From Sulfurospirillum barnesii SES-3 (GTDB taxonomy: Bacteria; Campylobacterota; Campylobacteria; Campylobacterales; Sulfurospirillaceae): a stretch of DNA of 64,000 bases. Position numbers and translations under genes: made by a program. The stretch spans positions 806,001 to 870,000 of the forward strand of contig NC_018002.1 of assembly GCF_000265295.1 (NCBI RefSeq). Direction: 5' to 3'. A model generated the notes under the pieces. The model was not told where the DNA came from. It ran no database searches and saw only the letters and a list, made by a program, of their open reading frames with translations. This document shows, in pieces, positions 1 to 64,000 of this stretch; positions within the stretch are counted from its first letter, which is position 1; each line of letters opens with the position of its first letter.

Positions 1-1017
1 TTTAAGATCACTCGAGACTGAAAGCACTTCTGTGGAGGCATTGGTAAGCTCGTTTGAGACAGATTCGATGAGTGTACCTGAGGTAGAAGAACTTTGTGCA
101 CTGAGTTCTAAAATAGCAACCACAGATTCTGTGGCTTGTGTGGTTTCTTCAATTTCTCTTGCAGACTGTTCAGTGCTTCGTCCAATATGCAAGGAGGTGC
201 TTGACAACTCTTCTGAAACGGCGGCATTTTCATGGGCACTTTGTTTTGCACCATGAATGGCTTGTGAGAGTTGGTCTAAGAGTGCATTGAAAATATTCAT
301 CATATGGGCGATTTCATCTTCATCATCGGTTTTGATTTTGTAGTGTAAATCTTTGTGCTGTGCTATGTAACTACATCCATCAGAGGCTTTTTGAATGGAT
401 TTTTGAATTTTATGAATAATAAAAAAGAATAATAAACTAACAATAATCGTTAAAAGAACAGAACTCACAATGCCTAGTGTTTTTGCACTTTCCAGTGCTT
501 CAAACTCTGTTTCTTCGACTTTATTGGTTAAATCATCAATCATTTCTTGAAGTTTAAAATAGTGTGTAGCCCCTTCATCACTCAATTTTTTAAGTGTATT
601 TCCATGGGGTGTTGAGACAAAGTCTGGCTGATGGATGGTATACGTATGCTCTTTAATAATAACAAAACGACCCTCATTGGCTTTTTTATAGTTCAAAATT
701 TCTTGTGTAATGTTTTCCAAGAGCAAGACTTGATTTTCATCGCTAAGATAGCTTTTTAAACTCTTTATACGATTGAGCAAAAGATCATGTGTTTTAAAAT
801 AGCCATCATAACTTTTCACATCATAAAAAAGTTGATAACCCCTTGTGTAAGTACCAAGCATAGCACTGAGTGAACGTATTTCGCCTATCGTATCAATTGT
901 CATTGCAGCTTTTTTTGCATGGGACGTATTGCTAATAAGTAAAAAGGTGAGGCTTCCTGTTGTCAGTAAAAACAAGAGAAGCAGAAAAATAAGTTTAGCC
1001 CGAATGGTTGATAACAT
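1..1017 (-). CDS. Methyl-accepting chemotaxis protein, 3' end outside window
   Basis: This is the N-terminal 339 codons of a chemoreceptor that runs off the left edge. The frame is open from an ATG at 1017, preceded by AAAGGGCATAC as ribosome binding site. A first membrane helix (about residues 8-27) is followed by a periplasmic helical region, a second helix (about residues 170-190), a HAMP-like stretch, and the first arm of the signalling coiled coil, rich in Ser, Glu and Ala. The signalling hairpin tip and C-terminus lie outside the window. Such receptors sense ligands in the periplasm and control CheA. The ligand cannot be told from the sequence. Confidence 0.9.
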   Translation of the reverse strand, partial: MLSTIRAKLIFLLLLFLLTTGSLTFLLISNTSHAKKAAMTIDTIGEIRSLSAMLGTYTRGYQLFYDVKSYDGYFKTHDLLLNRIKSLKSYLSDENQVLLLENITQEILNYKKANEGRFVIIKEHTYTIHQPDFVSTPHGNTLKKLSDEGATHYFKLQEMIDDLTNKVEETEFEALESAKTLGIVSSVLLTIIVSLLFFFIIHKIQKSIQKASDGCSYIAQHKDLHYKIKTDDEDEIAHMMNIFNALLDQLSQAIHGAKQSAHENAAVSEELSSTSLHIGRSTEQSAREIEETTQATESVVAILELSAQSSSTSGTLIESVSNELTNASTEVLSVSSDLK

Positions 1018-1179
1018 GTATGCCCTTTTTAATAAAAATCTAATAAAGCTAAGAATTATACATGAAAGCAATTTAAACGTCAATGCCCCAGAGGACTTTG
1101 ACGTTTTGCATCTATCGTTATATGCTAATAGGTTATGGTCTTATTTTTTATTATGAAAAGAGAACGGGGGTATGTTTTA

Positions 1180-1437
1180 ATGTATATTTATGACATCGAG
1201 ACGATACATGTACGCATTCGCTATAACATAAAACGCTTGCGAGAAATACAATCTAAGAGTCAGCTTGAGATGGCGTTAGCCATTGGGCATTCTTCTGCTG
1301 GTTTTTATGCAAAGGCAGAATTGGGCATTCAAAATAAGAAGTTTAATATAGAACACTTATGTAAAATAGCGGAGGTGTTAGATGTAGATATTTATGAGTT
1401 TTTTAAAGAAATTATTCATGATGAAAACGCAGTATAA
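1180..1437 (+). CDS. Small XRE-type helix-turn-helix regulator
   Basis: An 85-residue protein made almost entirely of one XRE/Cro-like DNA-binding domain. The helix-turn-helix is around the motif KSQLEMALAIGHSS, followed by the conserved IEHLCKIAEVLDVDIYEFF ending. Longer starts exist upstream (1135, 1153). I prefer the ATG at 1180 because the paralog at 3469-3711 begins at the matching point and purine-rich sequence (ACGGGGG) precedes it. The two proteins are near copies and bracket the chemoreceptor at 1500-3107. The target is unknown, and autoregulation is only a guess. Confidence 0.75.
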   Translation: MYIYDIETIHVRIRYNIKRLREIQSKSQLEMALAIGHSSAGFYAKAELGIQNKKFNIEHLCKIAEVLDVDIYEFFKEIIHDENAV

Positions 1438-1448
1438 AAAAAGAAGAG

Positions 1449-1489
1449 CTTTACATGTAAAGAGAGGTTTTCCTTCTTTACACGTAAAG
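1449..1489. terminator. Bidirectional terminator from two ACATGT-type palindromes
   Basis: Two copies of the CTTTACATGTAAAG-type palindrome (1449-1462 and, with one change, 1476-1489) extend with AGAGAGG and CCTT into one imperfect hairpin of about 18 pairs with a four-base loop. It lies between the convergent ends of the XRE gene (1437) and the chemoreceptor (1500). Function as a terminator is inferred from position and fold. Confidence 0.6.
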
Positions 1490-1499
1490 ATTATTTCGT

Positions 1500-3107
1500 T
1501 TACTGAAACTGCCCTAATTTCATATTGAGATTTTCTGCTAGCTTTGAGAGATGATCAGCGGCACTTGCGATCTCCTCTACACTTCTGGCATTCTCAGAGG
1601 TAATGGAATTGATGTTGGTGACAAGATCGACGATCTTATCGGTATCTTTTGCGATTTGATTGGAGTTATTCGCACTAGTTGTCACCGATTTTACACTCTC
1701 ATCCATTACCGACGTGGTACTGATGATGGTCTCTTCTACCGTTGTTGAAACTCCAGCCAATCGTTTAATGTTTTGAGCATTTTTAGTCATCTTATCGGAT
1801 GAGTTGACGATGGATTGAACAATGATATTAATGGTCGCATTAATCTCGGTTAAAGAGGTTTGCGTACGTTCTGCTAACTTTCTCACTTCATCGGCAACAA
1901 CCGCAAAGCCACGTCCATGATCTCCTGCTCTGGCTGCTTCAATGGCGGCATTAAGGGCGAGTAAGTTCGTTTGATCGGCAATATCAGAGATAACAGTCAA
2001 GATTTGTTTAACCTGTTCTGCATCTTTGCTCATCTGTTCTAATTGAGAAGCTAAAGCCGTTTCAGCTTCACTCGCAAGTTCTACTTCATCTTTAAGCATG
2101 ATGACCTCTTTTTTTGCCGATTCTAATTTATCACCAGCGAGTGCAATGCTCTTTTTCATCTCTTCGGAGAGAATAGCGGTCTCTTGAACAAACTTCTTAA
2201 TAGTAACAATCTCTTCAATGGTGTTATTGACAATAATCGTACTGTGTTCCGCATTGCGTCCGATTTGCATACTGGTGGTAGAAAGTTCATGGGAAACCGA
2301 AGCGTTTTCATTGGAAGAGCGCTTCACATCATCAATGATGACCTCTAAGGTATCGACTAAAGCATTAAAGCTATTGACGATCTCTTGAATCTCATTGTTT
2401 TTACCATACGTGATTCTAAATTTAAGCTCTTTGTTTTGCACGAAACCACTGATGCTATCACGAATTAAGGAGACTCCTTGCATGATATTGTTGCGAATCA
2501 TGATACCGATGATGATCATGGCAAAGGCAGCGAACAGAGATAAGCCAATCATTTCATAGGTTGCAGTGTTTTTTTCTTCCATTGCTTTTTGTGCTTCGTG
2601 TTCAGCTAATTGTTTATTAAAATCCATATGTTCTCGTAAGGTACCTCCTACGGTAGCTAAAAAAGGTCTTTTTGCAAATGCAAGCGTTTGTGCTTCTTCT
2701 TTTTTATTGGCTTTGGAAAGTTCCATAAATTGATCAAGGAGGGCATTGTATTGCCTTAATATCTCTTTGTCTTTATCGATGAGTTCTTTGTCTTTATCAT
2801 TGGAGATATGGTTATAATAGGACGCAATTTTTTTCTCTATTGAGTCTCTTTTCTCTTTGATCATTGCGGTTGATTCATCCATTGTTTTTTGATCGCTTGC
2901 CGATAAAAACTCAAAAGCATATACTCTAAGATAATAATACTCTTCCATAATTTCGTTTATAATCAAAATACTCGGTAATGAATCGACATTGCAGGTATTT
3001 GTCTCTTCATAAACCTTATCCATTTTACTCAAACCAATGCTAAAAATGGCAAAAATACCTAAAATGGCAATGCCTAGCATTGTCATCAACTGTTTGGATA
3101 GACTCAT
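1500..3107 (-). CDS. Methyl-accepting chemotaxis protein
   Basis: A complete 535-residue chemoreceptor. Membrane helices lie at about residues 7-27 and 185-204 and enclose a periplasmic four-helix-bundle-type sensor domain. A HAMP region and a long cytoplasmic coiled coil follow. The highly conserved hairpin tip is clear ([20 protein letters not shown], then [17 protein letters not shown]). The ATG is preceded by AAAGGAGTTCAT. It would bind CheW and CheA and be methylated by CheR, which is encoded at 55388-56230. The ligand is unknown. Two small XRE regulators flank it. Confidence 0.95.
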
Positions 3108-3468
3108 ATGAACTCCTTTGAAATTTTAAACCTATAGTCTTAAGGATTTTTAAATAAAATGGATAATGTGGAAGTTGACGTTAAAACTGCAAGCGTATTC
3201 CATTATATTTTGCTTAAATCTAGTGTTCTATGTAGTAAAATAATAAACCTAATAATTTGCTAAAATGTTATTTATCAGAACGGTTTTCCTCTGTACTTCA
3301 GTGATTTTTTAAGAACAACAATTAATAAAAAATTAATATTTTGAGCATTGTAAGTTAATAAAAAAAATACTGCAAAGTCCTATAGGACATTGAAGCGAAT
3401 GTGTTATCAAAGTAAACTCACAAAAAAGTCACCTCTCTTGGGCGGTTTTTTTGAAAGAGCAGAGGATT
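3108..3468. other. Intergenic region with divergent promoters
   Basis: About 360 very AT-rich bases between two divergently transcribed genes. It must carry both promoters, but I cannot pick convincing hexamers. I see no gene, RNA fold or long repeat in it. Confidence 0.5.
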
Positions 3469-3711
3469 ATGTGTCAATACGATGTGGAAGAAATACATGC
3501 TCAAATACGCCATAATGTAAAGCTATTGAGGGAAAAAAGAGGAAAGAGTCAGTTAGAAATGGCGCTTGCTATTGGACATTCATCCGCAGCATTTTACGCC
3601 AAAGCAGAACTAGGCATTCAGCGTAAAAAATTCAATATTGAGCATCTGTGTAAAATTGCAAATGTTTTAGACGTAGATATTCGGGATTTTTTCGATCATT
3701 TAAAGGAGTAG
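3469..3711 (+). CDS. Small XRE-type helix-turn-helix regulator (paralog)
   Basis: An 80-residue single-domain XRE regulator, clearly paralogous to the one at 1180-1437. They share GKSQ/SKSQLEMALAIGHSS, FYAKAELGIQ, KKFNIEHLCKIA and VLDVDI. The ATG at 3469 follows AGAGGATT. A TTG-initiated extension to 3451 is possible but less likely. The stop codon overlaps the first base of a perfect 20-bp palindrome that may end transcription from both sides. Confidence 0.8.
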   Translation: MCQYDVEEIHAQIRHNVKLLREKRGKSQLEMALAIGHSSAAFYAKAELGIQRKKFNIEHLCKIANVLDVDIRDFFDHLKE

Positions 3712-3731
3712 GGCTTTACATGTAAAGCCCT
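3710..3731. terminator. Perfect palindrome, probable bidirectional terminator
   Basis: The core GGGCTTTACATGTAAAGCCC is perfectly self-complementary, and one further A/T pair extends it to 22 bp. It sits between the convergent ends of the XRE gene and yebC. It is the longest single-copy version of the window's recurring ACATGT palindrome. A terminator role is inferred from position. Confidence 0.5.
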
Positions 3732-3739
3732 CAAATGCA

Positions 3740-4450
3740 TTAGGCAATGTTGGTGTAGACTGCTTGTACATCATCATCGTCTTCAATTTTTTCGATGACT
3801 TTTTCAATGTCCACCATTTGCTCTTCGCTAAAAGAGAGTGGGGTGTTGGCAATGCGCTCTAAGGTAGCTTTGGTTAGGGTAATGCCAAGGCTATCAAATG
3901 CCGCACTCAAACTTCCAAAGTTAGTGTAGTCTGCATAAACCAGCACCACACCTTCTTCTTCTTCAATCTCTTCAAGACCTGCATCAATAAGCTCTAATTC
4001 AAGCGCTTCAATGTCCATGTCAGGAGTTTTTGCAAATTCAAAGACGGCTTTGCGTGAGAACATAAAATCCAAAGAGCCATTGTTAAGCATCTCCGCACCT
4101 GATTTTTTAAACGCACTTTTGATGTTCGCAACGGTTCGGGTGTTGTTATCCGTAGCGCACTCTACAAAAAAGAGTGAGCCGTGCGGTCCTTTGCCTTCAT
4201 ACGTAATTTCACTAAGCGTTTGGGCATCTTTACCAAGCGCTCGTTTAATTGCCGCATCGATATTGTCTTTGGGCATATTTTCCGCTTTGGCGTTGAGAAT
4301 GGCAGTACGAAGTTTTGCATTACTCTCAGGGTCTCCGCCTCCCTCTTTTGCTGCCATCATAATGGCACGACCAAGTCTAGGAAATACACGGGACATATTT
4401 CCCCAACGCTTCATTTTAGCGGCTTTTCGGTATTCAAACGCTCTTCCCAT
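3740..4450 (-). CDS. YebC/PmpR-family regulatory or translation-assisting protein
   Basis: A 236-residue protein of the YebC/TACO1 family at its usual length. It begins [20 protein letters not shown] and contains the conserved [17 protein letters not shown] and YEGKGPHG segments. Family members have been described as transcription factors (PmpR) and as proteins that help ribosomes through difficult sequences. The sequence cannot separate these roles. An AAGGAA motif lies upstream of the ATG. The gene stands alone, convergent with the XRE gene. Confidence 0.93.
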
Positions 4451-4544
4451 AGGGTTTTATTCCTTCTTAAGTATATGATTGATTTCTCTAATTATACCTT
4501 TTTAAAAATAAGAGTATGATTTTGCAAAAACAAAGGAGAAAGAG

Positions 4545-5141
4545 ATGGAAGCGTTAAAAAAGGTCTACCAAGAACACGGTTTTGAGTTAATTTGTGTTCC
4601 TAATAAAGAAGAGGCGCTTCGTGTGGCAATAAGTTTTATTAAACCGCACATGCGCATTGGTTTTGGTGGTTCTACTAGCGTGAAGGAAATTGGGTTGTAT
4701 GCGTATGTTACTTCACGCACAGATGTCACGCTTTTTAATCAATACGAATCAGGCATTAGCATGGAAGAAAATGTGGAACGAAGAAGGCAAGGGCTTTTGG
4801 CTGATTTATACATTTGCAGTACCAATGCCTTGACCAAAAAAGGTGAATTAGTAAATGCCGATGGCAGTGGAAATCGTGTCGCAGCACAAATTTTTGGTCC
4901 TAAAAAAGTGTTGATTATTGCAGGGAAAAATAAGCTGGTTGAGAACATTGAAGAGGGCTTTCAACGCATTCGTGAAGTGGCAAGTCCTAAAAATATTGAG
5001 CGTATGAACAATGTTGCCATCAGTATGGGAAAACCTCCTCGGTACACTATGGACAATATTGGTCAGAAGTTTAGCTATATCACAGGGGATGAAGTGGGGC
5101 GAACTACCATTATTCTTGTGGATGAAGAGTTGGGATTTTAA
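4545..5141 (+). CDS. LUD-domain protein (LutC/YkgG-like, DUF162)
   Basis: A 198-residue single-domain LUD protein, related to LutC but separate from the lutABC operon at 44312-47006. Recognisable parts are the GFGGSTSVKEIGL segment, ADLYICSTNALTKKGELVN, DGSGNRVAAQIFGPKKV and a C-terminal ASPKNIERMN. The ATG follows AAAGGAGAAAGAG. Its stop overlaps the end of the convergent outer-membrane gene by four bases. Stand-alone proteins of this type have no firmly assigned reaction. A part in iron-sulfur-dependent oxidation of organic acids would be inference from LutC. Confidence 0.85.
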   Translation: MEALKKVYQEHGFELICVPNKEEALRVAISFIKPHMRIGFGGSTSVKEIGLYAYVTSRTDVTLFNQYESGISMEENVERRRQGLLADLYICSTNALTKKGELVNADGSGNRVAAQIFGPKKVLIIAGKNKLVENIEEGFQRIREVASPKNIERMNNVAISMGKPPRYTMDNIGQKFSYITGDEVGRTTIILVDEELGF

Positions 5142-5917
5142 AATTTTTTCATAAAATTAATGCTAAATTGATTCTCTTGTTTGTCTATATTGGTTTTATC
5201 ATAAGCAATGTCGATATGGGTATTTTTAGCAATTTCATTGAGTTTAAAAGAGCTGTAAATACCTGTGTAAGAGAGTGTGTTTTGGGTGTCATTGGCAAAA
5301 ACATACCGAGACCCTAAGCGCACATCTTTTCGCAGAGCATAATTCATATCAAGCGCATAGGCTTGTGTGTTTGGTGCGTAATTGTTTGAGCTTAAAACAG
5401 AGGAGGTTGGTAGAAGCATATCTTTGCTATCTAAATTTCCATTAGCATCTCGTTTGCCATCTGAAACCTTCGAGTACGCCACATAACTTCCAAAATTTTC
5501 ATAGTTAATTTCCGCCTTAGCTCCAAAGGCATTGACCATCGAAAATTCACTCTCTTTTTGTGTCTCTTTATACGTATCTGCATAGTAATTGGCGCTGAGT
5601 TTGTAGTTCAAAGAAGAAGCATACCCCTCATAGAGTGCTTTTGTATAATAGATGGCGTTTTCATTGTTACTAAAAGCGGTTTGTGTGTTAAACGATTGCG
5701 TAGCAAGTTCCAGTTTTAAGCCCCCCATGGGCGCACTTTGGTAGTGAAACAGTATGGTTTGGGTACGTGAGGCAGAGTAGGGATTTGCATCTTCTATGCC
5801 CTCATCATAGGTTGCATTGATTTTATGGGTTAAGTTGCCATCTAAAAGGGCATCAACCAGTGTGTTTTGAGCAAAAAGTGTGCGAACAATAAGTAAAAAT
5901 AGGAGGATTTTTTTCAT
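5138..5917 (-). CDS. Outer-membrane beta-barrel (porin-like) protein
   Basis: A 259-residue protein with a clear signal peptide (MKKILLFLLIVRTLFAQ). Alternating short amphipathic stretches rich in Tyr, Asn and Ser follow, and the chain ends in a C-terminal Phe (FSINFMKKF), typical of outer-membrane barrels. Segments such as YALRKDVRLGSRYVF and YALDMNYAL resemble the last strands of OprD-type porins of this group. It is much shorter than an OprD porin (about 400 residues), so it could be a small barrel or a reduced member. Substrate unknown. AGGAGGA lies upstream. Confidence 0.7.
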   Translation of the reverse strand: MKKILLFLLIVRTLFAQNTLVDALLDGNLTHKINATYDEGIEDANPYSASRTQTILFHYQSAPMGGLKLELATQSFNTQTAFSNNENAIYYTKALYEGYASSLNYKLSANYYADTYKETQKESEFSMVNAFGAKAEINYENFGSYVAYSKVSDGKRDANGNLDSKDMLLPTSSVLSSNNYAPNTQAYALDMNYALRKDVRLGSRYVFANDTQNTLSYTGIYSSFKLNEIAKNTHIDIAYDKTNIDKQENQFSINFMKKF

Positions 5918-5932
5918 GGTGTGTGCAAGCGT

Positions 5933-5952
5933 AAAGCCACCGAAATGGCTTT
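5933..5952 (-). terminator. Possible groEL terminator hairpin
   Basis: A 7-bp stem (AAAGCCA with TGGCTTT) around a six-base loop lies just downstream of groEL. Its right arm runs into an ACATGT palindrome (GCTTTACATGTAAAGC, 5948-5963). There is no strong T run, so the call is tentative. Confidence 0.4.
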
Positions 5953-5976
5953 ACATGTAAAGCAGGAGGGAATGAA

Positions 5977-7641
<1,665 letters not shown>

Positions 7642-7646
7642 TTAAA

Positions 7647-7913
7647 TTATAAAACACCTAGAATGTCATCAAGGTTCATCACAAGATAGACTTTGCCATC
7701 TAGTGTTAGCTCAGTACCTGCATATTTGCCAAATACAACTTTATCGCCAAGTTTAACAAGTCCCTTTTCTTCAACTTTAGGACTGATAGCTCTAACAATA
7801 CCGCTAAGAGGTTTTTCTTTGGCATTGTCAGGGATGATAATACCTGTTGCTGTTGTTGTCGCTTCTTCGATTCTTTCAAGAAGCACACGTTTACCAAGTG
7901 GTTTGAAAGTCAT
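7647..7913 (-). CDS. groES: Co-chaperonin GroES
   Basis: An 88-residue GroES of normal length. It begins [17 protein letters not shown] and has the mobile-loop segment ([17 protein letters not shown]) and the conserved [13 protein letters not shown] ending. It caps GroEL rings during ATP-driven folding. First gene of the operon, preceded by AAAAGGACGAACAT and by a CIRCE-like inverted repeat about 25 bases upstream, so heat-shock control by an HrcA-type repressor is likely. Confidence 0.98.
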
Positions 7914-7937
7914 ATGTTCGTCCTTTTGACTAAAATT

Positions 7938-7964
7938 TTAGCACTCGTTTGTTTCGAGTGACAG
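7938..7964 (-). promoter_or_regulatory. CIRCE-like HrcA operator upstream of groESL
   Basis: TTAGCACTC, nine bases, then GAGTGACAG. The CIRCE consensus is TTAGCACTC-N9-GAGTGCTAA. One half is perfect and the other keeps GAGTG but departs in the last four bases. Position directly before groES supports an operator for an HrcA-type repressor. Confidence 0.8.
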
Positions 7965-8124
7965 AATTTTACATGAAAATGCAAGAAAAGTCAAGAAAAA
8001 AAGCCTTAAACTTTAGTCTTATATGCTCAATGTTTTTTAGTTTTGTAACAAAAAAAAGCACAATAGCCAAAATTAACCTAAGTATAAGTTTTGTGACTAT
8101 ATAATGCCAACCTCTTTTAACCAT

Positions 8125-8201
8125 GTCAAGGTAGCTCAGCTGGTTAGAGCGCTGGTCTCATAAGCCGGAGGTCGGGGGTTCGAGTCCCCCTCTTGACACC
8201 A
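8125..8201 (+). tRNA. tRNA-Met (anticodon CAT)
   Basis: A 77-base cloverleaf with the CCA end encoded. The acceptor stem GTCAAGG pairs with TCTTGAC, with A as discriminator. The D arm is GCTC/GAGC, the anticodon stem CTGGT/GCCGG carries the loop CTCATAA, and the T arm GGGGG/CCCCC has loop TTCGAGT. Anticodon CAT reads Met. The anticodon stem lacks the three G-C pairs of an initiator, so an elongator is favoured. tRNA-Ile with modified CAT cannot be wholly excluded. The defence island begins just downstream. Confidence 0.93.
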
Positions 8202-8307
8202 CTCAAACTTCACAAATCTCTAATCAACCCAAACACAAAATACTTTAGTCGATACGAGAACATTCATTAAACTATAATCTTCTTTCTGTAATAATCCACA
8301 CAGGAAT

Positions 8308-8523
8308 TTATTTTAATATTAGTATGTCATTTATAATTTTGTATTTGTTGAGAAGAGAGTTTAGAAAAGCCACGCTTTTTTCTTTATCTACGCAGTTATA
8401 AGGCAAAGTTGTAGGTAGTTTTTTTAAGATAATTTTCTTTGCTTTGGTAAAAGATAAGTATTCGAACTCATTGTTCGAATATTCGATGTAGACATCTTTT
8501 TCCATTATGTCAATATAAATCAT
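8308..8523 (-). CDS. Hypothetical small protein
   Basis: A 71-residue acidic/lysine-rich frame that I do not recognise. It has no signal peptide or membrane helix. It is transcribed away from the helix-turn-helix gene at 8607, sharing an AT-rich promoter region that holds two copies of TTATGTCAA about 70 bases apart. A later ATG at 8505 is a possible start. It may be a small island regulator or not a gene at all. Confidence 0.4.
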   Translation of the reverse strand: MIYIDIMEKDVYIEYSNNEFEYLSFTKAKKIILKKLPTTLPYNCVDKEKSVAFLNSLLNKYKIINDILILK

Positions 8524-8606
8524 TTTATGGAAAATATTCCTTTTATTTTGAAAATTATAGTAAATAATTTCCGTTATGTCAAGTATTTTGTATAGGAAAT
8601 ATAAAA

Positions 8607-8789
8607 ATGACTAAAAAAGAGCTAGCAGAACGCATTAATATTGACCCAAAGACTTTAAAAAATTGGGAAACCTCCAAACCTGAACTTATTAAACTTATTT
8701 ATCTTGGATTAGCTACAGAAGAGCATATCAAAGAGACTGAAAAATACATTAGTAATATTAATCAATATGTTAACCCAAAAATAAAGTGA
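8607..8789 (+). CDS. Small helix-turn-helix protein
   Basis: A 60-residue protein beginning MTKKELAERINIDPKTLKNW, which reads as a helix-turn-helix like those of phage or transposon regulators. A good ribosome site (AGGAAATATAAAA) precedes the ATG. Its stop overlaps the GTG start of the next gene (GTGA), so the two are translationally coupled. Control of the AbiC-like/DUF262 operon is inferred from this arrangement only. Confidence 0.65.
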   Translation: MTKKELAERINIDPKTLKNWETSKPELIKLIYLGLATEEHIKETEKYISNINQYVNPKIK

Positions 8790-9694
8790 AGTTAGAGATT
8801 ATGATTATAGGATTACCCATTTTAATCATTATCAGTCTTTCGTGCTTAGTCTTTTTATGTATGATTTTTTATGAAATACACACAAAAAAAGAGCTCCCTT
8901 ATAAGTTTGAAGCAATCCACTGGTTATCCTTTTTTTCCATACTATGGTTTATGATTATTCTTTTCATCGCTTCAACTAAAACAACAACAGATACTGAAAT
9001 TAATGTATGGGGAGATTATTTAGCTGGTTTTTTTGCACCTGTTTTGTTTTTATGGCTAGTATATGGTGTATTTATACAAAAAAAAGAATTTGCTAATGCT
9101 TTAGAGTCTTTTCAATTACAACATAAAGAAATGAGAGGGCAAAGTGAACAAATTGAGATACAGCAACTAAATACTTGGTTTAATAGAAATGCTAAAACAA
9201 TCAATATGTTAAAAACTACTATTATGCAAGATGTAAAGAAATCAATACAACAAATTTCAGTTGACTTAGAAGAAACTATAATAAACCATGATGATTTCTT
9301 TGAAGTGTATGATGAATTAAAGAATTTAATAAATATAGATATTTATGTTAAAGAGTATCTATCAGAACTAAAAAAATCTAGTGATCATAAAACATTTCAA
9401 AAATCAATTGATGAAATATTAAATGAATATGAAGTTTTATTTAAAACTGACATCCAATATGCGAAAAGAATTTTAACCTTGATATATTTTTTTATTTTTG
9501 CTAGTGTGAAACAAGATGAACAATATAAAAAATATAAAATTTATTCAAAATGGTTTAAAGATGAGGAAGACTATCAAAATATACTCATTACTTATACGAA
9601 AACAACTTTTGAAGAAACATTGAAAGAAGTAATGAAAAATTATCAAAAATTTGAAATAAATTTTAAAACAGGAAAGCTATATGGAAACATTTAA
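8786..9694 (+). CDS. Membrane-anchored AbiC-like putative phage-abortive-infection protein
   Basis: A 302-residue protein. Two N-terminal membrane helices (about residues 5-30 and 45-65) are followed by the stretch WGDYLAGFFAPVLFLWLVYG, then a coiled coil rich in Gln and Glu, then a helical cytoplasmic domain. This pattern (two helices, a W-G-D/F-x2-G-F-F segment, coiled coil) is what I know from proteins annotated as putative phage abortive infection protein (AbiC-like). Start is a GTG overlapping the upstream stop. The gene overlaps the DUF262 gene by 14 bases. Antiviral function is inferred from family resemblance and neighbours. Confidence 0.6.
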   Translation: MKLEIMIIGLPILIIISLSCLVFLCMIFYEIHTKKELPYKFEAIHWLSFFSILWFMIILFIASTKTTTDTEINVWGDYLAGFFAPVLFLWLVYGVFIQKKEFANALESFQLQHKEMRGQSEQIEIQQLNTWFNRNAKTINMLKTTIMQDVKKSIQQISVDLEETIINHDDFFEVYDELKNLINIDIYVKEYLSELKKSSDHKTFQKSIDEILNEYEVLFKTDIQYAKRILTLIYFFIFASVKQDEQYKKYKIYSKWFKDEEDYQNILITYTKTTFEETLKEVMKNYQKFEINFKTGKLYGNI

Positions 9695-11525
9695 AACTGA
9701 TACTTATACAATACGACAATTATTAAAAAATGAAACTGACGAAAACGATAGGGGCAAGAATTATTTTATACCACCTTATCAAAGAAAATATGATTGGGAC
9801 CAAGAACAAGTTGAAAAATTAATTGACGATATTTTTGAACAAGTGAATAAAAAAACAGAACAAGGATATAAACCTTATTTTATTGGTGGAGTAGTTCTTT
9901 CTCAACAGTCTATTTTAGGTGATGAAAGAAGTAAAAAATCACTTGAAGTCATTGATGGGCAACAAAGGCTTACTACGATTGTTTTAATTTTAGCCTCAAT
10001 TGTTCAACTATTGAAGTTTCAAGATAGACAATTTGAAAATAAAAAAGATGTTTCGGAACATTTAATCAATGATATATCTAAAATATTAAAAATAAAAACT
10101 TTAAATTTAAGCACTATGAATGTTGAAGAAAAATATATTTTAGAACGTTCAGATGCGTTATCAACAGATTTTCAAAAAACAATAAATTTTTTAATTGAAA
10201 CAAAAATAACAGATAAGATAGACCTTAAAAAAATCATAACAAATAATGAAGATTCAGAAAAGTTAATCAATCTCGTCTTTATCATCAAGGAGAAAATAGA
10301 AATCTTTGACGACAATGAATTAACAGATTTTACATTACAACTTTTAAATAGCACTTGGTTAGTAGTAACAAAAACTATTTCCATAGAGACAGGTTTTTTT
10401 ATTTTTGAAAAACTCAATGATAGCGGAATTGCTTTAGAACCTCAAGACTTATTAAAGAATTATTTTTTTAGAACGTCAACTGAAAGTGAATATAATCAAC
10501 TAACTGAAAAATGGAAACTATTTCTAACAACAGTAACTAATATTAATAGTTCAAAAGCAAAAATTCTTCCAAGAGATTTTTTAGAGCAATATTTAACCAT
10601 TATTGGAGATGCAAAAGATACAAAAACACATTCTAGCAATGGAAAAATTTTCAAACAATTTAAATCAATCCAGCAAAGTGATTTTACTAAATCTATTGAA
10701 TTATTAGAGCATCTAATAAAAATAGCAACTGAATATGGAAAACTTAAACGAAATGATTCAATTGCTCAATATTTAAACGTAATGAATTTTAAATTGGGAT
10801 ATTTGATAGTTTTGTCATTTTATAAACGATTTGATGATGAATATTTAAATTATAAAAATGACATACTATTGATAGTAGTTAAATTAGGCTTAGTTTATTT
10901 GGTAACAGGACAAAGTAAAGAATTGAGTGTAGTAATTCCTAATTTATGTTATGAAATTATAAATAAAGGTAAAGATATACAAGATACTTTAGTAATCGCA
11001 AATAGTTATATTAATGGGCTTATTTCAAAGAAAAAAGATACTTTTGATGAAGTCGTTTCAAGTACCAATTTGTGGAGAAAAAAACCATTAACAAGACTCT
11101 TGTTAAGCATATTAGAATTTCATGTTGGTGGTAATAAACTACCTAATTATTTTAACTTATTTCAAATCATGCCTCAAGAGTATTCATCAGAATTTCAATA
11201 TGATGAAATCGATGAGGATAATTGTAATAAATATGCCAATTATATTGGCAATATATTAATAGATAAAGATAGCAAATACGCAGATATTGATGACAATAAT
11301 TTTAAAGAAAGATACAAAAATGATAGCGATGTTATCTTAAATAACTTAGACAAAAAAATAGTAATTAAGGACAAGGAAATAGATTTTTTGACTGAAACAA
11401 ATAATTTATCTTGGGGTAAAAATAGGATTATAGAAAGAAGTCAAACTTTAACTGAGTTGGCAAAACATGTTATCATAAATGATAATTTTAATAAAGATTT
11501 TTTCAAAGATATTGACAAAAAGTAA
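9681..11525 (+). CDS. DUF262 (GmrSD/SspE-like) protein with degenerate nuclease domain
   Basis: A 614-residue protein. The N-terminal DUF262 domain has IPPYQRKYDWD (30-40), FIGGVVL (67-73), the nucleotide-binding motif DGQQR (92-96), and later FEKLNDSGIALEPQDLLKN. The C-terminus resembles DUF1524, the His-Me-finger nuclease of GmrSD and SspE. However, where the family has EHIxPQ this protein has LFQIMPQ, with Gln at residue 495 in place of the catalytic His. The IGN motif and the terminal WGKNRIIERSQTL remain. Overlaps the AbiC-like gene. In SspE the DUF262 domain senses phosphorothioate DNA, and dnd genes lie next door here. Strong AT bias. Confidence 0.8.
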   Translation: METFKTDTYTIRQLLKNETDENDRGKNYFIPPYQRKYDWDQEQVEKLIDDIFEQVNKKTEQGYKPYFIGGVVLSQQSILGDERSKKSLEVIDGQQRLTTIVLILASIVQLLKFQDRQFENKKDVSEHLINDISKILKIKTLNLSTMNVEEKYILERSDALSTDFQKTINFLIETKITDKIDLKKIITNNEDSEKLINLVFIIKEKIEIFDDNELTDFTLQLLNSTWLVVTKTISIETGFFIFEKLNDSGIALEPQDLLKNYFFRTSTESEYNQLTEKWKLFLTTVTNINSSKAKILPRDFLEQYLTIIGDAKDTKTHSSNGKIFKQFKSIQQSDFTKSIELLEHLIKIATEYGKLKRNDSIAQYLNVMNFKLGYLIVLSFYKRFDDEYLNYKNDILLIVVKLGLVYLVTGQSKELSVVIPNLCYEIINKGKDIQDTLVIANSYINGLISKKKDTFDEVVSSTNLWRKKPLTRLLLSILEFHVGGNKLPNYFNLFQIMPQEYSSEFQYDEIDEDNCNKYANYIGNILIDKDSKYADIDDNNFKERYKNDSDVILNNLDKKIVIKDKEIDFLTETNNLSWGKNRIIERSQTLTELAKHVIINDNFNKDFFKDIDKK

Positions 11526-11548
11526 AGAGGCAAAAGACTATTAAAATC

Positions 11549-11914
11549 TTAAAGTTTACTTTGCAACTTCAAAATGTTATCTTCAAGTTCATCAAGTTTT
11601 TCACTGCAGATGTCATAGATGGTTTCGGCATCTATGTCTATGTAATGGTGGGTGAGGATTTCTCGTGTTTTGATGATTTTGCTCCAGTAGGTTTTATCTG
11701 CCACTTGAAGTAAAAAATCTCTTTCTTTTTTGTCTATATTTTTGAGAGCTTCGCCGATGGACTGAAGCCTCATAGATATGGCGTCAAGTCTCATAAGCCC
11801 GTCATTGTTAGCCAAAAAGTCATCACTTGAGTTGATGGGTGCAAATCTTTCTTTTATAAGGTGAATACTTTGAAGTATAAAATGGATAAGTTCAGAGATA
11901 TTTGCCTTATCCAT
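11549..11914 (-). CDS. hepT: HEPN-domain toxin HepT
   Basis: A 121-residue all-helical HEPN (DUF86) protein with the catalytic RX4HXY motif intact at R84, H89 and Y91 (REILTHHY). HepT toxins cut RNA, including tRNA. The partner nucleotidyltransferase MntA silences them by adding AMP to the Tyr of this motif. The start overlaps the end of mntA by eight bases. It is the last gene of a minus-strand run that begins with dndC and ends 23 bases from the convergent DUF262 gene. Confidence 0.9.
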   Translation of the reverse strand: MDKANISELIHFILQSIHLIKERFAPINSSDDFLANNDGLMRLDAISMRLQSIGEALKNIDKKERDFLLQVADKTYWSKIIKTREILTHHYIDIDAETIYDICSEKLDELEDNILKLQSKL

Positions 11915-12197
11915 AGATGACCTCTTTTTGAATGTTTGAGATGATGACAGGGTTGTTGTTTTTGTGCCTGTGGATGATGTCTATTTTTTTATGATACAGC
12001 TCTTCGAGATAGACCCATAGCCCTGCAAGATTATCAAAAGTTTTTCTTTTAAATTCTACATAAAAATCTATATCACTCTCATCCGTTTGTTTATCTTTTG
12101 CATAGCTACCAAAAAGACCAATTTTACTTACCTCAAACTCTTTTTCAAGGTAAGGTCTTTGCTTGGAAAGAGTTAAAAGAATTTCTTGTTTTGTCAT
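11907..12197 (-). CDS. mntA: MNT-domain nucleotidyltransferase antitoxin MntA
   Basis: A 96-residue minimal nucleotidyltransferase. The signature GSX10DXD is complete (G30, S31, D42, D44 in FGSYAKDKQTDESDID), with a further conserved KKIDIIH strand that should supply the third acidic residue. Family members AMPylate HepT and so act as enzymatic antitoxins. The gene is first of the pair, overlaps hepT, and lies 49 bases after dndE in the same direction, so read-through from the dnd operon is possible. Confidence 0.9.
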   Translation of the reverse strand: MTKQEILLTLSKQRPYLEKEFEVSKIGLFGSYAKDKQTDESDIDFYVEFKRKTFDNLAGLWVYLEELYHKKIDIIHRHKNNNPVIISNIQKEVIYG

Positions 12198-12246
12198 TGG
12201 GAATCTCCGTTAACTTTTATAATATTATAGTGCAAAAATCAAGCAT

Positions 12247-12630
12247 TTAAAAATCTTGCCCTAAAAACTCAAATATATTGCTATCGTGCTTGAGTGAAGT
12301 TTTAAGGATGAGATAGCCCCTAATGATGTGTTTTTGGAGATTTTCTTCTAACTGTCTTTTTGAAGTGATAGTCTTGTCATCAAATACTTCTATCATATCC
12401 CAAAAAAGTTTTGTGAAGTCTTCGCTTCCTTTCCCTTCACCCGTGATTTGTTCTAGTCGATACTCTTTCCCATCAAAACTTTCTATTTTTTCTTCTTCAT
12501 AAGGTTGTTCGAGCGATAAAGATATATTGATCATAAAGCGTAAAATGACCCATTTAGGTTCATTTTCTAGATTTAGCATCTTTGATAGAGGGTAAATGTA
12601 GTTTTCTATATCTTGGGTTGTTCTTATCAT
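12247..12630 (-). CDS. dndE: DNA phosphorothioation protein DndE
   Basis: A 127-residue protein matching the DndE (DUF1832) pattern. The core reads KWVILRFMINISLSLEQ, where DndE proteins have a W-x-V/I-L-x-R-x6-SL segment, and a late HIIRGYLIL stretch follows. DndE is a small helical protein thought to bind nicked DNA or help assemble the sulfur-modification complex. The match is weaker than for DndC and DndD, but size and position are right. The start overlaps the dndD stop by four bases (ATGA). Confidence 0.8.
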   Translation of the reverse strand: MIRTTQDIENYIYPLSKMLNLENEPKWVILRFMINISLSLEQPYEEEKIESFDGKEYRLEQITGEGKGSEDFTKLFWDMIEVFDDKTITSKRQLEENLQKHIIRGYLILKTSLKHDSNIFEFLGQDF

Positions 12631-14375
12631 GCTATTTCCTCTATCTTGGAGCCTAATGTATCTCGTTCTATTTGGTACGTTTTGTATTTAAGATTTTGTG
12701 TTTTGACAAAATCAAATTCACTGTCTGTAAGTAGCAAGATGAGAGTATCAAATGACAAATAGCATGTATGCAAAAGCAACTCTTTGTTTTTATTAGAAAG
12801 CCTTCCAAAAGGAGTATCGATCATGATGAATGATGTGAACTCTTTGAAATCCAAAATAGTTTTAATAATTAGAAAATTGAGGACTTGCTTTTGCCCAGCT
12901 GAGAGTAGTTCTGTACTAAGTATTTCTTTGCCATCGCTAATAATGATTCGATGAGAATTATCGATATATATTGCTTTGATATGCTCATATTGTTTTAAAA
13001 ATTTAGTGGTATTGTCTTGTAACTTTTGATTGAAAAGTACAAGGTTTTTTTCTAATTTTTGATTATAAACTTTTGTACTTATTTGAGCGATAATCCGCAG
13101 CTCTTCATAACCTTTGATAAACGCATATTTTTCTTGATTGGCTTTAAAGCTTTGTGTAAGTGTTCGATTGATCTCTTTTGCTTCTAGCGTGTTTTGTTCA
13201 ATACTTTCTTCTAACTCAGTCAAGGATTTTTCCAGATTGTTTAAGCGTTCTTCTTGCTCTTTTTGTGTTTCAACTAAAGAGCGCATGATTTCTTGCTCCA
13301 TAGCAGAATCTTGTGCAAGCTTGATCTTTTCTTCAAGTTGTTTTATAGAGAGCCTTAGGTCTTTCATCTTTTCAATAAGTTTTTTAAAGTCGCGTGGAGA
13401 AAGTGTAAGGTCTATTTGATTTGACTCATTAATCATTAGTGATTTAAATAACTCTAATACTTTATTTTCATCCAGAGGAGAGTTGATCTCTTGGGTAAAT
13501 TTATAAAATTTATTGACGAAAAGAGATTCATCTTCTATTTTTAAAGCACTAGAAGTTCGTTTTTGCATTTTATTAAGCAAATTTTGATTTAAGAGAAGAG
13601 GCATTTGCCAGAGGATAAGCTCTTTTAGTTTGTTTGATTTTTTATCGAGGTCTGCTTGCAAAAGTTCTAATTCATCGTGAAGGAGTTTGACCTTTTTATT
13701 TCTATTTTTTATTTGGGTATTTAACTTTTGAAGATTCATTGCTAGAGCTTTGACTTCTTTTGTTTTTTCTTTTAACTCTTCTCTTTGTACAGAAATAGTT
13801 TCTAAGAAAGTTAATCTTTGATTTTCTAAGTCAATGAGATTTGCACTTTCTTCATCATTGTTTTTTTCCAAAAGTTTTTTTGCAACTTCAAGAGAATCTT
13901 TTTGGGTATTGACTAATAAGTCTAAATCAAAAATAAAATCAAATATATTTTTTAATTTTGTATTTGAGAGTAGTAATAAATTATTGCCTACTTCTCCATC
14001 GTAAAAAAGAAAATCAACTAAAAAATCAGGGATTTTATTTTTGATGAAATGCTCTGCTTCTATATCTTCAATCTTATTACTATCTGTGAAAACAATACTC
14101 AAGGATTCTTCAAGTTTGGGCGCAAAAATCCAACTTCTTTTGATGCTAAATTCATCAAAATTCAAGGTAACTGAACATTTCTTTTCAGTTGCATTATTAT
14201 TTAAAATAGATTTTACATCGATGTCTGACTGACCTAAACACAGCTTAATAGAATTTAAAATTGAAGTTTTTCCAAAACCGTTTGTTCCAATGATGCAAGT
14301 AATATTGTCGAATGAAATAGTGCTAACTCCATTGTATGAAAAGAGATTATTGATGACAATATTAGTTAGTTTCAC
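12627..14375 (-). CDS. dndD: DNA phosphorothioation ATPase DndD
   Basis: A 583-residue SMC/RecF-like ATPase. The Walker A motif GTNGFGKTS is at residues 30-38. A long central coiled coil follows, then an ABC-type signature around LLSAGQKQVLN and Walker B FIMIDTPFG near the end. I start it at a GTG (14375) that lies inside the last codons of dndC and has AAAGGTGAA upstream. A longer frame to 14432 is open but overlaps dndC by 71 bases without a clear ribosome site. DndD supplies ATPase activity in phosphorothioate insertion. Confidence 0.92.
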   Translation of the reverse strand: MKLTNIVINNLFSYNGVSTISFDNITCIIGTNGFGKTSILNSIKLCLGQSDIDVKSILNNNATEKKCSVTLNFDEFSIKRSWIFAPKLEESLSIVFTDSNKIEDIEAEHFIKNKIPDFLVDFLFYDGEVGNNLLLLSNTKLKNIFDFIFDLDLLVNTQKDSLEVAKKLLEKNNDEESANLIDLENQRLTFLETISVQREELKEKTKEVKALAMNLQKLNTQIKNRNKKVKLLHDELELLQADLDKKSNKLKELILWQMPLLLNQNLLNKMQKRTSSALKIEDESLFVNKFYKFTQEINSPLDENKVLELFKSLMINESNQIDLTLSPRDFKKLIEKMKDLRLSIKQLEEKIKLAQDSAMEQEIMRSLVETQKEQEERLNNLEKSLTELEESIEQNTLEAKEINRTLTQSFKANQEKYAFIKGYEELRIIAQISTKVYNQKLEKNLVLFNQKLQDNTTKFLKQYEHIKAIYIDNSHRIIISDGKEILSTELLSAGQKQVLNFLIIKTILDFKEFTSFIMIDTPFGRLSNKNKELLLHTCYLSFDTLILLLTDSEFDFVKTQNLKYKTYQIERDTLGSKIEEIA

Positions 14376-15699
14376 GGAATTCACCTTTATAAAAATCAAC
14401 AACTTTTTTCTCAATATCATTGACAATAGCATATCTATTAGAGATGTTTTTTCTGTAGGCTTCTATCTCATATATTCGTTCAAATAGGTCTATATTGAAA
14501 TTTTCTTCTGCAAATGTTTCTAGCTCTTCTCTCAAATCAGTTGTAATGGCTTGATCATTTAGGCGAGTGAATTTTTGGGCTATTCGATACGCATTATTGG
14601 ATATGTCGCCATCCTTATTCCAGTTTTTTTGAATAAGCATAATTTCATCGTCTTTAATAAGTTCTATTTTTTCATGTGGATTATAATCCATAGCGTTTTT
14701 TTTCATTGAATGATAGTTTATATTGACTTGCTTCTCTACTTGCAATAAATCTTCTAAAAGTTCTCTACGAACTACAGGCAAAAATGGTCCAGCACCAGTT
14801 GAACCGTCTCTTCTTCTTGTATCTCTTTTTTCAGGGTCATTTCTATAGTTGTACAGCTTTTCTCTATACTCCCAAAGTGGTAACATCCACTCTTCACCAT
14901 TTCTCAACATACCTTCCATTGAGCGGTCTTTTTCCACTACAGTACAAACCCAACAACCAAATCGTGTTTTTCCGCAAGATGGCGAGTCTGGGTTTAGAGC
15001 AATATTGCAGTCTCCTTCTCCACTACCTTTATCATATAAACTCATCATATAGGAGTGATCACCCCATGGGAAAGGGTTTTGTCCTAGATATGTCCATACT
15101 TCTTCATTTGACCAATATTTGATAGGAGATAGCACATAAGCATTAGGTATAGAGTCATGTACAGATAGACCTCTATGATTTAACACTCTTCCTTCTATCG
15201 AAGCTGCTCTTGCTTGAGATTCATCTGCTCTAACACCAAGTAGCATAAGGATGGACTGATGCTTATTGACTAATCCTTTTAGAAATTCGGTTGCGGGGTT
15301 AATCTTCAATCTTTCAGTACACCATCGAAATGAACTTGTAGGGGCAGGGTAGCCAAGACCTAACATCAAAGTCCAAAAAGACTCTTCCATCTTTGGCTCT
15401 AATTTATGGCATGATAATTTTAAATCAGTTTCATCTGCAAATTTTTTAATTTGATTAAGTCGTGTATTTGTATAGTTCTCAATGATAGGCATTTCAACTG
15501 TTGTATCAGATGATACTACATAAACATGTTTATGGTCTTTGCCTTCATTATGAAGCATTTGGATCATACTAATTACTAGATGCAAGACGGTAGTAGAATC
15601 TTTTCCTCCTGAGTATGTAACCACCCATGGTCTGTCATCTGCAAAGTATTGTTCTTTAAGTTCTTCTATTGTTTTTTGTATTTTTTCATCTATTTTCAT
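14362..15699 (-). CDS. dndC: DNA phosphorothioation sulfurtransferase DndC
   Basis: A 445-residue protein of the PAPS-reductase-like PP-loop family. The PP-loop SGGKDST is at residues 30-36. Cysteines likely to bind an iron-sulfur cluster are in FRWCTERLK (C127) and in the cluster C242, C249, C252 (SCGKTRFGCWVC). The tail segment EYREKLYNYRNDPEKRDTRR is typical of DndC. DndC adenylates DNA for sulfur transfer from a cysteine desulfurase (DndA or a host IscS). First gene of dndC-D-E. Neither dndA nor dndB is in the window. Confidence 0.95.
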   Translation of the reverse strand: MKIDEKIQKTIEELKEQYFADDRPWVVTYSGGKDSTTVLHLVISMIQMLHNEGKDHKHVYVVSSDTTVEMPIIENYTNTRLNQIKKFADETDLKLSCHKLEPKMEESFWTLMLGLGYPAPTSSFRWCTERLKINPATEFLKGLVNKHQSILMLLGVRADESQARAASIEGRVLNHRGLSVHDSIPNAYVLSPIKYWSNEEVWTYLGQNPFPWGDHSYMMSLYDKGSGEGDCNIALNPDSPSCGKTRFGCWVCTVVEKDRSMEGMLRNGEEWMLPLWEYREKLYNYRNDPEKRDTRRRDGSTGAGPFLPVVRRELLEDLLQVEKQVNINYHSMKKNAMDYNPHEKIELIKDDEIMLIQKNWNKDGDISNNAYRIAQKFTRLNDQAITTDLREELETFAEENFNIDLFERIYEIEAYRKNISNRYAIVNDIEKKVVDFYKGEFRETN

Positions 15700-15830
15700 G
15701 GGGTGAATATTAACATTTTAAAGTTTAAACTGTGAAGTGAAGAGTACTTGTAGGTATGTCTCTTTTTATTCGAAGTCTAAATGATGGATATAGTTTAAAA
15801 AATACCTGTCCATTTTACCCCATCACCTCT

Positions 15831-15854
15831 TTTTAGGGGCTAAACTTTTAACTT
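15831..15854. repeat. Direct repeat, left copy
   Basis: TTTTAGGGGCTAAACTTTTA followed by ACTT. A second copy with one extra G lies at 16566-16590. The two copies bracket the yafQ-dinJ pair and a gene remnant. Confidence 0.75.
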
Positions 15855-15855
15855 C

Positions 15856-16128
15856 TTATTTAAACAATTTAGAATGCTTACCAACCTCTACCAAAACCAA
15901 TTCCACTTCATCGTTATTGATTTTGTAGATGAGCAGTAAGTCGGGTTTAATGTGACACTCCCTGCATCCTTTGTAATTGCCTATTAGAAAATGATCTTTG
16001 TATTTTTCATCCAAATTTTCACCGTTAGCAAGTTTTAAAACAATCATTAAAACAAGTTCTTGCTCAGGCGAAGCGAGCTTTTTGTAGGCTTTTTTGAAAG
16101 AAGAGGTACGAAAGATAGCGTATGTCAT
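15856..16128 (-). CDS. yafQ: YafQ-family type II toxin (mRNA interferase)
   Basis: A 90-residue RelE-superfamily protein that fits YafQ. The residues matching the known catalytic set are present: H46 and H59 (ECHIKPD), D63, H85 and F89 (GKHSKLF). YafQ cuts mRNA on the ribosome and is held inactive by DinJ. The ATG overlaps the stop of the antitoxin gene by four bases, as usual for this pair. All key residues look intact, so an active toxin is likely. Confidence 0.9.
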   Translation of the reverse strand: MTYAIFRTSSFKKAYKKLASPEQELVLMIVLKLANGENLDEKYKDHFLIGNYKGCRECHIKPDLLLIYKINNDEVELVLVEVGKHSKLFK

Positions 16129-16376
16129 GACTCAAGATCAGCTTTGAGTGCTTCGATGGAATCAAAGGATTTTCCTTCCCTTTTTTCTAGCTCTTTGAGT
16201 GCTTTTTTCATGCGTTCTGTTGGTACTTTTAATTCAAAGGGAATCGAATACGTCATCGCAACTTGCCTACAAAAAAGGTTGATGCCTTCACTCAGGCTCA
16301 GACCATACTGTTTTAACACTTCTGAAGCAATAATCTTTGTCTCTTCATCAATACGAACACTGGTTCCTGTTCTCAT
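16125..16376 (-). CDS. dinJ: RelB/DinJ-family antitoxin
   Basis: An 83-residue antitoxin. An N-terminal ribbon-helix-helix (TSVRIDEETKIIASEVLKQY, then LSLSEGINLF) binds the operator, and the C-terminal acidic part (KSFDSIEALKADLES) should wrap the toxin. The ATG at 16376 has a strong ribosome site (AAAAAGGAGATGCG), so I reject the longer frame to 16406. It lies upstream of yafQ and probably represses the pair together with it. Confidence 0.9.
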   Translation of the reverse strand: MRTGTSVRIDEETKIIASEVLKQYGLSLSEGINLFCRQVAMTYSIPFELKVPTERMKKALKELEKREGKSFDSIEALKADLES

Positions 16377-16442
16377 CGCATCTCCTTTTTTATAAAATTG
16401 TACCACAAATGTAGTACAATTTCAAACATATCCCCCTTCACT

Positions 16443-16577
16443 TCATCTCAAAATCCACTCTTTAATTTTCTCAATATGTTCTAAAAAAGTGGACTCATGG
16501 TCACTCTCTTCGCTCATTGGTGGAAGTATGTGCTCATAATAGGTGTCTTTTAAAAATTTTAGAAATTTTAGGGGGCT
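16443..16577 (-). pseudogene. Possible 3' remnant of a gene
   Basis: About 45 codons, open after a TAA near 16585 and ending in TGA at 16443-16445, without a start codon near its beginning. The translation (HILPPMSEESDHESTFLEHI, then EKIKEWILR) reads like the end of a real protein. It shares no start or ribosome site and runs into the second direct repeat. I do not recognise the family. It could be a decayed island gene or chance. Confidence 0.3.
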
Positions 16578-16590
16578 AAACTTTTAACTT
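16566..16590. repeat. Direct repeat, right copy
   Basis: The same sequence as 15831-15854 with one additional G (TTTTAGGGGGCTAAAC then TTTTAACTT). The copies are about 735 bases apart in the same orientation. Confidence 0.75.
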
Positions 16591-16660
16591 TTTTCATTGA
16601 AAACAGTGAACCCGTAGAATTTAATAGCTGAGGGGTTCGCCAAATTCCCTACTTCACTTA

Positions 16661-17212
16661 CTACTTGCACCCACAGCTATCTTCATGGTCGTTGACCATG
16701 CCACACGCTTGCATAAAGGCGTAGATGGTGGTTGAGCCGACAAATTTAAAGCCTCGCTTTTTCAAATCTTTAGTGATCGCATCGGAAATGTTTGAGGTGC
16801 AAGGGGCGGTTTTATAATCCGCAATAGCATTGACAATGGGTTTCCCCTCAACATAGCGCCAAAAGTAGCTATCGATGGAGCCAAACTCTTTGATGATGGT
16901 TTCAAAAAGCCTTGCATTGTAGATAATGGCTTCGATTTTGGGACGACTTTTGATCACCAAGCCTTCCTCCAAGATGCGCGCTACATCCATCTCTCCAAAA
17001 CGTGCCACTTTTTCAAGCACAAAATGTGCAAAAGCGTTACGATACCCTTCACGCTTTTTTAAAACAGTGAGCCAACTAAGCCCTGCTGCTTGGGTCTCTA
17101 GGCAGAAAAGCTCGAACAAAGCACGCTCACTGTGCAAGGGTTTTCCCCACTCTTCATCATGGTATGCCACATAGATTTTATCACTGAGTTTGACCCAGCC
17201 ACAACGCTTCAT
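16661..17212 (-). CDS. tag: DNA-3-methyladenine glycosylase I
   Basis: A 183-residue Tag enzyme of normal length. It begins MKRCGWVKLSDKIYVAYHDE and has EEWGKPLHSERALFELFCLE and AGLSWLTVLKKRE near the active site. A C-terminal H/C set (HEDSCGC) together with the N-terminal Cys should bind the structural zinc. It removes 3-methyladenine from alkylated DNA. The gene is on its own at the edge of the defence island and looks like ordinary chromosome. Confidence 0.96.
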   Translation of the reverse strand: MKRCGWVKLSDKIYVAYHDEEWGKPLHSERALFELFCLETQAAGLSWLTVLKKREGYRNAFAHFVLEKVARFGEMDVARILEEGLVIKSRPKIEAIIYNARLFETIIKEFGSIDSYFWRYVEGKPIVNAIADYKTAPCTSNISDAITKDLKKRGFKFVGSTTIYAFMQACGMVNDHEDSCGCK

Positions 17213-17378
17213 TGCAGACTCCTTTGTTTATGCTTATTGTACTCAAAACAAAGCCCAATCAAAATGAAATGTTTTACATGTAAAGCTTTTTTAGCGTTTA
17301 GATTATTGCCTCTTGACATTAGCGTAAAATTTGACTAAAAATACTCTTTACACCATGTGCTAATCAAAAGGGAGAACA

Positions 17379-17867
17379 ATGATGACATTTCATAAAAACA
17401 AAGGGTTTATATGTTTGGTGGTGATGGGTTTGGCATCGTCTGTGCTGGGGGATGAAATTGGCTCTGTTGATACAGCGTTTAAACTCATTGGGGCGAACCA
17501 TAAAATTGTTATTGAAGCGTTTGATGACCCAAAAATAGAAGGAGTCTCGTGCCATCTCTCACGTGCAAAAACGGGAGGACTCAAGGGAACATTTGGGGTT
17601 GCAGAAGACACATCGGATGCTTCGATTGCGTGTAGGCAAACGGGTGTTATCACCCTTCCTCCTGATGTTGCCTCGAAAAAAAGAGATGGCGAGCGTGTGT
17701 TTAAAGAGTCAACCTCACTGTTGTTTAAGCATATTCAAGTGGTACGCTTTTACGATGCAAAACGCAACACACTCATTTATTTGACCTATTCAGATAAGCT
17801 CATTGATGGCTCTCCACAAAATGCGATTTCAACGGTACAAATTACCAATGCTATTTTTGAAAAATAG
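17379..17867 (+). CDS. creA: CreA-family periplasmic protein
   Basis: A 162-residue protein with a signal peptide (about 24 residues, ending near VLGDE). The strongly conserved CreA segments follow: [39 protein letters not shown] and [15 protein letters not shown]. Two cysteines are conserved and could form a disulfide. CreA has no established function. The ATG at 17379 follows AAGGGAGAACA. A second ATG is adjacent. Single gene with its own promoter region. Confidence 0.92.
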
Positions 17868-17907
17868 TGTGTGTAGGTACCCACAACCTTAAGGTGTTCT
17901 ATGGTTT

Positions 17908-17933
17908 ATTATTAGAGTAATTACTCTAATAAT
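17908..17933. promoter_or_regulatory. 26-bp perfect palindrome upstream of yceI
   Basis: Core TTAGAGTAATTACTCTAA, extended by four more pairs on each side. It lies about 60 bases before the yceI start. It shares TTAG-x-G-x-AATTAC-x-CTAA with the second element at 17958. Probably a dimeric regulator site. The cognate protein is unknown, though a TetR gene follows yceI. Confidence 0.7.
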
Positions 17934-17957
17934 GCCTTAAGTACGTCCTTGTTATAG

Positions 17958-17979
17958 TTTTAGTGCAATTACACTAAAA
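17958..17979. promoter_or_regulatory. Second operator-like palindrome upstream of yceI
   Basis: TTTTAGTGCAATTACACTAA plus two further A, palindromic except for the centre. It lies directly before the AAAAAGGATATACC ribosome site of yceI, where bound protein would block transcription. Confidence 0.65.
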
Positions 17980-17990
17980 AAGGATATACC

Positions 17991-18557
17991 ATGAAATTTA
18001 CATTCGTACTTAAGGCGTTTACAGCGCTTGCACTAAGCTCTAGCATTGCCTCAGCGGCTCTTTACACGGTTGATACAGCCCATTCAACCGTAGGGTTTAA
18101 AGTCAAACACATGATGATCAGCAATGTCAGTGGAAACTTTAACACGTTTAAAGGCACTTTTGATTTTGCCAATGGCACATTTAGCGCTATTGATGGGGTG
18201 ATTCAAGCAAGTTCTATTGATACAGACAATCAAGACAGAGATAAGCACTTACGTTCTGCTGATTTTTTCGATGTCACAAAACATCCTGAAATTACCTTTA
18301 AATTTACCAAACAAGAAGGCACTAAAGTCTATGGTGATTTGAGTATCAAAGGAGTGACAAAGCCCGTTGTTTTGAGCTTAGAGATGGGTGGTGAGGTGAA
18401 AGACCCCGCAGGAAAGATGCGAACAGCCTTTGTGTTAGAGGGTAAAATTAACCGTCAAGATTTTGGATTAACATGGAATAAAGCACTTGAAGCAGGGGGT
18501 GTTGTTGTTGATGAAACCGTCAAACTTATCATTGATGTGCAAGGTGTACGCCAATAA
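17991..18557 (+). CDS. YceI-family periplasmic lipocalin-like protein
   Basis: A 188-residue protein with a signal peptide ending near SIASAALYT. The YceI beta-barrel follows: YTVDTAHSTVGFKVKHMM, DRDKHLRSADFFDV, HPEITFKFT and a late INRQDFGLTWN. Family members bind isoprenoid-type lipids in an eight-stranded barrel. The physiological role here is unknown. Two palindromic operators precede it and a hairpin terminator follows, so it appears to be a tightly regulated single gene. Confidence 0.93.
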   Translation: MKFTFVLKAFTALALSSSIASAALYTVDTAHSTVGFKVKHMMISNVSGNFNTFKGTFDFANGTFSAIDGVIQASSIDTDNQDRDKHLRSADFFDVTKHPEITFKFTKQEGTKVYGDLSIKGVTKPVVLSLEMGGEVKDPAGKMRTAFVLEGKINRQDFGLTWNKALEAGGVVVDETVKLIIDVQGVRQ

Positions 18558-18559
18558 TC

Positions 18560-18585
18560 AAGAAAGAGGTTTCTTTCTTCTTTTT
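18560..18585 (+). terminator. Rho-independent terminator after yceI
   Basis: A 7-bp stem AAGAAAG/CTTTCTT with a six-base loop is followed by CTTTTT, three bases after the yceI stop. Confidence 0.65.
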
Positions 18586-18755
18586 AAGGAGTTGTGTGAT
18601 GATGCCACGACTCCTTGCCTATGAAGTAGGGTGTCTTTTTTTTAAAATCTCTCAAAAGGAATGCTTAACACCGTTTTTAGGAGGTGGAAACCAAAGCGAG
18701 TGCATTTTTATGAAAATAACAAGCCTTTTGCTACAATGCCTGCGGAGAAATAAAC

Positions 18756-19358
18756 ATGTCAACAAAAGAACGTATTTTAGAAACAGCTTTAGCGTTGTTC
18801 AACACCTCAAACACGCAAGCTGCCACGACCAATCATATCGCTTCAGCAATGGGCATAAGCCCTGGTAATTTACACTACCACTATAAAAACCGTGAAGAGA
18901 TTATTTTTGCTTTGTATGAACAGATGCATCAAAAGCTTTTCCCAGATACCTCATTTATACCCCAAACGCTGCATTCCTTAAATGAACAGCACAAGCAATT
19001 TGCGCTTATTTCGTGGGAGTATCGTTTTTTCTATAAGGAGTTTCTTTTTTTACTCTCACGTGATGAAAAACTCAAAGAGCGGTTCAAAACAGACAATCTT
19101 GCTTATAAAAAACGCATTGAAACGATGTTGCTTGATTTTCACACCAAAGGGTGGATGCATCTACCCCTAGACAATATGATACAGCATTTAAGCGATACCA
19201 TTTTGCTCTTTTTACAGTTTTGGCATCCCTTTTTAGAGAGCATGGGTGCGCCTATGGACGCCTATGCCATTACTGGGGGAATTAGGCGTATTGAGGGGAG
19301 TTTACGCTCTTTTTTGACGCCTGAGGGATTGCGGATACTCGCAACCCTTGAGGGTTAG
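18756..19358 (+). CDS. TetR/AcrR-family transcriptional regulator
   Basis: A 200-residue regulator. The N-terminal helix-turn-helix is typical (KERILETALALFNT, then TTNHIASAMGISPGNLHYHY, then KNREEII). The rest is the helical ligand-binding and dimer domain and matches a TetR_C-type C-terminus common in proteobacteria. The ATG at 18756 follows TGCGGAGAAATAAAC. It could govern yceI, whose operators lie 800 bases upstream, but no site next to its own gene is obvious. Ligand unknown. Confidence 0.9.
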   Translation: MSTKERILETALALFNTSNTQAATTNHIASAMGISPGNLHYHYKNREEIIFALYEQMHQKLFPDTSFIPQTLHSLNEQHKQFALISWEYRFFYKEFLFLLSRDEKLKERFKTDNLAYKKRIETMLLDFHTKGWMHLPLDNMIQHLSDTILLFLQFWHPFLESMGAPMDAYAITGGIRRIEGSLRSFLTPEGLRILATLEG

Positions 19359-19382
19359 AAGGTTTACATGTAAACTTTTTGT

Positions 19383-20321
19383 TTAGGAATTTAGACTAAT
19401 AATACGAAATGCCACCGCATTTTGGAAAATGAGCGGATAATCGTATTTGCATGAAATAACTCCCTCCGATGGCGCAAGAATGGTTTGCAATAAAGAGCCA
19501 TCCAACGAATGATAAACCCGAGCAATGGGTTGTCCATGTATGACATAATCACCAATAGAGGCTAAGGCATCAAAAAGCCCTGCTGCAGTGCTTTTAATGA
19601 CGTGAATGTTCTTATTGGTAATAATATTGCCTGTTGCACCCTCAAATGTTTTATAGTTGATTAACCCTTTTTGACTTAAAAAACGAATCAGCGCATCAAA
19701 GACTTTAGCAGATTCTAACTTGCGAAGGGTACCTTTTTTACCTGAAACAATGGAAAAAGCTTGCGTATTCCAAATCTGCCAATTGTAGGGTAATGAGACC
19801 GTATCACTAGGGGTTGGCTCTTTATGATAAATAAATTCAAGCCCAAAAGCACGTGCCATTTCCACCTTTTCATAACCTGTTGTGAGCACTTTAACATAGG
19901 GAATACACTCGCTTCTGTCTTTACGGGCTTCTAGGAGTATGGCTGTATCAAAATGGTTGATTTTCTCAAAGAGTTTTGCGGCAATTCTTTGTGTGGTTTC
20001 GCCTTTATCATAACCAGGAAACATCGTGTCAATATCGGTATTATCAAGTGTCCAAAATGATTTTCCCATATTAAAAGAATAGGGATTTACCGCAGGAACA
20101 ATGAGAATTTCTCCTTGAATAAAAGCAGGGTTTTCAAGCTCTTTTTGACGTAAAAAACGCACCATGCGTGAAGCAACCCACAGTTGATCAATGGCCGTGC
20201 CACTTAAGGGACCTACGATGACACACGAAGGTTTTGCATGGGGTGTGCCAAAGCGAAAGCCTTTAATACGCAAAGGCTCACGGCTTAGGGAGGTTAGTTC
20301 ACATAAAACCTCTTCTCTCAT
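19383..20321 (-). CDS. M14-type AstE/AspA-like protein lacking zinc ligands
   Basis: A 312-residue paralog of the next gene. The fold markers are there (IVPAVNPYSFNMGKSFW, DNTDIDTMFPGY, C-terminal beta-domain with APSEGVISCKYDYP). However, the zinc-binding HGDE of the paralog is replaced by LSGT (VGPLSGTAID), and the later IDIHAS by ILLEAR. It is therefore probably inactive as a hydrolase and may act as a partner or substrate-binding subunit of the active copy. Last gene of the ATP-grasp operon. Its start overlaps the stop of the upstream gene (ATGA). Confidence 0.8.
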   Translation of the reverse strand: MREEVLCELTSLSREPLRIKGFRFGTPHAKPSCVIVGPLSGTAIDQLWVASRMVRFLRQKELENPAFIQGEILIVPAVNPYSFNMGKSFWTLDNTDIDTMFPGYDKGETTQRIAAKLFEKINHFDTAILLEARKDRSECIPYVKVLTTGYEKVEMARAFGLEFIYHKEPTPSDTVSLPYNWQIWNTQAFSIVSGKKGTLRKLESAKVFDALIRFLSQKGLINYKTFEGATGNIITNKNIHVIKSTAAGLFDALASIGDYVIHGQPIARVYHSLDGSLLQTILAPSEGVISCKYDYPLIFQNAVAFRIISLNS

Positions 20322-21265
20322 GCATTCTCCTCAAAATGATTTTCTAAAATACGTGCTAATAAGGAGCCCTCATACACCACAGGATACTCCCGAATCGTAA
20401 ATAACAATCCATCGCACGGGCTTAATAAACGCTCTTTCACCACACCCTCCAAAGGGTCGATAATTTCACCCAATATTTCACCTTTTTTTACCAGCACATT
20501 ATGCTCTAAGGTAGGAATAAAAATCCCTGCTTCTGAGGCATTAATAAAATGAACATGTGAATGATGATTGGAGATAGACGCTTGTATGGGATGCTCAGGT
20601 AGATCAATAATGTCAGCATGTGCCATTAGATTTAAAATGCCATGGCTAAGGTTTTCCCCATACGTTTTACTAATACGCATACCAACGCCCATCTCCACCA
20701 CAAGGGTTTTTGTCCCTAAGGTGTTGAGGGTATGTGAAAAGGTTGATTCTAAAACGGTGACTGCATCGTGTACCCAAATAAACTCAATGCCCAACTTTTC
20801 TGCTAAGGGGACGAGGGTATCCGCATTGGAACGACTGATGCGTACTTGTGGAAGCTCTTTTAAAAAAATATTGCTGGCATGAATATCAATAGCAAAGTCA
20901 CTTCCTTTGACACTTTGGGTAATGGCATTGGCAACTTGTGCAGGTAAAAAATCTGCTGTATGCCCTGGAAATGTACGGTTGAGGTCAACATCATAAAAAG
21001 GAAAATTGCGGCTAATGCTATCAATTCCCATTGGATTCATTGAGGGATAAATATCGATAATGCCCTTGATTTTATCTGGATTTTCTCTTAGCCACTTTGT
21101 GAGCAAATAACACACATACTGACCCTCAAGCTCATCGCCGTGTGTTCCTGTAATAATAGAAATACGTTTGGTTGAGGTGTTAATATCATGAGGATGAAAA
21201 CGGTTACGTCTTAGTTTTAAGCTCTCATCCACAGGAAGTTTAACGCTAAAAAACTCTTCTATCAT
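20318..21265 (-). CDS. Succinylglutamate desuccinylase/aspartoacylase-family zinc hydrolase
   Basis: A 315-residue M14-family enzyme with intact zinc ligands: GTHGDELEG (H and E) and DIHAS (H). SRNFPFYDVDLNRTFPG gives the conserved Asn-Arg substrate contact, and a C-terminal beta-domain follows. Relatives remove acyl groups from amino acids or cut amide bonds at peptide ends. Next to an ATP-grasp ligase it may reverse or trim a peptide modification; that is inference. Overlaps both neighbours by four bases. Confidence 0.87.
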   Translation of the reverse strand: MIEEFFSVKLPVDESLKLRRNRFHPHDINTSTKRISIITGTHGDELEGQYVCYLLTKWLRENPDKIKGIIDIYPSMNPMGIDSISRNFPFYDVDLNRTFPGHTADFLPAQVANAITQSVKGSDFAIDIHASNIFLKELPQVRISRSNADTLVPLAEKLGIEFIWVHDAVTVLESTFSHTLNTLGTKTLVVEMGVGMRISKTYGENLSHGILNLMAHADIIDLPEHPIQASISNHHSHVHFINASEAGIFIPTLEHNVLVKKGEILGEIIDPLEGVVKERLLSPCDGLLFTIREYPVVYEGSLLARILENHFEENA

Positions 21266-22050
21266 TGCTCATCCCTTCCAACGCTGACATTTACATGTAA
21301 AGATTGTTGGCTTTTCCCTATAAAGACACCACGGTTTAAACGGCAGTCCATAAAGTCTCTGCCGTGCGCAATTTTGATGTAAGATTGGTGCTCAAGCATA
21401 ATGCCATGTGTGGGATCAAACCCTCTCCAATACCCATCAATAAACGCTTCAACCCACGCATGACTCTCTCCCTCTCCATCAATAAATCCCGCCACATACC
21501 GTGCAGGAATCCCCTTAAGGCGTAAGAGCGTTATTAACAAATGGCTAAAGTCTTGGCATACCCCTTTATGACGCAAAAGAAGCGCATTGGCATCACAAGA
21601 GGTCGTTGAAATACCTGCTTCATACTCAAAGTTCTGAAAAATGGTTTGATTGAGCATTTTAGCCAGACTGAGTGCGGAGAGCGGAAGCATGAGGGCATCC
21701 AAATACTCACGAGAAAAGCTTGAAAAGGGTGTGAGTGTTGTGGGGTGAAGGTACAAAGATGCGTTATCATTGTCGGTGTATTGGTAACTTCCATGAAACG
21801 CAACACTGCCACTGAGTTTTGCTTCAAACTGGCGATGCGATTTTTCAATGGTACCAAAGAGCACATCATTGCCAAAGCCATCTTTGGTGCGATAAAAAGG
21901 CACTTCATTCTCATTAATCAATAATTTCCACTGCAAAAGTGTTTGCATGGCATTGTTTAAAGGAAGCATACGCAAACAAAAGGCGTGTTTGCGTATGGCT
22001 TCTTTGAAGTGAAGGGAAAATGCATAAGAAAAATTAACTCTCTGTGACAT
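21262..22050 (-). CDS. Transglutaminase-like cysteine protease-fold protein
   Basis: A 262-residue protein. The N-terminal half is the beta-rich domain found before bacterial transglutaminase cores. The second half carries the Cys-His-Asp triad: KGVCQDFSH (Cys), GESHAWVEAF (His) and YWRGFDPTHG (Asp). No signal peptide, so cytoplasmic. Proteins of this class usually cut or form amide bonds. The start overlaps the alpha-E gene by 17 bases. It belongs to the ATP-grasp/alpha-E/transglutaminase cluster that recurs in many bacteria. Confidence 0.9.
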   Translation of the reverse strand: MSQRVNFSYAFSLHFKEAIRKHAFCLRMLPLNNAMQTLLQWKLLINENEVPFYRTKDGFGNDVLFGTIEKSHRQFEAKLSGSVAFHGSYQYTDNDNASLYLHPTTLTPFSSFSREYLDALMLPLSALSLAKMLNQTIFQNFEYEAGISTTSCDANALLLRHKGVCQDFSHLLITLLRLKGIPARYVAGFIDGEGESHAWVEAFIDGYWRGFDPTHGIMLEHQSYIKIAHGRDFMDCRLNRGVFIGKSQQSLHVNVSVGRDEQ

Positions 22051-22696
22051 AAGCTAGTGTTCCATAAACTGAATTTATTTTGTGTAATAGTTTTTGTTTT
22101 TGACTGGACGATAGCCCTATGGGTTTGGAATTTGGACGAATTTTATGCGCAATGCTATTGAGCTTTTCAAGGTCTAAAACCGCTGCTTCCATACTATCGT
22201 AAATACGAATATTAAGATCCATTCGCTCAATGACTTTACCCAATTGAATTAAGGGTACCTCTTTGGATTCGACTAAAGAGAGTTCCAAATTTCCCCAAAT
22301 GGCATCCAATTCTTGCAAGGTGCTTTCTAACCAATAGAGTGAAACCGTACGTTCCTCTTTGGCTTTTTGGTAAGCAAGATAGAGTGCGTTAATACGGCTA
22401 AACATACGGTGCGAGAGGTTAGGGCGTGTCAAAATGGCATTCTCCCGTGCTGCGCTAATAACGGACAAAAGACTTGCGTATTCCACATCAAAAACACTTT
22501 GGCGTAAAAATGCTTGTGAGGAGTCATAGGTTAGGGTGATGCCTAAATTTGAATACACCTTTTTTGCATCATCAAAATCTTCATCTAAAATTTTGTCAAA
22601 TAAGCTTATCACAAGACGTGTCATGCTCTCTGCTCGTTGAATGTAACGCCCCATCCAATAAAGATACTCCGCTCTTTGTGGGGATATTAGAATCAT
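22034..22696 (-). CDS. Alpha-E domain protein
   Basis: A 220-residue all-helical alpha-E protein. It has the usual beginning ILISPQRAEYLYWMGRYIQR followed by AESMTRLV. Many relatives are about 300 residues, so this is a short member. The ATG at 22696 overlaps the ATP-grasp stop and has AAAGGAGAGCAG upstream, so I reject the extension to 22717. Alpha-E proteins always accompany circularly permuted ATP-grasp proteins. Their own activity is unknown; a scaffold or substrate role has been suggested. Confidence 0.9.
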   Translation of the reverse strand: MILISPQRAEYLYWMGRYIQRAESMTRLVISLFDKILDEDFDDAKKVYSNLGITLTYDSSQAFLRQSVFDVEYASLLSVISAARENAILTRPNLSHRMFSRINALYLAYQKAKEERTVSLYWLESTLQELDAIWGNLELSLVESKEVPLIQLGKVIERMDLNIRIYDSMEAAVLDLEKLNSIAHKIRPNSKPIGLSSSQKQKLLHKINSVYGTLAYVTES

Positions 22697-24066
22697 CTGC
22701 TCTCCTTTAAGACCCATGTGTCTTTAAAACCACCACCTTGTGAAGAATTGACAATGTAGCTTGAAGGATCCATCGCAAAACGGGTCAGCCCTCCTGGCCA
22801 AACAAAAATCTCTTCACCGTAAATGGAAAACATACGTAAATCTGCTTTGCGAGGTGAAAACGCCCCTGTATCGTCCAAACACTCAATGTCATAAAACTCA
22901 ATAATCTCTTGAGCAATAAAACGCCTAGGCTCTGCACAAATTGCATCTTTAAGTTTTTCTCGCTCAGGTTTACTCAATAATGAACCAAAAAGAACGCCAT
23001 AGCCTCCTGCTTCTGCAACATCTTTAATGACAAGGTTACGCATATTTTGTAAGATGTACTGGCGGTCTTTCTCAAAAAACGCCAAATAGGTTGGGGCATT
23101 TTGTAAAATGGGCTCTTCTTTGAGGTAGTAGCGAATCATCTCAGGAACAAAGTAGTAAATACCCTTATCATCAGCAATGCCATTTCCAATGCTGTTCATG
23201 AGTGCTACATTGCCCATACGGTAGATTTGTGTAATGTTAGGAACGCCAATTAACGAATCAGGATTAAACTCAATAGGATCAAGTGCTTCATCGTCCAATC
23301 TTCGATAAAGCGCTCCCACACGGGCTTTTTTACCACTGTAAGTCTTGAGGTAGAGTTTATCTTTTTCCACCACCAAATCTTCCCCATTCGCCAGAACCGC
23401 TCCGCTCTCTTTGGCAAGATACGAATGTTCATAAAAGGCCGAGTTATAGCGACCTGGGGTTAAAATGACGTTAATGCCTCCTGTGTTGACATAACTCATT
23501 GCCTTTTCAAGCATTTTAGGATAATTGTGCACACTGCGAATAGGAAGTTTTTCAAAAAATTCAGGAAAGACTTTACGGGTAAGCATACGCAAAGAGAGCG
23601 GATAACTCACCCCACTAGGCACTCGTAAATTATCCTCAAGCACCACCCAGCCATCACCCACGCTGTTTTTAACCAAATCAATACCGCTGATGTGTACACG
23701 AATATTTTTCGAAACAGGTGTGTTGGCAAAAGCGGGCAAATAAGCCTTAGAGGAGAAGACAAATTCGCTAGGAATCACACCATTTTTCAAAATCTTTTGT
23801 GCTCCGTAAATATCTTCGAGAAAAAGATTGAGAGCACAAATACGCTGTTGAATCCCTTTTTCAAGATAGGAAAACTCTTCAGGCGATACAATCCGAGGAA
23901 TAATGTCAAAAGGAAACTTACGCTCAATAAAGGCGTTGTTTTTGAATAAATTGAAGTTAATCGCCTCCGTGTTCATGTAGGAGAGAAGCTCTTGAACCCG
24001 TTGGGGATCAATGGTGTTTAATATGCCTTTAAAAGCATCGTAGAGGGGACTGTGAGACTCGACCAT
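22693..24066 (-). CDS. Circularly permuted ATP-grasp protein (amide ligase)
   Basis: A 457-residue protein of the DUF404/DUF407 type, near the usual length. Markers are FPFDIIPRIVSPEEF, RICALNLFLEDIYG, the ATP-grasp parts NLVIKDVAEAGGYG and EIFVWPGGLTRFA, and the closing SSQGGGFKDTWVL. These enzymes are predicted to couple an amine to a carboxylate using ATP, perhaps on peptides. The substrate is unknown. First gene of a five-gene minus-strand operon with overlapping starts. The ATG at 24066 has only a weak ribosome site (AAAGGTACACAGCC). Confidence 0.93.
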   Translation of the reverse strand: MVESHSPLYDAFKGILNTIDPQRVQELLSYMNTEAINFNLFKNNAFIERKFPFDIIPRIVSPEEFSYLEKGIQQRICALNLFLEDIYGAQKILKNGVIPSEFVFSSKAYLPAFANTPVSKNIRVHISGIDLVKNSVGDGWVVLEDNLRVPSGVSYPLSLRMLTRKVFPEFFEKLPIRSVHNYPKMLEKAMSYVNTGGINVILTPGRYNSAFYEHSYLAKESGAVLANGEDLVVEKDKLYLKTYSGKKARVGALYRRLDDEALDPIEFNPDSLIGVPNITQIYRMGNVALMNSIGNGIADDKGIYYFVPEMIRYYLKEEPILQNAPTYLAFFEKDRQYILQNMRNLVIKDVAEAGGYGVLFGSLLSKPEREKLKDAICAEPRRFIAQEIIEFYDIECLDDTGAFSPRKADLRMFSIYGEEIFVWPGGLTRFAMDPSSYIVNSSQGGGFKDTWVLKESR

Positions 24067-24174
24067 GGCTGTGTACCTTTGCCCTTTTACTCAAATGTAA
24101 TGAAAGCAGTTTAGCACAAAATTAAGCAGACAAAGAGAGCCTATAGACATTTTATTGCCTATTTTTTAATCAGC

Positions 24175-24218
24175 GTTACATGTAAAGCATTTAAGGCATT
24201 TAATGCTTTACATGTAAC
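24175..24218 (-). terminator. Inverted ACATGT pair, terminator of the PAAR operon
   Basis: Arms of 17 perfect bases (GTTACATGTAAAGCATT and its complement AATGCTTTACATGTAAC) enclose a ten-base spacer. The hairpin lies about 14 bases after the PAAR stop codon. It has two copies of the window's recurrent palindrome. The terminator role is inferred from position. Confidence 0.6.
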
Positions 24219-24231
24219 TAAAAAAAGGTGG

Positions 24232-24531
24232 CTACCCTCCAATGAGAACCGTTGGGTATCCTAGGGCAATTACCCCACCATGTTCGGTTACATCCCCCAT
24301 GCGTGCTGCGGGTTTGCCTCCAATAAAAACAGTAGACGAACCTTGAATAATTCTATCAGGAGGTCCTACGCAAACACACTGGTCACCTACCACTGCAGCA
24401 GGCAGTTTGCCAATGAGTACCGTAGCCACACCAGGTCCAATGATAGGACCTCCGACGTGAGGTACGGGCGGAATGGCGGGTGTGACCATTGGGCAGGTGT
24501 GAAAATCCGTTATGCGTGCAGCAAGTGGCAT
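24232..24531 (-). CDS. PAAR-domain spike-tip protein
   Basis: A 99-residue PAAR protein with three glycine-rich PAAR-like repeats. These are PLAARITDFHTCP, a central TVLIGKLPAAVVGDQC and FIGGKPAARMGDVTEHGG. His and Cys residues are placed to bind the tip metal. PAAR proteins sharpen the spike of type VI secretion or other contractile machines. No further secretion genes are in the window and there is no C-terminal toxin extension. The ATG follows AAGGAGCATGT. Co-directional with the spike-like gene upstream. Confidence 0.93.
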   Translation of the reverse strand: MPLAARITDFHTCPMVTPAIPPVPHVGGPIIGPGVATVLIGKLPAAVVGDQCVCVGPPDRIIQGSSTVFIGGKPAARMGDVTEHGGVIALGYPTVLIGG

Positions 24532-24540
24532 ACATGCTCC

Positions 24541-24810
24541 TTAATTAAGCGTGATCATCGCACCATTAAGGCGCATGAGACCTGAGGTTTTAAGGGAAAG
24601 TTCTGCAATGGCGTGAATCTCAATGCTGTCTCCTTCCAAGCAAATCCCTTTATCGTTTAACGTAAGTTTGGTGTGTGGAGAGTGCTCTAGGGTAATGCTT
24701 CCTGTGGCATCATTTAGCGCAATGCTTAAGCCTTTTGGTGTCGTAATGACCAGTGTTTGTGTCTCAGTGTCGTAACGCATCTGTAAGGTTTCATCGGTTT
24801 GTACATTCAT
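24541..24810 (-). CDS. VgrG/gp5 C-terminal-like beta-helix protein
   Basis: An 89-residue protein made of short repeating beta-strands (TQTLVITTPKGLSIALND, GSITLEHS, KLTLNDKGICLEGDSIEI, then LSLKTSGLMRLNGAMITLN). This is how the triple-stranded beta-helix at the end of VgrG/gp5 spikes reads. I choose the ATG at 24810 because AAAGGATGCGT precedes it. The frame is open to 24891 but without support there. It probably forms the blunt end on which the PAAR protein sits. The origin, a reduced spike or tail module, is inference. Confidence 0.6.
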   Translation of the reverse strand: MNVQTDETLQMRYDTETQTLVITTPKGLSIALNDATGSITLEHSPHTKLTLNDKGICLEGDSIEIHAIAELSLKTSGLMRLNGAMITLN

Positions 24811-24910
24811 ACGCATCCTTTGTAAAAGAGTTTGTATAGTGTACTCTAAAATGAATTTTGTTTTTACATGTAAGGAAAAAACGCTCTTCAAGTTAAGAGC
24901 GTTTCAAGCA

Positions 24911-26932
24911 TTATTTGTGGGTGAGAACCCGTGTAGCATTTAAAACAGCAATCAAAGCAACACCCACATCCCCAAAAACCGCTTCCCACATGGTAGCAAC
25001 ACCAAAGGCACCCATAATGAGGATTGCACCTTTAACCCCAAGTGCAAAGATGATATTTTGCCAAACAATGGCATGGGTTTTTTTGGCAATTTTAAGAGCC
25101 GTAGCCACTTTGGTGATTTCATCGGTCATAATGACCACATCAGCCGCTTCAATGGCGGCATCTGAGCCAACGCCTCCCATGGCAATGCCAATGTCTGCAC
25201 GTGCTAAAACAGGGGCATCGTTAATGCCATCACCCACAAAAACGGTTTTGCCTTTGCCTGTTTTTCTCGCCATAATCTCTTCGAGTTTTTCAACTTTTTG
25301 ATGCGGTAAGAGTTCCGCTTCTACGTGTGCGATACCCAGTGTGTTTGCCACAGCATGTGCCGTTTCTTTGGTATCTCCTGTGAGCATAATAATTTCTTTA
25401 ATGCCAAGGGCATGAAGCGCTAAAATCGCCTCTTTACTCTCCTCTTTGGGCGCATCCTCAATAAGTAGATACCCTATGAACTGATCTTCTAAGGCAACAT
25501 AAACCACACTGTTGTGCGATGTGTTTGCCTGCTCATGGGCAATACCTTGTTCTTTTAAAAGTTTATCATTTCCGACCAAGACGTTTTTACCCTCAATCAC
25601 AGCTCTCACCCCATAGCCTGCGAGCTCTTCGTAGGTGTTGATGAGAGCATTAAGCGGTTGATTGTACGCACGTTTAATGGAAAGTGCGATGGGATGGTTA
25701 GAGTGCATCTCCGCAAGGGCTGCAAGTCGAAGCACCTCTTCTTCACGATGCCCTGCATACGCTTTAATCTGTGTGACACTAAAAATACCTTTGGTGAGCG
25801 TTCCTGTTTTATCAAAGACTACAGTATCAACCCCGTTGAGTGCTTCAAGAAAGTTTCCACCTTTGACCAAAATACCATTGCGTGATGCACCCCCAATGCC
25901 TCCAAAAAAGCTTAAAGGAATAGAAACCACTAATGCGCAAGGGCATGAGACAACCAAAAAGACCAAAGAGCGTCTAAACCACTCGCTAAACACAGCCCCT
26001 TCAATCAGAAGCGGTGGGACAAAAGCAAGCAATGCGGCTGAAATTACAACAAAGGGGGTGTAGTATTTCGCAAAATGGGTGATGAATTGCTCTGTTTTAG
26101 CCTTTTTACTGCTAGCATTTTGTACCAAATCAAGAATTTTGGAAACCGTAGAATCTGCAAAAAGTTTGGTCGTCTCAACTCTTAAAAGACCTGTTTTATT
26201 GATACTTCCTGAGAGCACTTCATCGTTTTTGCTCACCTCTTTGGGAAGAGACTCTCCTGTAAGGGCTGAGGTGTCGAGTGTAGAAAACCCCTCTATAATG
26301 ATCCCATCCAAAGGAATTTTTTCCCCTGGTTTAATCAAAATACGACTTCCCAATGTGACCTCATTAGGCTCAACTCTTTTCTCCCCATCTTCGGTATAAA
26401 GGGTGGCAAAATCAGGGCGAATATCCATCAGTTTGGTAATGGATTTGCGTGAGCGGGCTACTGCCAAATCTTGAAAAAACTCACCAATACGGAAGAAAAG
26501 CATAACCGAAACACCCTCAGGATACTCGCCGATACTAAAAGCACCCACCGTGGCGAGTCCCATTAAAAAGTTTTCATCAAAGAGTTTTCCTCTAAAAAGA
26601 TTCCGAAGTGCGGCGTAGAGAATTTCACCTCCGACTAAAAGAAAACTAGCGATGTAAGTTGCCAGCATCCATGGGTGACTCTCATCCATAAAAAGGGCAA
26701 AAACAAATAAAACAGCCCCCACACAAAAGGCATAAAATTGTGATGAGCTTAGCATCTCTTTAAGGCTTTCATCGGTGTGTTCATGGTGGTGATGATGCTC
26801 ATGCTCGTGAGCACCGTGGTCATGGTGATGCTCGTGGGCATCGTGCTGATGTACCGCAACAATAGGTTGGCATCTTGAACAACAACTCTCCTGTGTTGTG
26901 GCACAACTTTGGGGTTCTTTAGAAAACTGCAT
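24911..26932 (-). CDS. Heavy-metal (Zn/Cd/Pb-type) P-type ATPase
   Basis: A 673-residue P1B-type ATPase. The N-terminus has Cys pairs and a long His-rich stretch instead of a folded heavy-metal domain. Motifs in order are TGES, the membrane CPC (SCPCALVVS), DKTGT phosphorylation site, HP (NHPIA), GDGIND, and a last helix with GDVGVALIAVLNATR, which fits Zn/Cd/Pb exporters rather than copper ones. The ATG at 26932 has GAGGATTTGACC upstream. It overlaps the regulator gene by 14 bases. It pumps divalent metal out of the cytoplasm. Confidence 0.95.
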   Translation of the reverse strand: MQFSKEPQSCATTQESCCSRCQPIVAVHQHDAHEHHHDHGAHEHEHHHHHEHTDESLKEMLSSSQFYAFCVGAVLFVFALFMDESHPWMLATYIASFLLVGGEILYAALRNLFRGKLFDENFLMGLATVGAFSIGEYPEGVSVMLFFRIGEFFQDLAVARSRKSITKLMDIRPDFATLYTEDGEKRVEPNEVTLGSRILIKPGEKIPLDGIIIEGFSTLDTSALTGESLPKEVSKNDEVLSGSINKTGLLRVETTKLFADSTVSKILDLVQNASSKKAKTEQFITHFAKYYTPFVVISAALLAFVPPLLIEGAVFSEWFRRSLVFLVVSCPCALVVSIPLSFFGGIGGASRNGILVKGGNFLEALNGVDTVVFDKTGTLTKGIFSVTQIKAYAGHREEEVLRLAALAEMHSNHPIALSIKRAYNQPLNALINTYEELAGYGVRAVIEGKNVLVGNDKLLKEQGIAHEQANTSHNSVVYVALEDQFIGYLLIEDAPKEESKEAILALHALGIKEIIMLTGDTKETAHAVANTLGIAHVEAELLPHQKVEKLEEIMARKTGKGKTVFVGDGINDAPVLARADIGIAMGGVGSDAAIEAADVVIMTDEITKVATALKIAKKTHAIVWQNIIFALGVKGAILIMGAFGVATMWEAVFGDVGVALIAVLNATRVLTHK

Positions 26933-27296
26933 GGTCAAATCCTCGTGGTTCTAATATATGTTCTAGTCCTTGATTAAAAATACTTTTAATGTGGTCATCA
27001 TCGAGAGAGTAAAAAACAACTTTTCCCTCTTTGCGGTGTTTGACAAGCCGTGCTTGACGAAGCACACGCAATTGATGCGAAATGGCAGATTGACTCATGC
27101 CTAAAAGCTCGGCAATATCGCACACGCAGAGTTCTGCTTCAAAAAGAGCGGAGATAATTTTAACCCGTGTGGTATCACCAAAGACCTTAAAAAGTTCCGC
27201 CAAATCGTACAGTTTCTCTTCTTGAGGCATTTTTTTCTTCACAATTTCAATGAGGTTTTCATGCAAAATGTCACAACTGCAAAATTCATCACCCAT
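26919..27296 (-). CDS. ArsR/SmtB-family metal-sensing repressor (CadC-like)
   Basis: A 125-residue winged-helix repressor. The alpha-3 metal motif ELCVCDIAELL is present and the N-terminus has Cys in EFCSCDIL, the arrangement of CadC-type Cd/Pb/Zn sensors. The DNA-recognition helix reads SQSAISHQLRVLRQARLV. I take the ATG at 27296 (AAGGGAGCTGTT upstream) over the longer frame to 27326. First gene of the operon with the exporter. A matching palindromic operator lies 29-48 bases upstream. Confidence 0.93.
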   Translation of the reverse strand: MGDEFCSCDILHENLIEIVKKKMPQEEKLYDLAELFKVFGDTTRVKIISALFEAELCVCDIAELLGMSQSAISHQLRVLRQARLVKHRKEGKVVFYSLDDDHIKSIFNQGLEHILEPRGFDHAVF

Positions 27297-27324
27297 AACA
27301 GCTCCCTTATTTAGATAAGTGTTC

Positions 27325-27344
27325 ATATGAACAATTGCTCATAT
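27325..27344 (-). promoter_or_regulatory. ArsR/SmtB-type operator
   Basis: ATATGAACAATTGCTCATAT (plus strand) is palindromic except at one pair. It fits the 12-2-12-type sites of SmtB/CadC regulators, which centre on TGAACA-type half sites. It lies directly upstream of the regulator gene. Metal binding should release the repressor. Confidence 0.7.
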
Positions 27345-27749
27345 ATTAGAGTAACTCAAATTAGAGAATGCTTAAGTGAGAACCATATTCAAAAATGATT
27401 ACATGTAAAGAATTTTTTCTTAATCGGACGTGATTTTAACTATTATTAGGTATACTTCGCCATCTGCTTTTATCCTCTGAGCAATATGCTTAATTTGCAT
27501 ATTTAAGCTATATTTAAGTTTTTTTATTACTTTATAAACACATTTTTTACCTAAGCTTACCTATGGTACATTTTCCTAAATCGGTAAAAGTTTGTTTACT
27601 GAACGAGAGAAAGAAGCATAAAAAAAGGGGCAATACTTTCACGCTAAAGTCGTGCTTATCCCTTGTTTTCAAGCTTTTTGTCTTTCAGAAGGTAAATAGG
27701 ACTCTTTTGGTCTACTTTTATTGACTTTAGGAAATTAAGGAATAAATCA
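27345..27749 (+). promoter_or_regulatory. Promoter and leader region of the fdh operon
   Basis: About 400 bases without a gene. It has one TTACATGTAA palindrome (core 27401-27406), very AT-rich blocks around 27490-27550, and a possible folded leader at 27625-27664. There AAGGG pairs with CCCTT, and CACG with CGTG inside. I cannot assign a known riboswitch or pick the promoter with confidence. Confidence 0.45.
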
Positions 27750-28493
27750 ATGATAAATAAAGAATCGGTTAATAAAGCCCGTTCACTCTACTATGGTTTT
27801 TTGAGTAAGATGTTTGTCTTCACCACCAGTCCAGAGCGTTACAAGGGGTTAGAAGAAGCCTTAAGCATCATGGCTCAAAATCCTATTGATGAGAATTCAG
27901 GCGAAGCACTGAAGGAGATTCAACTTTTTTTAGCCCAAGGTGGCGAAGAGGCATTTACTCAAGAATACGATGATCTTTTTCACAATCCTTCTTATAAAGT
28001 GGTGCGCAATACGGCTTCGTATTATGATGAGGGTGTTGAAAGTGGTAAGAAGCAATTAGAGGTTAAAAACTTTTTAGCCAAAACAAAAATCAGACGTGAT
28101 GAGAAACATTTTAAAGAAAATGAAGACAGTGTGGGATTTATTTTTACGTTTATGCATGAATTAATTGAATTAATTATGCACGATCAAAAAGAGTACGAGA
28201 CGCTTCAGCATTGTCTTTTTACAGAGGTTGTCAACCCGTTCATTGATGAGTTTATTGTAAAAGTGTATGAGCATCCTATGGCAAAAATGTATCAGTCTGT
28301 TGCCATTGTTCTTAATGCTTTTATTGCATTTGAGCGTATGTATTTTGAAGTAGCAAAACCACCTTTAAAAGAGGTTGAACGCACTCAAAAACCACAACCT
28401 TTAGAGATACTCTCAGGGGCAGAAGCCAGACGTAGGGCTGAAAACAAAGCTAAAAAAGAGGCAGATAAAGCCAAAAAAGCAGTAGAAGTCTAA
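27750..28493 (+). CDS. TorD-family chaperone for formate dehydrogenase
   Basis: A 247-residue helical protein of the TorD/DmsD type. It starts with KARSLYYGFLSKMFVFT and contains the family's core EYDDLFHNP (variant of E-Y/F-x2-L-F-x-x-P). A Lys/Ala-rich tail of about 35 residues follows. Such chaperones hold the molybdoenzyme until cofactor loading and Tat export. First gene of the operon. An intra-operon hairpin separates it from the next gene. Conserved place ahead of fdhA supports dedication to this enzyme. Confidence 0.85.
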   Translation: MINKESVNKARSLYYGFLSKMFVFTTSPERYKGLEEALSIMAQNPIDENSGEALKEIQLFLAQGGEEAFTQEYDDLFHNPSYKVVRNTASYYDEGVESGKKQLEVKNFLAKTKIRRDEKHFKENEDSVGFIFTFMHELIELIMHDQKEYETLQHCLFTEVVNPFIDEFIVKVYEHPMAKMYQSVAIVLNAFIAFERMYFEVAKPPLKEVERTQKPQPLEILSGAEARRRAENKAKKEADKAKKAVEV

Positions 28494-28502
28494 GGCAATC
28501 CA

Positions 28503-28545
28503 AAGAGATTGCCCGAAAAAAAATTCTTTTTTGGGGCAATCTCTT
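28503..28545 (+). terminator. Strong hairpin inside the fdh operon
   Basis: Arms of 12 perfect bases (AAGAGATTGCCC and GGGCAATCTCTT) enclose an A/T-rich loop whose A and T runs could pair further. It lies between the chaperone gene and the structural genes. It may be an attenuator, a partial terminator or an RNA-processing site that sets chaperone-to-enzyme ratios. Confidence 0.65.
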
Positions 28546-28581
28546 AAGTTTTAAGGGATTAATTTATACAAGGAGCATTGT

Positions 28582-28779
28582 ATGAATGAAAGCAGACGTG
28601 GCTTTGTTAAAAAAGCTGCTCTTGCAGGTGCTGTAACTGCCGTTGGCGTTGCAAGCTTGCAAGCGAGTTCATCCGTTACAAAGGGATCCAATGGCGTTGT
28701 TGTAGGCAAATCGAAAAAGAAAGAGATTACCTACACAAAAACACAAGCATGGGAAGATTATTACAAATCTGCTCTATAA
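28582..28779 (+). CDS. Small Tat-signal protein of the formate dehydrogenase operon
   Basis: A 65-residue protein with a twin-arginine signal (SRRGFVKKAAL then an Ala/Val-rich stretch). After the likely cleavage (near LQASS) only about 40 residues remain, ending WEDYYKSAL. It has ACAAGGAGCATTGT upstream. It sits 17 bases before fdhA. A small Tat protein at this place is common in campylobacterial fdh operons, as far as I recall. Its role is unknown, perhaps an accessory subunit or export aid. Confidence 0.85.
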   Translation: MNESRRGFVKKAALAGAVTAVGVASLQASSSVTKGSNGVVVGKSKKKEITYTKTQAWEDYYKSAL

Positions 28780-28796
28780 ACTAGGAGGCACACATC

Positions 28797-31655
28797 ATGC
28801 AAAATGATACCATCCGTGCTCTAAGCACGACTGTGGGTCGTCGTTCTTTCCTTAAAATGGCAGCGGTTGCTAGCGTATTTGGCGCAACTTCTGGTTTTTC
28901 AAGTGAAAAAGTAACGAGAGCCGCAACAGAGGAAGAGGTGAAAAACCCATTTCCTGGAAGCAAAAAAGTTAAAACTATCTGTACGTCATGTTCTGTGGGA
29001 TGTGGTGTAATTGCAGAAGTTCAAAACGGTGTATGGGTTCGTCAAGAAGTTGCTCAAGACCACCCAATCAGCCTTGGTGGACACTGCTGTAAGGGTGCTG
29101 ATATGATCGATATGGTCAGATCAGAAGTACGCCTTAAATACCCAATGGTCAAAGAGAACGGTCAATGGAAACGTCTTTCATGGGACGATGCGCTTAACCG
29201 CATTGCAACCAAACTAGCAGACCTTAAGAAAAAAGATGGCGCAGACGCTGTTCAATTTTTAGGTTCAGCGAAAATGAGTAATGAGCAAGCCTACTACTTT
29301 AGAAAATTTGCAGCTTTTTTTGGTACTAATAACACAGACCATCAAGCAAGAATCTGACACTCTTCCACAGTCGCTGGTGTAGCGAATACATTTGGATACG
29401 GTGCTATGACGAATTCTCTTGGAGATATTCAAAAGTCTAAAGCAATTATTATTTTTGGCGCAAATCCTGCCGTAAACCACCCTGTTGGTTTTCAACACTT
29501 TTTAAAAGCAAAAGAGAGAAATAACTCTCAACTTATTGTTATTGATCCACGTTTTACTAAAACAGCAGCAAAAGCAGATATTTTTGCACAAATTCGCCCA
29601 GGAACTGATATTCCGTTTATGTATGGTATGCTCAATATTATTTTCCAAAATGGTTGGGATGACAAAGAGTATATTGATGCACGTGTTTTTGGAATGGATA
29701 AAATTCGTGAAGAGGCAAAAAAATGGACACCAGAAGTGGTTGCCGATGTCACAGGCGTTCCTGCTGAAAAATTGATTCAAATTACAACCTTATATTCAAA
29801 AAATCGCCCAGGAACTCTTATTTGGGCTATGGGTCTAACCCAACATAGCATTGGAACCAGTAATACTCGTATGGCACCAATTCTTCAACTTGCTCTTGGT
29901 AATATGGGAAAAGCAGGTGGAGGTACCAACATTCTTCGTGGACACGACAATGTTCAAGGTGCAACCGATATGGGATGTTTGGCAGACTCACTTCCAGGCT
30001 ACTATGGTCTAGCAGCAGGCTCTTGGAAATACTTCGCTAAACAGTGGGGTGTAGAGTATGATTACCTCGTTTCTCAGTTTAAAGATGCTTCATGGATGGA
30101 AAAAAATGGCTTTTCACTGGCACGTTGGTGGGCTGGTGTTCAAAATGTTAAGTCTGATGAAAAAATTGAAAATGCAGGTACCCCTTTAAAAGCCCTTGTT
30201 GTTATGGGTAATGGTATTACCTCTGTGGCGCAACAGGCCAAAATCAAAGAAGGTCTTGATAATTTAGATCTCCTTGTTTTAGCCGATCCATTTGTCAACG
30301 AAGCGGCTATCTTAACCGATAAAAAAGACAACGTCTTCATTCTTCCAGCAGCAACGCAGTTTGAGACCAGTGGTTTGGTTGTTGCAACCAATAGAAGTGC
30401 GCAATGGCGTTATAAAGTCGTCGAGCCTCTTTATGAGAGCAAAGCCGATCAAGACATTATGTTTGAGCTTGCAAAGCGTCTAGGTTTTTATGAGCAATAT
30501 ACCAAGGGTATGTTGATGCAAGAGACCAAAGATGGCAAATTAGAGATGATTCCAAATAAAAAAGAGTTTGTATGGCCAGAAGATGCGACCAATGAAATTG
30601 CACGTATCATCAAAACCATCGGTTTAACGGGATGGACAGCGGAGAGAGTTAAAAAACATACCGACAACTGGCATATGTTTGATGAAGTTACAGGTGCGGG
30701 TATGGGACCAATGAAAGGTGAATACTACGGACTTCCATGGCCTTGTTGGACGAAAACACACGGCGGTTCTCCAAACCTTTACGATACCAGCATTACTGTT
30801 GCTGAGGGTGGTATGGGCTTTAGAAATAACTTTGGTTTAGAAAAAGATGGTGTCAACCTTTTAGCTGAAAAGGGCTCTTTCCCTAAAGGCTCAAAAATTG
30901 AGACAGGGTATCCTGAGATCACCAAAGAGAACATCGAAAAAGTGCTTGGCATTACGCTTACTGAAGCAGAAAAAGCGGCATGTGGTGCAAACTGGAAAGT
31001 TGATAACAGCGGTATTTTGGTTCAAAAGTGCCTCGAAGCGGGTGTTTGTCCGTATGGAAATGCAAAAGCAAGAGCAATTGTTTGGAACTTCCCAGATCAT
31101 ATCCCAATGCACAGAGAGCCATTGCACTCACCACGAACCGATTTGGCACAAAAATACCCAGCATATCCAGATAAAGCAAATCACTTCCGTGTTATGACGA
31201 AGTATATCTCTGTTCAAAGTGCGCAAGATTATGCCAAAGATTTCCCAATCAACATGGTCACAGGACGACTTGTGACGATGAACGGTGCGGGTATCGAAAA
31301 CCGTGCTTCTAAGTACATTGCAGCTTTAACCCCTGAGATGTTCTGTGACATTCACCCTGATTTAGCGCTAAAACATGGCATTCGAAACGGTGGAATGATG
31401 TGGGTACATTCACCTGAGGGTACAAAAATTAAAGTGAAAGCAAAATACTCATATACAGTGTTACCTGATATGGTCTTTATGCCGTTTCACTTTGCAGGAT
31501 ATTTCCAAGGAACAGACAGAACGGGTAATTTCCCAGCGGGAACAAAACCGTATGCAAGCGGAGAGAGTGTCAATACCGTTACCAACTATGGCTATGACAT
31601 CATTACTCAGATTCCTGAAACCAAAGGCGGCTTATGCCGCGTAGAAAAAGCGTAG
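28797..31655 (+). CDS. fdhA: Selenocysteine-containing formate dehydrogenase, large subunit
   Basis: One 952-residue protein read through an in-frame UGA at 29355-29357 (residue 187). The flanks ARI-Sec-HSSTVAG match the active site of selenocysteine formate dehydrogenases, and a SECIS hairpin follows. The N-terminus has a Tat signal (GRRSFLKM, R15-R16), so it works in the periplasm. A 4Fe-4S motif follows (CTSCSVGCG with a later Cys in GGHCCKG). Molybdopterin-guanine-dinucleotide domains follow through GTKPYASGESVN. It oxidises formate to CO2 and passes electrons to FdhB. Predicted without Sec decoding, it would be wrongly split into two genes. Confidence 0.97.
29355..29385 (+). promoter_or_regulatory. 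UGA selenocysteine codon with SECIS hairpin
   Basis: TGA at 29355, then a perfect 5-bp stem TCGCT/AGCGA (29371-29375 and 29381-29385) with loop GGTGT. The loop starts 18 bases after the TGA. In E. coli fdhF the GGUCU loop also starts 18 bases after UGA. This fits SelB binding. Confidence 0.9.
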
Positions 31656-31662
31656 GGGGTGG

Positions 31663-32265
31663 ATGATGGAATACGCAAGAATGAAATTTTACTGCGATGA
31701 GAGCAGATGTATCGAGTGTGATGGCTGTAGCGTCGCATGTGCGGAAGCACATGAGCTACCCGTTGGTATCAGTAGACGAAAAGTTGTCACAATCAATGAA
31801 GGAATACCTGGTAAGGAAATGAGTACATCGATTGCATGTATGCACTGTACAGACGCTCCATGTGAGCAAGTATGCCCAGTGGATTGTTTTTATATCCGAG
31901 AAGATGGAATCGTTCTTCATGATAAAGAGACATGTATAGGCTGTGGATACTGCTTGTACGCATGTCCATTTGGTGCACCACAATTTCCTCGTGATGGCGC
32001 CTTTGGTGCTAAAGGGGCAATGGATAAATGTACCATGTGTGCAGGTGGTCCTTTAGAGACTAACTCTGAAAAAGAGCGACATCTCTATGGTCAAAATAGA
32101 ATCGCAGAGGGCAAAGTACCTGTGTGTGCAGCCATGTGTTCCACCAAAGCCTTACTTGTAGGCGATGCCCAATCGGTTGCGAATGTCTTTAGAGCACGTG
32201 TCGCAACACGAGGTAAAGGGGCTAATGCACCTTATGGATGGGATAAGGCGTATAAAAACCAATGA
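31663..32265 (+). CDS. fdhB: Formate dehydrogenase iron-sulfur subunit
   Basis: A 200-residue ferredoxin-like electron-transfer subunit. Four Cys clusters are seen: CIECDGCSVAC, CMHCTDAPCEQVCP, CIGCGYCLYACP and CTMC plus a later CAAMC, enough for four 4Fe-4S centres. It takes electrons from FdhA and passes them to the cytochrome b subunit. It has no signal of its own, so export with FdhA as a complex is expected. Two adjacent ATG codons (31663, 31666) follow AGGGGGTGG. The end overlaps fdhC slightly if the upstream ATG of fdhC is used. Confidence 0.95.
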   Translation: MMEYARMKFYCDESRCIECDGCSVACAEAHELPVGISRRKVVTINEGIPGKEMSTSIACMHCTDAPCEQVCPVDCFYIREDGIVLHDKETCIGCGYCLYACPFGAPQFPRDGAFGAKGAMDKCTMCAGGPLETNSEKERHLYGQNRIAEGKVPVCAAMCSTKALLVGDAQSVANVFRARVATRGKGANAPYGWDKAYKNQ

Positions 32266-32276
32266 AAGGATTCGCA

Positions 32277-33176
32277 ATGAAAAAAGTCATTTATATGTTC
32301 ATTGCGACTCTGGCTTTGGCATCCGTGGCAATGGCTACGGATAGCCAAATCTGGGGTGAGATGCGCATACAAAATATCCTAGGGTACGGACAAGAAGAGA
32401 CCTTGAAATTAGGAGCACTCTTTACCTTGCTTCAAGGCAAATACTTTGCATGGATATTTCTAGCTGTCCTCATTGGTGTACCAAGTGTCTTCTTCTTACA
32501 CTATAAACTGGTAGGCCCTAAAGTCTTCCCACACAGTGAGAAAAAACATTATGCCTTTAACCTGTTTCATCGAACCGTTCACCAAATTGCAGCAGTAAGC
32601 TTTTTGGTACTCGTTCCAACAGGCTTTATTATCGTTTTTGGTGATTTCTTTGGTGGAGGAACACTCGTTCGAATGGCAAAAAACCTTCATGGTATCTTTA
32701 CCATTCCCTTTGCGATTGTGGTCATTCCTATGGCACTCATGTGGCTGAAAGAGGCACTCTTTAACCTTGAAGATGTCAAATGGTTTATGATTTTAGGAGG
32801 ATACCTCTCTAAAGAGAAACAAGTGATTAATGCTACCCAATTTAACGCAGGTCAAAAGATGTGGTACTGGGTGGCAATACTTGGTGGCATTACCATGATT
32901 CTAAGTGGGGCAATGATGTTCTTCTTAGATTTTAAAATGGAGATGTTGCATAACCTCACAGGTCTTTCTCAAATAGACCTTCTAAGAGTTGCCGCTATTG
33001 TGCATAATGTGATGGGCTTTGCGGTTGTCGCCCTCTTTATTACCCATGTCTATATGTCTATGTTTGCCATTAAAGGGGCAGTGCATAGTATTATTACAGG
33101 GTATGTCGAAGAAGAAGAAGTTAAGTTTCTTCACAATGCGTGGTATAAAAAGCTTAAGGAAAAAGGTAAGTTTTAG
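32277..33176 (+). CDS. fdhC: Formate dehydrogenase cytochrome b subunit
   Basis: A 299-residue membrane protein. A signal-like N-terminus (MKKVIYMFIATLALASVAMA) precedes four further membrane helices. His residues placed for two b hemes are in FHRTVHQIAAVSF, KNLHGIFTIPF and IVHNVMGF/THVYMSM. It anchors the enzyme on the periplasmic face and feeds menaquinone. I start it at 32277, where AAAGGATTCGCA precedes ATG, not at the ATG at 32262. An fdhD gene, which follows in some relatives, is not present here. Confidence 0.94.
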   Translation: MKKVIYMFIATLALASVAMATDSQIWGEMRIQNILGYGQEETLKLGALFTLLQGKYFAWIFLAVLIGVPSVFFLHYKLVGPKVFPHSEKKHYAFNLFHRTVHQIAAVSFLVLVPTGFIIVFGDFFGGGTLVRMAKNLHGIFTIPFAIVVIPMALMWLKEALFNLEDVKWFMILGGYLSKEKQVINATQFNAGQKMWYWVAILGGITMILSGAMMFFLDFKMEMLHNLTGLSQIDLLRVAAIVHNVMGFAVVALFITHVYMSMFAIKGAVHSIITGYVEEEEVKFLHNAWYKKLKEKGKF

Positions 33177-33191
33177 TTCCTACTTTTACAC

Positions 33192-33216
33192 GACTCTTGG
33201 GCAAAGCTCAAGAGTC
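33192..33216 (+). terminator. Hairpin after fdhC
   Basis: GACTCTTGGGC and GCTCAAGAGTC form an 11-pair stem (one G-T) with a three-base loop, 16 bases after the fdhC stop. There is no T run, so it may be a terminator or an mRNA-stabilising 3' end. Confidence 0.6.
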
Positions 33217-33273
33217 TATCACTTCACTTCTCTCTAAGCCTTATAAAAGGCAAAGAGATGCTACCCTTAGCAA

Positions 33274-35040
33274 TTAAGAATGCTTTACATGTAAAAATTT
33301 TGAGAGCAGGTTATTGAGGGTGTGTGAGATTTCAAAAAGCTCTTCAGAAACGTTTGCGACCATTTGACCTTTATCTTTGTTGGTGACACTAAGTTTTAGC
33401 GTGTCTTGCATTTGCGCAATAAGTGTATTAACATTGTGTGATACGGTGTGTGAAAGACTTAAGGCTTCATTGGCGGTGCCAAGAGAGTGCGTAATTTCTT
33501 TTTGTGTCTGAACAGCAATCTGCTCTAAGGAAGCCATACGCTTACCTGTATCAACCATAAGTACACTCATGTGGTTTAATCTTTGGGTGTTGTGCCCAAC
33601 TCCCTCAATAATCTCTTTTGCAATCACATCAATATTTCCCAAACTTTCGTGGGTTCGCTCAGCCAGCTTTCGCACTTCATCCGCTACTACGGCAAAACCT
33701 CGTCCATGCTCTCCCGCACGTGCGGCTTCAATGGCAGCATTTAAAGCTAAAAGATTGGTTTGATCAGCTATTTCATCAATCAAATTAAAAACCGTTTGCA
33801 TTTGTGCCACATGCTGTGTTAGTTTTTGCATTTCAGTATGAATGGCATGTTGTTCATTTTGGCTTTGTGTCACATCATCATGAAGGCTTGATAAATCACG
33901 CATAAAATGCTCCATCACCTGTATGTTTTGCTCCAAAGTCTCTTTGGTTTGCTCACTCACCCCTTCGGATTGGCTTAGGGTATGTTGAAGAGTTTGTATA
34001 GGTGTTGTCATATTTTCAATACTGCTTTCTTGTTCGTGAATCGTGCTAAGCAGTGTTTGCGATGTATGTTGCAAACTTTGTGCAGAAGTATGTGAATGGT
34101 TTGAAATATCACGAATATGAAGAATGGTTTGTTCTACATGTAAAAAAACCGTACCAATGACACGGGCAATACCATCTAATTCATCTTTATTGGCAGGGGG
34201 AATAATGATTTTATGGCGAAAATCAATGTAACGTGGGTCATGAATAAGTTTTTGAAAGTGTTCGCCCATGTTCAGGGTTTCCATAACAATCAAGCGGATG
34301 GCATATAGCAGAAACAAAAGGGTTGCTACAAAAAAGATAGAAGCAAGAGCGAGGTAAAAGGTTCCTTCTTCATTGGTTTGCTGAAGGTTTTCAAGCGCAT
34401 GATGGCTCTTTTCAAGGGTGTGTGTATCTTGTTCAAGATGGGTGTTTAAGTAGCTTATATTCTCTTTTAATTCACGCATACTTGTGTGTGTTTTATCGTT
34501 TACTTTTAATGCTTCATCAATGATTTTACCTGTAATATCTTCAATAACCAGATTAATATCACGTACCACATCTTCGTTTGCCTCACTGCTTAGCCGTTGG
34601 GTCAAAATGGTAAATTGCATGGCATAAGGAGCAATAAAAGGATGTTTTCCTGCGCTACTATTTTGCCATGCCCCCAATTCTTGAATGATACGTTCCATTT
34701 TTCGTTGTTGGGAGGGTTTAAAATTGAGTGTTGTCAGTTCATCTCTTAGGGTTCTAAGTGTTGAGAGGTCATTGTAAAGGGTTGAAATGCCTTTGGCTTG
34801 AGTTTCCAGTGTGGAAAAAGCTTCGATGGTTTGAGCGTTGACGAGGGTGTTTTTTTTCAGGTTTTCATTGAGTATTTTGGATTGGTGAATTTGGGTATCA
34901 AAAAAGTTTTGATTGTGTCTGTAATGCAGCATATAAATCACTCCCATAATAAGGAATGCGATAAAAATAGTAAAAAATCCTAAGTAAAAACGGTGTTTGA
35001 TGCTCAGTTGTTTTAAAAGAAGAGGAAGCGAAAAAGGCAT
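33274..35040 (-). CDS. Methyl-accepting chemotaxis protein
   Basis: A 588-residue receptor. Membrane helices lie at about residues 18-40 and 228-250, and the periplasmic part between is long and helical. The cytoplasmic part has the full signalling tip ([20 protein letters not shown], then [17 protein letters not shown]). The C-terminal end lacks a CheR-binding pentapeptide. The gene is divergent from the receptor at 35181. The ACATGT palindrome at 33287 falls inside its last codons. Ligand unknown. Confidence 0.95.
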
Positions 35041-35180
35041 AAAAGACTCCAGTGAGATAGTTAAACTATTTTAATGAAACTTTATTGCGAAGTGGTAACA
35101 AAATGCTCATCTGATGCAACACATTTATAACGTTATGTCGATATACTTAGGGTAAGAAATTATGAGGATAAGGAGTTAAT

Positions 35181-37064
35181 ATGTCTTTTAAGGCAAAGGT
35201 GATTATGACCATCTCGGTTTTAATGTTTTTAAGTTTGACTATTTTTAGTTTTATTAGTTACGTAGATACCAAGAAGAACAGTGTCATACAAGTAGAAGAG
35301 AGCCTTAAAATGGCAGCACGTGGATTAACCGATTATATTGATGCGTGGGTAGCTGGTAAAAAAAGTGGTGTTGAAAGTGCAGGGCGTTATTTAAGTGATG
35401 TTCATACCATGGAAAGAACAAGCGTGATTGCTATTTTACAAGAGACGACCAAATCATTGGGTGGTTTTGATACAACCATTGGGTTGGAAGATGGTGTTGC
35501 GTACACAGGTTCTGGAACGGCTATGCCAAAAGGGTATGATCCTCGGGTACGTGGATGGTACAAAACGCTTAAAAGCACTCAAAAGGTAGGTGTGACTGAT
35601 GCGTATGTAGATGCTACGACCAATAAACTTATTGTTTCCATTATGGCTCCCATTATGAAAGAAGGAAAGTTTTTAGGGGGTGTCATTTTAGATATTGCAT
35701 TGGATGTACTGATTAAGGCTACTGCTGATGTGAATTTTAATGGCGGTTATGGAACACTTTTTGATACACAAGGGGTTTTTATTGCCCATCCAAATAAAGA
35801 GTTCTTAGGCAAAGAGCTTAAGAGTGTAAATGCAGAACTTGCTCAAAAATTAGCAGGAAAAGATACAGGTTTAGTGGAATATACTAAAAATGGTAAGGTA
35901 AAAATTATTGCGTTTAAAGTCTCTAAAGAGACAGGCGGATGGGTTCCTGCCATTACGTTTGATGAAGAAGTCGCTTATGCCTTTTTAAATAAACAAATGA
36001 GTGAGCTTATCATTGTAGGTATCATCATGCTCATTCTCTCCATAGGGATTATGGTAATTTTGATTAAAACCTTGCTCAAACCCCTAGATAATCTTAACAG
36101 TGTGGTAGAAGAGCTTTCCAGTTCAGAGGGAGATTTAAGACAAAGACTCTCAGCTACAGCCAATGATGAGTTTGCACAAGTCTCTCGTAATATCAATAAG
36201 TTTATTGAAAAACTCCATGAGATTGTTAAAAAATCAAAAACCATCAGTAATGAAAATGCTTCTATCTCAGAAGAGCTCTCTCGTACGGCTTCAGAAGTGG
36301 TACGAAACGTGGATGCAGAATCTCGTATTGTAGAACATACCAAAGAAGAGGGCATTGCTTTGGTAAAAAGTATTGAAACCTCTGTGCTTAAAGCCAAAGC
36401 CTCTCAACAAGCACTCTCTGATACCCAAAAAGACATCTCTGATGTTAAAAGTAAAGTGGAACACCTAGAACATACCATGCAAGCGACTGCGCTTAAAGAG
36501 CAAAACTTAGCAGAGCGTCTTAATACAGTAAGCCACAATGCTAATGAAGTCAAAGATGTTTTAGGCATTATTCGAGATATTGCCGATCAGACCAATCTTC
36601 TAGCCCTAAATGCTGCCATTGAAGCCGCACGAGCAGGAGAGCATGGACGTGGTTTTGCGGTGGTAGCCGATGAAGTACGAAAACTAGCTGAGCGAACCCA
36701 AAAGAGCTTAGTGGAGATTGATGCGACCATTAATGTGGTGGTGCAATCTATTATGGATGCCAATACCGATATTACCACAAATGCACAAGAGGTGAATGCG
36801 CTAGCTTCTATCTCTATTGAACTGCAAGATGGTATGAACAGTGTGGCTGATATTATTCATAAAACCATTGATGATTCTCACCATACGGTCAATGACTTTA
36901 TTGACACCGCTTCTAAGATTAAAACCATTGTCGATGAAATAGAAAAAATCAATGTGATTTCTAAAGAGAATGTGGGAAGCATTGATAATGTCTCACAAGC
37001 CTCTGAGCATTTACATGTCATGACCGAAAATCTCAACAATGAGCTCGGTAAATTTAAGTCTTAA
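35181..37064 (+). CDS. Methyl-accepting chemotaxis protein with dCache sensor
   Basis: A 627-residue receptor. The N-terminal helix (8-28) and a second helix (about 275-300, [19 protein letters not shown]) enclose a double-Cache periplasmic domain of about 245 residues. It contains [31 protein letters not shown] and [11 protein letters not shown], resembling the Y-x4-R-x-W-Y...Y-x-D...D pattern known for amino-acid-binding dCache domains. HAMP and the canonical signalling tip follow ([20 protein letters not shown]). Ribosome site AAGGAG. An amino acid is a reasonable ligand guess, not more. Confidence 0.95.
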
Positions 37065-37078
37065 CGCACTCTTTACTT

Positions 37079-37111
37079 CGCTCAAGCATCTCTTTTGTGC
37101 TTGGGCGTTTT
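37079..37111 (+). terminator. Rho-independent terminator after the dCache receptor
   Basis: CGCTCAAGCA and TGCTTGGGCG form a ten-pair stem (one T-G) with a nine-base loop, followed by TTTT. It lies 14 bases after the stop. Confidence 0.8.
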
Positions 37112-37157
37112 AAGCTTTGAGTCTGTACAATCTTTGCAAAAATAAAGCGAGAGGTTC

Positions 37158-37787
37158 ATGCTAGACAAATCCCTTCTTAAAGGACTTTACGTCCTCACCG
37201 ATGCTACGTTAACACCCGATGATACTCTTTTGGAACAAATGGAGCGTGTTTTAAAAAGCGGTGTTTGTATGATTCAATACCGCAATAAATATGCCAGCGA
37301 TGAAGAGGCTTTAAAGCAGTGTATTAGGCTTCAAGCCCTGTGTGATTATTATGAAGCACTTTTTATTGTCAATGATAGGTTGGAAATTGCCCATGAAATC
37401 AATGCGGATGGTTTACATGTAGGCATGGATGATGTGAGTTATGAAGAAGCACGTGCGCTATTGGGACGTGATAAAATTATAGGTGTTTCGTGTTATGGTG
37501 ATGTTCAAAGAGCGTTACATTACGAAGCGTTAGGTGCGGATTATGTTGCTTTTGGTTCTTTTTTTGCATCGCCTACAAAGCCCAACAGTACTGTTGTAGA
37601 ACACAGCCTTTTAAAAGAGGCCAAAGCCCATTTAAAAATACCCATTTGCGCGATTGGTGGGATTAATCAAGAAAATATTGTCCATTTGCATGCCCATGAT
37701 GTGGCAATGTACTCTGTGATTAGTGCGGTGTATAAAGAAGATGCAATTGAAGAGAACATCAAAGCATTGTATCAACGCTTAGAGTAG
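37158..37787 (+). CDS. thiE: Thiamine-phosphate synthase
   Basis: A 209-residue TIM-barrel ThiE. Marker segments are the ADGLHVGMDD loop, GVSCYGDVQRA, the AFGSFFASPTK phosphate-binding part and a late PICAIGGI. It joins the thiazole and pyrimidine halves to thiamine monophosphate. GAGAGGTTC precedes the ATG. It is a single gene with no other thi gene in the window, and its stop overlaps the convergent bactofilin gene by nine bases. Confidence 0.94.
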   Translation: MLDKSLLKGLYVLTDATLTPDDTLLEQMERVLKSGVCMIQYRNKYASDEEALKQCIRLQALCDYYEALFIVNDRLEIAHEINADGLHVGMDDVSYEEARALLGRDKIIGVSCYGDVQRALHYEALGADYVAFGSFFASPTKPNSTVVEHSLLKEAKAHLKIPICAIGGINQENIVHLHAHDVAMYSVISAVYKEDAIEENIKALYQRLE

Positions 37788-38156
37788 AACCGTTTCTGTA
37801 TCAAAAGGCTCTATGGGTTTTCGCTGCTTTTGGGATGTTTTATCTTCGGTCATGCAAAGAGTACGTTGACCCTCAAAGCGAGCCTTTGTTTCCATGCTAA
37901 GCCATGTGCTTTTTACATTTCCTTTAAAAGAGCCATAGGTTTTAATGATAAGGTTTTCACAAAAAATATTCCCCTCGCAGATTCCTTGAACAATGACCTC
38001 TTTTGCGTGAATTTCTCCGAAGACATACCCTTTTGATTCAATCCAAACAGAGGTATCGCAAAAAATATCTCCTTTGATCTCTCCTTGAATCTTCAAGGGT
38101 TCTTTACTTCGAATGCTACCCTCAAATGAACTCTTAAAAGCAATAAAACTGGTCAT
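37779..38156 (-). CDS. Bactofilin-family polymer-forming protein
   Basis: A 125-residue protein of the bactofilin (DUF583) type. A short repeating beta-helix pattern is clear (GEIKGDIFCDTSVWIESKGY, VFGEIHAKEVIVQGICEGNI). The ends are short, polar and likely disordered. Bactofilins form filaments without nucleotide and shape the cell or position wall enzymes. No M23 peptidase partner is adjacent. An ACATGT palindrome lies just upstream (core 38168). Confidence 0.9.
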   Translation of the reverse strand: MTSFIAFKSSFEGSIRSKEPLKIQGEIKGDIFCDTSVWIESKGYVFGEIHAKEVIVQGICEGNIFCENLIIKTYGSFKGNVKSTWLSMETKARFEGQRTLCMTEDKTSQKQRKPIEPFDTETVLL

Positions 38157-38183
38157 GAAATATATTTACATGTAAAGAAGTGT

Positions 38184-38205
38184 GCTACGAGGATACCCTC
38201 GTAGC
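38184..38205 (-). terminator. Terminator hairpin after cstA
   Basis: A nine-pair stem GCTACGAGG/CCTCGTAGC with a four-base loop lies about ten bases after the cstA stop. Only a short pyrimidine run follows on the minus strand. Confidence 0.65.
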
Positions 38206-38213
38206 GTAAAGGT

Positions 38214-39680
38214 TTATACGGCATTGGCAAATTTACGTTTTTGTACAATGCCTAAGCGCACCAGATAAATCATAATCACCGTTGCAGTTACTAATCCACT
38301 GTTTATGGCAACATCATGACTTAAGCCAAAAGGAAACTCTTTCGCCGTTAGCAAATACCCAACTAAACTGGCTGTAATAAACGTGCCTGGAAGGGCAGTC
38401 ATCCAAAAATTTCTTCCGTGTTTAATCAAATACGCTGTAGCTGTCCAAAGCGCAAAAGCGGAGAGCATTTGATTGGAGAAGGTGAAGTATTTCCAAATGG
38501 CAGCAAATCCAACTTGCGTAATGAAAAACGCAACAATGAAAATAGGCAAAGAAATCGTTAGACGATTGGTGATTTTTGCTTGAGAAATATTGAAACGATC
38601 TGCAATGGTTAAACGAATGGCACGAAATGCAGTATCCCCTGAAGTAATAGGAGCTACAATAACACCTAAGATAGCTAGTAAACCACCTAAGATACCAAGA
38701 TAACCCACGGTAACTTCATTGACCACCAGACCTGGTCCACCCTTTGCAAGGACATCACTAAGTCCTGCAATGCCATTGGGGAAAAATGCCATGCCAACAG
38801 CTGCCCAAATCATAGCAATCACTGCTTCAGAAATCATAGCCCCATAAAAAACTTTACGACCAAGATTTTCATTTTTCAGGGTACGTGCCATAAGAGGGGA
38901 TTGGGTTGCATGAAAACCACTGAGTGCGCCACAACTAATGGTAAAAAAGAGTGCTGGCCAAATAGGCGTGCCTTGTGGATGGCTATAATTTCCCATTTCT
39001 GTAATCTCAGGGATTGCAAGACCATGGTATATCATAGCTCCAGCGACACCAAAGGCCATAAACATTAAAACACCACCAAAGAAGGGGTAAATACGTCCAA
39101 TAATTTTATCGACAGGAAAGATGGTTGAAACAAAGTAGTAGGCAAAAATTAAGACAATCCAAAATGTTTTATCGGCAAACATTGTGCCAGCAAAAACACC
39201 CTCACCTCCTGTTTGAAAGGTAAGGTTAGCTAAAAGTGCAGCAGGCCCTACAATGAAAACAACCCCTACAAATAAAAGAAGCACGACACTGACAAATAGC
39301 ATGGCATAACGGCTACTTTCACCCAAATAATCACCTGCTAATTCTGCAATACTTTTACCTTTATTGCGAACAGACATCATACCTGACATATAATCATGCA
39401 CGCCACCTGCAAAAATGGCACCTAAAACAATCCATAAAAAAGCAGCTGGTCCATACAAAGCACCCATAATCGGTCCAAAAATAGGTCCAAGTCCTGCAAT
39501 GTTAAGAAACTGGATAAGATAAACTTTCCATGTTGCCATGGGAACAAAATCAACACCGTCTGCTTGCGTGATGGCAGGTGTGGGACGATGAGGGTCCATT
39601 CCAAATGTTTTCTCAACAAATTTACCATAAATAGCGTATCCTAAAAAAAGGATAACAAGGGAACAAAGAAAGGTAATCAC
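38214..39680 (-). CDS. cstA: CstA-family (carbon starvation) transporter
   Basis: A 488-residue membrane protein with about 13 helices. It belongs to the shorter CstA type. The E. coli protein has about 700 residues. Conserved parts are QFLNIAGLGPIFGPIMGALY, GGVHDYMSGMMSVRNKGKSI and TSGDTAFRAIRLTIADRF. CstA relatives import peptides or pyruvate-like compounds. Which applies here is open. The start is a GTG at 39680, decided by a perfect AGGAGG eight bases upstream. Confidence 0.93.
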   Translation of the reverse strand: MITFLCSLVILFLGYAIYGKFVEKTFGMDPHRPTPAITQADGVDFVPMATWKVYLIQFLNIAGLGPIFGPIMGALYGPAAFLWIVLGAIFAGGVHDYMSGMMSVRNKGKSIAELAGDYLGESSRYAMLFVSVVLLLFVGVVFIVGPAALLANLTFQTGGEGVFAGTMFADKTFWIVLIFAYYFVSTIFPVDKIIGRIYPFFGGVLMFMAFGVAGAMIYHGLAIPEITEMGNYSHPQGTPIWPALFFTISCGALSGFHATQSPLMARTLKNENLGRKVFYGAMISEAVIAMIWAAVGMAFFPNGIAGLSDVLAKGGPGLVVNEVTVGYLGILGGLLAILGVIVAPITSGDTAFRAIRLTIADRFNISQAKITNRLTISLPIFIVAFFITQVGFAAIWKYFTFSNQMLSAFALWTATAYLIKHGRNFWMTALPGTFITASLVGYLLTAKEFPFGLSHDVAINSGLVTATVIMIYLVRLGIVQKRKFANAV

Positions 39681-39844
39681 ACTGATCCTCCTAGCTAAAA
39701 TATTGACTTACTTGCTTCATTATACGGTGCATTTATCACAGACAAATCCCACTCATTTTTTTTGAAATGAGATATAGATGAGATATATTAGCTTACATTA
39801 AAGTTAAAAGTGCGTATAATGCAAACCAAAAAAAGTGGACATTA

Positions 39845-40522
39845 ATGATATACACTCTCAAAGAAAAGCACATTCTCTTCCTAGAAGACAACGAAGAATT
39901 CGCCCAAAATTTTATGGCACTTTTAGAGCTTTTTGTACATAAAATATTTCATTGCAATACCCTAGAAATCGCCTACAATACACTGCAAACACAAAAAATA
40001 GATATTATTATTTCTGATATTAAGGTGCACCATGAAAATGCTCTAAGCTTTATAGAGACCGTGCGCCATACCAATACAACCATACCTATAATTGTCTTAA
40101 GTGGGAACAAAAATGAAGAGTTCTTACTTCGAGCAATTCCCCTGAATTTAATGGCATATTTGCTCAAACCTGTCAAATACAAAGAGTTGATTGAGACCCT
40201 TAATCGCTGCTCTATAAGCCTAAGTGCGAGTAATCATCTTGTGTTAAAAAATGGGTATGCTTTTGATAAACACAATCGTATTTTATTTACCAATGAGGGT
40301 TATAAAATAGATTTAAATAAGAAAGAAACAGCGTTTGTTGAGCTTTTAATAGAGCATCAAAACCGTGTGGTAAGCAAAACGATGATGTATGAAACGCTTT
40401 GGAATTTTGATGATGTGAGTGAACAAGCTCTGCTAAATTTTGTAATGCGTTTTCGAAAAAAGGTAGGAAAGCAGTTTATTCAAACCGTCAATGAAGCAGG
40501 GTATCGCTTAGGTCTTTCGTAA
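39845..40522 (+). CDS. Response regulator, OmpR-type
   Basis: A 225-residue regulator. The receiver domain has the acidic D15, the phosphoacceptor D58 (IIISDIK), S86 and K108 (LLKPVK). The winged-helix DNA-binding domain includes LNKKETAFVELLIEHQNRVV and a final NEAGYRLGL. It pairs with the histidine kinase gene that converges on it, overlapping tail to tail by 15 bases. The target genes are unknown. cstA is divergent and directly upstream, so it could be one. Confidence 0.93.
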   Translation: MIYTLKEKHILFLEDNEEFAQNFMALLELFVHKIFHCNTLEIAYNTLQTQKIDIIISDIKVHHENALSFIETVRHTNTTIPIIVLSGNKNEEFLLRAIPLNLMAYLLKPVKYKELIETLNRCSISLSASNHLVLKNGYAFDKHNRILFTNEGYKIDLNKKETAFVELLIEHQNRVVSKTMMYETLWNFDDVSEQALLNFVMRFRKKVGKQFIQTVNEAGYRLGLS

Positions 40523-41344
40523 AATGGTGACACACACGCCCTCTTTGGTGTTACAAATTAAGAGTTTTTGAGCGTATTTTTCTAGAATGGTTTGACACAT
40601 AGAAAGCCCGAGTCCTTTTGTAAGAGCATTTTCTGCTATTTTTCCTCTAGCGTTGTCACAAAAAGTAATTTTTTCTTGAGATAACGTAATGATAATTTTA
40701 CGTTTTTCTACACGTTCAGGGTGAAATGCTTGCAAAGCATTGTTAATAATATTAAGCCAAACTTGCATAAATTCATTTTTAATCCCATAAATTTCAACGT
40801 TCATATCCCCTTGTACCTCTATATGAACATTATCCGCAAGAATATGGGTCTCAATAATACTAAGGGTTTGGTAAATGGATTGGGAGACATTAAAGGTATC
40901 ATACTGTGAAGAGGGTTTGTAAAACTCTAAAAAATTTTGCATGGTTTGAGACATAAAATCCAATGTATTTTCAACGCTTTTTAGTTTTTCATACCACAAT
41001 GCTTTATCAATGGTTTGATTGTGCTCCAAATATGCCATCATCATGAGATTAATGCTGCTTAGGTTGGAAAGAGGTTCCCTCCATTGGTGTGAAATATTAC
41101 CAATGAGTGTACCAAGTGCGGCTTGTTTGGCGTGTTGAAGAATAATTTTTTGATTTTCAAGATTCAGTTTTATGACACGTTCAACCTTGCGTCGTAACAT
41201 AAAGTTCCACAGTGAAATTGTAATGATAAGAAAAAAAGTGATAGCTATTATTCCATAAAACCAAAGAGGATGAATGTGTTGAAATAATGAAATGACAAGT
41301 TGTTGATCCATTAAAGGCTCATACGTTTGCATACTTTCTAGCAA
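40508..41344 (-). CDS. Sensor histidine kinase
   Basis: A 278-residue kinase. It has a short N-terminus, one membrane helix (about residues 28-50), a coiled-coil linker, and no sizeable periplasmic sensor. The H-box is IGNISHQWREPL (H86). The N-box NIINNALQAF, a G1-like FCDNARGKI and G2 GLGLSMCQTIL form the ATP site. It probably works with the convergent response regulator. Input is likely intramembrane, cytoplasmic or through a partner protein. Confidence 0.92.
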   Translation of the reverse strand: MLESMQTYEPLMDQQLVISLFQHIHPLWFYGIIAITFFLIITISLWNFMLRRKVERVIKLNLENQKIILQHAKQAALGTLIGNISHQWREPLSNLSSINLMMMAYLEHNQTIDKALWYEKLKSVENTLDFMSQTMQNFLEFYKPSSQYDTFNVSQSIYQTLSIIETHILADNVHIEVQGDMNVEIYGIKNEFMQVWLNIINNALQAFHPERVEKRKIIITLSQEKITFCDNARGKIAENALTKGLGLSMCQTILEKYAQKLLICNTKEGVCVTILRKT

Positions 41345-41433
41345 AAAACACTCCTAATAAAGGCAAAATTGTAGCATAATAAGCTTTTTTCGAGTAAGAT
41401 AGTCTATTTACATTTTGATACAAGGCGATAACC

Positions 41434-42417
41434 GTGTTAGAAAAATTTGACATTTCTATTACCAATGCCAGTAAGGGCATGGCACTGATGCTCATTTTGT
41501 GGCATCATCTTTTTTATGAGAAACCTGAGAGTGGATGGCTTGTTTTTCAAACGGCTTTGTTGGCTAAGGTGTGTGTGGGTATTTACGTGGTGTTAAGTGG
41601 CTATGGTTTGGCAGAATCGATTAAAAAAAGAGGGATGGAGTTAGGCGTTTTTTATAAACGAAGGCTTCTTAAGCTCTATATGAATTATTGGCTCATTGCA
41701 CTGTTGTTTGTTCCCTTTGGTGCATGGTTTATGGGTAGAACGTTATTGAGTGTGTACGGAGAACACTCTTTTGAGGGTTTTATGATTCAGATGTTAGGGT
41801 TTCATATGTTTACGTGGGTGAGTTATGGCTACAATGCGACATGGTGGTTTATGAGCCTCATTATTGTGCTTTACGCAATTTTCCCATTGGTCAATTTTTT
41901 AAGTGCTCGTTTTGGGTGGTGGTTTTTGGCTTTTTGTGCTGCACTTCTTTTTGTTCCTATCCCTTTGGTGAACGATTGGATTTTTCCTTTTGCTGTGGGG
42001 GTGTTTCTCTCTCAAAGAAACGGCCTTGTAATCCTATTTGAATGGTTTCAAAAAAGAGGCGTAGTGGGCTTTTTCATACTTTTAGTAGCTACCCTTTTCA
42101 TGGCATGGTATAGGCAACATGGATGGCTTTTTGATAGCGTGCGTGCCGATACATTTTTTGGGATTTTACTGATTATCTGGACAACCAAATTTTCACTTTT
42201 CTTTTCATGGGGTAAAAAAGCGCTTGAGTTTATAGGGGTTCACTCCTTTAATATCTTTTTATTTCATACCTTTATTTACTACTACTATTTCCCTGATTTT
42301 ATTTATGGCTTTTACAGCCCACTTCTTATTTTTCTCGTTCTTTTGGGAGTGTGTTTGTTGATTTCAATGGTGATTGAGCGGTTTAAACTTTTAATAGGTT
42401 TTGATAAATTGATTTAG
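41434..42417 (+). CDS. Acyltransferase 3-family membrane protein
   Basis: A 327-residue protein with about ten membrane helices. The acyltransferase-3 signature is near the start (ITNASKGMALMLILWHHLFY, with the catalytic-type His pair) and continues with a Ser/Gly-rich VLSGYGLAESIKKRG. These enzymes O-acetylate surface sugars or lipids. Start GTG with AAGGCGATAACC upstream. No surface-polysaccharide genes are adjacent, so the acceptor is unknown. Confidence 0.88.
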   Translation: MLEKFDISITNASKGMALMLILWHHLFYEKPESGWLVFQTALLAKVCVGIYVVLSGYGLAESIKKRGMELGVFYKRRLLKLYMNYWLIALLFVPFGAWFMGRTLLSVYGEHSFEGFMIQMLGFHMFTWVSYGYNATWWFMSLIIVLYAIFPLVNFLSARFGWWFLAFCAALLFVPIPLVNDWIFPFAVGVFLSQRNGLVILFEWFQKRGVVGFFILLVATLFMAWYRQHGWLFDSVRADTFFGILLIIWTTKFSLFFSWGKKALEFIGVHSFNIFLFHTFIYYYYFPDFIYGFYSPLLIFLVLLGVCLLISMVIERFKLLIGFDKLI

Positions 42418-42465
42418 AAAATATCCGATTTTATGTTCAAAGAGATTGACATAAAAGAGGGTACT

Positions 42466-43461
42466 ATGCGTATTGCATCATCGAGTGTTTTGTTAACACA
42501 GACGTATCAGGCGGACTCGTCAAGCCTCGTTCATGAACGTATTAATCAAGATGAAATTGTCCGTTTGTCGCAAGTGAGTGAGTCTGAAAAGCTCTCGTTA
42601 AATGCGGTAGGTTTAGTGAAAACACAAGAGGGGCAAAGTATTGCGCTCTCATTGCAAACTGAACTTTCTCGCTATGACAGCTACCGTGTTGAGATACGTC
42701 AAAGTCTTGCCCAAATGGTTGATCCTTTGGTGATTAATCTTAAGGGTGGTCTGGTTGAGGTGGATAAAGAGAAGAAGTTTCAATTTGACTTAAACAGTGA
42801 TGGCATAAGCGATGAAATTTCTGCCTTAGCGCAAGGGAGTGGATTTTTAGCGTTGGATCGTAACGAAAATGGTGTCATTGACGATGGAAGTGAGCTTTTT
42901 GGAACACAAAGTGGCAATGGTTTTTTGGATTTATCCGCCTACGATGATGATGGTAACGGTTGGATAGATGCCAACGATGAAATTTTTTCAAAGCTTAAAA
43001 TCTGGCAAAAAAGTGCCTTAGAAGATAAACTCATCAGTCTTAGTGAGGCGAGGGTAGGAGCGCTCTTACTGAACAGTGTTCATTCTTCTTTTAGCTATAA
43101 AAACGATGAAACACTGAATGCTCAGTTGAAACAAAGCAGTGTGGTGCTTTTTGAAGATGGCAAAACAGGATGGATGTCGCATTTGGATTTTTCGATCACA
43201 CCTCCTATCTCAGTGCAAACCCAATCAACGCTTCAAGGAAGTAGCGAAGCACAAGGTGGCATCTCTTTAGCTCCCTCAAGTCTCTCTAAACTCAAAGCTT
43301 CCACATCCCAGCAAAGTAGTGATAGTTTAGTCGATAGTCTGAAAAAGCGTTTGAAAGTATTGCAAACACGTCTTCCAAAAGCAGAAAATGAGGGTGAAAA
43401 AAACGCACTGATGATGCAGATTCTTGATTTATCCGCACGTATTATGCAATTAGGCGGCTAA
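42466..43461 (+). CDS. Protein with EF-hand-like calcium-binding repeats
   Basis: A 331-residue protein without signal peptide or membrane helix. The centre has three acidic DxNxDG-type loops: DLNSDGISDE, DRNENGVIDDGSELFG and DDDGNGWIDANDEIF. This arrangement is known from the ends of large RTX-like secreted proteins. The C-terminus is a coiled coil (SLKKRLKVLQTRLPKAENEG). The ATG at 42466 follows GAGGGTACT. The frame to 42433 is less likely. Location and function are unknown. It may bind calcium in the cytoplasm or leave by a route without a cleaved signal. Confidence 0.75.
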   Translation: MRIASSSVLLTQTYQADSSSLVHERINQDEIVRLSQVSESEKLSLNAVGLVKTQEGQSIALSLQTELSRYDSYRVEIRQSLAQMVDPLVINLKGGLVEVDKEKKFQFDLNSDGISDEISALAQGSGFLALDRNENGVIDDGSELFGTQSGNGFLDLSAYDDDGNGWIDANDEIFSKLKIWQKSALEDKLISLSEARVGALLLNSVHSSFSYKNDETLNAQLKQSSVVLFEDGKTGWMSHLDFSITPPISVQTQSTLQGSSEAQGGISLAPSSLSKLKASTSQQSSDSLVDSLKKRLKVLQTRLPKAENEGEKNALMMQILDLSARIMQLGG

Positions 43462-43516
43462 TCTAAGTCATTTTGGGTTACACTTTTACATCTTTACATG
43501 TAAAAGGAAAACGCAT

Positions 43517-44143
43517 ATGTTAGAGTTACAAACCGTACTCATGTTTATAGGTGCTTCAACACTTTTAGCCTTAGCCCCTGGTCCTGATATTCTTTTTGTT
43601 CTTACCCAATCCATGAGTAAAGGGAGTCGTTCAGGTATGGTTATTGCTTTAGGATTGTGCAGTGGATTAGTGTTTCATACAACCGCTGTTGCCCTTGGGG
43701 TTGCTGTTATTTTTCAAAGCTCTGAACTGGCGTTTACGCTCTTAAAACTCTTTGGAGCTGGCTATTTGCTCTACCTTGCGTGGATGGCTTTTCGTGATGC
43801 TTCAAGAAGTAAATTAAACCTCGATAAAACACCTTTAGCCTTGAGTGCCTTGTATCGACGGGGTATTTTGATGAACATTACCAACCCTAAAGTTTCTATC
43901 TTTTTCCTTGCTTTTTTACCTCAATTTACCAATCCTGCATTAGGAAGTGTGACGGTTCAAATTTTTAGTTTAGGGGCACTGTTTATGCTATGTGCACTCA
44001 GCGTTTTTACACTGGTATCTCTTTTGGCAGGAAAGCTAGGCGCATGGTTTTCGAAAACACCCTATGGCGAAAGAATTCTTAATTATCTTGCGGGTACTGT
44101 TTTTACAGCGTTAGCAGTGAAGTTAGTTTTTACGTCTAAGTAA
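43517..44143 (+). CDS. LysE/RhtB-family exporter
   Basis: A 208-residue protein with about six membrane helices. It carries the family opening LALAPGPDILFVLTQSMSKG and the middle segment GILMNITNPKVSIFFLAFLP. Family members export amino acids or homoserine-type compounds. AAAAGGAAAACGCAT precedes the ATG, and one ACATGT palindrome lies just upstream. A 30-residue frame follows nine bases after its stop. Confidence 0.93.
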   Translation: MLELQTVLMFIGASTLLALAPGPDILFVLTQSMSKGSRSGMVIALGLCSGLVFHTTAVALGVAVIFQSSELAFTLLKLFGAGYLLYLAWMAFRDASRSKLNLDKTPLALSALYRRGILMNITNPKVSIFFLAFLPQFTNPALGSVTVQIFSLGALFMLCALSVFTLVSLLAGKLGAWFSKTPYGERILNYLAGTVFTALAVKLVFTSK

Positions 44144-44152
44144 GGTTGAAGA

Positions 44153-44245
44153 ATGAAAAAATCGCACCTCTTAGCTATTATGATTGCATTGTTTTGTGGA
44201 GTGTTACTTATTGAAATTTTTTTAAAAAATATCTTGGGCACATAA
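44153..44245 (+). CDS. Possible 30-residue membrane peptide
   Basis: A short frame beginning MKKSHLLAIMIALFCGVLLI, then a few residues ending NILGT. It is one membrane helix with a positive N-terminus. A fair ribosome site (AAGGTTGAAGA) is directly before the ATG, and the frame begins nine bases after lysE, so it could be translated with it. No family is recognised. Chance is possible because the region is AT-rich. Confidence 0.45.
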   Translation: MKKSHLLAIMIALFCGVLLIEIFLKNILGT

Positions 44246-44311
44246 CAAATAGTCTCTATTTATGCCTATGAATTGTTATGATAAATCAAAAATTAGATGA
44301 AGGAAGTCCCC

Positions 44312-45055
44312 ATGAAAATAGGCTTGTTTATCCCCTGTTTTATGAATGAACTCTACCCAGAAGCCTGTATGGCAACGCTTAAGGTATTAGAAGATTTAGG
44401 TTTGGATGTAGAGTATCCCCTAGAGCAGACGTGTTGTGGTCAAGCGCAAGCCAATACAGGATGCGCAAAAGAGGCTGCTCTCTTAGCGGAGCGTTTTTTT
44501 ACTATTTTTAAAAAGTACGATTATATTGTGGCTCCTAGTGGAAGTTGTGTGAGTATGGTGCGCCATAACTATGCACAGTTTTTAGAAGGACGCGAGGGGT
44601 TTGAGCGAATGCGTTCACATACCTATGAGCTTGTCGAATTTTTACACGATGTCATTAAGCCAACTTCACTGAAAGCAAAATTTCCATATAAAGTGGGCAT
44701 TCACAATACCTGCCATTCACACAGAGGTCTTGGTATGGCAAGCATGAGTGAACAAAATGTGCCTGAATTCTCAAAAATCAAAGCGATTCTGAGCAAGGTT
44801 GAGGGTATTGCGTTTACGGAATTAAGCCGTAAAGATGAGTGCTGTGGCTTTGGTGGTACGTTTGCCGTGAGTGAAGAGGCGATGAGTGCGGCGATGGGAA
44901 GGGCACGCTTGCAAGATCATTTGGATGCAGGCAGTGAGTATATTACAGGCATTGATTTGTCGTGTTTGATGCACATGCAAGGCTTAATTGATCGAGAAAA
45001 AATGCCATTAAAAACCATCCATATTGTTCAAATTTTAGCAGGAGATGTGCAATGA
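44312..45055 (+). CDS. lutA: Lactate utilization iron-sulfur protein LutA (LldE)
   Basis: A 247-residue protein of the CCG-domain type. The two cysteine-rich motifs are EQTCCGQAQANTGC and DECCGFGGTFA, with NTCHSHRGL between. It binds iron-sulfur clusters and forms the L-lactate dehydrogenase complex with LutB and LutC. The ATG at 44312 has AAGGAAGTCCCC upstream, better than the ATG at 44297. Its stop overlaps the lutB start (ATGA). Confidence 0.95.
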   Translation: MKIGLFIPCFMNELYPEACMATLKVLEDLGLDVEYPLEQTCCGQAQANTGCAKEAALLAERFFTIFKKYDYIVAPSGSCVSMVRHNYAQFLEGREGFERMRSHTYELVEFLHDVIKPTSLKAKFPYKVGIHNTCHSHRGLGMASMSEQNVPEFSKIKAILSKVEGIAFTELSRKDECCGFGGTFAVSEEAMSAAMGRARLQDHLDAGSEYITGIDLSCLMHMQGLIDREKMPLKTIHIVQILAGDVQ

Positions 45056-46425
45056 GTATCAATCATCCAGAACTTGCCGAAAAATTTGCAAGCAACGTAG
45101 AGCGTATGAAATGGCACGATAAAGCCCTTTGGTTTGTGCGCCTCAAACGTGACAATCAAGCCAAAAGTTTAGAAGAGTGGGAAGCCCTTCGTGCGACTGC
45201 AGATGCCATTAAAAGCCACACATTAAGTCATTTAGATAGTTATTTAGAAGCGTTTGAAAAAAATGCACAAGCCCGTGGAATTCGTGTGCATTGGGCAAAA
45301 GATGCGAAAGAACATAATGAAATTGTGTTGGATTTGCTACGCTCCCATAATGCTAAAATGATTGTAAAAAGTAAATCCATGCTGACAGAGGAGTGCCATC
45401 TAAATCCTTACTTAGAAGAGCATGGCATTGAAGTGGTTGATACGGATTTGGGGGAGCGTATTGTGCAATTGCGAAAAGAACCCCCATCGCATATTGTTTT
45501 ACCTGCTATCCATCTTAAAAAAGAGGATGTGGGTACCACGTTTGAGAAGTTTTTAAAGACAGAAAAAGGCAACGCCGATCCGACCTATCTTACCCGTGCC
45601 GCACGAGCGCATTTGCGTGAAAAATTTGTAGGTGCGGATGCCTCTATGACAGGTGTGAATTTTGCGATTGCGCAAACAGGGGGCATTGTGGTGTGTACCA
45701 ATGAAGGCAATGCCGATTTGGGGGCTAGTTTGCCTAAACTGCATATTGCGTGTATGGGGATTGAAAAAATTATTCCTCGATTGGAAGATTTGAGTATTTT
45801 TACACGTCTTTTAGCACGCAGCGCTACAGGGCAACCTGTAACAACCTATACCACGCATTACCACGGTGCGGTTGAGGGTGGTGAAATGCATGTGGTGATT
45901 GTGGATAACGGTCGAACGAAAATTCTTGCTGATAAACGCTACATTAAATCACTTCAATGCATTCGATGCGGTGCATGTTTAAATACGTGTCCTATTTATC
46001 GAAGGAGTGGAGGTTATAGCTATGGGTATACCATTCCAGGACCTATTGGCTCAACATTAGCGCCCAGCCGTGATTTGAAAAAATACTACAGCTTACCGTT
46101 TGCCTGCTCTTTGTGTGCCTCATGCACGAACGTTTGTCCTGTGAAGGTCGATTTGCACCAACAACTCTATTTAAAGCGTCAAGATGTTGTGGATGCTGGG
46201 TATTTAAGCCCTGTTAAATACAATGCTTTAAAAATAGCCACATGGTTGATGTGCCGTCCAAAACTGATGGATTTTGCGGGTTTTCTGGCACGTAAAATGG
46301 TTCCGATTTTGCCTCGGGTGCTGCTCTATTCTAAGTTTAATGTATGGGGAAAAGCCAGAGAGTTGCCGCCGTTTCCTAAGAACAGTTTTAAAGAACTTTA
46401 CAAAGCGAAAAAGGGTATCAAATGA
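45052..46425 (+). CDS. lutB: Lactate utilization iron-sulfur protein LutB (LldF)
   Basis: A 457-residue protein. The N-terminal LUD domain includes GANFAIAQTGG-type sequence (here GVNFAIAQTGGIVVCTNEG). It is followed by two 4Fe-4S motifs, CIRCGACLNTCPIY and CSLCASCTNVCPVK, and a DUF3390-like tail. It carries electrons in lactate oxidation. Middle gene of lutABC, with four-base overlaps on both sides. Confidence 0.96.
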   Translation: MSINHPELAEKFASNVERMKWHDKALWFVRLKRDNQAKSLEEWEALRATADAIKSHTLSHLDSYLEAFEKNAQARGIRVHWAKDAKEHNEIVLDLLRSHNAKMIVKSKSMLTEECHLNPYLEEHGIEVVDTDLGERIVQLRKEPPSHIVLPAIHLKKEDVGTTFEKFLKTEKGNADPTYLTRAARAHLREKFVGADASMTGVNFAIAQTGGIVVCTNEGNADLGASLPKLHIACMGIEKIIPRLEDLSIFTRLLARSATGQPVTTYTTHYHGAVEGGEMHVVIVDNGRTKILADKRYIKSLQCIRCGACLNTCPIYRRSGGYSYGYTIPGPIGSTLAPSRDLKKYYSLPFACSLCASCTNVCPVKVDLHQQLYLKRQDVVDAGYLSPVKYNALKIATWLMCRPKLMDFAGFLARKMVPILPRVLLYSKFNVWGKARELPPFPKNSFKELYKAKKGIK

Positions 46426-47006
46426 GTTCACGTGAAGCAATTTTAAAAGCCATTAAAGAGGCAAAAATAGAGCACAACACAACGCTACCAGAGGTAAATA
46501 TTCCTCATACAACGTATGAAGATTTGGATGGAAAGTTTGCAACAACGCTTGCTAGTGTGGGAGGCAATGCGGTTCATTTGGAAGCGTTAAGTGCGGTAAA
46601 TGGCTACATTGAGGAGCATTATAAAGATGCCCCTGTGATTGTCTCAACCGTTGCTGGAATCAATGGCACAAAAGAGCTTAACGCAACGGATGATCCGCAT
46701 ACGCTTAAAGATGTAGATTTGGCGATTATTCAAGGGGAGTTTGCGGTGGCGGAAAATGGAGCGGTGTGGATTATGGAGTCGGATGCAAGGCACCGTGCGC
46801 TTTATTTTATCGCTCAAAAGTTGATGATTATTGTTCCAAAGGGTGAAGTGGTGCATAGTATGCATGAAGCGTATGAACGAATCCATTTTGAAAGCAAAGA
46901 TATTTTTGGGCTTTTTATCAGCGGACCTTCTAAAACGGCGGATATTGAACAATCTTTGGTGATTGGTGCACACGGCGCAACCGAGGCATGTGTCGTATTT
47001 GTATAA
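46422..47006 (+). CDS. lutC: Lactate utilization protein LutC (LldG)
   Basis: A 194-residue LUD-domain protein with IIQGEFAVAENGAVWI and a closing GPSKTADIEQSLVIGAHGA, typical of LutC. It completes the lutABC set. The complex lets cells grow on L-lactate as electron donor. A second LUD protein is at 4545-5141. No lactate permease is adjacent. A long inverted repeat ends the operon. Confidence 0.95.
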   Translation: MSSREAILKAIKEAKIEHNTTLPEVNIPHTTYEDLDGKFATTLASVGGNAVHLEALSAVNGYIEEHYKDAPVIVSTVAGINGTKELNATDDPHTLKDVDLAIIQGEFAVAENGAVWIMESDARHRALYFIAQKLMIIVPKGEVVHSMHEAYERIHFESKDIFGLFISGPSKTADIEQSLVIGAHGATEACVVFV

Positions 47007-47010
47007 TCTT

Positions 47011-47044
47011 TAATCCTTACATGTAAGTTTACATGTAAGGATTA
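47011..47044. terminator. Inverted ACATGT pair, bidirectional terminator
   Basis: Perfect 16-base arms (TAATCCTTACATGTAA and TTACATGTAAGGATTA) separated by two bases lie between the convergent lutC and EamA genes. The right arm reaches into the EamA stop codon. It is composed of two copies of the recurrent palindrome. Confidence 0.65.
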
Positions 47045-47947
47045 ATCCGCTTTGCCTCTTTTGCTTAATGAGGGCAATTGAGAGATAATAATTCCTCCAA
47101 AAATAACAAAACATGCCAACATTTCGGTTTCACTTAAGCGCTCGTTTAAGAAAATGTACGCCAATAAAACGGTAAAAACAGGTATGAGATTGACAAAGAC
47201 CGAAGCTTTTGAGGCTTCAATACGACTGAGTGCTAAATTAAACATGCCATAGCCTCCAAGGGTTACAACAATACCTAAGTAGCAAATCCATGCAAAGACT
47301 TCTAGATTTAAGTTCATAGGCATGGTAAAGTATTCCCATAGGGCTAAGGGAAAGAAGAAAATGGCTCCAGCAAAGGCTTGAATAGCGGTTAAAAAGAGGG
47401 CTGAGAATTTTTGACTCAAGTAGCGCACGGAAATGGCATACCATGTCCCACACACCATCGCACAAAATTCTAAAAAATTGCCCAAAAGTGGGTTGGAAGC
47501 ACTTTGGCTGCTCTGCGCTCCAAGGCTTAGCCAAATGGCACCTGCAACGGCTAAAACAGAACCAATCACAATACGTTTACTCAAATGTTCTTTCAGTACA
47601 AAACTGGCCGCAATAGCAGTCATTAACGGCATCATGGAGGTAATCATGCCCGCTTGCGATGCGGTGGTAAGTTGCAAGGCTTTGGCTTCAAAAATGAAAT
47701 AAAAGCAAGGTTCAAAGAGGGTGAGTAGCAAGAGGTATTTGACGTCATGGCGTGTAAAAGAGAGTGCTCTGAACTGTTTGATAAAATAGACAAAACATAA
47801 ACTGGCAATGACCATACGACCAAAAACAACGCTCATAGGCCCTAGAGGACCAATAGCCGCTTTAAGCGCAATAAAAGAGCTTGCCCAGGTAAGCATGGCA
47901 ATCAGTAAAAACAAAAGTCCAATAGGGTCTGTTTTGGATTGATTCAT
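47042..47947 (-). CDS. EamA/DMT-family transporter
   Basis: A 301-residue protein with ten predicted membrane helices in two EamA repeats. The first begins LLIAMLTWASSFIALKAAIG. The second contains LGNFLEFCAMVCGTWYAISV and ends LNERLSETEMLACFVIFGG. Members export metabolites such as amino acids. The substrate is unknown. It is transcribed alone, convergent with lutC. Confidence 0.92.
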   Translation of the reverse strand: MNQSKTDPIGLLFLLIAMLTWASSFIALKAAIGPLGPMSVVFGRMVIASLCFVYFIKQFRALSFTRHDVKYLLLLTLFEPCFYFIFEAKALQLTTASQAGMITSMMPLMTAIAASFVLKEHLSKRIVIGSVLAVAGAIWLSLGAQSSQSASNPLLGNFLEFCAMVCGTWYAISVRYLSQKFSALFLTAIQAFAGAIFFFPLALWEYFTMPMNLNLEVFAWICYLGIVVTLGGYGMFNLALSRIEASKASVFVNLIPVFTVLLAYIFLNERLSETEMLACFVIFGGIIISQLPSLSKRGKAD

Positions 47948-48006
47948 AAAACTTCTTTAAAGAAAATGTGGGGCACATTGTACTCTCTTTTTGTTCAAGA
48001 GCGCTT

Positions 48007-48264
48007 TTAGGGCTTTGAAAAGCGTTGGACAATACCTTTAAGGTAGGCTTCTGCTAAAGAGGAGATTTCCGTTTCACTCAGGGTAATGGGTGCGTTATGG
48101 CTAGGAATGTTGTGCAACAATACGCACAGTTGTGTGCAGGTTTTGTAAAGCTCCTCTGGGCTCATACGTACCATGACATCTACTACGTCATTGGGAAGGT
48201 TTTTGGGTTCTAACTGGTGAAGTGCGGTAATGTTGGCTAAAAATGCCTCAAGGGTTGGGTGCAA
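48007..48264 (-). CDS. Hypothetical small helical protein
   Basis: An 85-residue frame, mostly helical by eye (HPTLEAFLANITALHQLEPK, DVVDVMVRMSPEEL), without signal or membrane helix. I place the start at a TTG at 48264, because AAAAAAAGGAATTCT lies directly before it. A TTG at 48288 would overlap that site. I recognise no family. It may be specific to this group. Conservation elsewhere would be needed to be sure it is real. Confidence 0.6.
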   Translation of the reverse strand: MHPTLEAFLANITALHQLEPKNLPNDVVDVMVRMSPEELYKTCTQLCVLLHNIPSHNAPITLSETEISSLAEAYLKGIVQRFSKP

Positions 48265-48395
48265 AAGAATTCCTTTTTTTGTGTGCAATTATGCCACATT
48301 TGACTAAGAAGCATCTAAAAAATCTTTACATGTAAAATCCTTTTACCTCTTTGCACGTTACAATAAATCATCTTTACATGTAAAAAGGATTTCGC

Positions 48396-50195
48396 ATGAG
48401 CATGCACGATTTAGAGGCGTTTGTACGCTCCATTTATCCTTTTGAGCTTTTAAGCAAAAATGAGCTGAGTAAAGCCACCCGTGCGATGAATATTGCCTAT
48501 TATAAAAAAGATGAAATTCTCATCTCGCCTAGTAAAACGGCTTCTTTTTTGTACATTATTCTCAAAGGCGAGGTAGGAGAGTTTAGCGAAGATGAACTCT
48601 TAAAGGTGTACAGCAAATCTAACAGTTTTGATGCCGATGCTCTCATTTATGGACAGAGTGCTAAGCAGTTTAAAGTCTTAGAAGAGCTCATTTGCTACGA
48701 GTTGGACAAAGCCTCTTTTTTGGCATTACTCGATAGCAATGAAGCCTTTAAAGCTTACTTTATTCAAGATCTTGCCAACAAAATACACTCCGCTAAACAA
48801 CGAGAATACACCACCGAGCTCTCAGGCTTTATGATGGCGTTGGTTCGGGAGTGTTACTTGCACACGCCTACCATTGTGGAGAAGGAGTGCTCCATCATGG
48901 AGGCGCTTCGTGAAATGGAGGCGAAAAAGAGCAGTTGCATTGTGGTGCGCTTAGAGGAGGGGTATGGCATCGTGACCGATAGCGTGATTCGCAAACATGT
49001 GCTCTTTAACGGGTATGATAAACACGCTTCCATTGGGGCGATTGCGCTTTATCCGCTCATTGGCATTGAGGCGAGTGATTATCTCTTTAACGCATTGCTT
49101 AGCTTTACCAAACATGCCATTAAACGTCTGGTGGTGATGGAGCATGGGAAGATTATAGGGATTTTAGAGCAGCTTGATTTGCTGAGCTACTTTGCCAACC
49201 ACTCCTATTTAGTGGCAGTGAAAATTAAAAAAGCAGGGAGCATTGAGGAGCTTAAAGAGGCGAGTGGGGATTTTATACATATTATTACCAAGTTACATGT
49301 AAAAGGAACAAAGGTCGATTATATCGCAAAGCTTATCTCGGAGCTCAATGCCAAAGTGTATGAAAAACTCTACTCCATGATCCTTCCTGAGCATTTGGCG
49401 TCCAAGGCGTGTTTGGTGGTCATGGGCAGTGAAGGGCGTAAGGAGCAACTCTTAAAAACCGACCAAGACAATGCTTTGATTATTGAGAATGGGATGGATG
49501 TGAGTCTGTATGAGCCTTATATGAAGCGTTTGAGTGAGACACTCATTGATTTTGGGTATCCGCCGTGTGAGGGAAACATTATGGTCTCCAATCCCTACTG
49601 GTGCAAACACAAAAGTGCTTATCATAAAGAGATAGAACGCTGGTTTGATGCGCCTAGTATGGAAGATGTGATGCACGTAGCCATCTTTTTTGATGCGCAC
49701 ACCATTGCGGGAGATGCTTCGATGCTTAGTGAGCTTAAAGCGGAGCTTTTAAGGCATGTTGAAGCGCAAACAACCTTTATGGCGCACTTTGCAATGCCTG
49801 TATTGGCGTTTGAGACACCCATAGGTTTTTTTGCCAATCTCATTGCCAAAGAGAATAAAATTGATGTCAAAAAAGGGGGCATTTTCCCCATAGTGCATGG
49901 TATTCGCAGTTTAGCCTTAGAGCAGAAAATTGAGGTTGGTGATACCGTTGGACGCATCAAAAAGCTAGCACACATAGGCGTGTTGGAGAGTGACTTTTCA
50001 GGAGCACTCATTGAAGCGCTCGATACCTTTTTAAACCTGCGTCTCAAAGAGCAATTGCAACGAGGCTTTGGCAATCACGTAAACCTTGAGCACCTCAATG
50101 AGTTGGAGTTGGAACTTTTAAAAGACAGCTTTAAAATTGTCAATAAATTTAAAAAGTTTCTCACCCACCACTTTAAACTCTCGATGGTCAGCTAA
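48396..50195 (+). CDS. cNMP-binding/CBS/DUF294 nucleotidyltransferase-like signalling protein
   Basis: A 599-residue protein with four parts. A cyclic-nucleotide-binding-like domain (about 1-130) is followed by a CBS pair (about 145-275). Next comes a DUF294 nucleotidyltransferase domain with MGSEGRKEQLLKTDQDNAL, and finally the helical DUF294 C-terminal domain. The family is linked to nucleotide signalling, and its substrate is not established. Two ACATGT palindromes lie upstream (cores 48328 and 48376). The stop overlaps the exonuclease start by one base (TAATG), a pairing seen in many proteobacteria. Confidence 0.9.
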   Translation: MSMHDLEAFVRSIYPFELLSKNELSKATRAMNIAYYKKDEILISPSKTASFLYIILKGEVGEFSEDELLKVYSKSNSFDADALIYGQSAKQFKVLEELICYELDKASFLALLDSNEAFKAYFIQDLANKIHSAKQREYTTELSGFMMALVRECYLHTPTIVEKECSIMEALREMEAKKSSCIVVRLEEGYGIVTDSVIRKHVLFNGYDKHASIGAIALYPLIGIEASDYLFNALLSFTKHAIKRLVVMEHGKIIGILEQLDLLSYFANHSYLVAVKIKKAGSIEELKEASGDFIHIITKLHVKGTKVDYIAKLISELNAKVYEKLYSMILPEHLASKACLVVMGSEGRKEQLLKTDQDNALIIENGMDVSLYEPYMKRLSETLIDFGYPPCEGNIMVSNPYWCKHKSAYHKEIERWFDAPSMEDVMHVAIFFDAHTIAGDASMLSELKAELLRHVEAQTTFMAHFAMPVLAFETPIGFFANLIAKENKIDVKKGGIFPIVHGIRSLALEQKIEVGDTVGRIKKLAHIGVLESDFSGALIEALDTFLNLRLKEQLQRGFGNHVNLEHLNELELELLKDSFKIVNKFKKFLTHHFKLSMVS

Positions 50196-50806
50196 TGTTT
50201 GCCTCTTTTTTTGCTAAACGCAACGCCCAAAAATTAAACGACGAGCGTTTTCGCTTTTTATTTGATGAAGCACCAGAGGATGAGGTTGTCGTTTTTGACA
50301 CCGAAACCACAGGACTCAATCCTAAAAAAGATGAGATTCTCTCTATCGGTGCGGTGAAAGTAAGAGGCAATACCATCTTAATGTCTGAGAAGTTTGAGCT
50401 TTTTCTCAAACCTCAGTGTGAAGTCGGGGAGTGTAGCATTAAGATTCATCAAATTCGCAATATCGACCTGCAAAATGCCCTCTCTCCTCGTGAAGCGATT
50501 GCGCAGTTTTTACACTTTATAGGCGCACGCCCATTGGTGGGGTACTACCTCGAATTTGACGTTGCGATGATTAACAAATACCTTAAACCGTGGCTGAACA
50601 TTCACCTACCCAATCCCCAAATCGAACTCTCAGGACTCTATCACGACAAAAAAATCAAACGCATCCCTGATGGGGTCATCGACCTGCGCTTTGATGTGAT
50701 GATGAAAGAGCTAGGACTGCCCATTTTTGGTAAACACGACGCTTTAAACGATGCGTTGATGAGTGCGATGATGTATGTGAAGTTGCAGAATATTGGAAAA
50801 TTGTAG
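50195..50806 (+). CDS. DnaQ-like 3'-5' exonuclease
   Basis: A 203-residue DEDDh exonuclease. Motif I is VVFDTETTGLNP, motif II around YYLEFDVAMINKYL, and motif III HDALNDALMSA. It resembles the DNA polymerase III epsilon domain but stands alone, coupled to the DUF294 gene. It would degrade single-stranded DNA or RNA ends. The join with the DUF294 protein suggests a shared regulatory job that is not known. Confidence 0.92.
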   Translation: MFASFFAKRNAQKLNDERFRFLFDEAPEDEVVVFDTETTGLNPKKDEILSIGAVKVRGNTILMSEKFELFLKPQCEVGECSIKIHQIRNIDLQNALSPREAIAQFLHFIGARPLVGYYLEFDVAMINKYLKPWLNIHLPNPQIELSGLYHDKKIKRIPDGVIDLRFDVMMKELGLPIFGKHDALNDALMSAMMYVKLQNIGKL

Positions 50807-50828
50807 GTTTACATGTAAAACCAAAAAT

Positions 50829-50851
50829 CACGAGAGGAAAATCCCCTCGTG
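50829..50851 (-). terminator. Rho-independent terminator of metE
   Basis: On the minus strand CACGAG...CTCGTG with inner GGA/TCC pairs forms a hairpin followed by ATTTTTGGTTTT, eight bases after the metE stop. It may also act on the convergent exonuclease gene. Confidence 0.75.
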
Positions 50852-50859
50852 AAAACACT

Positions 50860-53055
50860 CTATCGGAAGCGTTTCACCGCTTGTATCATGTTAGCAAGGG
50901 CGGCTTTGGTTTCACTCCAGCCTCTAGTTTTAAGTCCACAATCAGGATTTATCCACAACTGCTCTTTAGGAAGTACCTCTAAAAACGCCTTAATCTGTTC
51001 GCTCATCTCCTCCACGCTGGGCACACGAGGGGAATGAATGTCATACACGCCTGGTCCAATTTGCGCTTTGTAGTGGGCTTTTTGGAAGACTTTTAAGAGT
51101 TTATTGCCACTGCGTGATGTCTCAATGGTAATAACATCAGCATCCATCGCCTCAATCGTCTCAATGATGTCATTGAAGTTGCTGTAACACATATGGGTGT
51201 GAATTTGCGTCTGATCCCACGCACTGCACACCGAGGCTTTAAAGCTCTCCACCGCCCATTTTTCGTACGCTTTGATTTTTTCATTGCGCAGAGGATACCC
51301 CTCTTTAAACGCCGCCTCATCGACTTGAATGATTTTAATATCATGGCGCTGAAGCTCATCGACTTCCTCAGCAATCGCACTGGCAACCTCGTACGCCACC
51401 TCACTTTTAGGAATATCATTCCGCACAAACGACCAGTTCAAAATGGTCACAGGTCCTGTGAGCATCCCTTTCATAGGTTTATCGGTCAAGCTTTGCGCAT
51501 AGACACTCCACTCGACACTTAAAGGCTTTCGTCGTTTGACATTGCCGTGTAAAAGAGGAGGCTTGACACATCTGCTTCCATAGCTTTGAACCCATCCGTT
51601 TTCGCTAAACGCAAAACCCTCAAGGAGTTCCCCAAAGTACTCGACCATATCGTTGCGCTCAAATTCGCCATGCACCAACACATCAAGACCTATCTTCTCT
51701 TGAAACGCCACACATTCTTTAATGAGCTCTTTTAAAGCGTTTTCATAGGATTCTTGAGTCATTTCACCTTTTTTATAAGCCAAACGAAGCGTTCGTGTCT
51801 CTTTGGTTTGGGGGAACGAGCCAATGGTGGTGGTTGGAAAAAGCGGAAGGTTGAGTGCTTTTTCTTGAATAAGCGCACGGATACCATAGGGTGAGCGCTT
51901 CGCAAAGTGGTTGGTGTGCGCTTGAATGGTTGGCTTCTCTAACGCTACGTTTTGCGTTGGTTTTTCTTTGCTTGCCCAGAGTGTTTGAAGCGTTTGAAGC
52001 TCCGCTAATTTTTCAAGTGCAAAGCTCAGCTTTTCTTTTACATGTAAAGGGAGTTTTTGCTCAAACGTGGTGGAATAGGGCACATGAAGTAGAGAGCATG
52101 AAGTGCTTAAAATCAGCCTCTCTTCGCCAATCACAGAGGTGATTTTTTCCAAAAGTGCGTAGGATTTGGAGGTATTGTTTTTCCAGACATTGCGTCCATC
52201 AATGAGTCCAGCAATGAGCACTTTGTCGTTTACATGTAAAAGCGCTTCAAGGTTTTCCTCTCCATACACAAAATCAAGTCCAATTCCCCAAATAGGGCAC
52301 TTCCCTAAGACCTCAACGGCTTCATTGGCTTTATCAAAATAGCTCACGACAGCGATGTTGAGGTTGGGTGAAACCCTGCCTAGTTTTTCATACGCAATTT
52401 TAAGAAGCGTGTAAAATTTTGGCTCTAAGCTTTTGGCAAACAAAGGCTCATCAAACTGAACAATAATGCCTTCTCCTAGCAGCTCAATGCTCTTAAGTAC
52501 GCTTGCATAGGCTTCTAAAAGGGCATCAAAAAGCACAAAGGCATCCGTGTTATCGATGGTTTTAGAGAGCGCTAAAAAGGTAATGGGTCCAATAAGATTA
52601 ATCTTTGGCGTAATGCCCAGCGCTTTGGCTTCATTGAACTCTTCGATAATTTTGCTGGTATCGACACTAAAACGGGTCTGTGCGTGAAGTTCTGGGACAA
52701 TGTAGTGGTAGTTTGTGTTAAACCATTTGGTCATCTCCATCGCAGAGCGACTCTCATCGCCCCTTGCCATTGCAAAATAGCGTGTGGTTGCATCTTCAAT
52801 GCCCACAAATCGCTCAGGAATAGCTCCTAAAAGGGTGATGGTATCTAACATCAAATCATAGTAACTAAAATCATTGCACGAAATCACATCAATGCCGTGC
52901 GCTTTTTGATAGCTAAAGTGGCGTGCTCGAAGCTCTTTAGCAACTTCTTTGAGTGCGTTAAGGTCACTTTTCCCCGCCCAGTAAGCTTCAAGAGCAAATT
53001 TTAACTCACGCTTCTCTCCAATACGTGGAAAGCCTGTCACATAGGTTTTTAACAT
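50860..53055 (-). CDS. metE: Cobalamin-independent methionine synthase
   Basis: A 731-residue MetE, slightly shorter than the 750 or so usual. The C-terminal catalytic barrel has the zinc ligands: His and Cys in THMCYSNFND, Glu in ITIETSRSG and Cys in WINPDCGLKTRGW. FPTTTIGSFPQTKETR marks its beginning. It transfers a methyl group from methyltetrahydrofolate to homocysteine without B12. A long leader with its own promoter precedes it. Two ACATGT palindromes lie inside the coding sequence. Confidence 0.96.
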   Translation of the reverse strand: MLKTYVTGFPRIGEKRELKFALEAYWAGKSDLNALKEVAKELRARHFSYQKAHGIDVISCNDFSYYDLMLDTITLLGAIPERFVGIEDATTRYFAMARGDESRSAMEMTKWFNTNYHYIVPELHAQTRFSVDTSKIIEEFNEAKALGITPKINLIGPITFLALSKTIDNTDAFVLFDALLEAYASVLKSIELLGEGIIVQFDEPLFAKSLEPKFYTLLKIAYEKLGRVSPNLNIAVVSYFDKANEAVEVLGKCPIWGIGLDFVYGEENLEALLHVNDKVLIAGLIDGRNVWKNNTSKSYALLEKITSVIGEERLILSTSCSLLHVPYSTTFEQKLPLHVKEKLSFALEKLAELQTLQTLWASKEKPTQNVALEKPTIQAHTNHFAKRSPYGIRALIQEKALNLPLFPTTTIGSFPQTKETRTLRLAYKKGEMTQESYENALKELIKECVAFQEKIGLDVLVHGEFERNDMVEYFGELLEGFAFSENGWVQSYGSRCVKPPLLHGNVKRRKPLSVEWSVYAQSLTDKPMKGMLTGPVTILNWSFVRNDIPKSEVAYEVASAIAEEVDELQRHDIKIIQVDEAAFKEGYPLRNEKIKAYEKWAVESFKASVCSAWDQTQIHTHMCYSNFNDIIETIEAMDADVITIETSRSGNKLLKVFQKAHYKAQIGPGVYDIHSPRVPSVEEMSEQIKAFLEVLPKEQLWINPDCGLKTRGWSETKAALANMIQAVKRFR

Positions 53056-53475
53056 CTTTTTATTCCTTATTATCTTTATTTTTGAATTTAGTATTTGTGT
53101 TATGAAGATAAAAGAAGTGGAGGATGAATACCCGTTCGACGAAAGCTAAAATAGCGGCAAGAGCAGTTACATTTACGGCGTTTTTGGGCGTGTTTTATGG
53201 CTGAGTGGGCGCGCTTTGCAAACAAACGACTGCATCGACACACACGAGGGCGGTAGTGAAAAAGGGCTGAAAAAAGAGAAAGAAGAAGAGGTGGTGGGTC
53301 ATCTTCGTGCAGTTCTTTTTCATTTTCGCCGCAGAAAAGGCGTGTGGTATGAAGGAGGCGTGCGTGTTGGCGTTGGGTTTTGACTTCACTCACGGAAGCT
53401 TGAATGGCGGATAATGAAAAGTAGCCTTTTTTGCCAAAGCCACGAGGTAAACGCACGGAGTGTCCTTTTGAAAAT
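53056..53475 (-). other. Long metE leader with a doubtful frame
   Basis: About 420 bases between the apparent promoter at 53484-53511 and metE, more GC-rich than the surroundings. A frame starting at a GTG near 53460 with AAAAGGACACTCC upstream reads VRLPRGFGKKGYFSLSAIQA and continues to about 53100. However, the later part is Cys-, Arg- and His-rich and not protein-like. I see no B12, SAM or other riboswitch motif that I can name. It may regulate metE. Confidence 0.4.
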
Positions 53476-53483
53476 GTGTGGGC

Positions 53484-53511
53484 ATTATAGCACAACACCT
53501 TTACATGTAAA
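53484..53511 (-). promoter_or_regulatory. Promoter upstream of the metE leader
   Basis: On the minus strand TTTACA (53506-53511), a 16-base spacer and TATAAT (53484-53489). The -35 hexamer is half of an ACATGT palindrome. Confidence 0.6.
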
Positions 53512-53568
53512 AAAATCATTTACCAATTTTTGCTAAAATAAAGCCACTATTTTGATAAAGGAAGAAAG

Positions 53569-54420
53569 ATGGAAGTTGTAAAAACCATTGTATTATTAAC
53601 GCTTATGACACTGTTGTTTGTTTGGGTTGGTGGTATTATGGGAGGGACTCAAGGCATGCTTATAGCACTTGTGATGGCAGGGGTGATGAATTTTGTGAGT
53701 TATTTTTACTCCGATACCCTTGTGCTTCGTCATTATCATGCTGTGGAAGTGAGTCCAAGAGAAGCGAAGGGGCTCTTTGAAATTGTTCAAAAGCTAGCCA
53801 ACAGAGCAAATATTCCTATGCCCAAGGTTTATATTATCCCAGATGGCACTCCCAACGCTTTTGCCACAGGGCGCAATCCTCAAAATGCCGCTGTTGCTGT
53901 GACAGAGGGTTTATTGCAACTTTTGGATGAAAATGAGGTGGAAGCAGTTTTGGCACATGAGTTAAGCCATGTGAGGCATTATGATATTTTAGTCGGAACG
54001 ATTGCTGCAACCATTGCAGGTGCGATAGCCATGATTGCCAATATGCTTCAATGGGGTGCTATGTTTGGAGGCGGTAGAGACAATCGCCCCAATCCTATTT
54101 TAATGTTGGTTTTATCGTTGGTATTGCCTTTAGCGGCTGCGGTGATTCAAATGGCGATTAGCCGAAACCGTGAGTACATGGCAGATGAGGGCGCCGCACG
54201 TTTGACACGCCATCCTGAATGGTTACAAAGTGCTCTTTCAAAACTCTCTACCTACAACAAACGAGGTATGGTGCAAGAGGCAACGACACAGAGTGCACAT
54301 ATGTTTATTATCAACCCCTTTGCAGGGAAAAATATCTCTTTTGCTTCGCTTTTTTCTACCCATCCTTCAACGGAAGATAGAATTGCAAGGTTAGAAGCAT
54401 TAAAGTCACAGATTCGTTAA
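53569..54420 (+). CDS. htpX: HtpX-family membrane zinc metalloprotease
   Basis: A 283-residue M48 protease. Two N-terminal membrane helices are followed by the zinc site AHELSHVRHYD, two more helices, and the third ligand in NREYMADEGAARLT. The ending STHPSTEDRIARL is typical. It degrades misfolded membrane proteins. GAAGGAAGAAAG precedes the ATG. An ACATGT palindrome follows its stop and precedes the cupin gene. Confidence 0.96.
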   Translation: MEVVKTIVLLTLMTLLFVWVGGIMGGTQGMLIALVMAGVMNFVSYFYSDTLVLRHYHAVEVSPREAKGLFEIVQKLANRANIPMPKVYIIPDGTPNAFATGRNPQNAAVAVTEGLLQLLDENEVEAVLAHELSHVRHYDILVGTIAATIAGAIAMIANMLQWGAMFGGGRDNRPNPILMLVLSLVLPLAAAVIQMAISRNREYMADEGAARLTRHPEWLQSALSKLSTYNKRGMVQEATTQSAHMFIINPFAGKNISFASLFSTHPSTEDRIARLEALKSQIR

Positions 54421-54441
54421 TCTTACATGTAAAGGTAAAAA

Positions 54442-54816
54442 ATGAAACAATCACTCCATGAAATCCCCAGTACACCGCTTCAAGCAGGTGAGGGTGCGAG
54501 CATGCAAATGCTTATCTCTTCCCAAACAGCTCCTCATTTTGCGATGCGTAAATTTGTCATTAAAAAAGAGGGCTTTATGCCGTTTCACACCAACACGGTA
54601 GAGCATGAGCAGTATGTCCTTAAAGGAAAAGCCAGAGTGAGAATGGGCGATGAGAGTTTTATTGCGCAAAAAGATGACATTCTTTTTATTCCAGCGGGTG
54701 TTGCACACTCTTATCATGTGATTGGCGATGAAGATTATGAATTTTTGTGTTTAGTCCCTAATCAAGAAGATACCATTGCAATGGTAAAGACAGGTGGGCA
54801 AGGGTGTGGCTGTTAA
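54442..54816 (+). CDS. Cupin-domain protein
   Basis: A 124-residue single cupin barrel. Metal ligands are in MPFHTNTVEHEQYVLKGKAR (two His and Glu) and AGVAHSYHVIGDED (His). It ends with a GGQGCGC tail of three clustered residues Cys-Gly-Cys, which could hold a metal or cluster and is unusual. The reaction is unknown. Possibly cotranscribed with htpX. Confidence 0.88.
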   Translation: MKQSLHEIPSTPLQAGEGASMQMLISSQTAPHFAMRKFVIKKEGFMPFHTNTVEHEQYVLKGKARVRMGDESFIAQKDDILFIPAGVAHSYHVIGDEDYEFLCLVPNQEDTIAMVKTGGQGCGC

Positions 54817-54817
54817 G

Positions 54818-54836
54818 AAGAGGCTTTAAGCCTCTT
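54818..54836. terminator. Bidirectional terminator between cupin and hydrolase genes
   Basis: AAGAGGC, TTTAA, GCCTCTT, then TATTT. A seven-pair stem with a five-base loop directly after the cupin stop. Confidence 0.75.
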
Positions 54837-55372
54837 TATTTGATATGAATTAACGTCTCTAAATAATCATACCCTTCATCCCACATCCCCAAATCACTCT
54901 CACTGTTGATATGGCCACGTTTTCCCAAATCAACCAGTTTACTTCCCCACGCTTTGGCTAGGCGTTGAACATACGGAAAGGTCGCATAAGGATCATTGGT
55001 GCTGGCCAAAATGATGGATGGAAAATTAAAAGCGTTTAGGGGTGTCTTTTCAAAACCGTGAGCAGATTTTGGAAAAAGAGGCTCTTGTGGATTGGGTGGG
55101 GCGACGAGTAAAGCGCCTTTGATGGGCGTATGGGCTTGACTTGCCCACTGTGCGACCACCAAACACGCCAAACTGTGCGCAACAAGCACCACAGGAGATT
55201 GACACTGTTTGAGTGTCGCTTCGAGATTTTCTGCCCACTCTGTAGCATTAGGCTCTTGCCAATCCTTTTGCATCACACGGTAAAAATCAGGATGTGCTTT
55301 TTCCCAATGGCTTTGCCAGTGTTTTTCATCAGAGTTTTGATACCCTGGAAGGATAAGTACGGAAGGATTCAT
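54836..55372 (-). CDS. RBBP9/YdeN-family serine hydrolase
   Basis: A 178-residue alpha/beta hydrolase. It opens with VLILPGYQNSDEKHWQSHWE, has the nucleophile in VAHSLACLVVAQW, the Asp in ASTNDPYA, and the His in GKRGHINSES. This set is typical of the RBBP9/YdeN group. The natural substrate is unknown. It follows cheR in the same direction with a short spacer. Confidence 0.9.
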   Translation of the reverse strand: MNPSVLILPGYQNSDEKHWQSHWEKAHPDFYRVMQKDWQEPNATEWAENLEATLKQCQSPVVLVAHSLACLVVAQWASQAHTPIKGALLVAPPNPQEPLFPKSAHGFEKTPLNAFNFPSIILASTNDPYATFPYVQRLAKAWGSKLVDLGKRGHINSESDLGMWDEGYDYLETLIHIK

Positions 55373-55387
55373 ACCAATGACCTTGCT

Positions 55388-56230
55388 TTAAGAATTTTTA
55401 ACATAGTACGAAAGTCTGTGATGGGTGTGTTTTGTAAAATAATGATTTTCAGGAATAATATCCGCATGCCCTAAAAAGAGTTTTCCCTCAGGTTTGAGCA
55501 ACGAAGCAAAACGCTCGATGGTTTTCAGTCTAAAAGCATCATCAAAATAGATGAGCATGTTGCGAGAGAAGATAATATCAAAGCTTCCTAAAGAGAGAAA
55601 ATCACCTTCAAAAATATTGACCTTGCGAAAAGAGATAGACGTAAAGTACTCTTTTTTAGCGCTGTAAAAGCGATCTTCTCTTAAAAAATATTTTTCTTTT
55701 AACTGCGCATCTAATTTGTGTAAAGAACGCTCAGAAAAGAGTGCACGTTGTGCTTTTTCAATGGCTTCAGAGTTAATATCAATGCCTGTAATGCTAAAAG
55801 AATGTGGTGCGATTTTTTTCTCTTGTAGCATCATGCTTAATGAGTAGACTTCCTCACCTGTAGCGCAGGGTGCACAAAGGATTTTGACACTAGGAATCTT
55901 CATAGCAAATTCAACAGCAAGTTCGAGTTGTGACTCTTCTCGATAAAAATAGGTCTCATTCACCGTGACTAAGTCTATTAATTCTTGTCGAAGTTTTGTG
56001 TCGTATTGCAATGCCTCAAAGAGTTTTCTAAAACTGTAAATCTCTTTACGTTCACAAAAAAGTCTAAGTTTGGTTTCAATAACACTGTTTTTAGAGAAAA
56101 GGTCTACACCAATTTCTCGTTTAATGTAGTGTAAAACATCTTGAAGCCCAAAAGGGTTGAACTCTTGTGGCGGTTGATTGTTCTGTGTGAGCGATATGTC
56201 AGGCTCTTTTTTTCTGTTCCAAAACCACAT
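55388..56230 (-). CDS. cheR: Chemotaxis methyltransferase CheR
   Basis: A 280-residue CheR. The N-terminal helical domain is followed by the catalytic domain with LVTVNETYFYREESQ, the SAM loop CAPCATGEEVYSL (a variant of the usual CSxGCSTGEEPYSL), GIDINSEAIEKA and FSRNMLIYFDD. It methylates chemoreceptor glutamates, of which this window encodes four receptors. Adjacent to cheB, one base apart. Confidence 0.95.
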   Translation of the reverse strand: MWFWNRKKEPDISLTQNNQPPQEFNPFGLQDVLHYIKREIGVDLFSKNSVIETKLRLFCERKEIYSFRKLFEALQYDTKLRQELIDLVTVNETYFYREESQLELAVEFAMKIPSVKILCAPCATGEEVYSLSMMLQEKKIAPHSFSITGIDINSEAIEKAQRALFSERSLHKLDAQLKEKYFLREDRFYSAKKEYFTSISFRKVNIFEGDFLSLGSFDIIFSRNMLIYFDDAFRLKTIERFASLLKPEGKLFLGHADIIPENHYFTKHTHHRLSYYVKNS

Positions 56231-56809
56231 TTAAGACGCTCCAAATAGTTTAATGGCATCAATAATTTGATGTAAAGGCATAACGGTAATATGTGAATTA
56301 ATTTCAACCGCACGCTTTGGCATACCGTACACTATAGCACTTTCTTCACTCTCTGCAATACAATGTGCACCTTGTTTTTGCAATTCACTCAGTCCATTGG
56401 CACCATCATGCCCAATTCCTGTAAGCAAGACTGCCATAATCTCCGAATCCCTTAGGCATTCAAGCGCAGAAGAGAAAAGGGTATCAATGCTAGGATTGTA
56501 CGGGGTTTCTCCCTCAAGAATAGGTTCGATTTTTGGGGTTAAATCACCTCTTAAGAGATGGCAATTTTGTGGGCAAATGTAAATTGTTGAGGGATGAAGG
56601 CTCATCTTTTTATCAACACCGTGTACGACAAGAGGGAGTTCATTTTGAAATTGGCTGATAAAACTAGGAATAAACATACTGTTCATATGTTGCGCAATAA
56701 TAATACTTGCGTGAAAGGAAGCAGGAATAGAGGCTAAAATTTTTTTTAAATGACCAGGACCTCCCGTGGAAGCCCCAATCAAAACAATCTTTGGTTTCAT
56801 AAAGTTCAC
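56231..56809 (-). CDS. cheB: Chemotaxis methylesterase CheB lacking a receiver domain
   Basis: A 192-residue protein with only the catalytic domain. The triad is visible: Ser in IGASTGGPG, His in IIAQHMNSM and Asp in GIGHDGANGL. The N-terminal receiver domain of E. coli CheB is missing, as is known for campylobacterial CheB, so activity is not controlled by CheA phosphorylation in the usual way. Start GTG overlaps the pepA stop by four bases. An ATG at 56800 is an alternative. Confidence 0.95.
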   Translation of the reverse strand: MNFMKPKIVLIGASTGGPGHLKKILASIPASFHASIIIAQHMNSMFIPSFISQFQNELPLVVHGVDKKMSLHPSTIYICPQNCHLLRGDLTPKIEPILEGETPYNPSIDTLFSSALECLRDSEIMAVLLTGIGHDGANGLSELQKQGAHCIAESEESAIVYGMPKRAVEINSHITVMPLHQIIDAIKLFGAS

Positions 56810-58263
56810 TTTACATCTTTGCTGTCTTCAAGCATCCAATACACATTCATTCTAACACCAGCACCACTGGCACCGCATTGATTATAGCCCCATGCTTTTT
56901 CGATATACGCAGGTCCTGCAATATCAAGATGTAACCACTTCTCTTTGTTCTCTTCTTCGATAAAATTATCTAAAAAGAGACCTGCAGTAATAGCCCCACC
57001 ATAACGGCTAGAGCTAATATTTGACATATCAGCCACAGAGCTTTTAAGCAATTTTTTGAGGTATTTGTTAAAGGGAAGCGTACCGCTAAGCTCACCGCTT
57101 TTACTGGCTGCTTTTTGCATGGAGTGTTTTAGTTCACTGCTGTGACCCATGATGCCTGCGGTGTATTCACCAAGGGCTACCACGCATGCACCCGTAAGCG
57201 TTGCCATATCTACGAGTAAATCAGGTTTGAGCTCTTGCGCATAGCATAAACAATCCGCCAAGACCAAGCGACCCTCAGCATCGGTGTTACGTACTTCTAT
57301 GGTTTTGCCATTTTTTGCCACTAAAACATCATCGGGTTTGTAGGCATCGCCTCCAATCATATTTTCAGTCGCGCCTACAATCGCATGAATTTCATAAGGT
57401 AGTTCCAGCGTAGCGGCTGCTTTAAAAATAGCCATAACCGCTGCACCACCGCTTTTATCTGCTTTCATGGTCACCATATGTTCACTAGGCTTTAGGCTAA
57501 GTCCACCACTATCATACGTTAATCCTTTGCCTACATAAACAAGACGTTTTTTGGACTCTTTTGGCATATAGCTTAGGTGAATTAAGCGTGGAGGATGGAT
57601 ACTTGCACGATTGACGGCTAAAAAGGCATTCATGCCTTGTTCTTTTAGAAAATGCTCATCCATTACTTTACATGTAACGTTTGGAAGAGAACTAAGTGTT
57701 TTGGCAACCTCTGCAAGCGCAATGGGGGTCATGTCATGCGGTGTTGTATTGACAATTTCTTTGGCAAAATTGGTTGCTTCTGCGATAGCAGTTGCTATCT
57801 TTAGCGCTTCTTGTGCTGTTTGCATGGAGAGGTTGGTGTTGCTATAATCATCCAAACAGATGATGACTTTTTCACACAAAGATGGCTCTTTTTTGCTTTT
57901 GTAGGTTTCAAAACGGTAGCTTCCAAGTATAAACCCCTCAATAAGCGCCATCAAGCTCATTTTAGGGCATTGTTCTGAATAGGTACCAATGCTGAGTGTT
58001 TTAAAAGCTGTTTTTTGAAGCGCATCCAATGCTTTTGCTGAAGCAAGACGAATATCATCACCCTCTAAAGAGTCACATCCCACATAAAGGGTACGACTGT
58101 TTGGAATCAAAAGTGTCTCTTCACTCTCCCCTTTAAAGCCTAAAAGCTCTAAATCTTCTTTGTCTTTAATCCATGCATGTGAGACATTCTTTTTCACGAC
58201 AAACACGACTTTAATGTCTGCTTTTGTTTCATATAAGGGTTGATTTACAATTTCAAATTTCAT
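56806..58263 (-). CDS. pepA: Leucyl aminopeptidase
   Basis: A 485-residue M17 enzyme. The catalytic metal sites are in TYDSGGLSLKP, TMKADKSGGAAVMAIF and NTDAEGRLVLADCLCYAQ. It removes N-terminal residues from peptides. In some bacteria it also binds DNA. The start overlaps dedA by 11 bases, within a long minus-strand operon that joins metabolic and chemotaxis genes. Confidence 0.96.
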   Translation of the reverse strand: MKFEIVNQPLYETKADIKVVFVVKKNVSHAWIKDKEDLELLGFKGESEETLLIPNSRTLYVGCDSLEGDDIRLASAKALDALQKTAFKTLSIGTYSEQCPKMSLMALIEGFILGSYRFETYKSKKEPSLCEKVIICLDDYSNTNLSMQTAQEALKIATAIAEATNFAKEIVNTTPHDMTPIALAEVAKTLSSLPNVTCKVMDEHFLKEQGMNAFLAVNRASIHPPRLIHLSYMPKESKKRLVYVGKGLTYDSGGLSLKPSEHMVTMKADKSGGAAVMAIFKAAATLELPYEIHAIVGATENMIGGDAYKPDDVLVAKNGKTIEVRNTDAEGRLVLADCLCYAQELKPDLLVDMATLTGACVVALGEYTAGIMGHSSELKHSMQKAASKSGELSGTLPFNKYLKKLLKSSVADMSNISSSRYGGAITAGLFLDNFIEEENKEKWLHLDIAGPAYIEKAWGYNQCGASGAGVRMNVYWMLEDSKDVK

Positions 58264-58942
58264 GTTTTTCCTTCAATTTTTTATCGGTAACGGTATGAAA
58301 ATAATAGGAGATACCTCCTCCAATAATAGCGGCTAAGGGTAGAGCAAGGTACCAATGCTCTTTTGCCCAATGAATAACAATTAAAATTTCTTCTCCAAAA
58401 TACCATGTAGGAATAATGGTAATGGATGCCCACACCCATGCCGACATAAGGTTGATAAAGGCGAACATTTTGCCACTGTAACGTGTCAGTCCTATTGAAA
58501 TAGGAATCACAGTTCTAAGACCATACAAATAGCGTTGAAGAAAAATAATAGGCCAACCATGACGTTTCAGCAAAAGATGCGCAAGGGCAAGTTTACGGCG
58601 TTGTCCATGAAGTTTTTTGTGAACCCATGCTTTATTAAAACGACCAATATAAAAATAGACCTGATCTCCTGCAAAACCACCTAAGCCTGCGACAAAAATT
58701 GCTATAAAAAGATTCATATCGCCTGTATGAGTTAAAAGACCAGCCATCACAAGCCCCATCTCTCCCTCAAGCATACCCCAGAAAAAAAGAATAATATAAC
58801 CATGCTCTTTCATCAAATAGATAAATTTATTTTCCAACCCTTGCACAGGTGCAAAATAGAGAAAATAACCCAAAGTTGAAAGTAAAAGTGTCATAAAAAG
58901 GGCAAAAAACTTTCCTGAGTGTTTATTAAAAAGCTCTTTCAT
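58253..58942 (-). CDS. DedA-family membrane protein
   Basis: A 229-residue protein with about five hydrophobic segments. The DedA signature is present: FFWGMLEGEMGLVMAGLLTH, GFAGDQVYFYIGRFNK and FLQRYLYGLRTVIPISIG. DedA proteins carry phospholipids or undecaprenyl phosphate across the membrane and depend on the proton gradient. Five bases downstream of trpB. Confidence 0.92.
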   Translation of the reverse strand: MKELFNKHSGKFFALFMTLLLSTLGYFLYFAPVQGLENKFIYLMKEHGYIILFFWGMLEGEMGLVMAGLLTHTGDMNLFIAIFVAGLGGFAGDQVYFYIGRFNKAWVHKKLHGQRRKLALAHLLLKRHGWPIIFLQRYLYGLRTVIPISIGLTRYSGKMFAFINLMSAWVWASITIIPTWYFGEEILIVIHWAKEHWYLALPLAAIIGGGISYYFHTVTDKKLKEKHEI

Positions 58943-58947
58943 GCGTG

Positions 58948-60153
58948 TTATCCTATTTCGAGAAGGGATTTTGCTTGTACCATATCTTTATCGCCACGCC
59001 CTGAGAGATTGACGATAATAATTTTGTTTTTAATCTCTTCTTTTGCCATTTTCTTTAAATATGCAATAGCATGAGCACTTTCAAATGCAGGAATAATGCC
59101 TTCTTTACGACTTAACCAGACAAACGCATCTAAGGCTTCTTTATCGGTAATATTGTCATAGGTTGCTGCACCTAATTCTTTTAAGTAAGCGTGTTCTGGC
59201 CCAATACCAGGATAGTCAAGCCCTGCAGAAATAGAGTGTGCTTCTAAAACTTGCCCCTCGTCATCTTGCAATAAATAGCTCATCTGTCCGTGAAGCACAC
59301 CAGGGCTTCCTTTTGCCAGAGAACAGCCATGCTTATCCGTATCTATGCCAAGACCTCCCGCCTCAATGCCAATACATCTCACCCCTTCTTCACCTAGAAA
59401 GTGGTTGAAGATTCCCATGGCATTGCTGCCTCCACCAATACACGCAATCACATAATCAGGGAGACGCTTTTCTTTGACTAAAATTTGTGCTTTGGCTTCA
59501 TAGCCAATGACCGCTTGAAAATCACGTACCATCATGGGGTAGGGATGCGGTCCTGCAACGGTTCCAATAATATAAAACGTATCACGTGCGTGTGTGACCC
59601 AGTAGCGAATAGCGTCATTCATCGCATCTTTTAATGTGCGACTACCACTTTTAACTGCATGCACTTTAGCACCCATAAGTTTCATGCGAAAGACATTGAG
59701 CTCTTGCCGCTCCACATCTTTTTCACCCATAAAAATTTCACATTCAAGACCTAAAAGTGCTGCAACGGTAGCAGTTGCAACGCCATGTTGTCCTGCTCCT
59801 GTTTCTGCAATAACACGCTTTTTACCCATTTTTTTTGCGATTAAGCCTTGTGCAATGGTGTTATTAATTTTGTGGGCACCTGTATGGTTTAAATCTTCAC
59901 GTTTCAAATAGACTTTTGCACCAATCTCTTGTGAAATATTTTTTGCAAAATACAAAGAAGAGGGACGACCCACATACTCTTTGAGGTATCCATCGACTTC
60001 AGACCAGAAGTGTTCATTAAAACGAAGGTTTTGGTACTCTCTTTCAAGTTCTAATAAAACAGGCATAAGCGTTTCAGGAACGTAACGCCCACCAAAAATA
60101 CCAAAGTGTCCATTGTGATCAGGGTCAAATTTTGAAGCTTTAGGAATATACAT
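58948..60153 (-). CDS. trpB: Tryptophan synthase beta chain
   Basis: A 401-residue TrpB. The PLP lysine is in HTGAHKINN, the phosphate cup in [12 protein letters not shown] and the closing part [11 protein letters not shown]. It makes tryptophan from indole and serine. The ATG at 60153 has AGAGGTTTGATC upstream. The TTG two codons earlier is not needed. trpA is not adjacent, which is unusual. It sits between apt and dedA. Confidence 0.96.
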
Positions 60154-60155
60154 GA

Positions 60156-60710
60156 TCAAACCTCTAAGACAGAATAAACAGGTGTTGTTTTTTTAATATC
60201 CAAATCCCCTTGGAGGAAGGTAAGATTGATAATAAAACATGCTTCAATACAGTGTGCACCCGCTTTATTGATAAGCTTTACCGCTGCTGTGGCTGTACCC
60301 CCTGTTGCGATTAAGTCATCAATGAGTAAGACCTTTGGTTTATGTGTTCCCAAACTTGAAAAAGCATCAATATGAATGGCAACTTCATCTACGCCATATT
60401 CCAGTGAGTATTTTTCACTGATGGTCGTATAGGGAAGTTTACCTGGTTTTCGAATGGGAACAAAACGCTTACGAAGGCGTGCAGCAAGAGCCGCTCCAAA
60501 AATAAAACCACGGCTTTCTATTCCTGCAATGTAGTCAATCTCTTGATTTTCATAACGTGTACTTAAGTGATCCAGAAGAAAATTAAAGGCTTTTTCATCA
60601 CCTAAAAGTGTCGTAATGTCTTTAAAAATAATGCCAGGTTTTGGAAAATCTTCAATGTCTCGAATGGAATTGAGGAGGTATGCTTTATCCGTCTCATTTA
60701 AGTGTGTCAT
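60156..60710 (-). CDS. apt: Adenine phosphoribosyltransferase
   Basis: A 184-residue enzyme with the PRPP-binding motif [17 protein letters not shown] and the flexible-loop region [28 protein letters not shown] near the start is typical. It salvages adenine to AMP. AAAGGCTAACC precedes the ATG. Directly downstream of a 28-residue membrane frame. Confidence 0.96.
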
Positions 60711-60719
60711 GGTTAGCCT

Positions 60720-60806
60720 TTAAGATTTAAAAATAAAAATTTTGAGAAGAAGAAAAAATGCAAGTAAAAGTGTAAAAGCACCAAAGGAAAGGCTCTCAAT
60801 GCTCAT
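60720..60806 (-). CDS. Likely 28-residue membrane peptide
   Basis: A short frame starting MSIESLSFGAFTLLLAFFLL and ending FIFKS, one strongly hydrophobic helix with a positive end. Its ATG overlaps the stop of the upstream gene (TAATG), and the apt ribosome site follows its stop. It fills the gap between the two genes exactly, which argues for real, coupled translation. No family is recognised. Confidence 0.6.
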   Translation of the reverse strand: MSIESLSFGAFTLLLAFFLLLKIFIFKS

Positions 60807-61138
60807 TATAACAATGCCTCAATCTTTCCTTCCAACTCTTTAATATGTTGGCGAAGTTTATCGCCTTCCATACGGTATTGACTGTTGCGTGTACGAAGCG
60901 ATTTAAGATCATTTTTTACTTTTTTAAGCTCATCGGTGAGTATATCAATATTACCAAGAGAGCGTTGCAATTGGACTTGATATTTTCGGATGACAATTTC
61001 AGCATCACTCAGGGTCTGTTTGACAACAATATTGCTTCGTTTCTCTTTGCGGAGCAAGGTTTTAAAGTAAAAAACCATTACAAGCAAATAGACACACGCA
61101 GAAAAAAGTACCGTTGTTAAAACCCATTCAAGTGCCAT
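60806..61138 (-). CDS. Membrane-anchored coiled-coil protein
   Basis: A 110-residue protein with one N-terminal membrane helix (VLTTVLFSACVYLLVMVFYF) and a long coiled coil to the end (DILTDELKKVKNDLKSLRTR). No family is recognised. Size and design resemble small division- or envelope-associated proteins, but this is only likeness. It is two bases after rpiB and coupled to the 28-residue frame downstream. Confidence 0.75.
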   Translation of the reverse strand: MALEWVLTTVLFSACVYLLVMVFYFKTLLRKEKRSNIVVKQTLSDAEIVIRKYQVQLQRSLGNIDILTDELKKVKNDLKSLRTRNSQYRMEGDKLRQHIKELEGKIEALL

Positions 61139-61140
61139 AG

Positions 61141-61569
61141 TTATAACTCTATTTTCGAAACACGTAGGGCATGTCTACCACCCTCAAATGAGGTTTTGCA
61201 CCATGCTTCTAACATAGACTCAACCACACCAAGACCAACAATACGCTCTCCAAAACAAAGGACATTGGCATCATTGTGCGCCCGTGCCATCTGTGCGGTA
61301 TAGGCATCATGGCATAGTGTTGCTCGAATACCTATGTGCTTATTGGCTGCTAAACTCATTCCAATGCCTGAGCCACAAATAAGAATACCTTGAGTCTTTT
61401 CATGGTTTAACACTTCGATACAGAGCCTATGTGCAAAATCGGTGTAATCGACTCTTTCATTACTGAAAGGTCCTAAATCAATAACTTCATGACCTAAGTG
61501 TTCAAGCATTGCGATGACATTAGATTTAATGGAAAATCCTGCATGATCCGTTGCGATAAAAAACTTCAA
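61141..61569 (-). CDS. rpiB: Ribose-5-phosphate isomerase B
   Basis: A 142-residue RpiB. FIATDHAGFSIK opens it, the active Cys is in LICGSGIGMSLAANK and the His in TLCHDAYTAQMARAHND. It interconverts ribose-5- and ribulose-5-phosphate. The start is an uncommon TTG at 61569, set by AAAGGACATTC directly before it and by homology of the first residues. A TATAAT box is at 61600-61605. Confidence 0.95.
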   Translation of the reverse strand: MKFFIATDHAGFSIKSNVIAMLEHLGHEVIDLGPFSNERVDYTDFAHRLCIEVLNHEKTQGILICGSGIGMSLAANKHIGIRATLCHDAYTAQMARAHNDANVLCFGERIVGLGVVESMLEAWCKTSFEGGRHALRVSKIEL

Positions 61570-61599
61570 GAATGTCCTTTAAGTTGCGAATTATAGGAG

Positions 61600-61605
61600 A
61601 TTATA
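61600..61605 (-). promoter_or_regulatory. Probable -10 box of the rpiB operon
   Basis: TATAAT on the minus strand in GTGCTATAATCTCC, about 30 bases before the rpiB start. The -35 region TTGTGC is too close, so only the -10 is called. Confidence 0.45.
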
Positions 61606-61655
61606 GCACAAGGATTATTATAAATTCCAAAAAAAGAGGCTTCTTTAGCCACCGT

Positions 61656-62303
61656 CTAATATAACCAGCGAATCACGTAACGAATTGGCATAAAAAAGTA
61701 TGTTGAAAGGGGTGTCGCAATGAAAAGAATCAAAATAACCATGCCATAACGCTCAATAGAATCATAAAAACGAACCACGCTATCCCATCTTAAAATCATA
61801 GCAAGATAGGTGATGGCATGTGAACCATCCAGTGGTGGAATAGGGTAGAGATTGAAAATACCTAAAACAACATTGTAGATAAGTGTTTGTGTCAAGAAAT
61901 AGAGGAAAAAATAACTAAAATAGTCGTTAATTTCACCTTGAAAAACATTAAGAAGTAAGGCTGCTCCAAGGGCTAAGGTGAAGTTATAGGCAATGCCTGC
62001 TAAAGAGACATGAATGGCTGCTTTATAGCCACCGTTTCGAATGACAGTAGGGATGAAAATAGGCACAGGTTTTGCCCATCCAAACATAAAAGGGGCACCG
62101 CTAAAAAAAAGCACAGCAGGAACAATGATGGTGCCCACTAAATCAACGTGAACCAAAGGATTAATGCTCAGACGTCCTTGAGAACGAGCGGTGTTGTCGC
62201 CGTAACGGTATGCAACATAGCCGTGCATAATTTCATGCCCAATAATGGCTACCATTAAGGCTAAAATGGTAGCGGTTATTTCAAGGAGCGAAAGCGTATT
62301 CAT
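61656..62303 (-). CDS. Site-2 protease-family (M50) membrane metalloprotease
   Basis: A 215-residue integral membrane protease. The zinc motif is IIGHEIMHGYVAYRYGD (HExxH) and the third ligand lies in PPLDGSHAI. It has about six helices, as in the short M50 proteins without PDZ domain. It cuts membrane-spanning substrates. The start overlaps lepB by one base (TAATG), so the two membrane proteases are coexpressed. Confidence 0.94.
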   Translation of the reverse strand: MNTLSLLEITATILALMVAIIGHEIMHGYVAYRYGDNTARSQGRLSINPLVHVDLVGTIIVPAVLFFSGAPFMFGWAKPVPIFIPTVIRNGGYKAAIHVSLAGIAYNFTLALGAALLLNVFQGEINDYFSYFFLYFLTQTLIYNVVLGIFNLYPIPPLDGSHAITYLAMILRWDSVVRFYDSIERYGMVILILFIATPLSTYFFMPIRYVIRWLY

Positions 62304-63130
62304 TAGAAAAAACGCTCATCATGTTGCATGGAATCAATAAAACGCCCCAGACGATTCCATCTTATTTTATAGTCATCATCCCATGAAAAATAGATAAACC
62401 ATGGCTTTCCGACAATAAGACTGTAGGGAACACTACCCCAAAAACGGCTGTCATTGGAGTGGTCACGATTATCACCCATCATAAAAAAATGATCTTTTTC
62501 CACTTTGGTATAAAATGCATTGAAAGGTAAACCTGATACAAGGGGTAATTCATCTACAAGGGCTGGTTTCATCGCCAATTGATTGGCACCAAGATGCAAG
62601 GTCATTTGTTCAAATAATGCTACATTCTCATCGTACCCAATCCCATGGAATTGTTCCATATAGGGGTTGTTAACCCACAATTTTCCAGCAATGCTCACAA
62701 CCTTTTCAGCAGGATACGTGGCTTTAATGTACTCATTGCCTTCTGCAAAGTGAATATAGAGGTTTTTTTCTTGATACAAAATTTCATCATTTTCAGTGGC
62801 AACGCAACGTTTAACATAGTGTACTTTTTCATCTTTTGGATAACGAAAAACCACAATATCCCCACGTTTAGGTCTGTTCCCTTCTATAAGATGACCATTG
62901 CCATTAAAATCAGGCAATACGGGAATTTCAAGCCATGGAAGGTGTGGCGTTGCAATGCCATAAGAGAATTTTTTAACAAAAAGGTGGTCGCCAATGAGCA
63001 AGGTTCTTTTCATCGAACCACTCGGAATCACAAAAGCTTGAGCAACAAAAAAAATGACGAATAAAACAATAATAATAGTACCTGTCCAGCTATTGGAAAA
63101 GTGATAAAAACGGTTCAGTAAATTTTTCAT
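62303..63130 (-). CDS. lepB: Signal peptidase I
   Basis: A 275-residue LepB with one N-terminal membrane helix. The catalytic Ser is in FVIPSGSMKRTL and the Lys in VHYVKRCVA. The box GDNRDHSNDSRFWG is clear. It removes signal peptides in the periplasm. It lies seven bases after folD and is coupled to the M50 gene. Confidence 0.97.
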   Translation of the reverse strand: MKNLLNRFYHFSNSWTGTIIIVLFVIFFVAQAFVIPSGSMKRTLLIGDHLFVKKFSYGIATPHLPWLEIPVLPDFNGNGHLIEGNRPKRGDIVVFRYPKDEKVHYVKRCVATENDEILYQEKNLYIHFAEGNEYIKATYPAEKVVSIAGKLWVNNPYMEQFHGIGYDENVALFEQMTLHLGANQLAMKPALVDELPLVSGLPFNAFYTKVEKDHFFMMGDNRDHSNDSRFWGSVPYSLIVGKPWFIYFSWDDDYKIRWNRLGRFIDSMQHDERFF

Positions 63131-63137
63131 GCGTATC

Positions 63138-63983
63138 CTATACTAAGCGATTGTGTGCGGCTTTGATGGTGTTTTCCAACAGCATCGCAATGGTCATAGG
63201 TCCCACACCCCCTGGAACAGGCGTAATATAAGTGCATTTAGGTGCGACATTTTCATAATCAACATCCCCAACAATACGTCCTTCAGCGGTTTTGTTAATG
63301 CCAATATCTATGACAATCGCCCCTTCTTTGACCATATCTTCGGTGATAAGATTTTGTTTACCCACGCCCACGATAACAAGGTCAGCTTTTTTGGTATGTT
63401 CTTTTAAATCTTTGGTAAAAATATGGCAAATATCGACCGTTGCACCTGCATTTAAAAGCAAGTTCATCATCGGTTTTCCCACAATGTTACTAGCACCTAC
63501 CACGCACGCATCTAAACCTTTGACATCAATGGTGTAATGAGAAAGCAGACGCATGACTCCTAGAGGGGTGCAAGGAACAAAGCCATCCAGTCCTGCGACT
63601 AAACGACCCACATTAAAAGGATGAAAGCCATCGACATCTTTTTTAGGGTCAATCGCCTCAATGATTTTTGTGGTATCAATGTGTTTTGGAAGGGGAAGTT
63701 GCACCAAAACGCCATCAATGTTTGGGTTAGTGTTAATCATCGTGATGGTTTCTAAAATTTTTTCTTGCGAAATGGTGCTGGGCATTTTGTGAATAATGGA
63801 GTAAATGCCCGCACTATCACATGCTTTTTCTTTCATTTTGACATAGGTTTGGCTTGCGGCGTCATCACCGACTAAAATCACCGCAAGACCTGGGGTGATA
63901 CCGCTTAATCCTAAGACGTCGCTTTGTTTTTTGAGTTCAATTTTGATTGTATCTGAGAGTGCTTTACCATCAAGGATTTGCAT
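63138..63983 (-). CDS. folD: Bifunctional methylenetetrahydrofolate dehydrogenase/cyclohydrolase
   Basis: A 281-residue FolD. It has the active-site YVKMKEKACDSAGI, VQLPLPKHID, PCTPLGVMRLL, VGASNIVGKPM and the closing TPVPGGVGPMTIAMLLENT. It interconverts one-carbon folates. AAAGGATGTTTGA precedes the ATG. The first gene of the folD-lepB-M50 group as far as the window shows. Confidence 0.97.
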   Translation of the reverse strand: MQILDGKALSDTIKIELKKQSDVLGLSGITPGLAVILVGDDAASQTYVKMKEKACDSAGIYSIIHKMPSTISQEKILETITMINTNPNIDGVLVQLPLPKHIDTTKIIEAIDPKKDVDGFHPFNVGRLVAGLDGFVPCTPLGVMRLLSHYTIDVKGLDACVVGASNIVGKPMMNLLLNAGATVDICHIFTKDLKEHTKKADLVIVGVGKQNLITEDMVKEGAIVIDIGINKTAEGRIVGDVDYENVAPKCTYITPVPGGVGPMTIAMLLENTIKAAHNRLV

Positions 63984-64000
63984 TCAAACATCCTTTAATT

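Follow-up and report, generated by a model that had tools for sequence, protein, structure and literature searches.

A dndCDE island of Sulfurospirillum barnesii SES-3 that joins phosphorothioation genes to a putatively nuclease-dead DndI homologue and an overlapping membrane-protein gene

What acts on phosphorothioate (PT) marks in a genome in which the modification genes dndC, dndD and dndE lack their usual restriction partners? The question is raised by a locus in the 64,000-nucleotide stretch analysed here, referred to as the window (positions 806001-870000 of the complete, single-contig 2.51 Mb genome of S. barnesii SES-3), where a minus-strand dndC-dndD-dndE operon (15699-12247) and a plus-strand operon encoding an HTH protein, a membrane protein and a DUF262 protein (8607-11525) converge. 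The PT defences in the literature that we searched use effectors that cut DNA (DndFGH, DndI and SspE), with PbeABCD a debated case. A preliminary description of the locus had proposed a Dnd-type modification joined to an SspE-like sensor and a membrane effector, and had taken the combination to be undescribed; the pairing of a DUF262 protein with dndBCDE is, however, an established defence system, IscS-DndBCDE-DndI, published in 2024 (PMC11662687). The features of the region are:

8125..8201, plus strand: tRNA-Met, the left border of the island
8607..8789, plus strand: HTH protein of 60 aa, probable regulator and first gene of its operon (HTH_3, E=5.7e-4, below the cut-off)
8786..9694, plus strand: membrane protein of 302 aa, proposed effector or anchor, with about three N-terminal TM helices and a helical cytoplasmic part of about 200 aa
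9681..11525, plus strand: DUF262 protein of 614 aa with a predicted DndI/SspE fold, above the PF03235 cut-off
11549..11914, minus strand: HepT-like HEPN RNase toxin of a type VII toxin-antitoxin pair (PF01934, 1.5e-16; RX4HXY present as REILTHHY)
11907..12197, minus strand: MntA-like nucleotidyltransferase antitoxin (GSX10DXD present)
12247..12630, minus strand: dndE
12627..14432, minus strand: dndD, of a short divergent clade
14362..15699, minus strand: dndC, sulfurtransferase
15856..16406, minus strand: YafQ/RelB toxin-antitoxin pair, beyond dndC at the right border

The region is a foreign island, since the G+C content falls from about 40% outside to 24-35% inside and gene order is shared with six congeners only as far as the 3' end of the tRNA-Met gene (8201-8221). 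A search for a tandem attachment site found no second copy of this 3' end at the right border, and the right edge of the island is therefore undefined. Two toxin-antitoxin pairs lie among these genes. HepT-MntA (11549-12197, minus strand) is placed between the DUF262 gene and dndE, runs in the same direction as the dnd genes and has both catalytic motifs visible; the YafQ-RelB DNA (15856-16406, minus strand) recurs elsewhere in the genomes of many congeners, in copies of 80-92% identity, and is probably a mobile cassette independent of the island.

The view that dndC, dndD and dndE form a single compact operon was confirmed. DndC scores above the cut-off of TIGR03183 (371 bits), has an SGGKDST PP-loop and the conserved cysteines, and among PADLOC models matches DndC at 413 bits versus 45 bits for SspD; DndE is above the PF08870 cut-off (35.7 bits). 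DndD matches TIGR03185 and the PADLOC DndD and PbeC models only below the NCBIfam cut-off, and is assigned by these matches together with its kinship to the DndD of another genome, described below; its true start is probably the GTG near 14375. SspB, SspC and SspD were considered as the modification proteins of the island and rejected, as the ORFs match Dnd models. For dndA, which had been expected to come from elsewhere, a housekeeping cysteine desulfurase of the NifS 'epsilon' family is encoded outside the island (G000:C1:2260643; 670 bits to TIGR03403), such that a NifS/IscS enzyme appears to be available as a candidate stand-in for DndA. We infer that this dndCDE set carries out PT modification.

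The genes dndB and dndFGH had been reported as absent from the window, and searches of the whole genome for DndB, DndF and DndH agree with this. No DndB was found (PF14072; controls positive in 2 of 14 genomes) and no DndH, whose model scores 1030 bits in the positive control G148; nothing exceeds the cut-off for DndF, with a single 26-bit background match off the island that has similar counterparts in 14 of 14 control genomes. A DndF or DndH elsewhere in the genome that might serve the operon was thus rejected by these model searches. Taken alone, the absence of DndB and DndF/DndH is unremarkable, because about half of Dnd taxa have no DndB and the modification genes frequently occur uncoupled from DndFGH (PMC10853773).

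The DUF262 protein is the only one encoded in this genome. A profile of two relatives searched against the PDB has DndI (9JFL) as its best match, at E 1.7e-23, with SspE (6JIV) at 1e-12. The AlphaFold2 model of the protein (mean pLDDT 85) aligns with 9JFL over 524 residues (Z 21.7, rmsd 6.2, TM-score 0.60) in a manner that matches the two-domain fold, and the rigid-body alignments with SspE (Z about 22) and BrxU are looser; the best PADLOC models are HEC-06 and 'Orf5'. Judged from its sequence the protein is better called DndI-like than SspE-like, and is a DndI homologue rather than a DndI nuclease. An identity as SspE was rejected, with the sequence nearer to DndI and the island genes being Dnd and not Ssp; of the SspE-like sensor and membrane effector proposed earlier, the SspE/DndI fold and the presence of a membrane protein stand, while the attribution to SspE gives way to DndI. 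Tyrosine Y33 of the protein aligns with the PT-sensing tyrosine Y25 of DndI, but most DUF262 proteins (30 of 37) have this residue and its presence is no proof of PT sensing.

The two halves of the protein have fared differently. When 37 DUF262 proteins are aligned, five residues of the HNH region are replaced in the window protein (E494F, H495Q, N533Y, N538D and K544R) at columns occupied by E, H, N, N and K in 35, 35, 34, 30 and 36 of the 37 respectively, while the sensor motifs DGQQR and PxYQRxYxW are kept, as is the middle Asn, N524. Pfam detects no GmrSD_C nuclease domain (PF07510, DUF1524) in it even at E 1, and does detect GmrSD_C in the dnd-linked DUF262 proteins of five other genomes (G004, G064, G148, G031 and G053). 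No break interrupts the 614-codon frame, and identity to the G004 relative is 23-33% in the C-terminal third versus 48-61% in the conserved sensor blocks. In Vibrio cholerae GrwA, replacement of the HNH His or of either Asn by Ala abolished defence (PMC12137116), and from their spacing these residues would correspond to 495, 524 and 533 of the window protein. The alignment thus points to a nuclease active site that is destroyed in a protein with an intact sensor half; nuclease action of the SspE or DndI kind was rejected for it, given the loss of active-site residues. Because the HNH appears destroyed while the sensor half is retained, an effector other than the protein's own nuclease is plausible.

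The association of this protein with dnd genes is not confined to one genome. A search of 399 Campylobacterales genomes gave only one other protein related to it at full length, with 38-40% identity from end to end, in the Campylobacteraceae MAG BB28 (G004, JADGEE010000018.1), which belongs to another family than the genome of the window; of two scans of genome contigs with the DUF262 protein, one returned nothing and the other the BB28 locus as the sole close relative. There a DUF262-dndC-dndD-dndE operon has 11 bp between the DUF262 gene and dndC, and its dndC, dndD and dndE products are the nearest relatives of those in the window (56, 39 and 48% identity). In trees, the window DndC pairs with that of BB28 (85/90 support) and DndD groups with those of BB28 and G053 (100/100). 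As the one protein that resembles the DUF262 protein at full length is encoded directly upstream of dndCDE, we conclude that the link between DUF262 and dnd is real. More generally, a DUF262 gene lies within 10 kb of dndC in 6 of the 13 Campylobacterales genomes whose DndC passes the cut-off, G053 being counted through inspection of its locus; the rough probability of this is about 3e-11 under a random model and about 2.5e-5 when a tenfold clustering in defence islands is allowed for. The co-occurrence proposed earlier for the DUF262 gene, the membrane-protein gene and dndCDE is accordingly seen for the DUF262 part, as the full-length relative in BB28 and, for DUF262 genes of any kind, at 6 of 13 dndC loci, and not for the membrane protein, which was found with dnd genes nowhere else.

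The convergent arrangement is the usual one, with an effector operon facing a modification operon, since it is shared by G148, in which dndH-dndI faces dndEDC, and by G064, in which genes for a helicase, an ABC ATPase and a DUF262 protein do so. The G148 locus (L066, 575-12209) encodes DndH and a strong match to PADLOC Orf5, convergent to dndEDC, and suggests that PADLOC 'Orf5' is DndI. The G064 locus (L065, 958-7514) has a PbeABCD-like set comprising a helicase with a weak PLD match, an ABC ATPase, small proteins and a nuclease-intact DUF262 protein, and the G053 locus (L069, 2691-12832) is a third dndCDE with a short DndD, accompanied by a HARE-HTH/Mrr restriction gene and an upstream DUF262 gene. 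IMG/VR viral contigs (L110-L139) encode a tight group of DUF262-HNH proteins of about 611 aa; no window-like dnd genes were found beside the DUF262 relatives on viral contigs.

The convergent partner operon had been described as an AbiC-like gene and a DUF262 gene. The DUF262 assignment (PF03235) and the presence of a membrane protein hold, the AbiC identity (PF16872) was rejected as no Pfam match appears at E up to 1, and the HTH gene had been overlooked. The three genes overlap each with the next: the HTH gene overlaps the start codon of the membrane-protein gene, a GTG inside its end, and the DUF262 gene begins within the membrane-protein gene, sharing its last 14 nt. Within the first 100 residues of the membrane protein hydropathy indicates about three hydrophobic helices, and the helical part follows; its single-sequence fold is poor (pLDDT 49). 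It has no significant Pfam, PADLOC or NCBIfam family, and its best match is phrog_9267 (1.1e-8), a phage family of unknown function. Full-length relatives were absent from 249 Campylobacterales genomes, viral contigs, plasmids and phages, with one partial match of 27% in the 248 Campylobacterales genomes other than this one; partial matches cover the TM and coiled-coil part only and occur in varied contexts. The gene is absent from the BB28 dnd locus. A physical or functional link between the DUF262 and membrane proteins is suggested by the gene overlap in this one genome.

We regard the membrane protein as a candidate partner because the nuclease appears to be gone, because control of a partner is the simplest use of a sensor that has been kept, and because the genes overlap. 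In DndI, PT raises ATPase activity and frees the protein from self DNA, and the nuclease acts on unmarked DNA (PMC11662687). In the scheme that we propose, DndCDE, with a housekeeping NifS/IscS in place of DndA, would mark host DNA with PT; the DUF262 protein would be a PT-sensing NTPase of the DndI family, co-inherited with this dndCDE, whose HNH is dead in this lineage so that it would not nick DNA. It may still sense, binding DNA with an NTP turnover altered by PT, and might pass this signal to the co-translated membrane protein, which would then arrest or kill the cell or hold unmarked DNA at the membrane. That the locus is a PT defence island in which a nuclease-dead DndI homologue acts through a membrane partner is the reading we prefer, if with less than even confidence. 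Its more specific form, a PT-gated system in which the homologue is a pure self/non-self sensor for a membrane effector in an abortive or membrane-based defence, is more doubtful. The absence from the genome of a second DUF262 protein and of DndB, DndF and DndH favours the preferred reading, as do the BB28 operon, the likeness to DndI in sequence and fold, the kept sensor motifs beside replaced HNH residues, the overlapping genes and the convergent layout shared with G148; the want of conservation of the membrane gene with dnd, the HepT-MntA pair between the two operons and the chance that loss of the HNH is decay speak against it. Precedents, each of which shows possibility only, are the Menshen DUF262 protein with its separate effector (PMC10952713), inactive Argonautes with auxiliary effectors (PMC11442185), and membrane-linked DNA defence (PMC12904381).

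Decay itself would make the locus an ordinary DndCDE-DndI system whose DndI-like protein has lost its nuclease and is disappearing; PT modification would outlast restriction, and the membrane gene would be next to it by chance. Nuclease residues that are lost here while BB28 retains the intact form, a fast-diverging C-terminal part and the poor conservation of the membrane gene with dnd are all as expected of this; a 614-codon frame intact within a stretch of 24% G+C, perfectly kept sensor motifs, a C-terminal domain still predicted to fold as DndI and the tight overlap with the membrane gene are not, and we consider it rather unlikely. Rather improbable too, in our estimation, is that two independent modules share one tRNA-Met hotspot and that the HTH-membrane-DUF262 operon senses something other than PT, for instance modified phage bases in the manner of GmrSD. 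DUF262 proteins do serve many systems (GmrSD, BrxU, GrwAB, Menshen and Dazbog), toxin-antitoxin cassettes interrupt the island, and synteny stops at the tRNA in all congeners examined; yet the sole close DUF262 relative, from another family, is encoded immediately before dndC on the same strand, its dndCDE partner is also the nearest relative of that in the window, and DUF262 genes are enriched near dndC in the order (the 6 of 13 above, at the more cautious of the two rough probabilities).

A nuclease-dead DUF262 protein might instead have replaced DndB, as a regulator of ParB/DUF262 fold that controls the dnd genes or PT density, the membrane protein being incidental or restrained by it. Such a role needs no nuclease, the genome has no DndB, and DndB and DUF262 proteins fall in the same ParB-like superfamily (PMC11662687). 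But the BB28 dnd operon also lacks DndB and has a nuclease-intact DUF262 protein, the absence of DndB is common, being found in about half of Dnd taxa (PMC10853773), and the DUF262 gene here belongs to a different operon from dnd, one with an HTH gene besides, all of which make this replacement very unlikely.

If a nuclease-dead sensor does act through a membrane partner, the PT-sensing half of these proteins would be reusable as a stand-alone switch, and the locus would offer a clean test of PT sensing by DUF262 proteins free of nuclease toxicity; the PT-gated form would have a counterpart in Argonautes that are catalytically inactive and work through separate effectors. Should the membrane link not hold, this locus and that of BB28 still define a DUF262-dndCDE unit without DndB or DndF/DndH and with a distinct short DndD. 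A limited literature search found no report of a PT system with a membrane effector, and the combination of nuclease loss, a putative membrane partner and missing DndB, DndF and DndH is a variant that we did not find described in the literature searched.

Among known systems, IscS-DndBCDE-DndI of Salmonella Cerro 87 (PMC11662687) shares with the island the Dnd modification genes, a DUF262 protein with the same two-domain fold, DGQQR and the sensing Tyr, an effector gene beside the modification operon and a housekeeping gene for the desulfurase; it differs in that the genome of the window lacks DndB, DndF and DndH and has an apparently lost HNH, additional HTH and membrane genes and a short, divergent DndD. 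SspABCD-SspE likewise combines PT modification with a DUF262-HNH protein of this fold, but the HNH of SspE is an active nickase, and the window has DndCDE in place of SspBCD and a DUF262 sequence nearer to DndI. Menshen and Dazbog (PMC10952713) have DUF262 NTPases without an HNH of their own (no DUF1524), with a separate OLD-type effector in Menshen, although neither is PT-linked and the window proteins have no PADLOC match to them. Kiwa and Zorya (PMC12904381) resemble the proposed arrangement in joining a membrane protein to a cytoplasmic partner that binds or cuts DNA, an analogy of layout only, with no match at the level of families. The BB28 operon has the nearest DUF262 protein, DndC, DndD and DndE, no DndH in its genome and no dndB in the operon; it differs in that its DUF262 gene immediately precedes dndC and runs the same way, its HNH is intact, it has no membrane protein and DNA adenine methylase genes follow.
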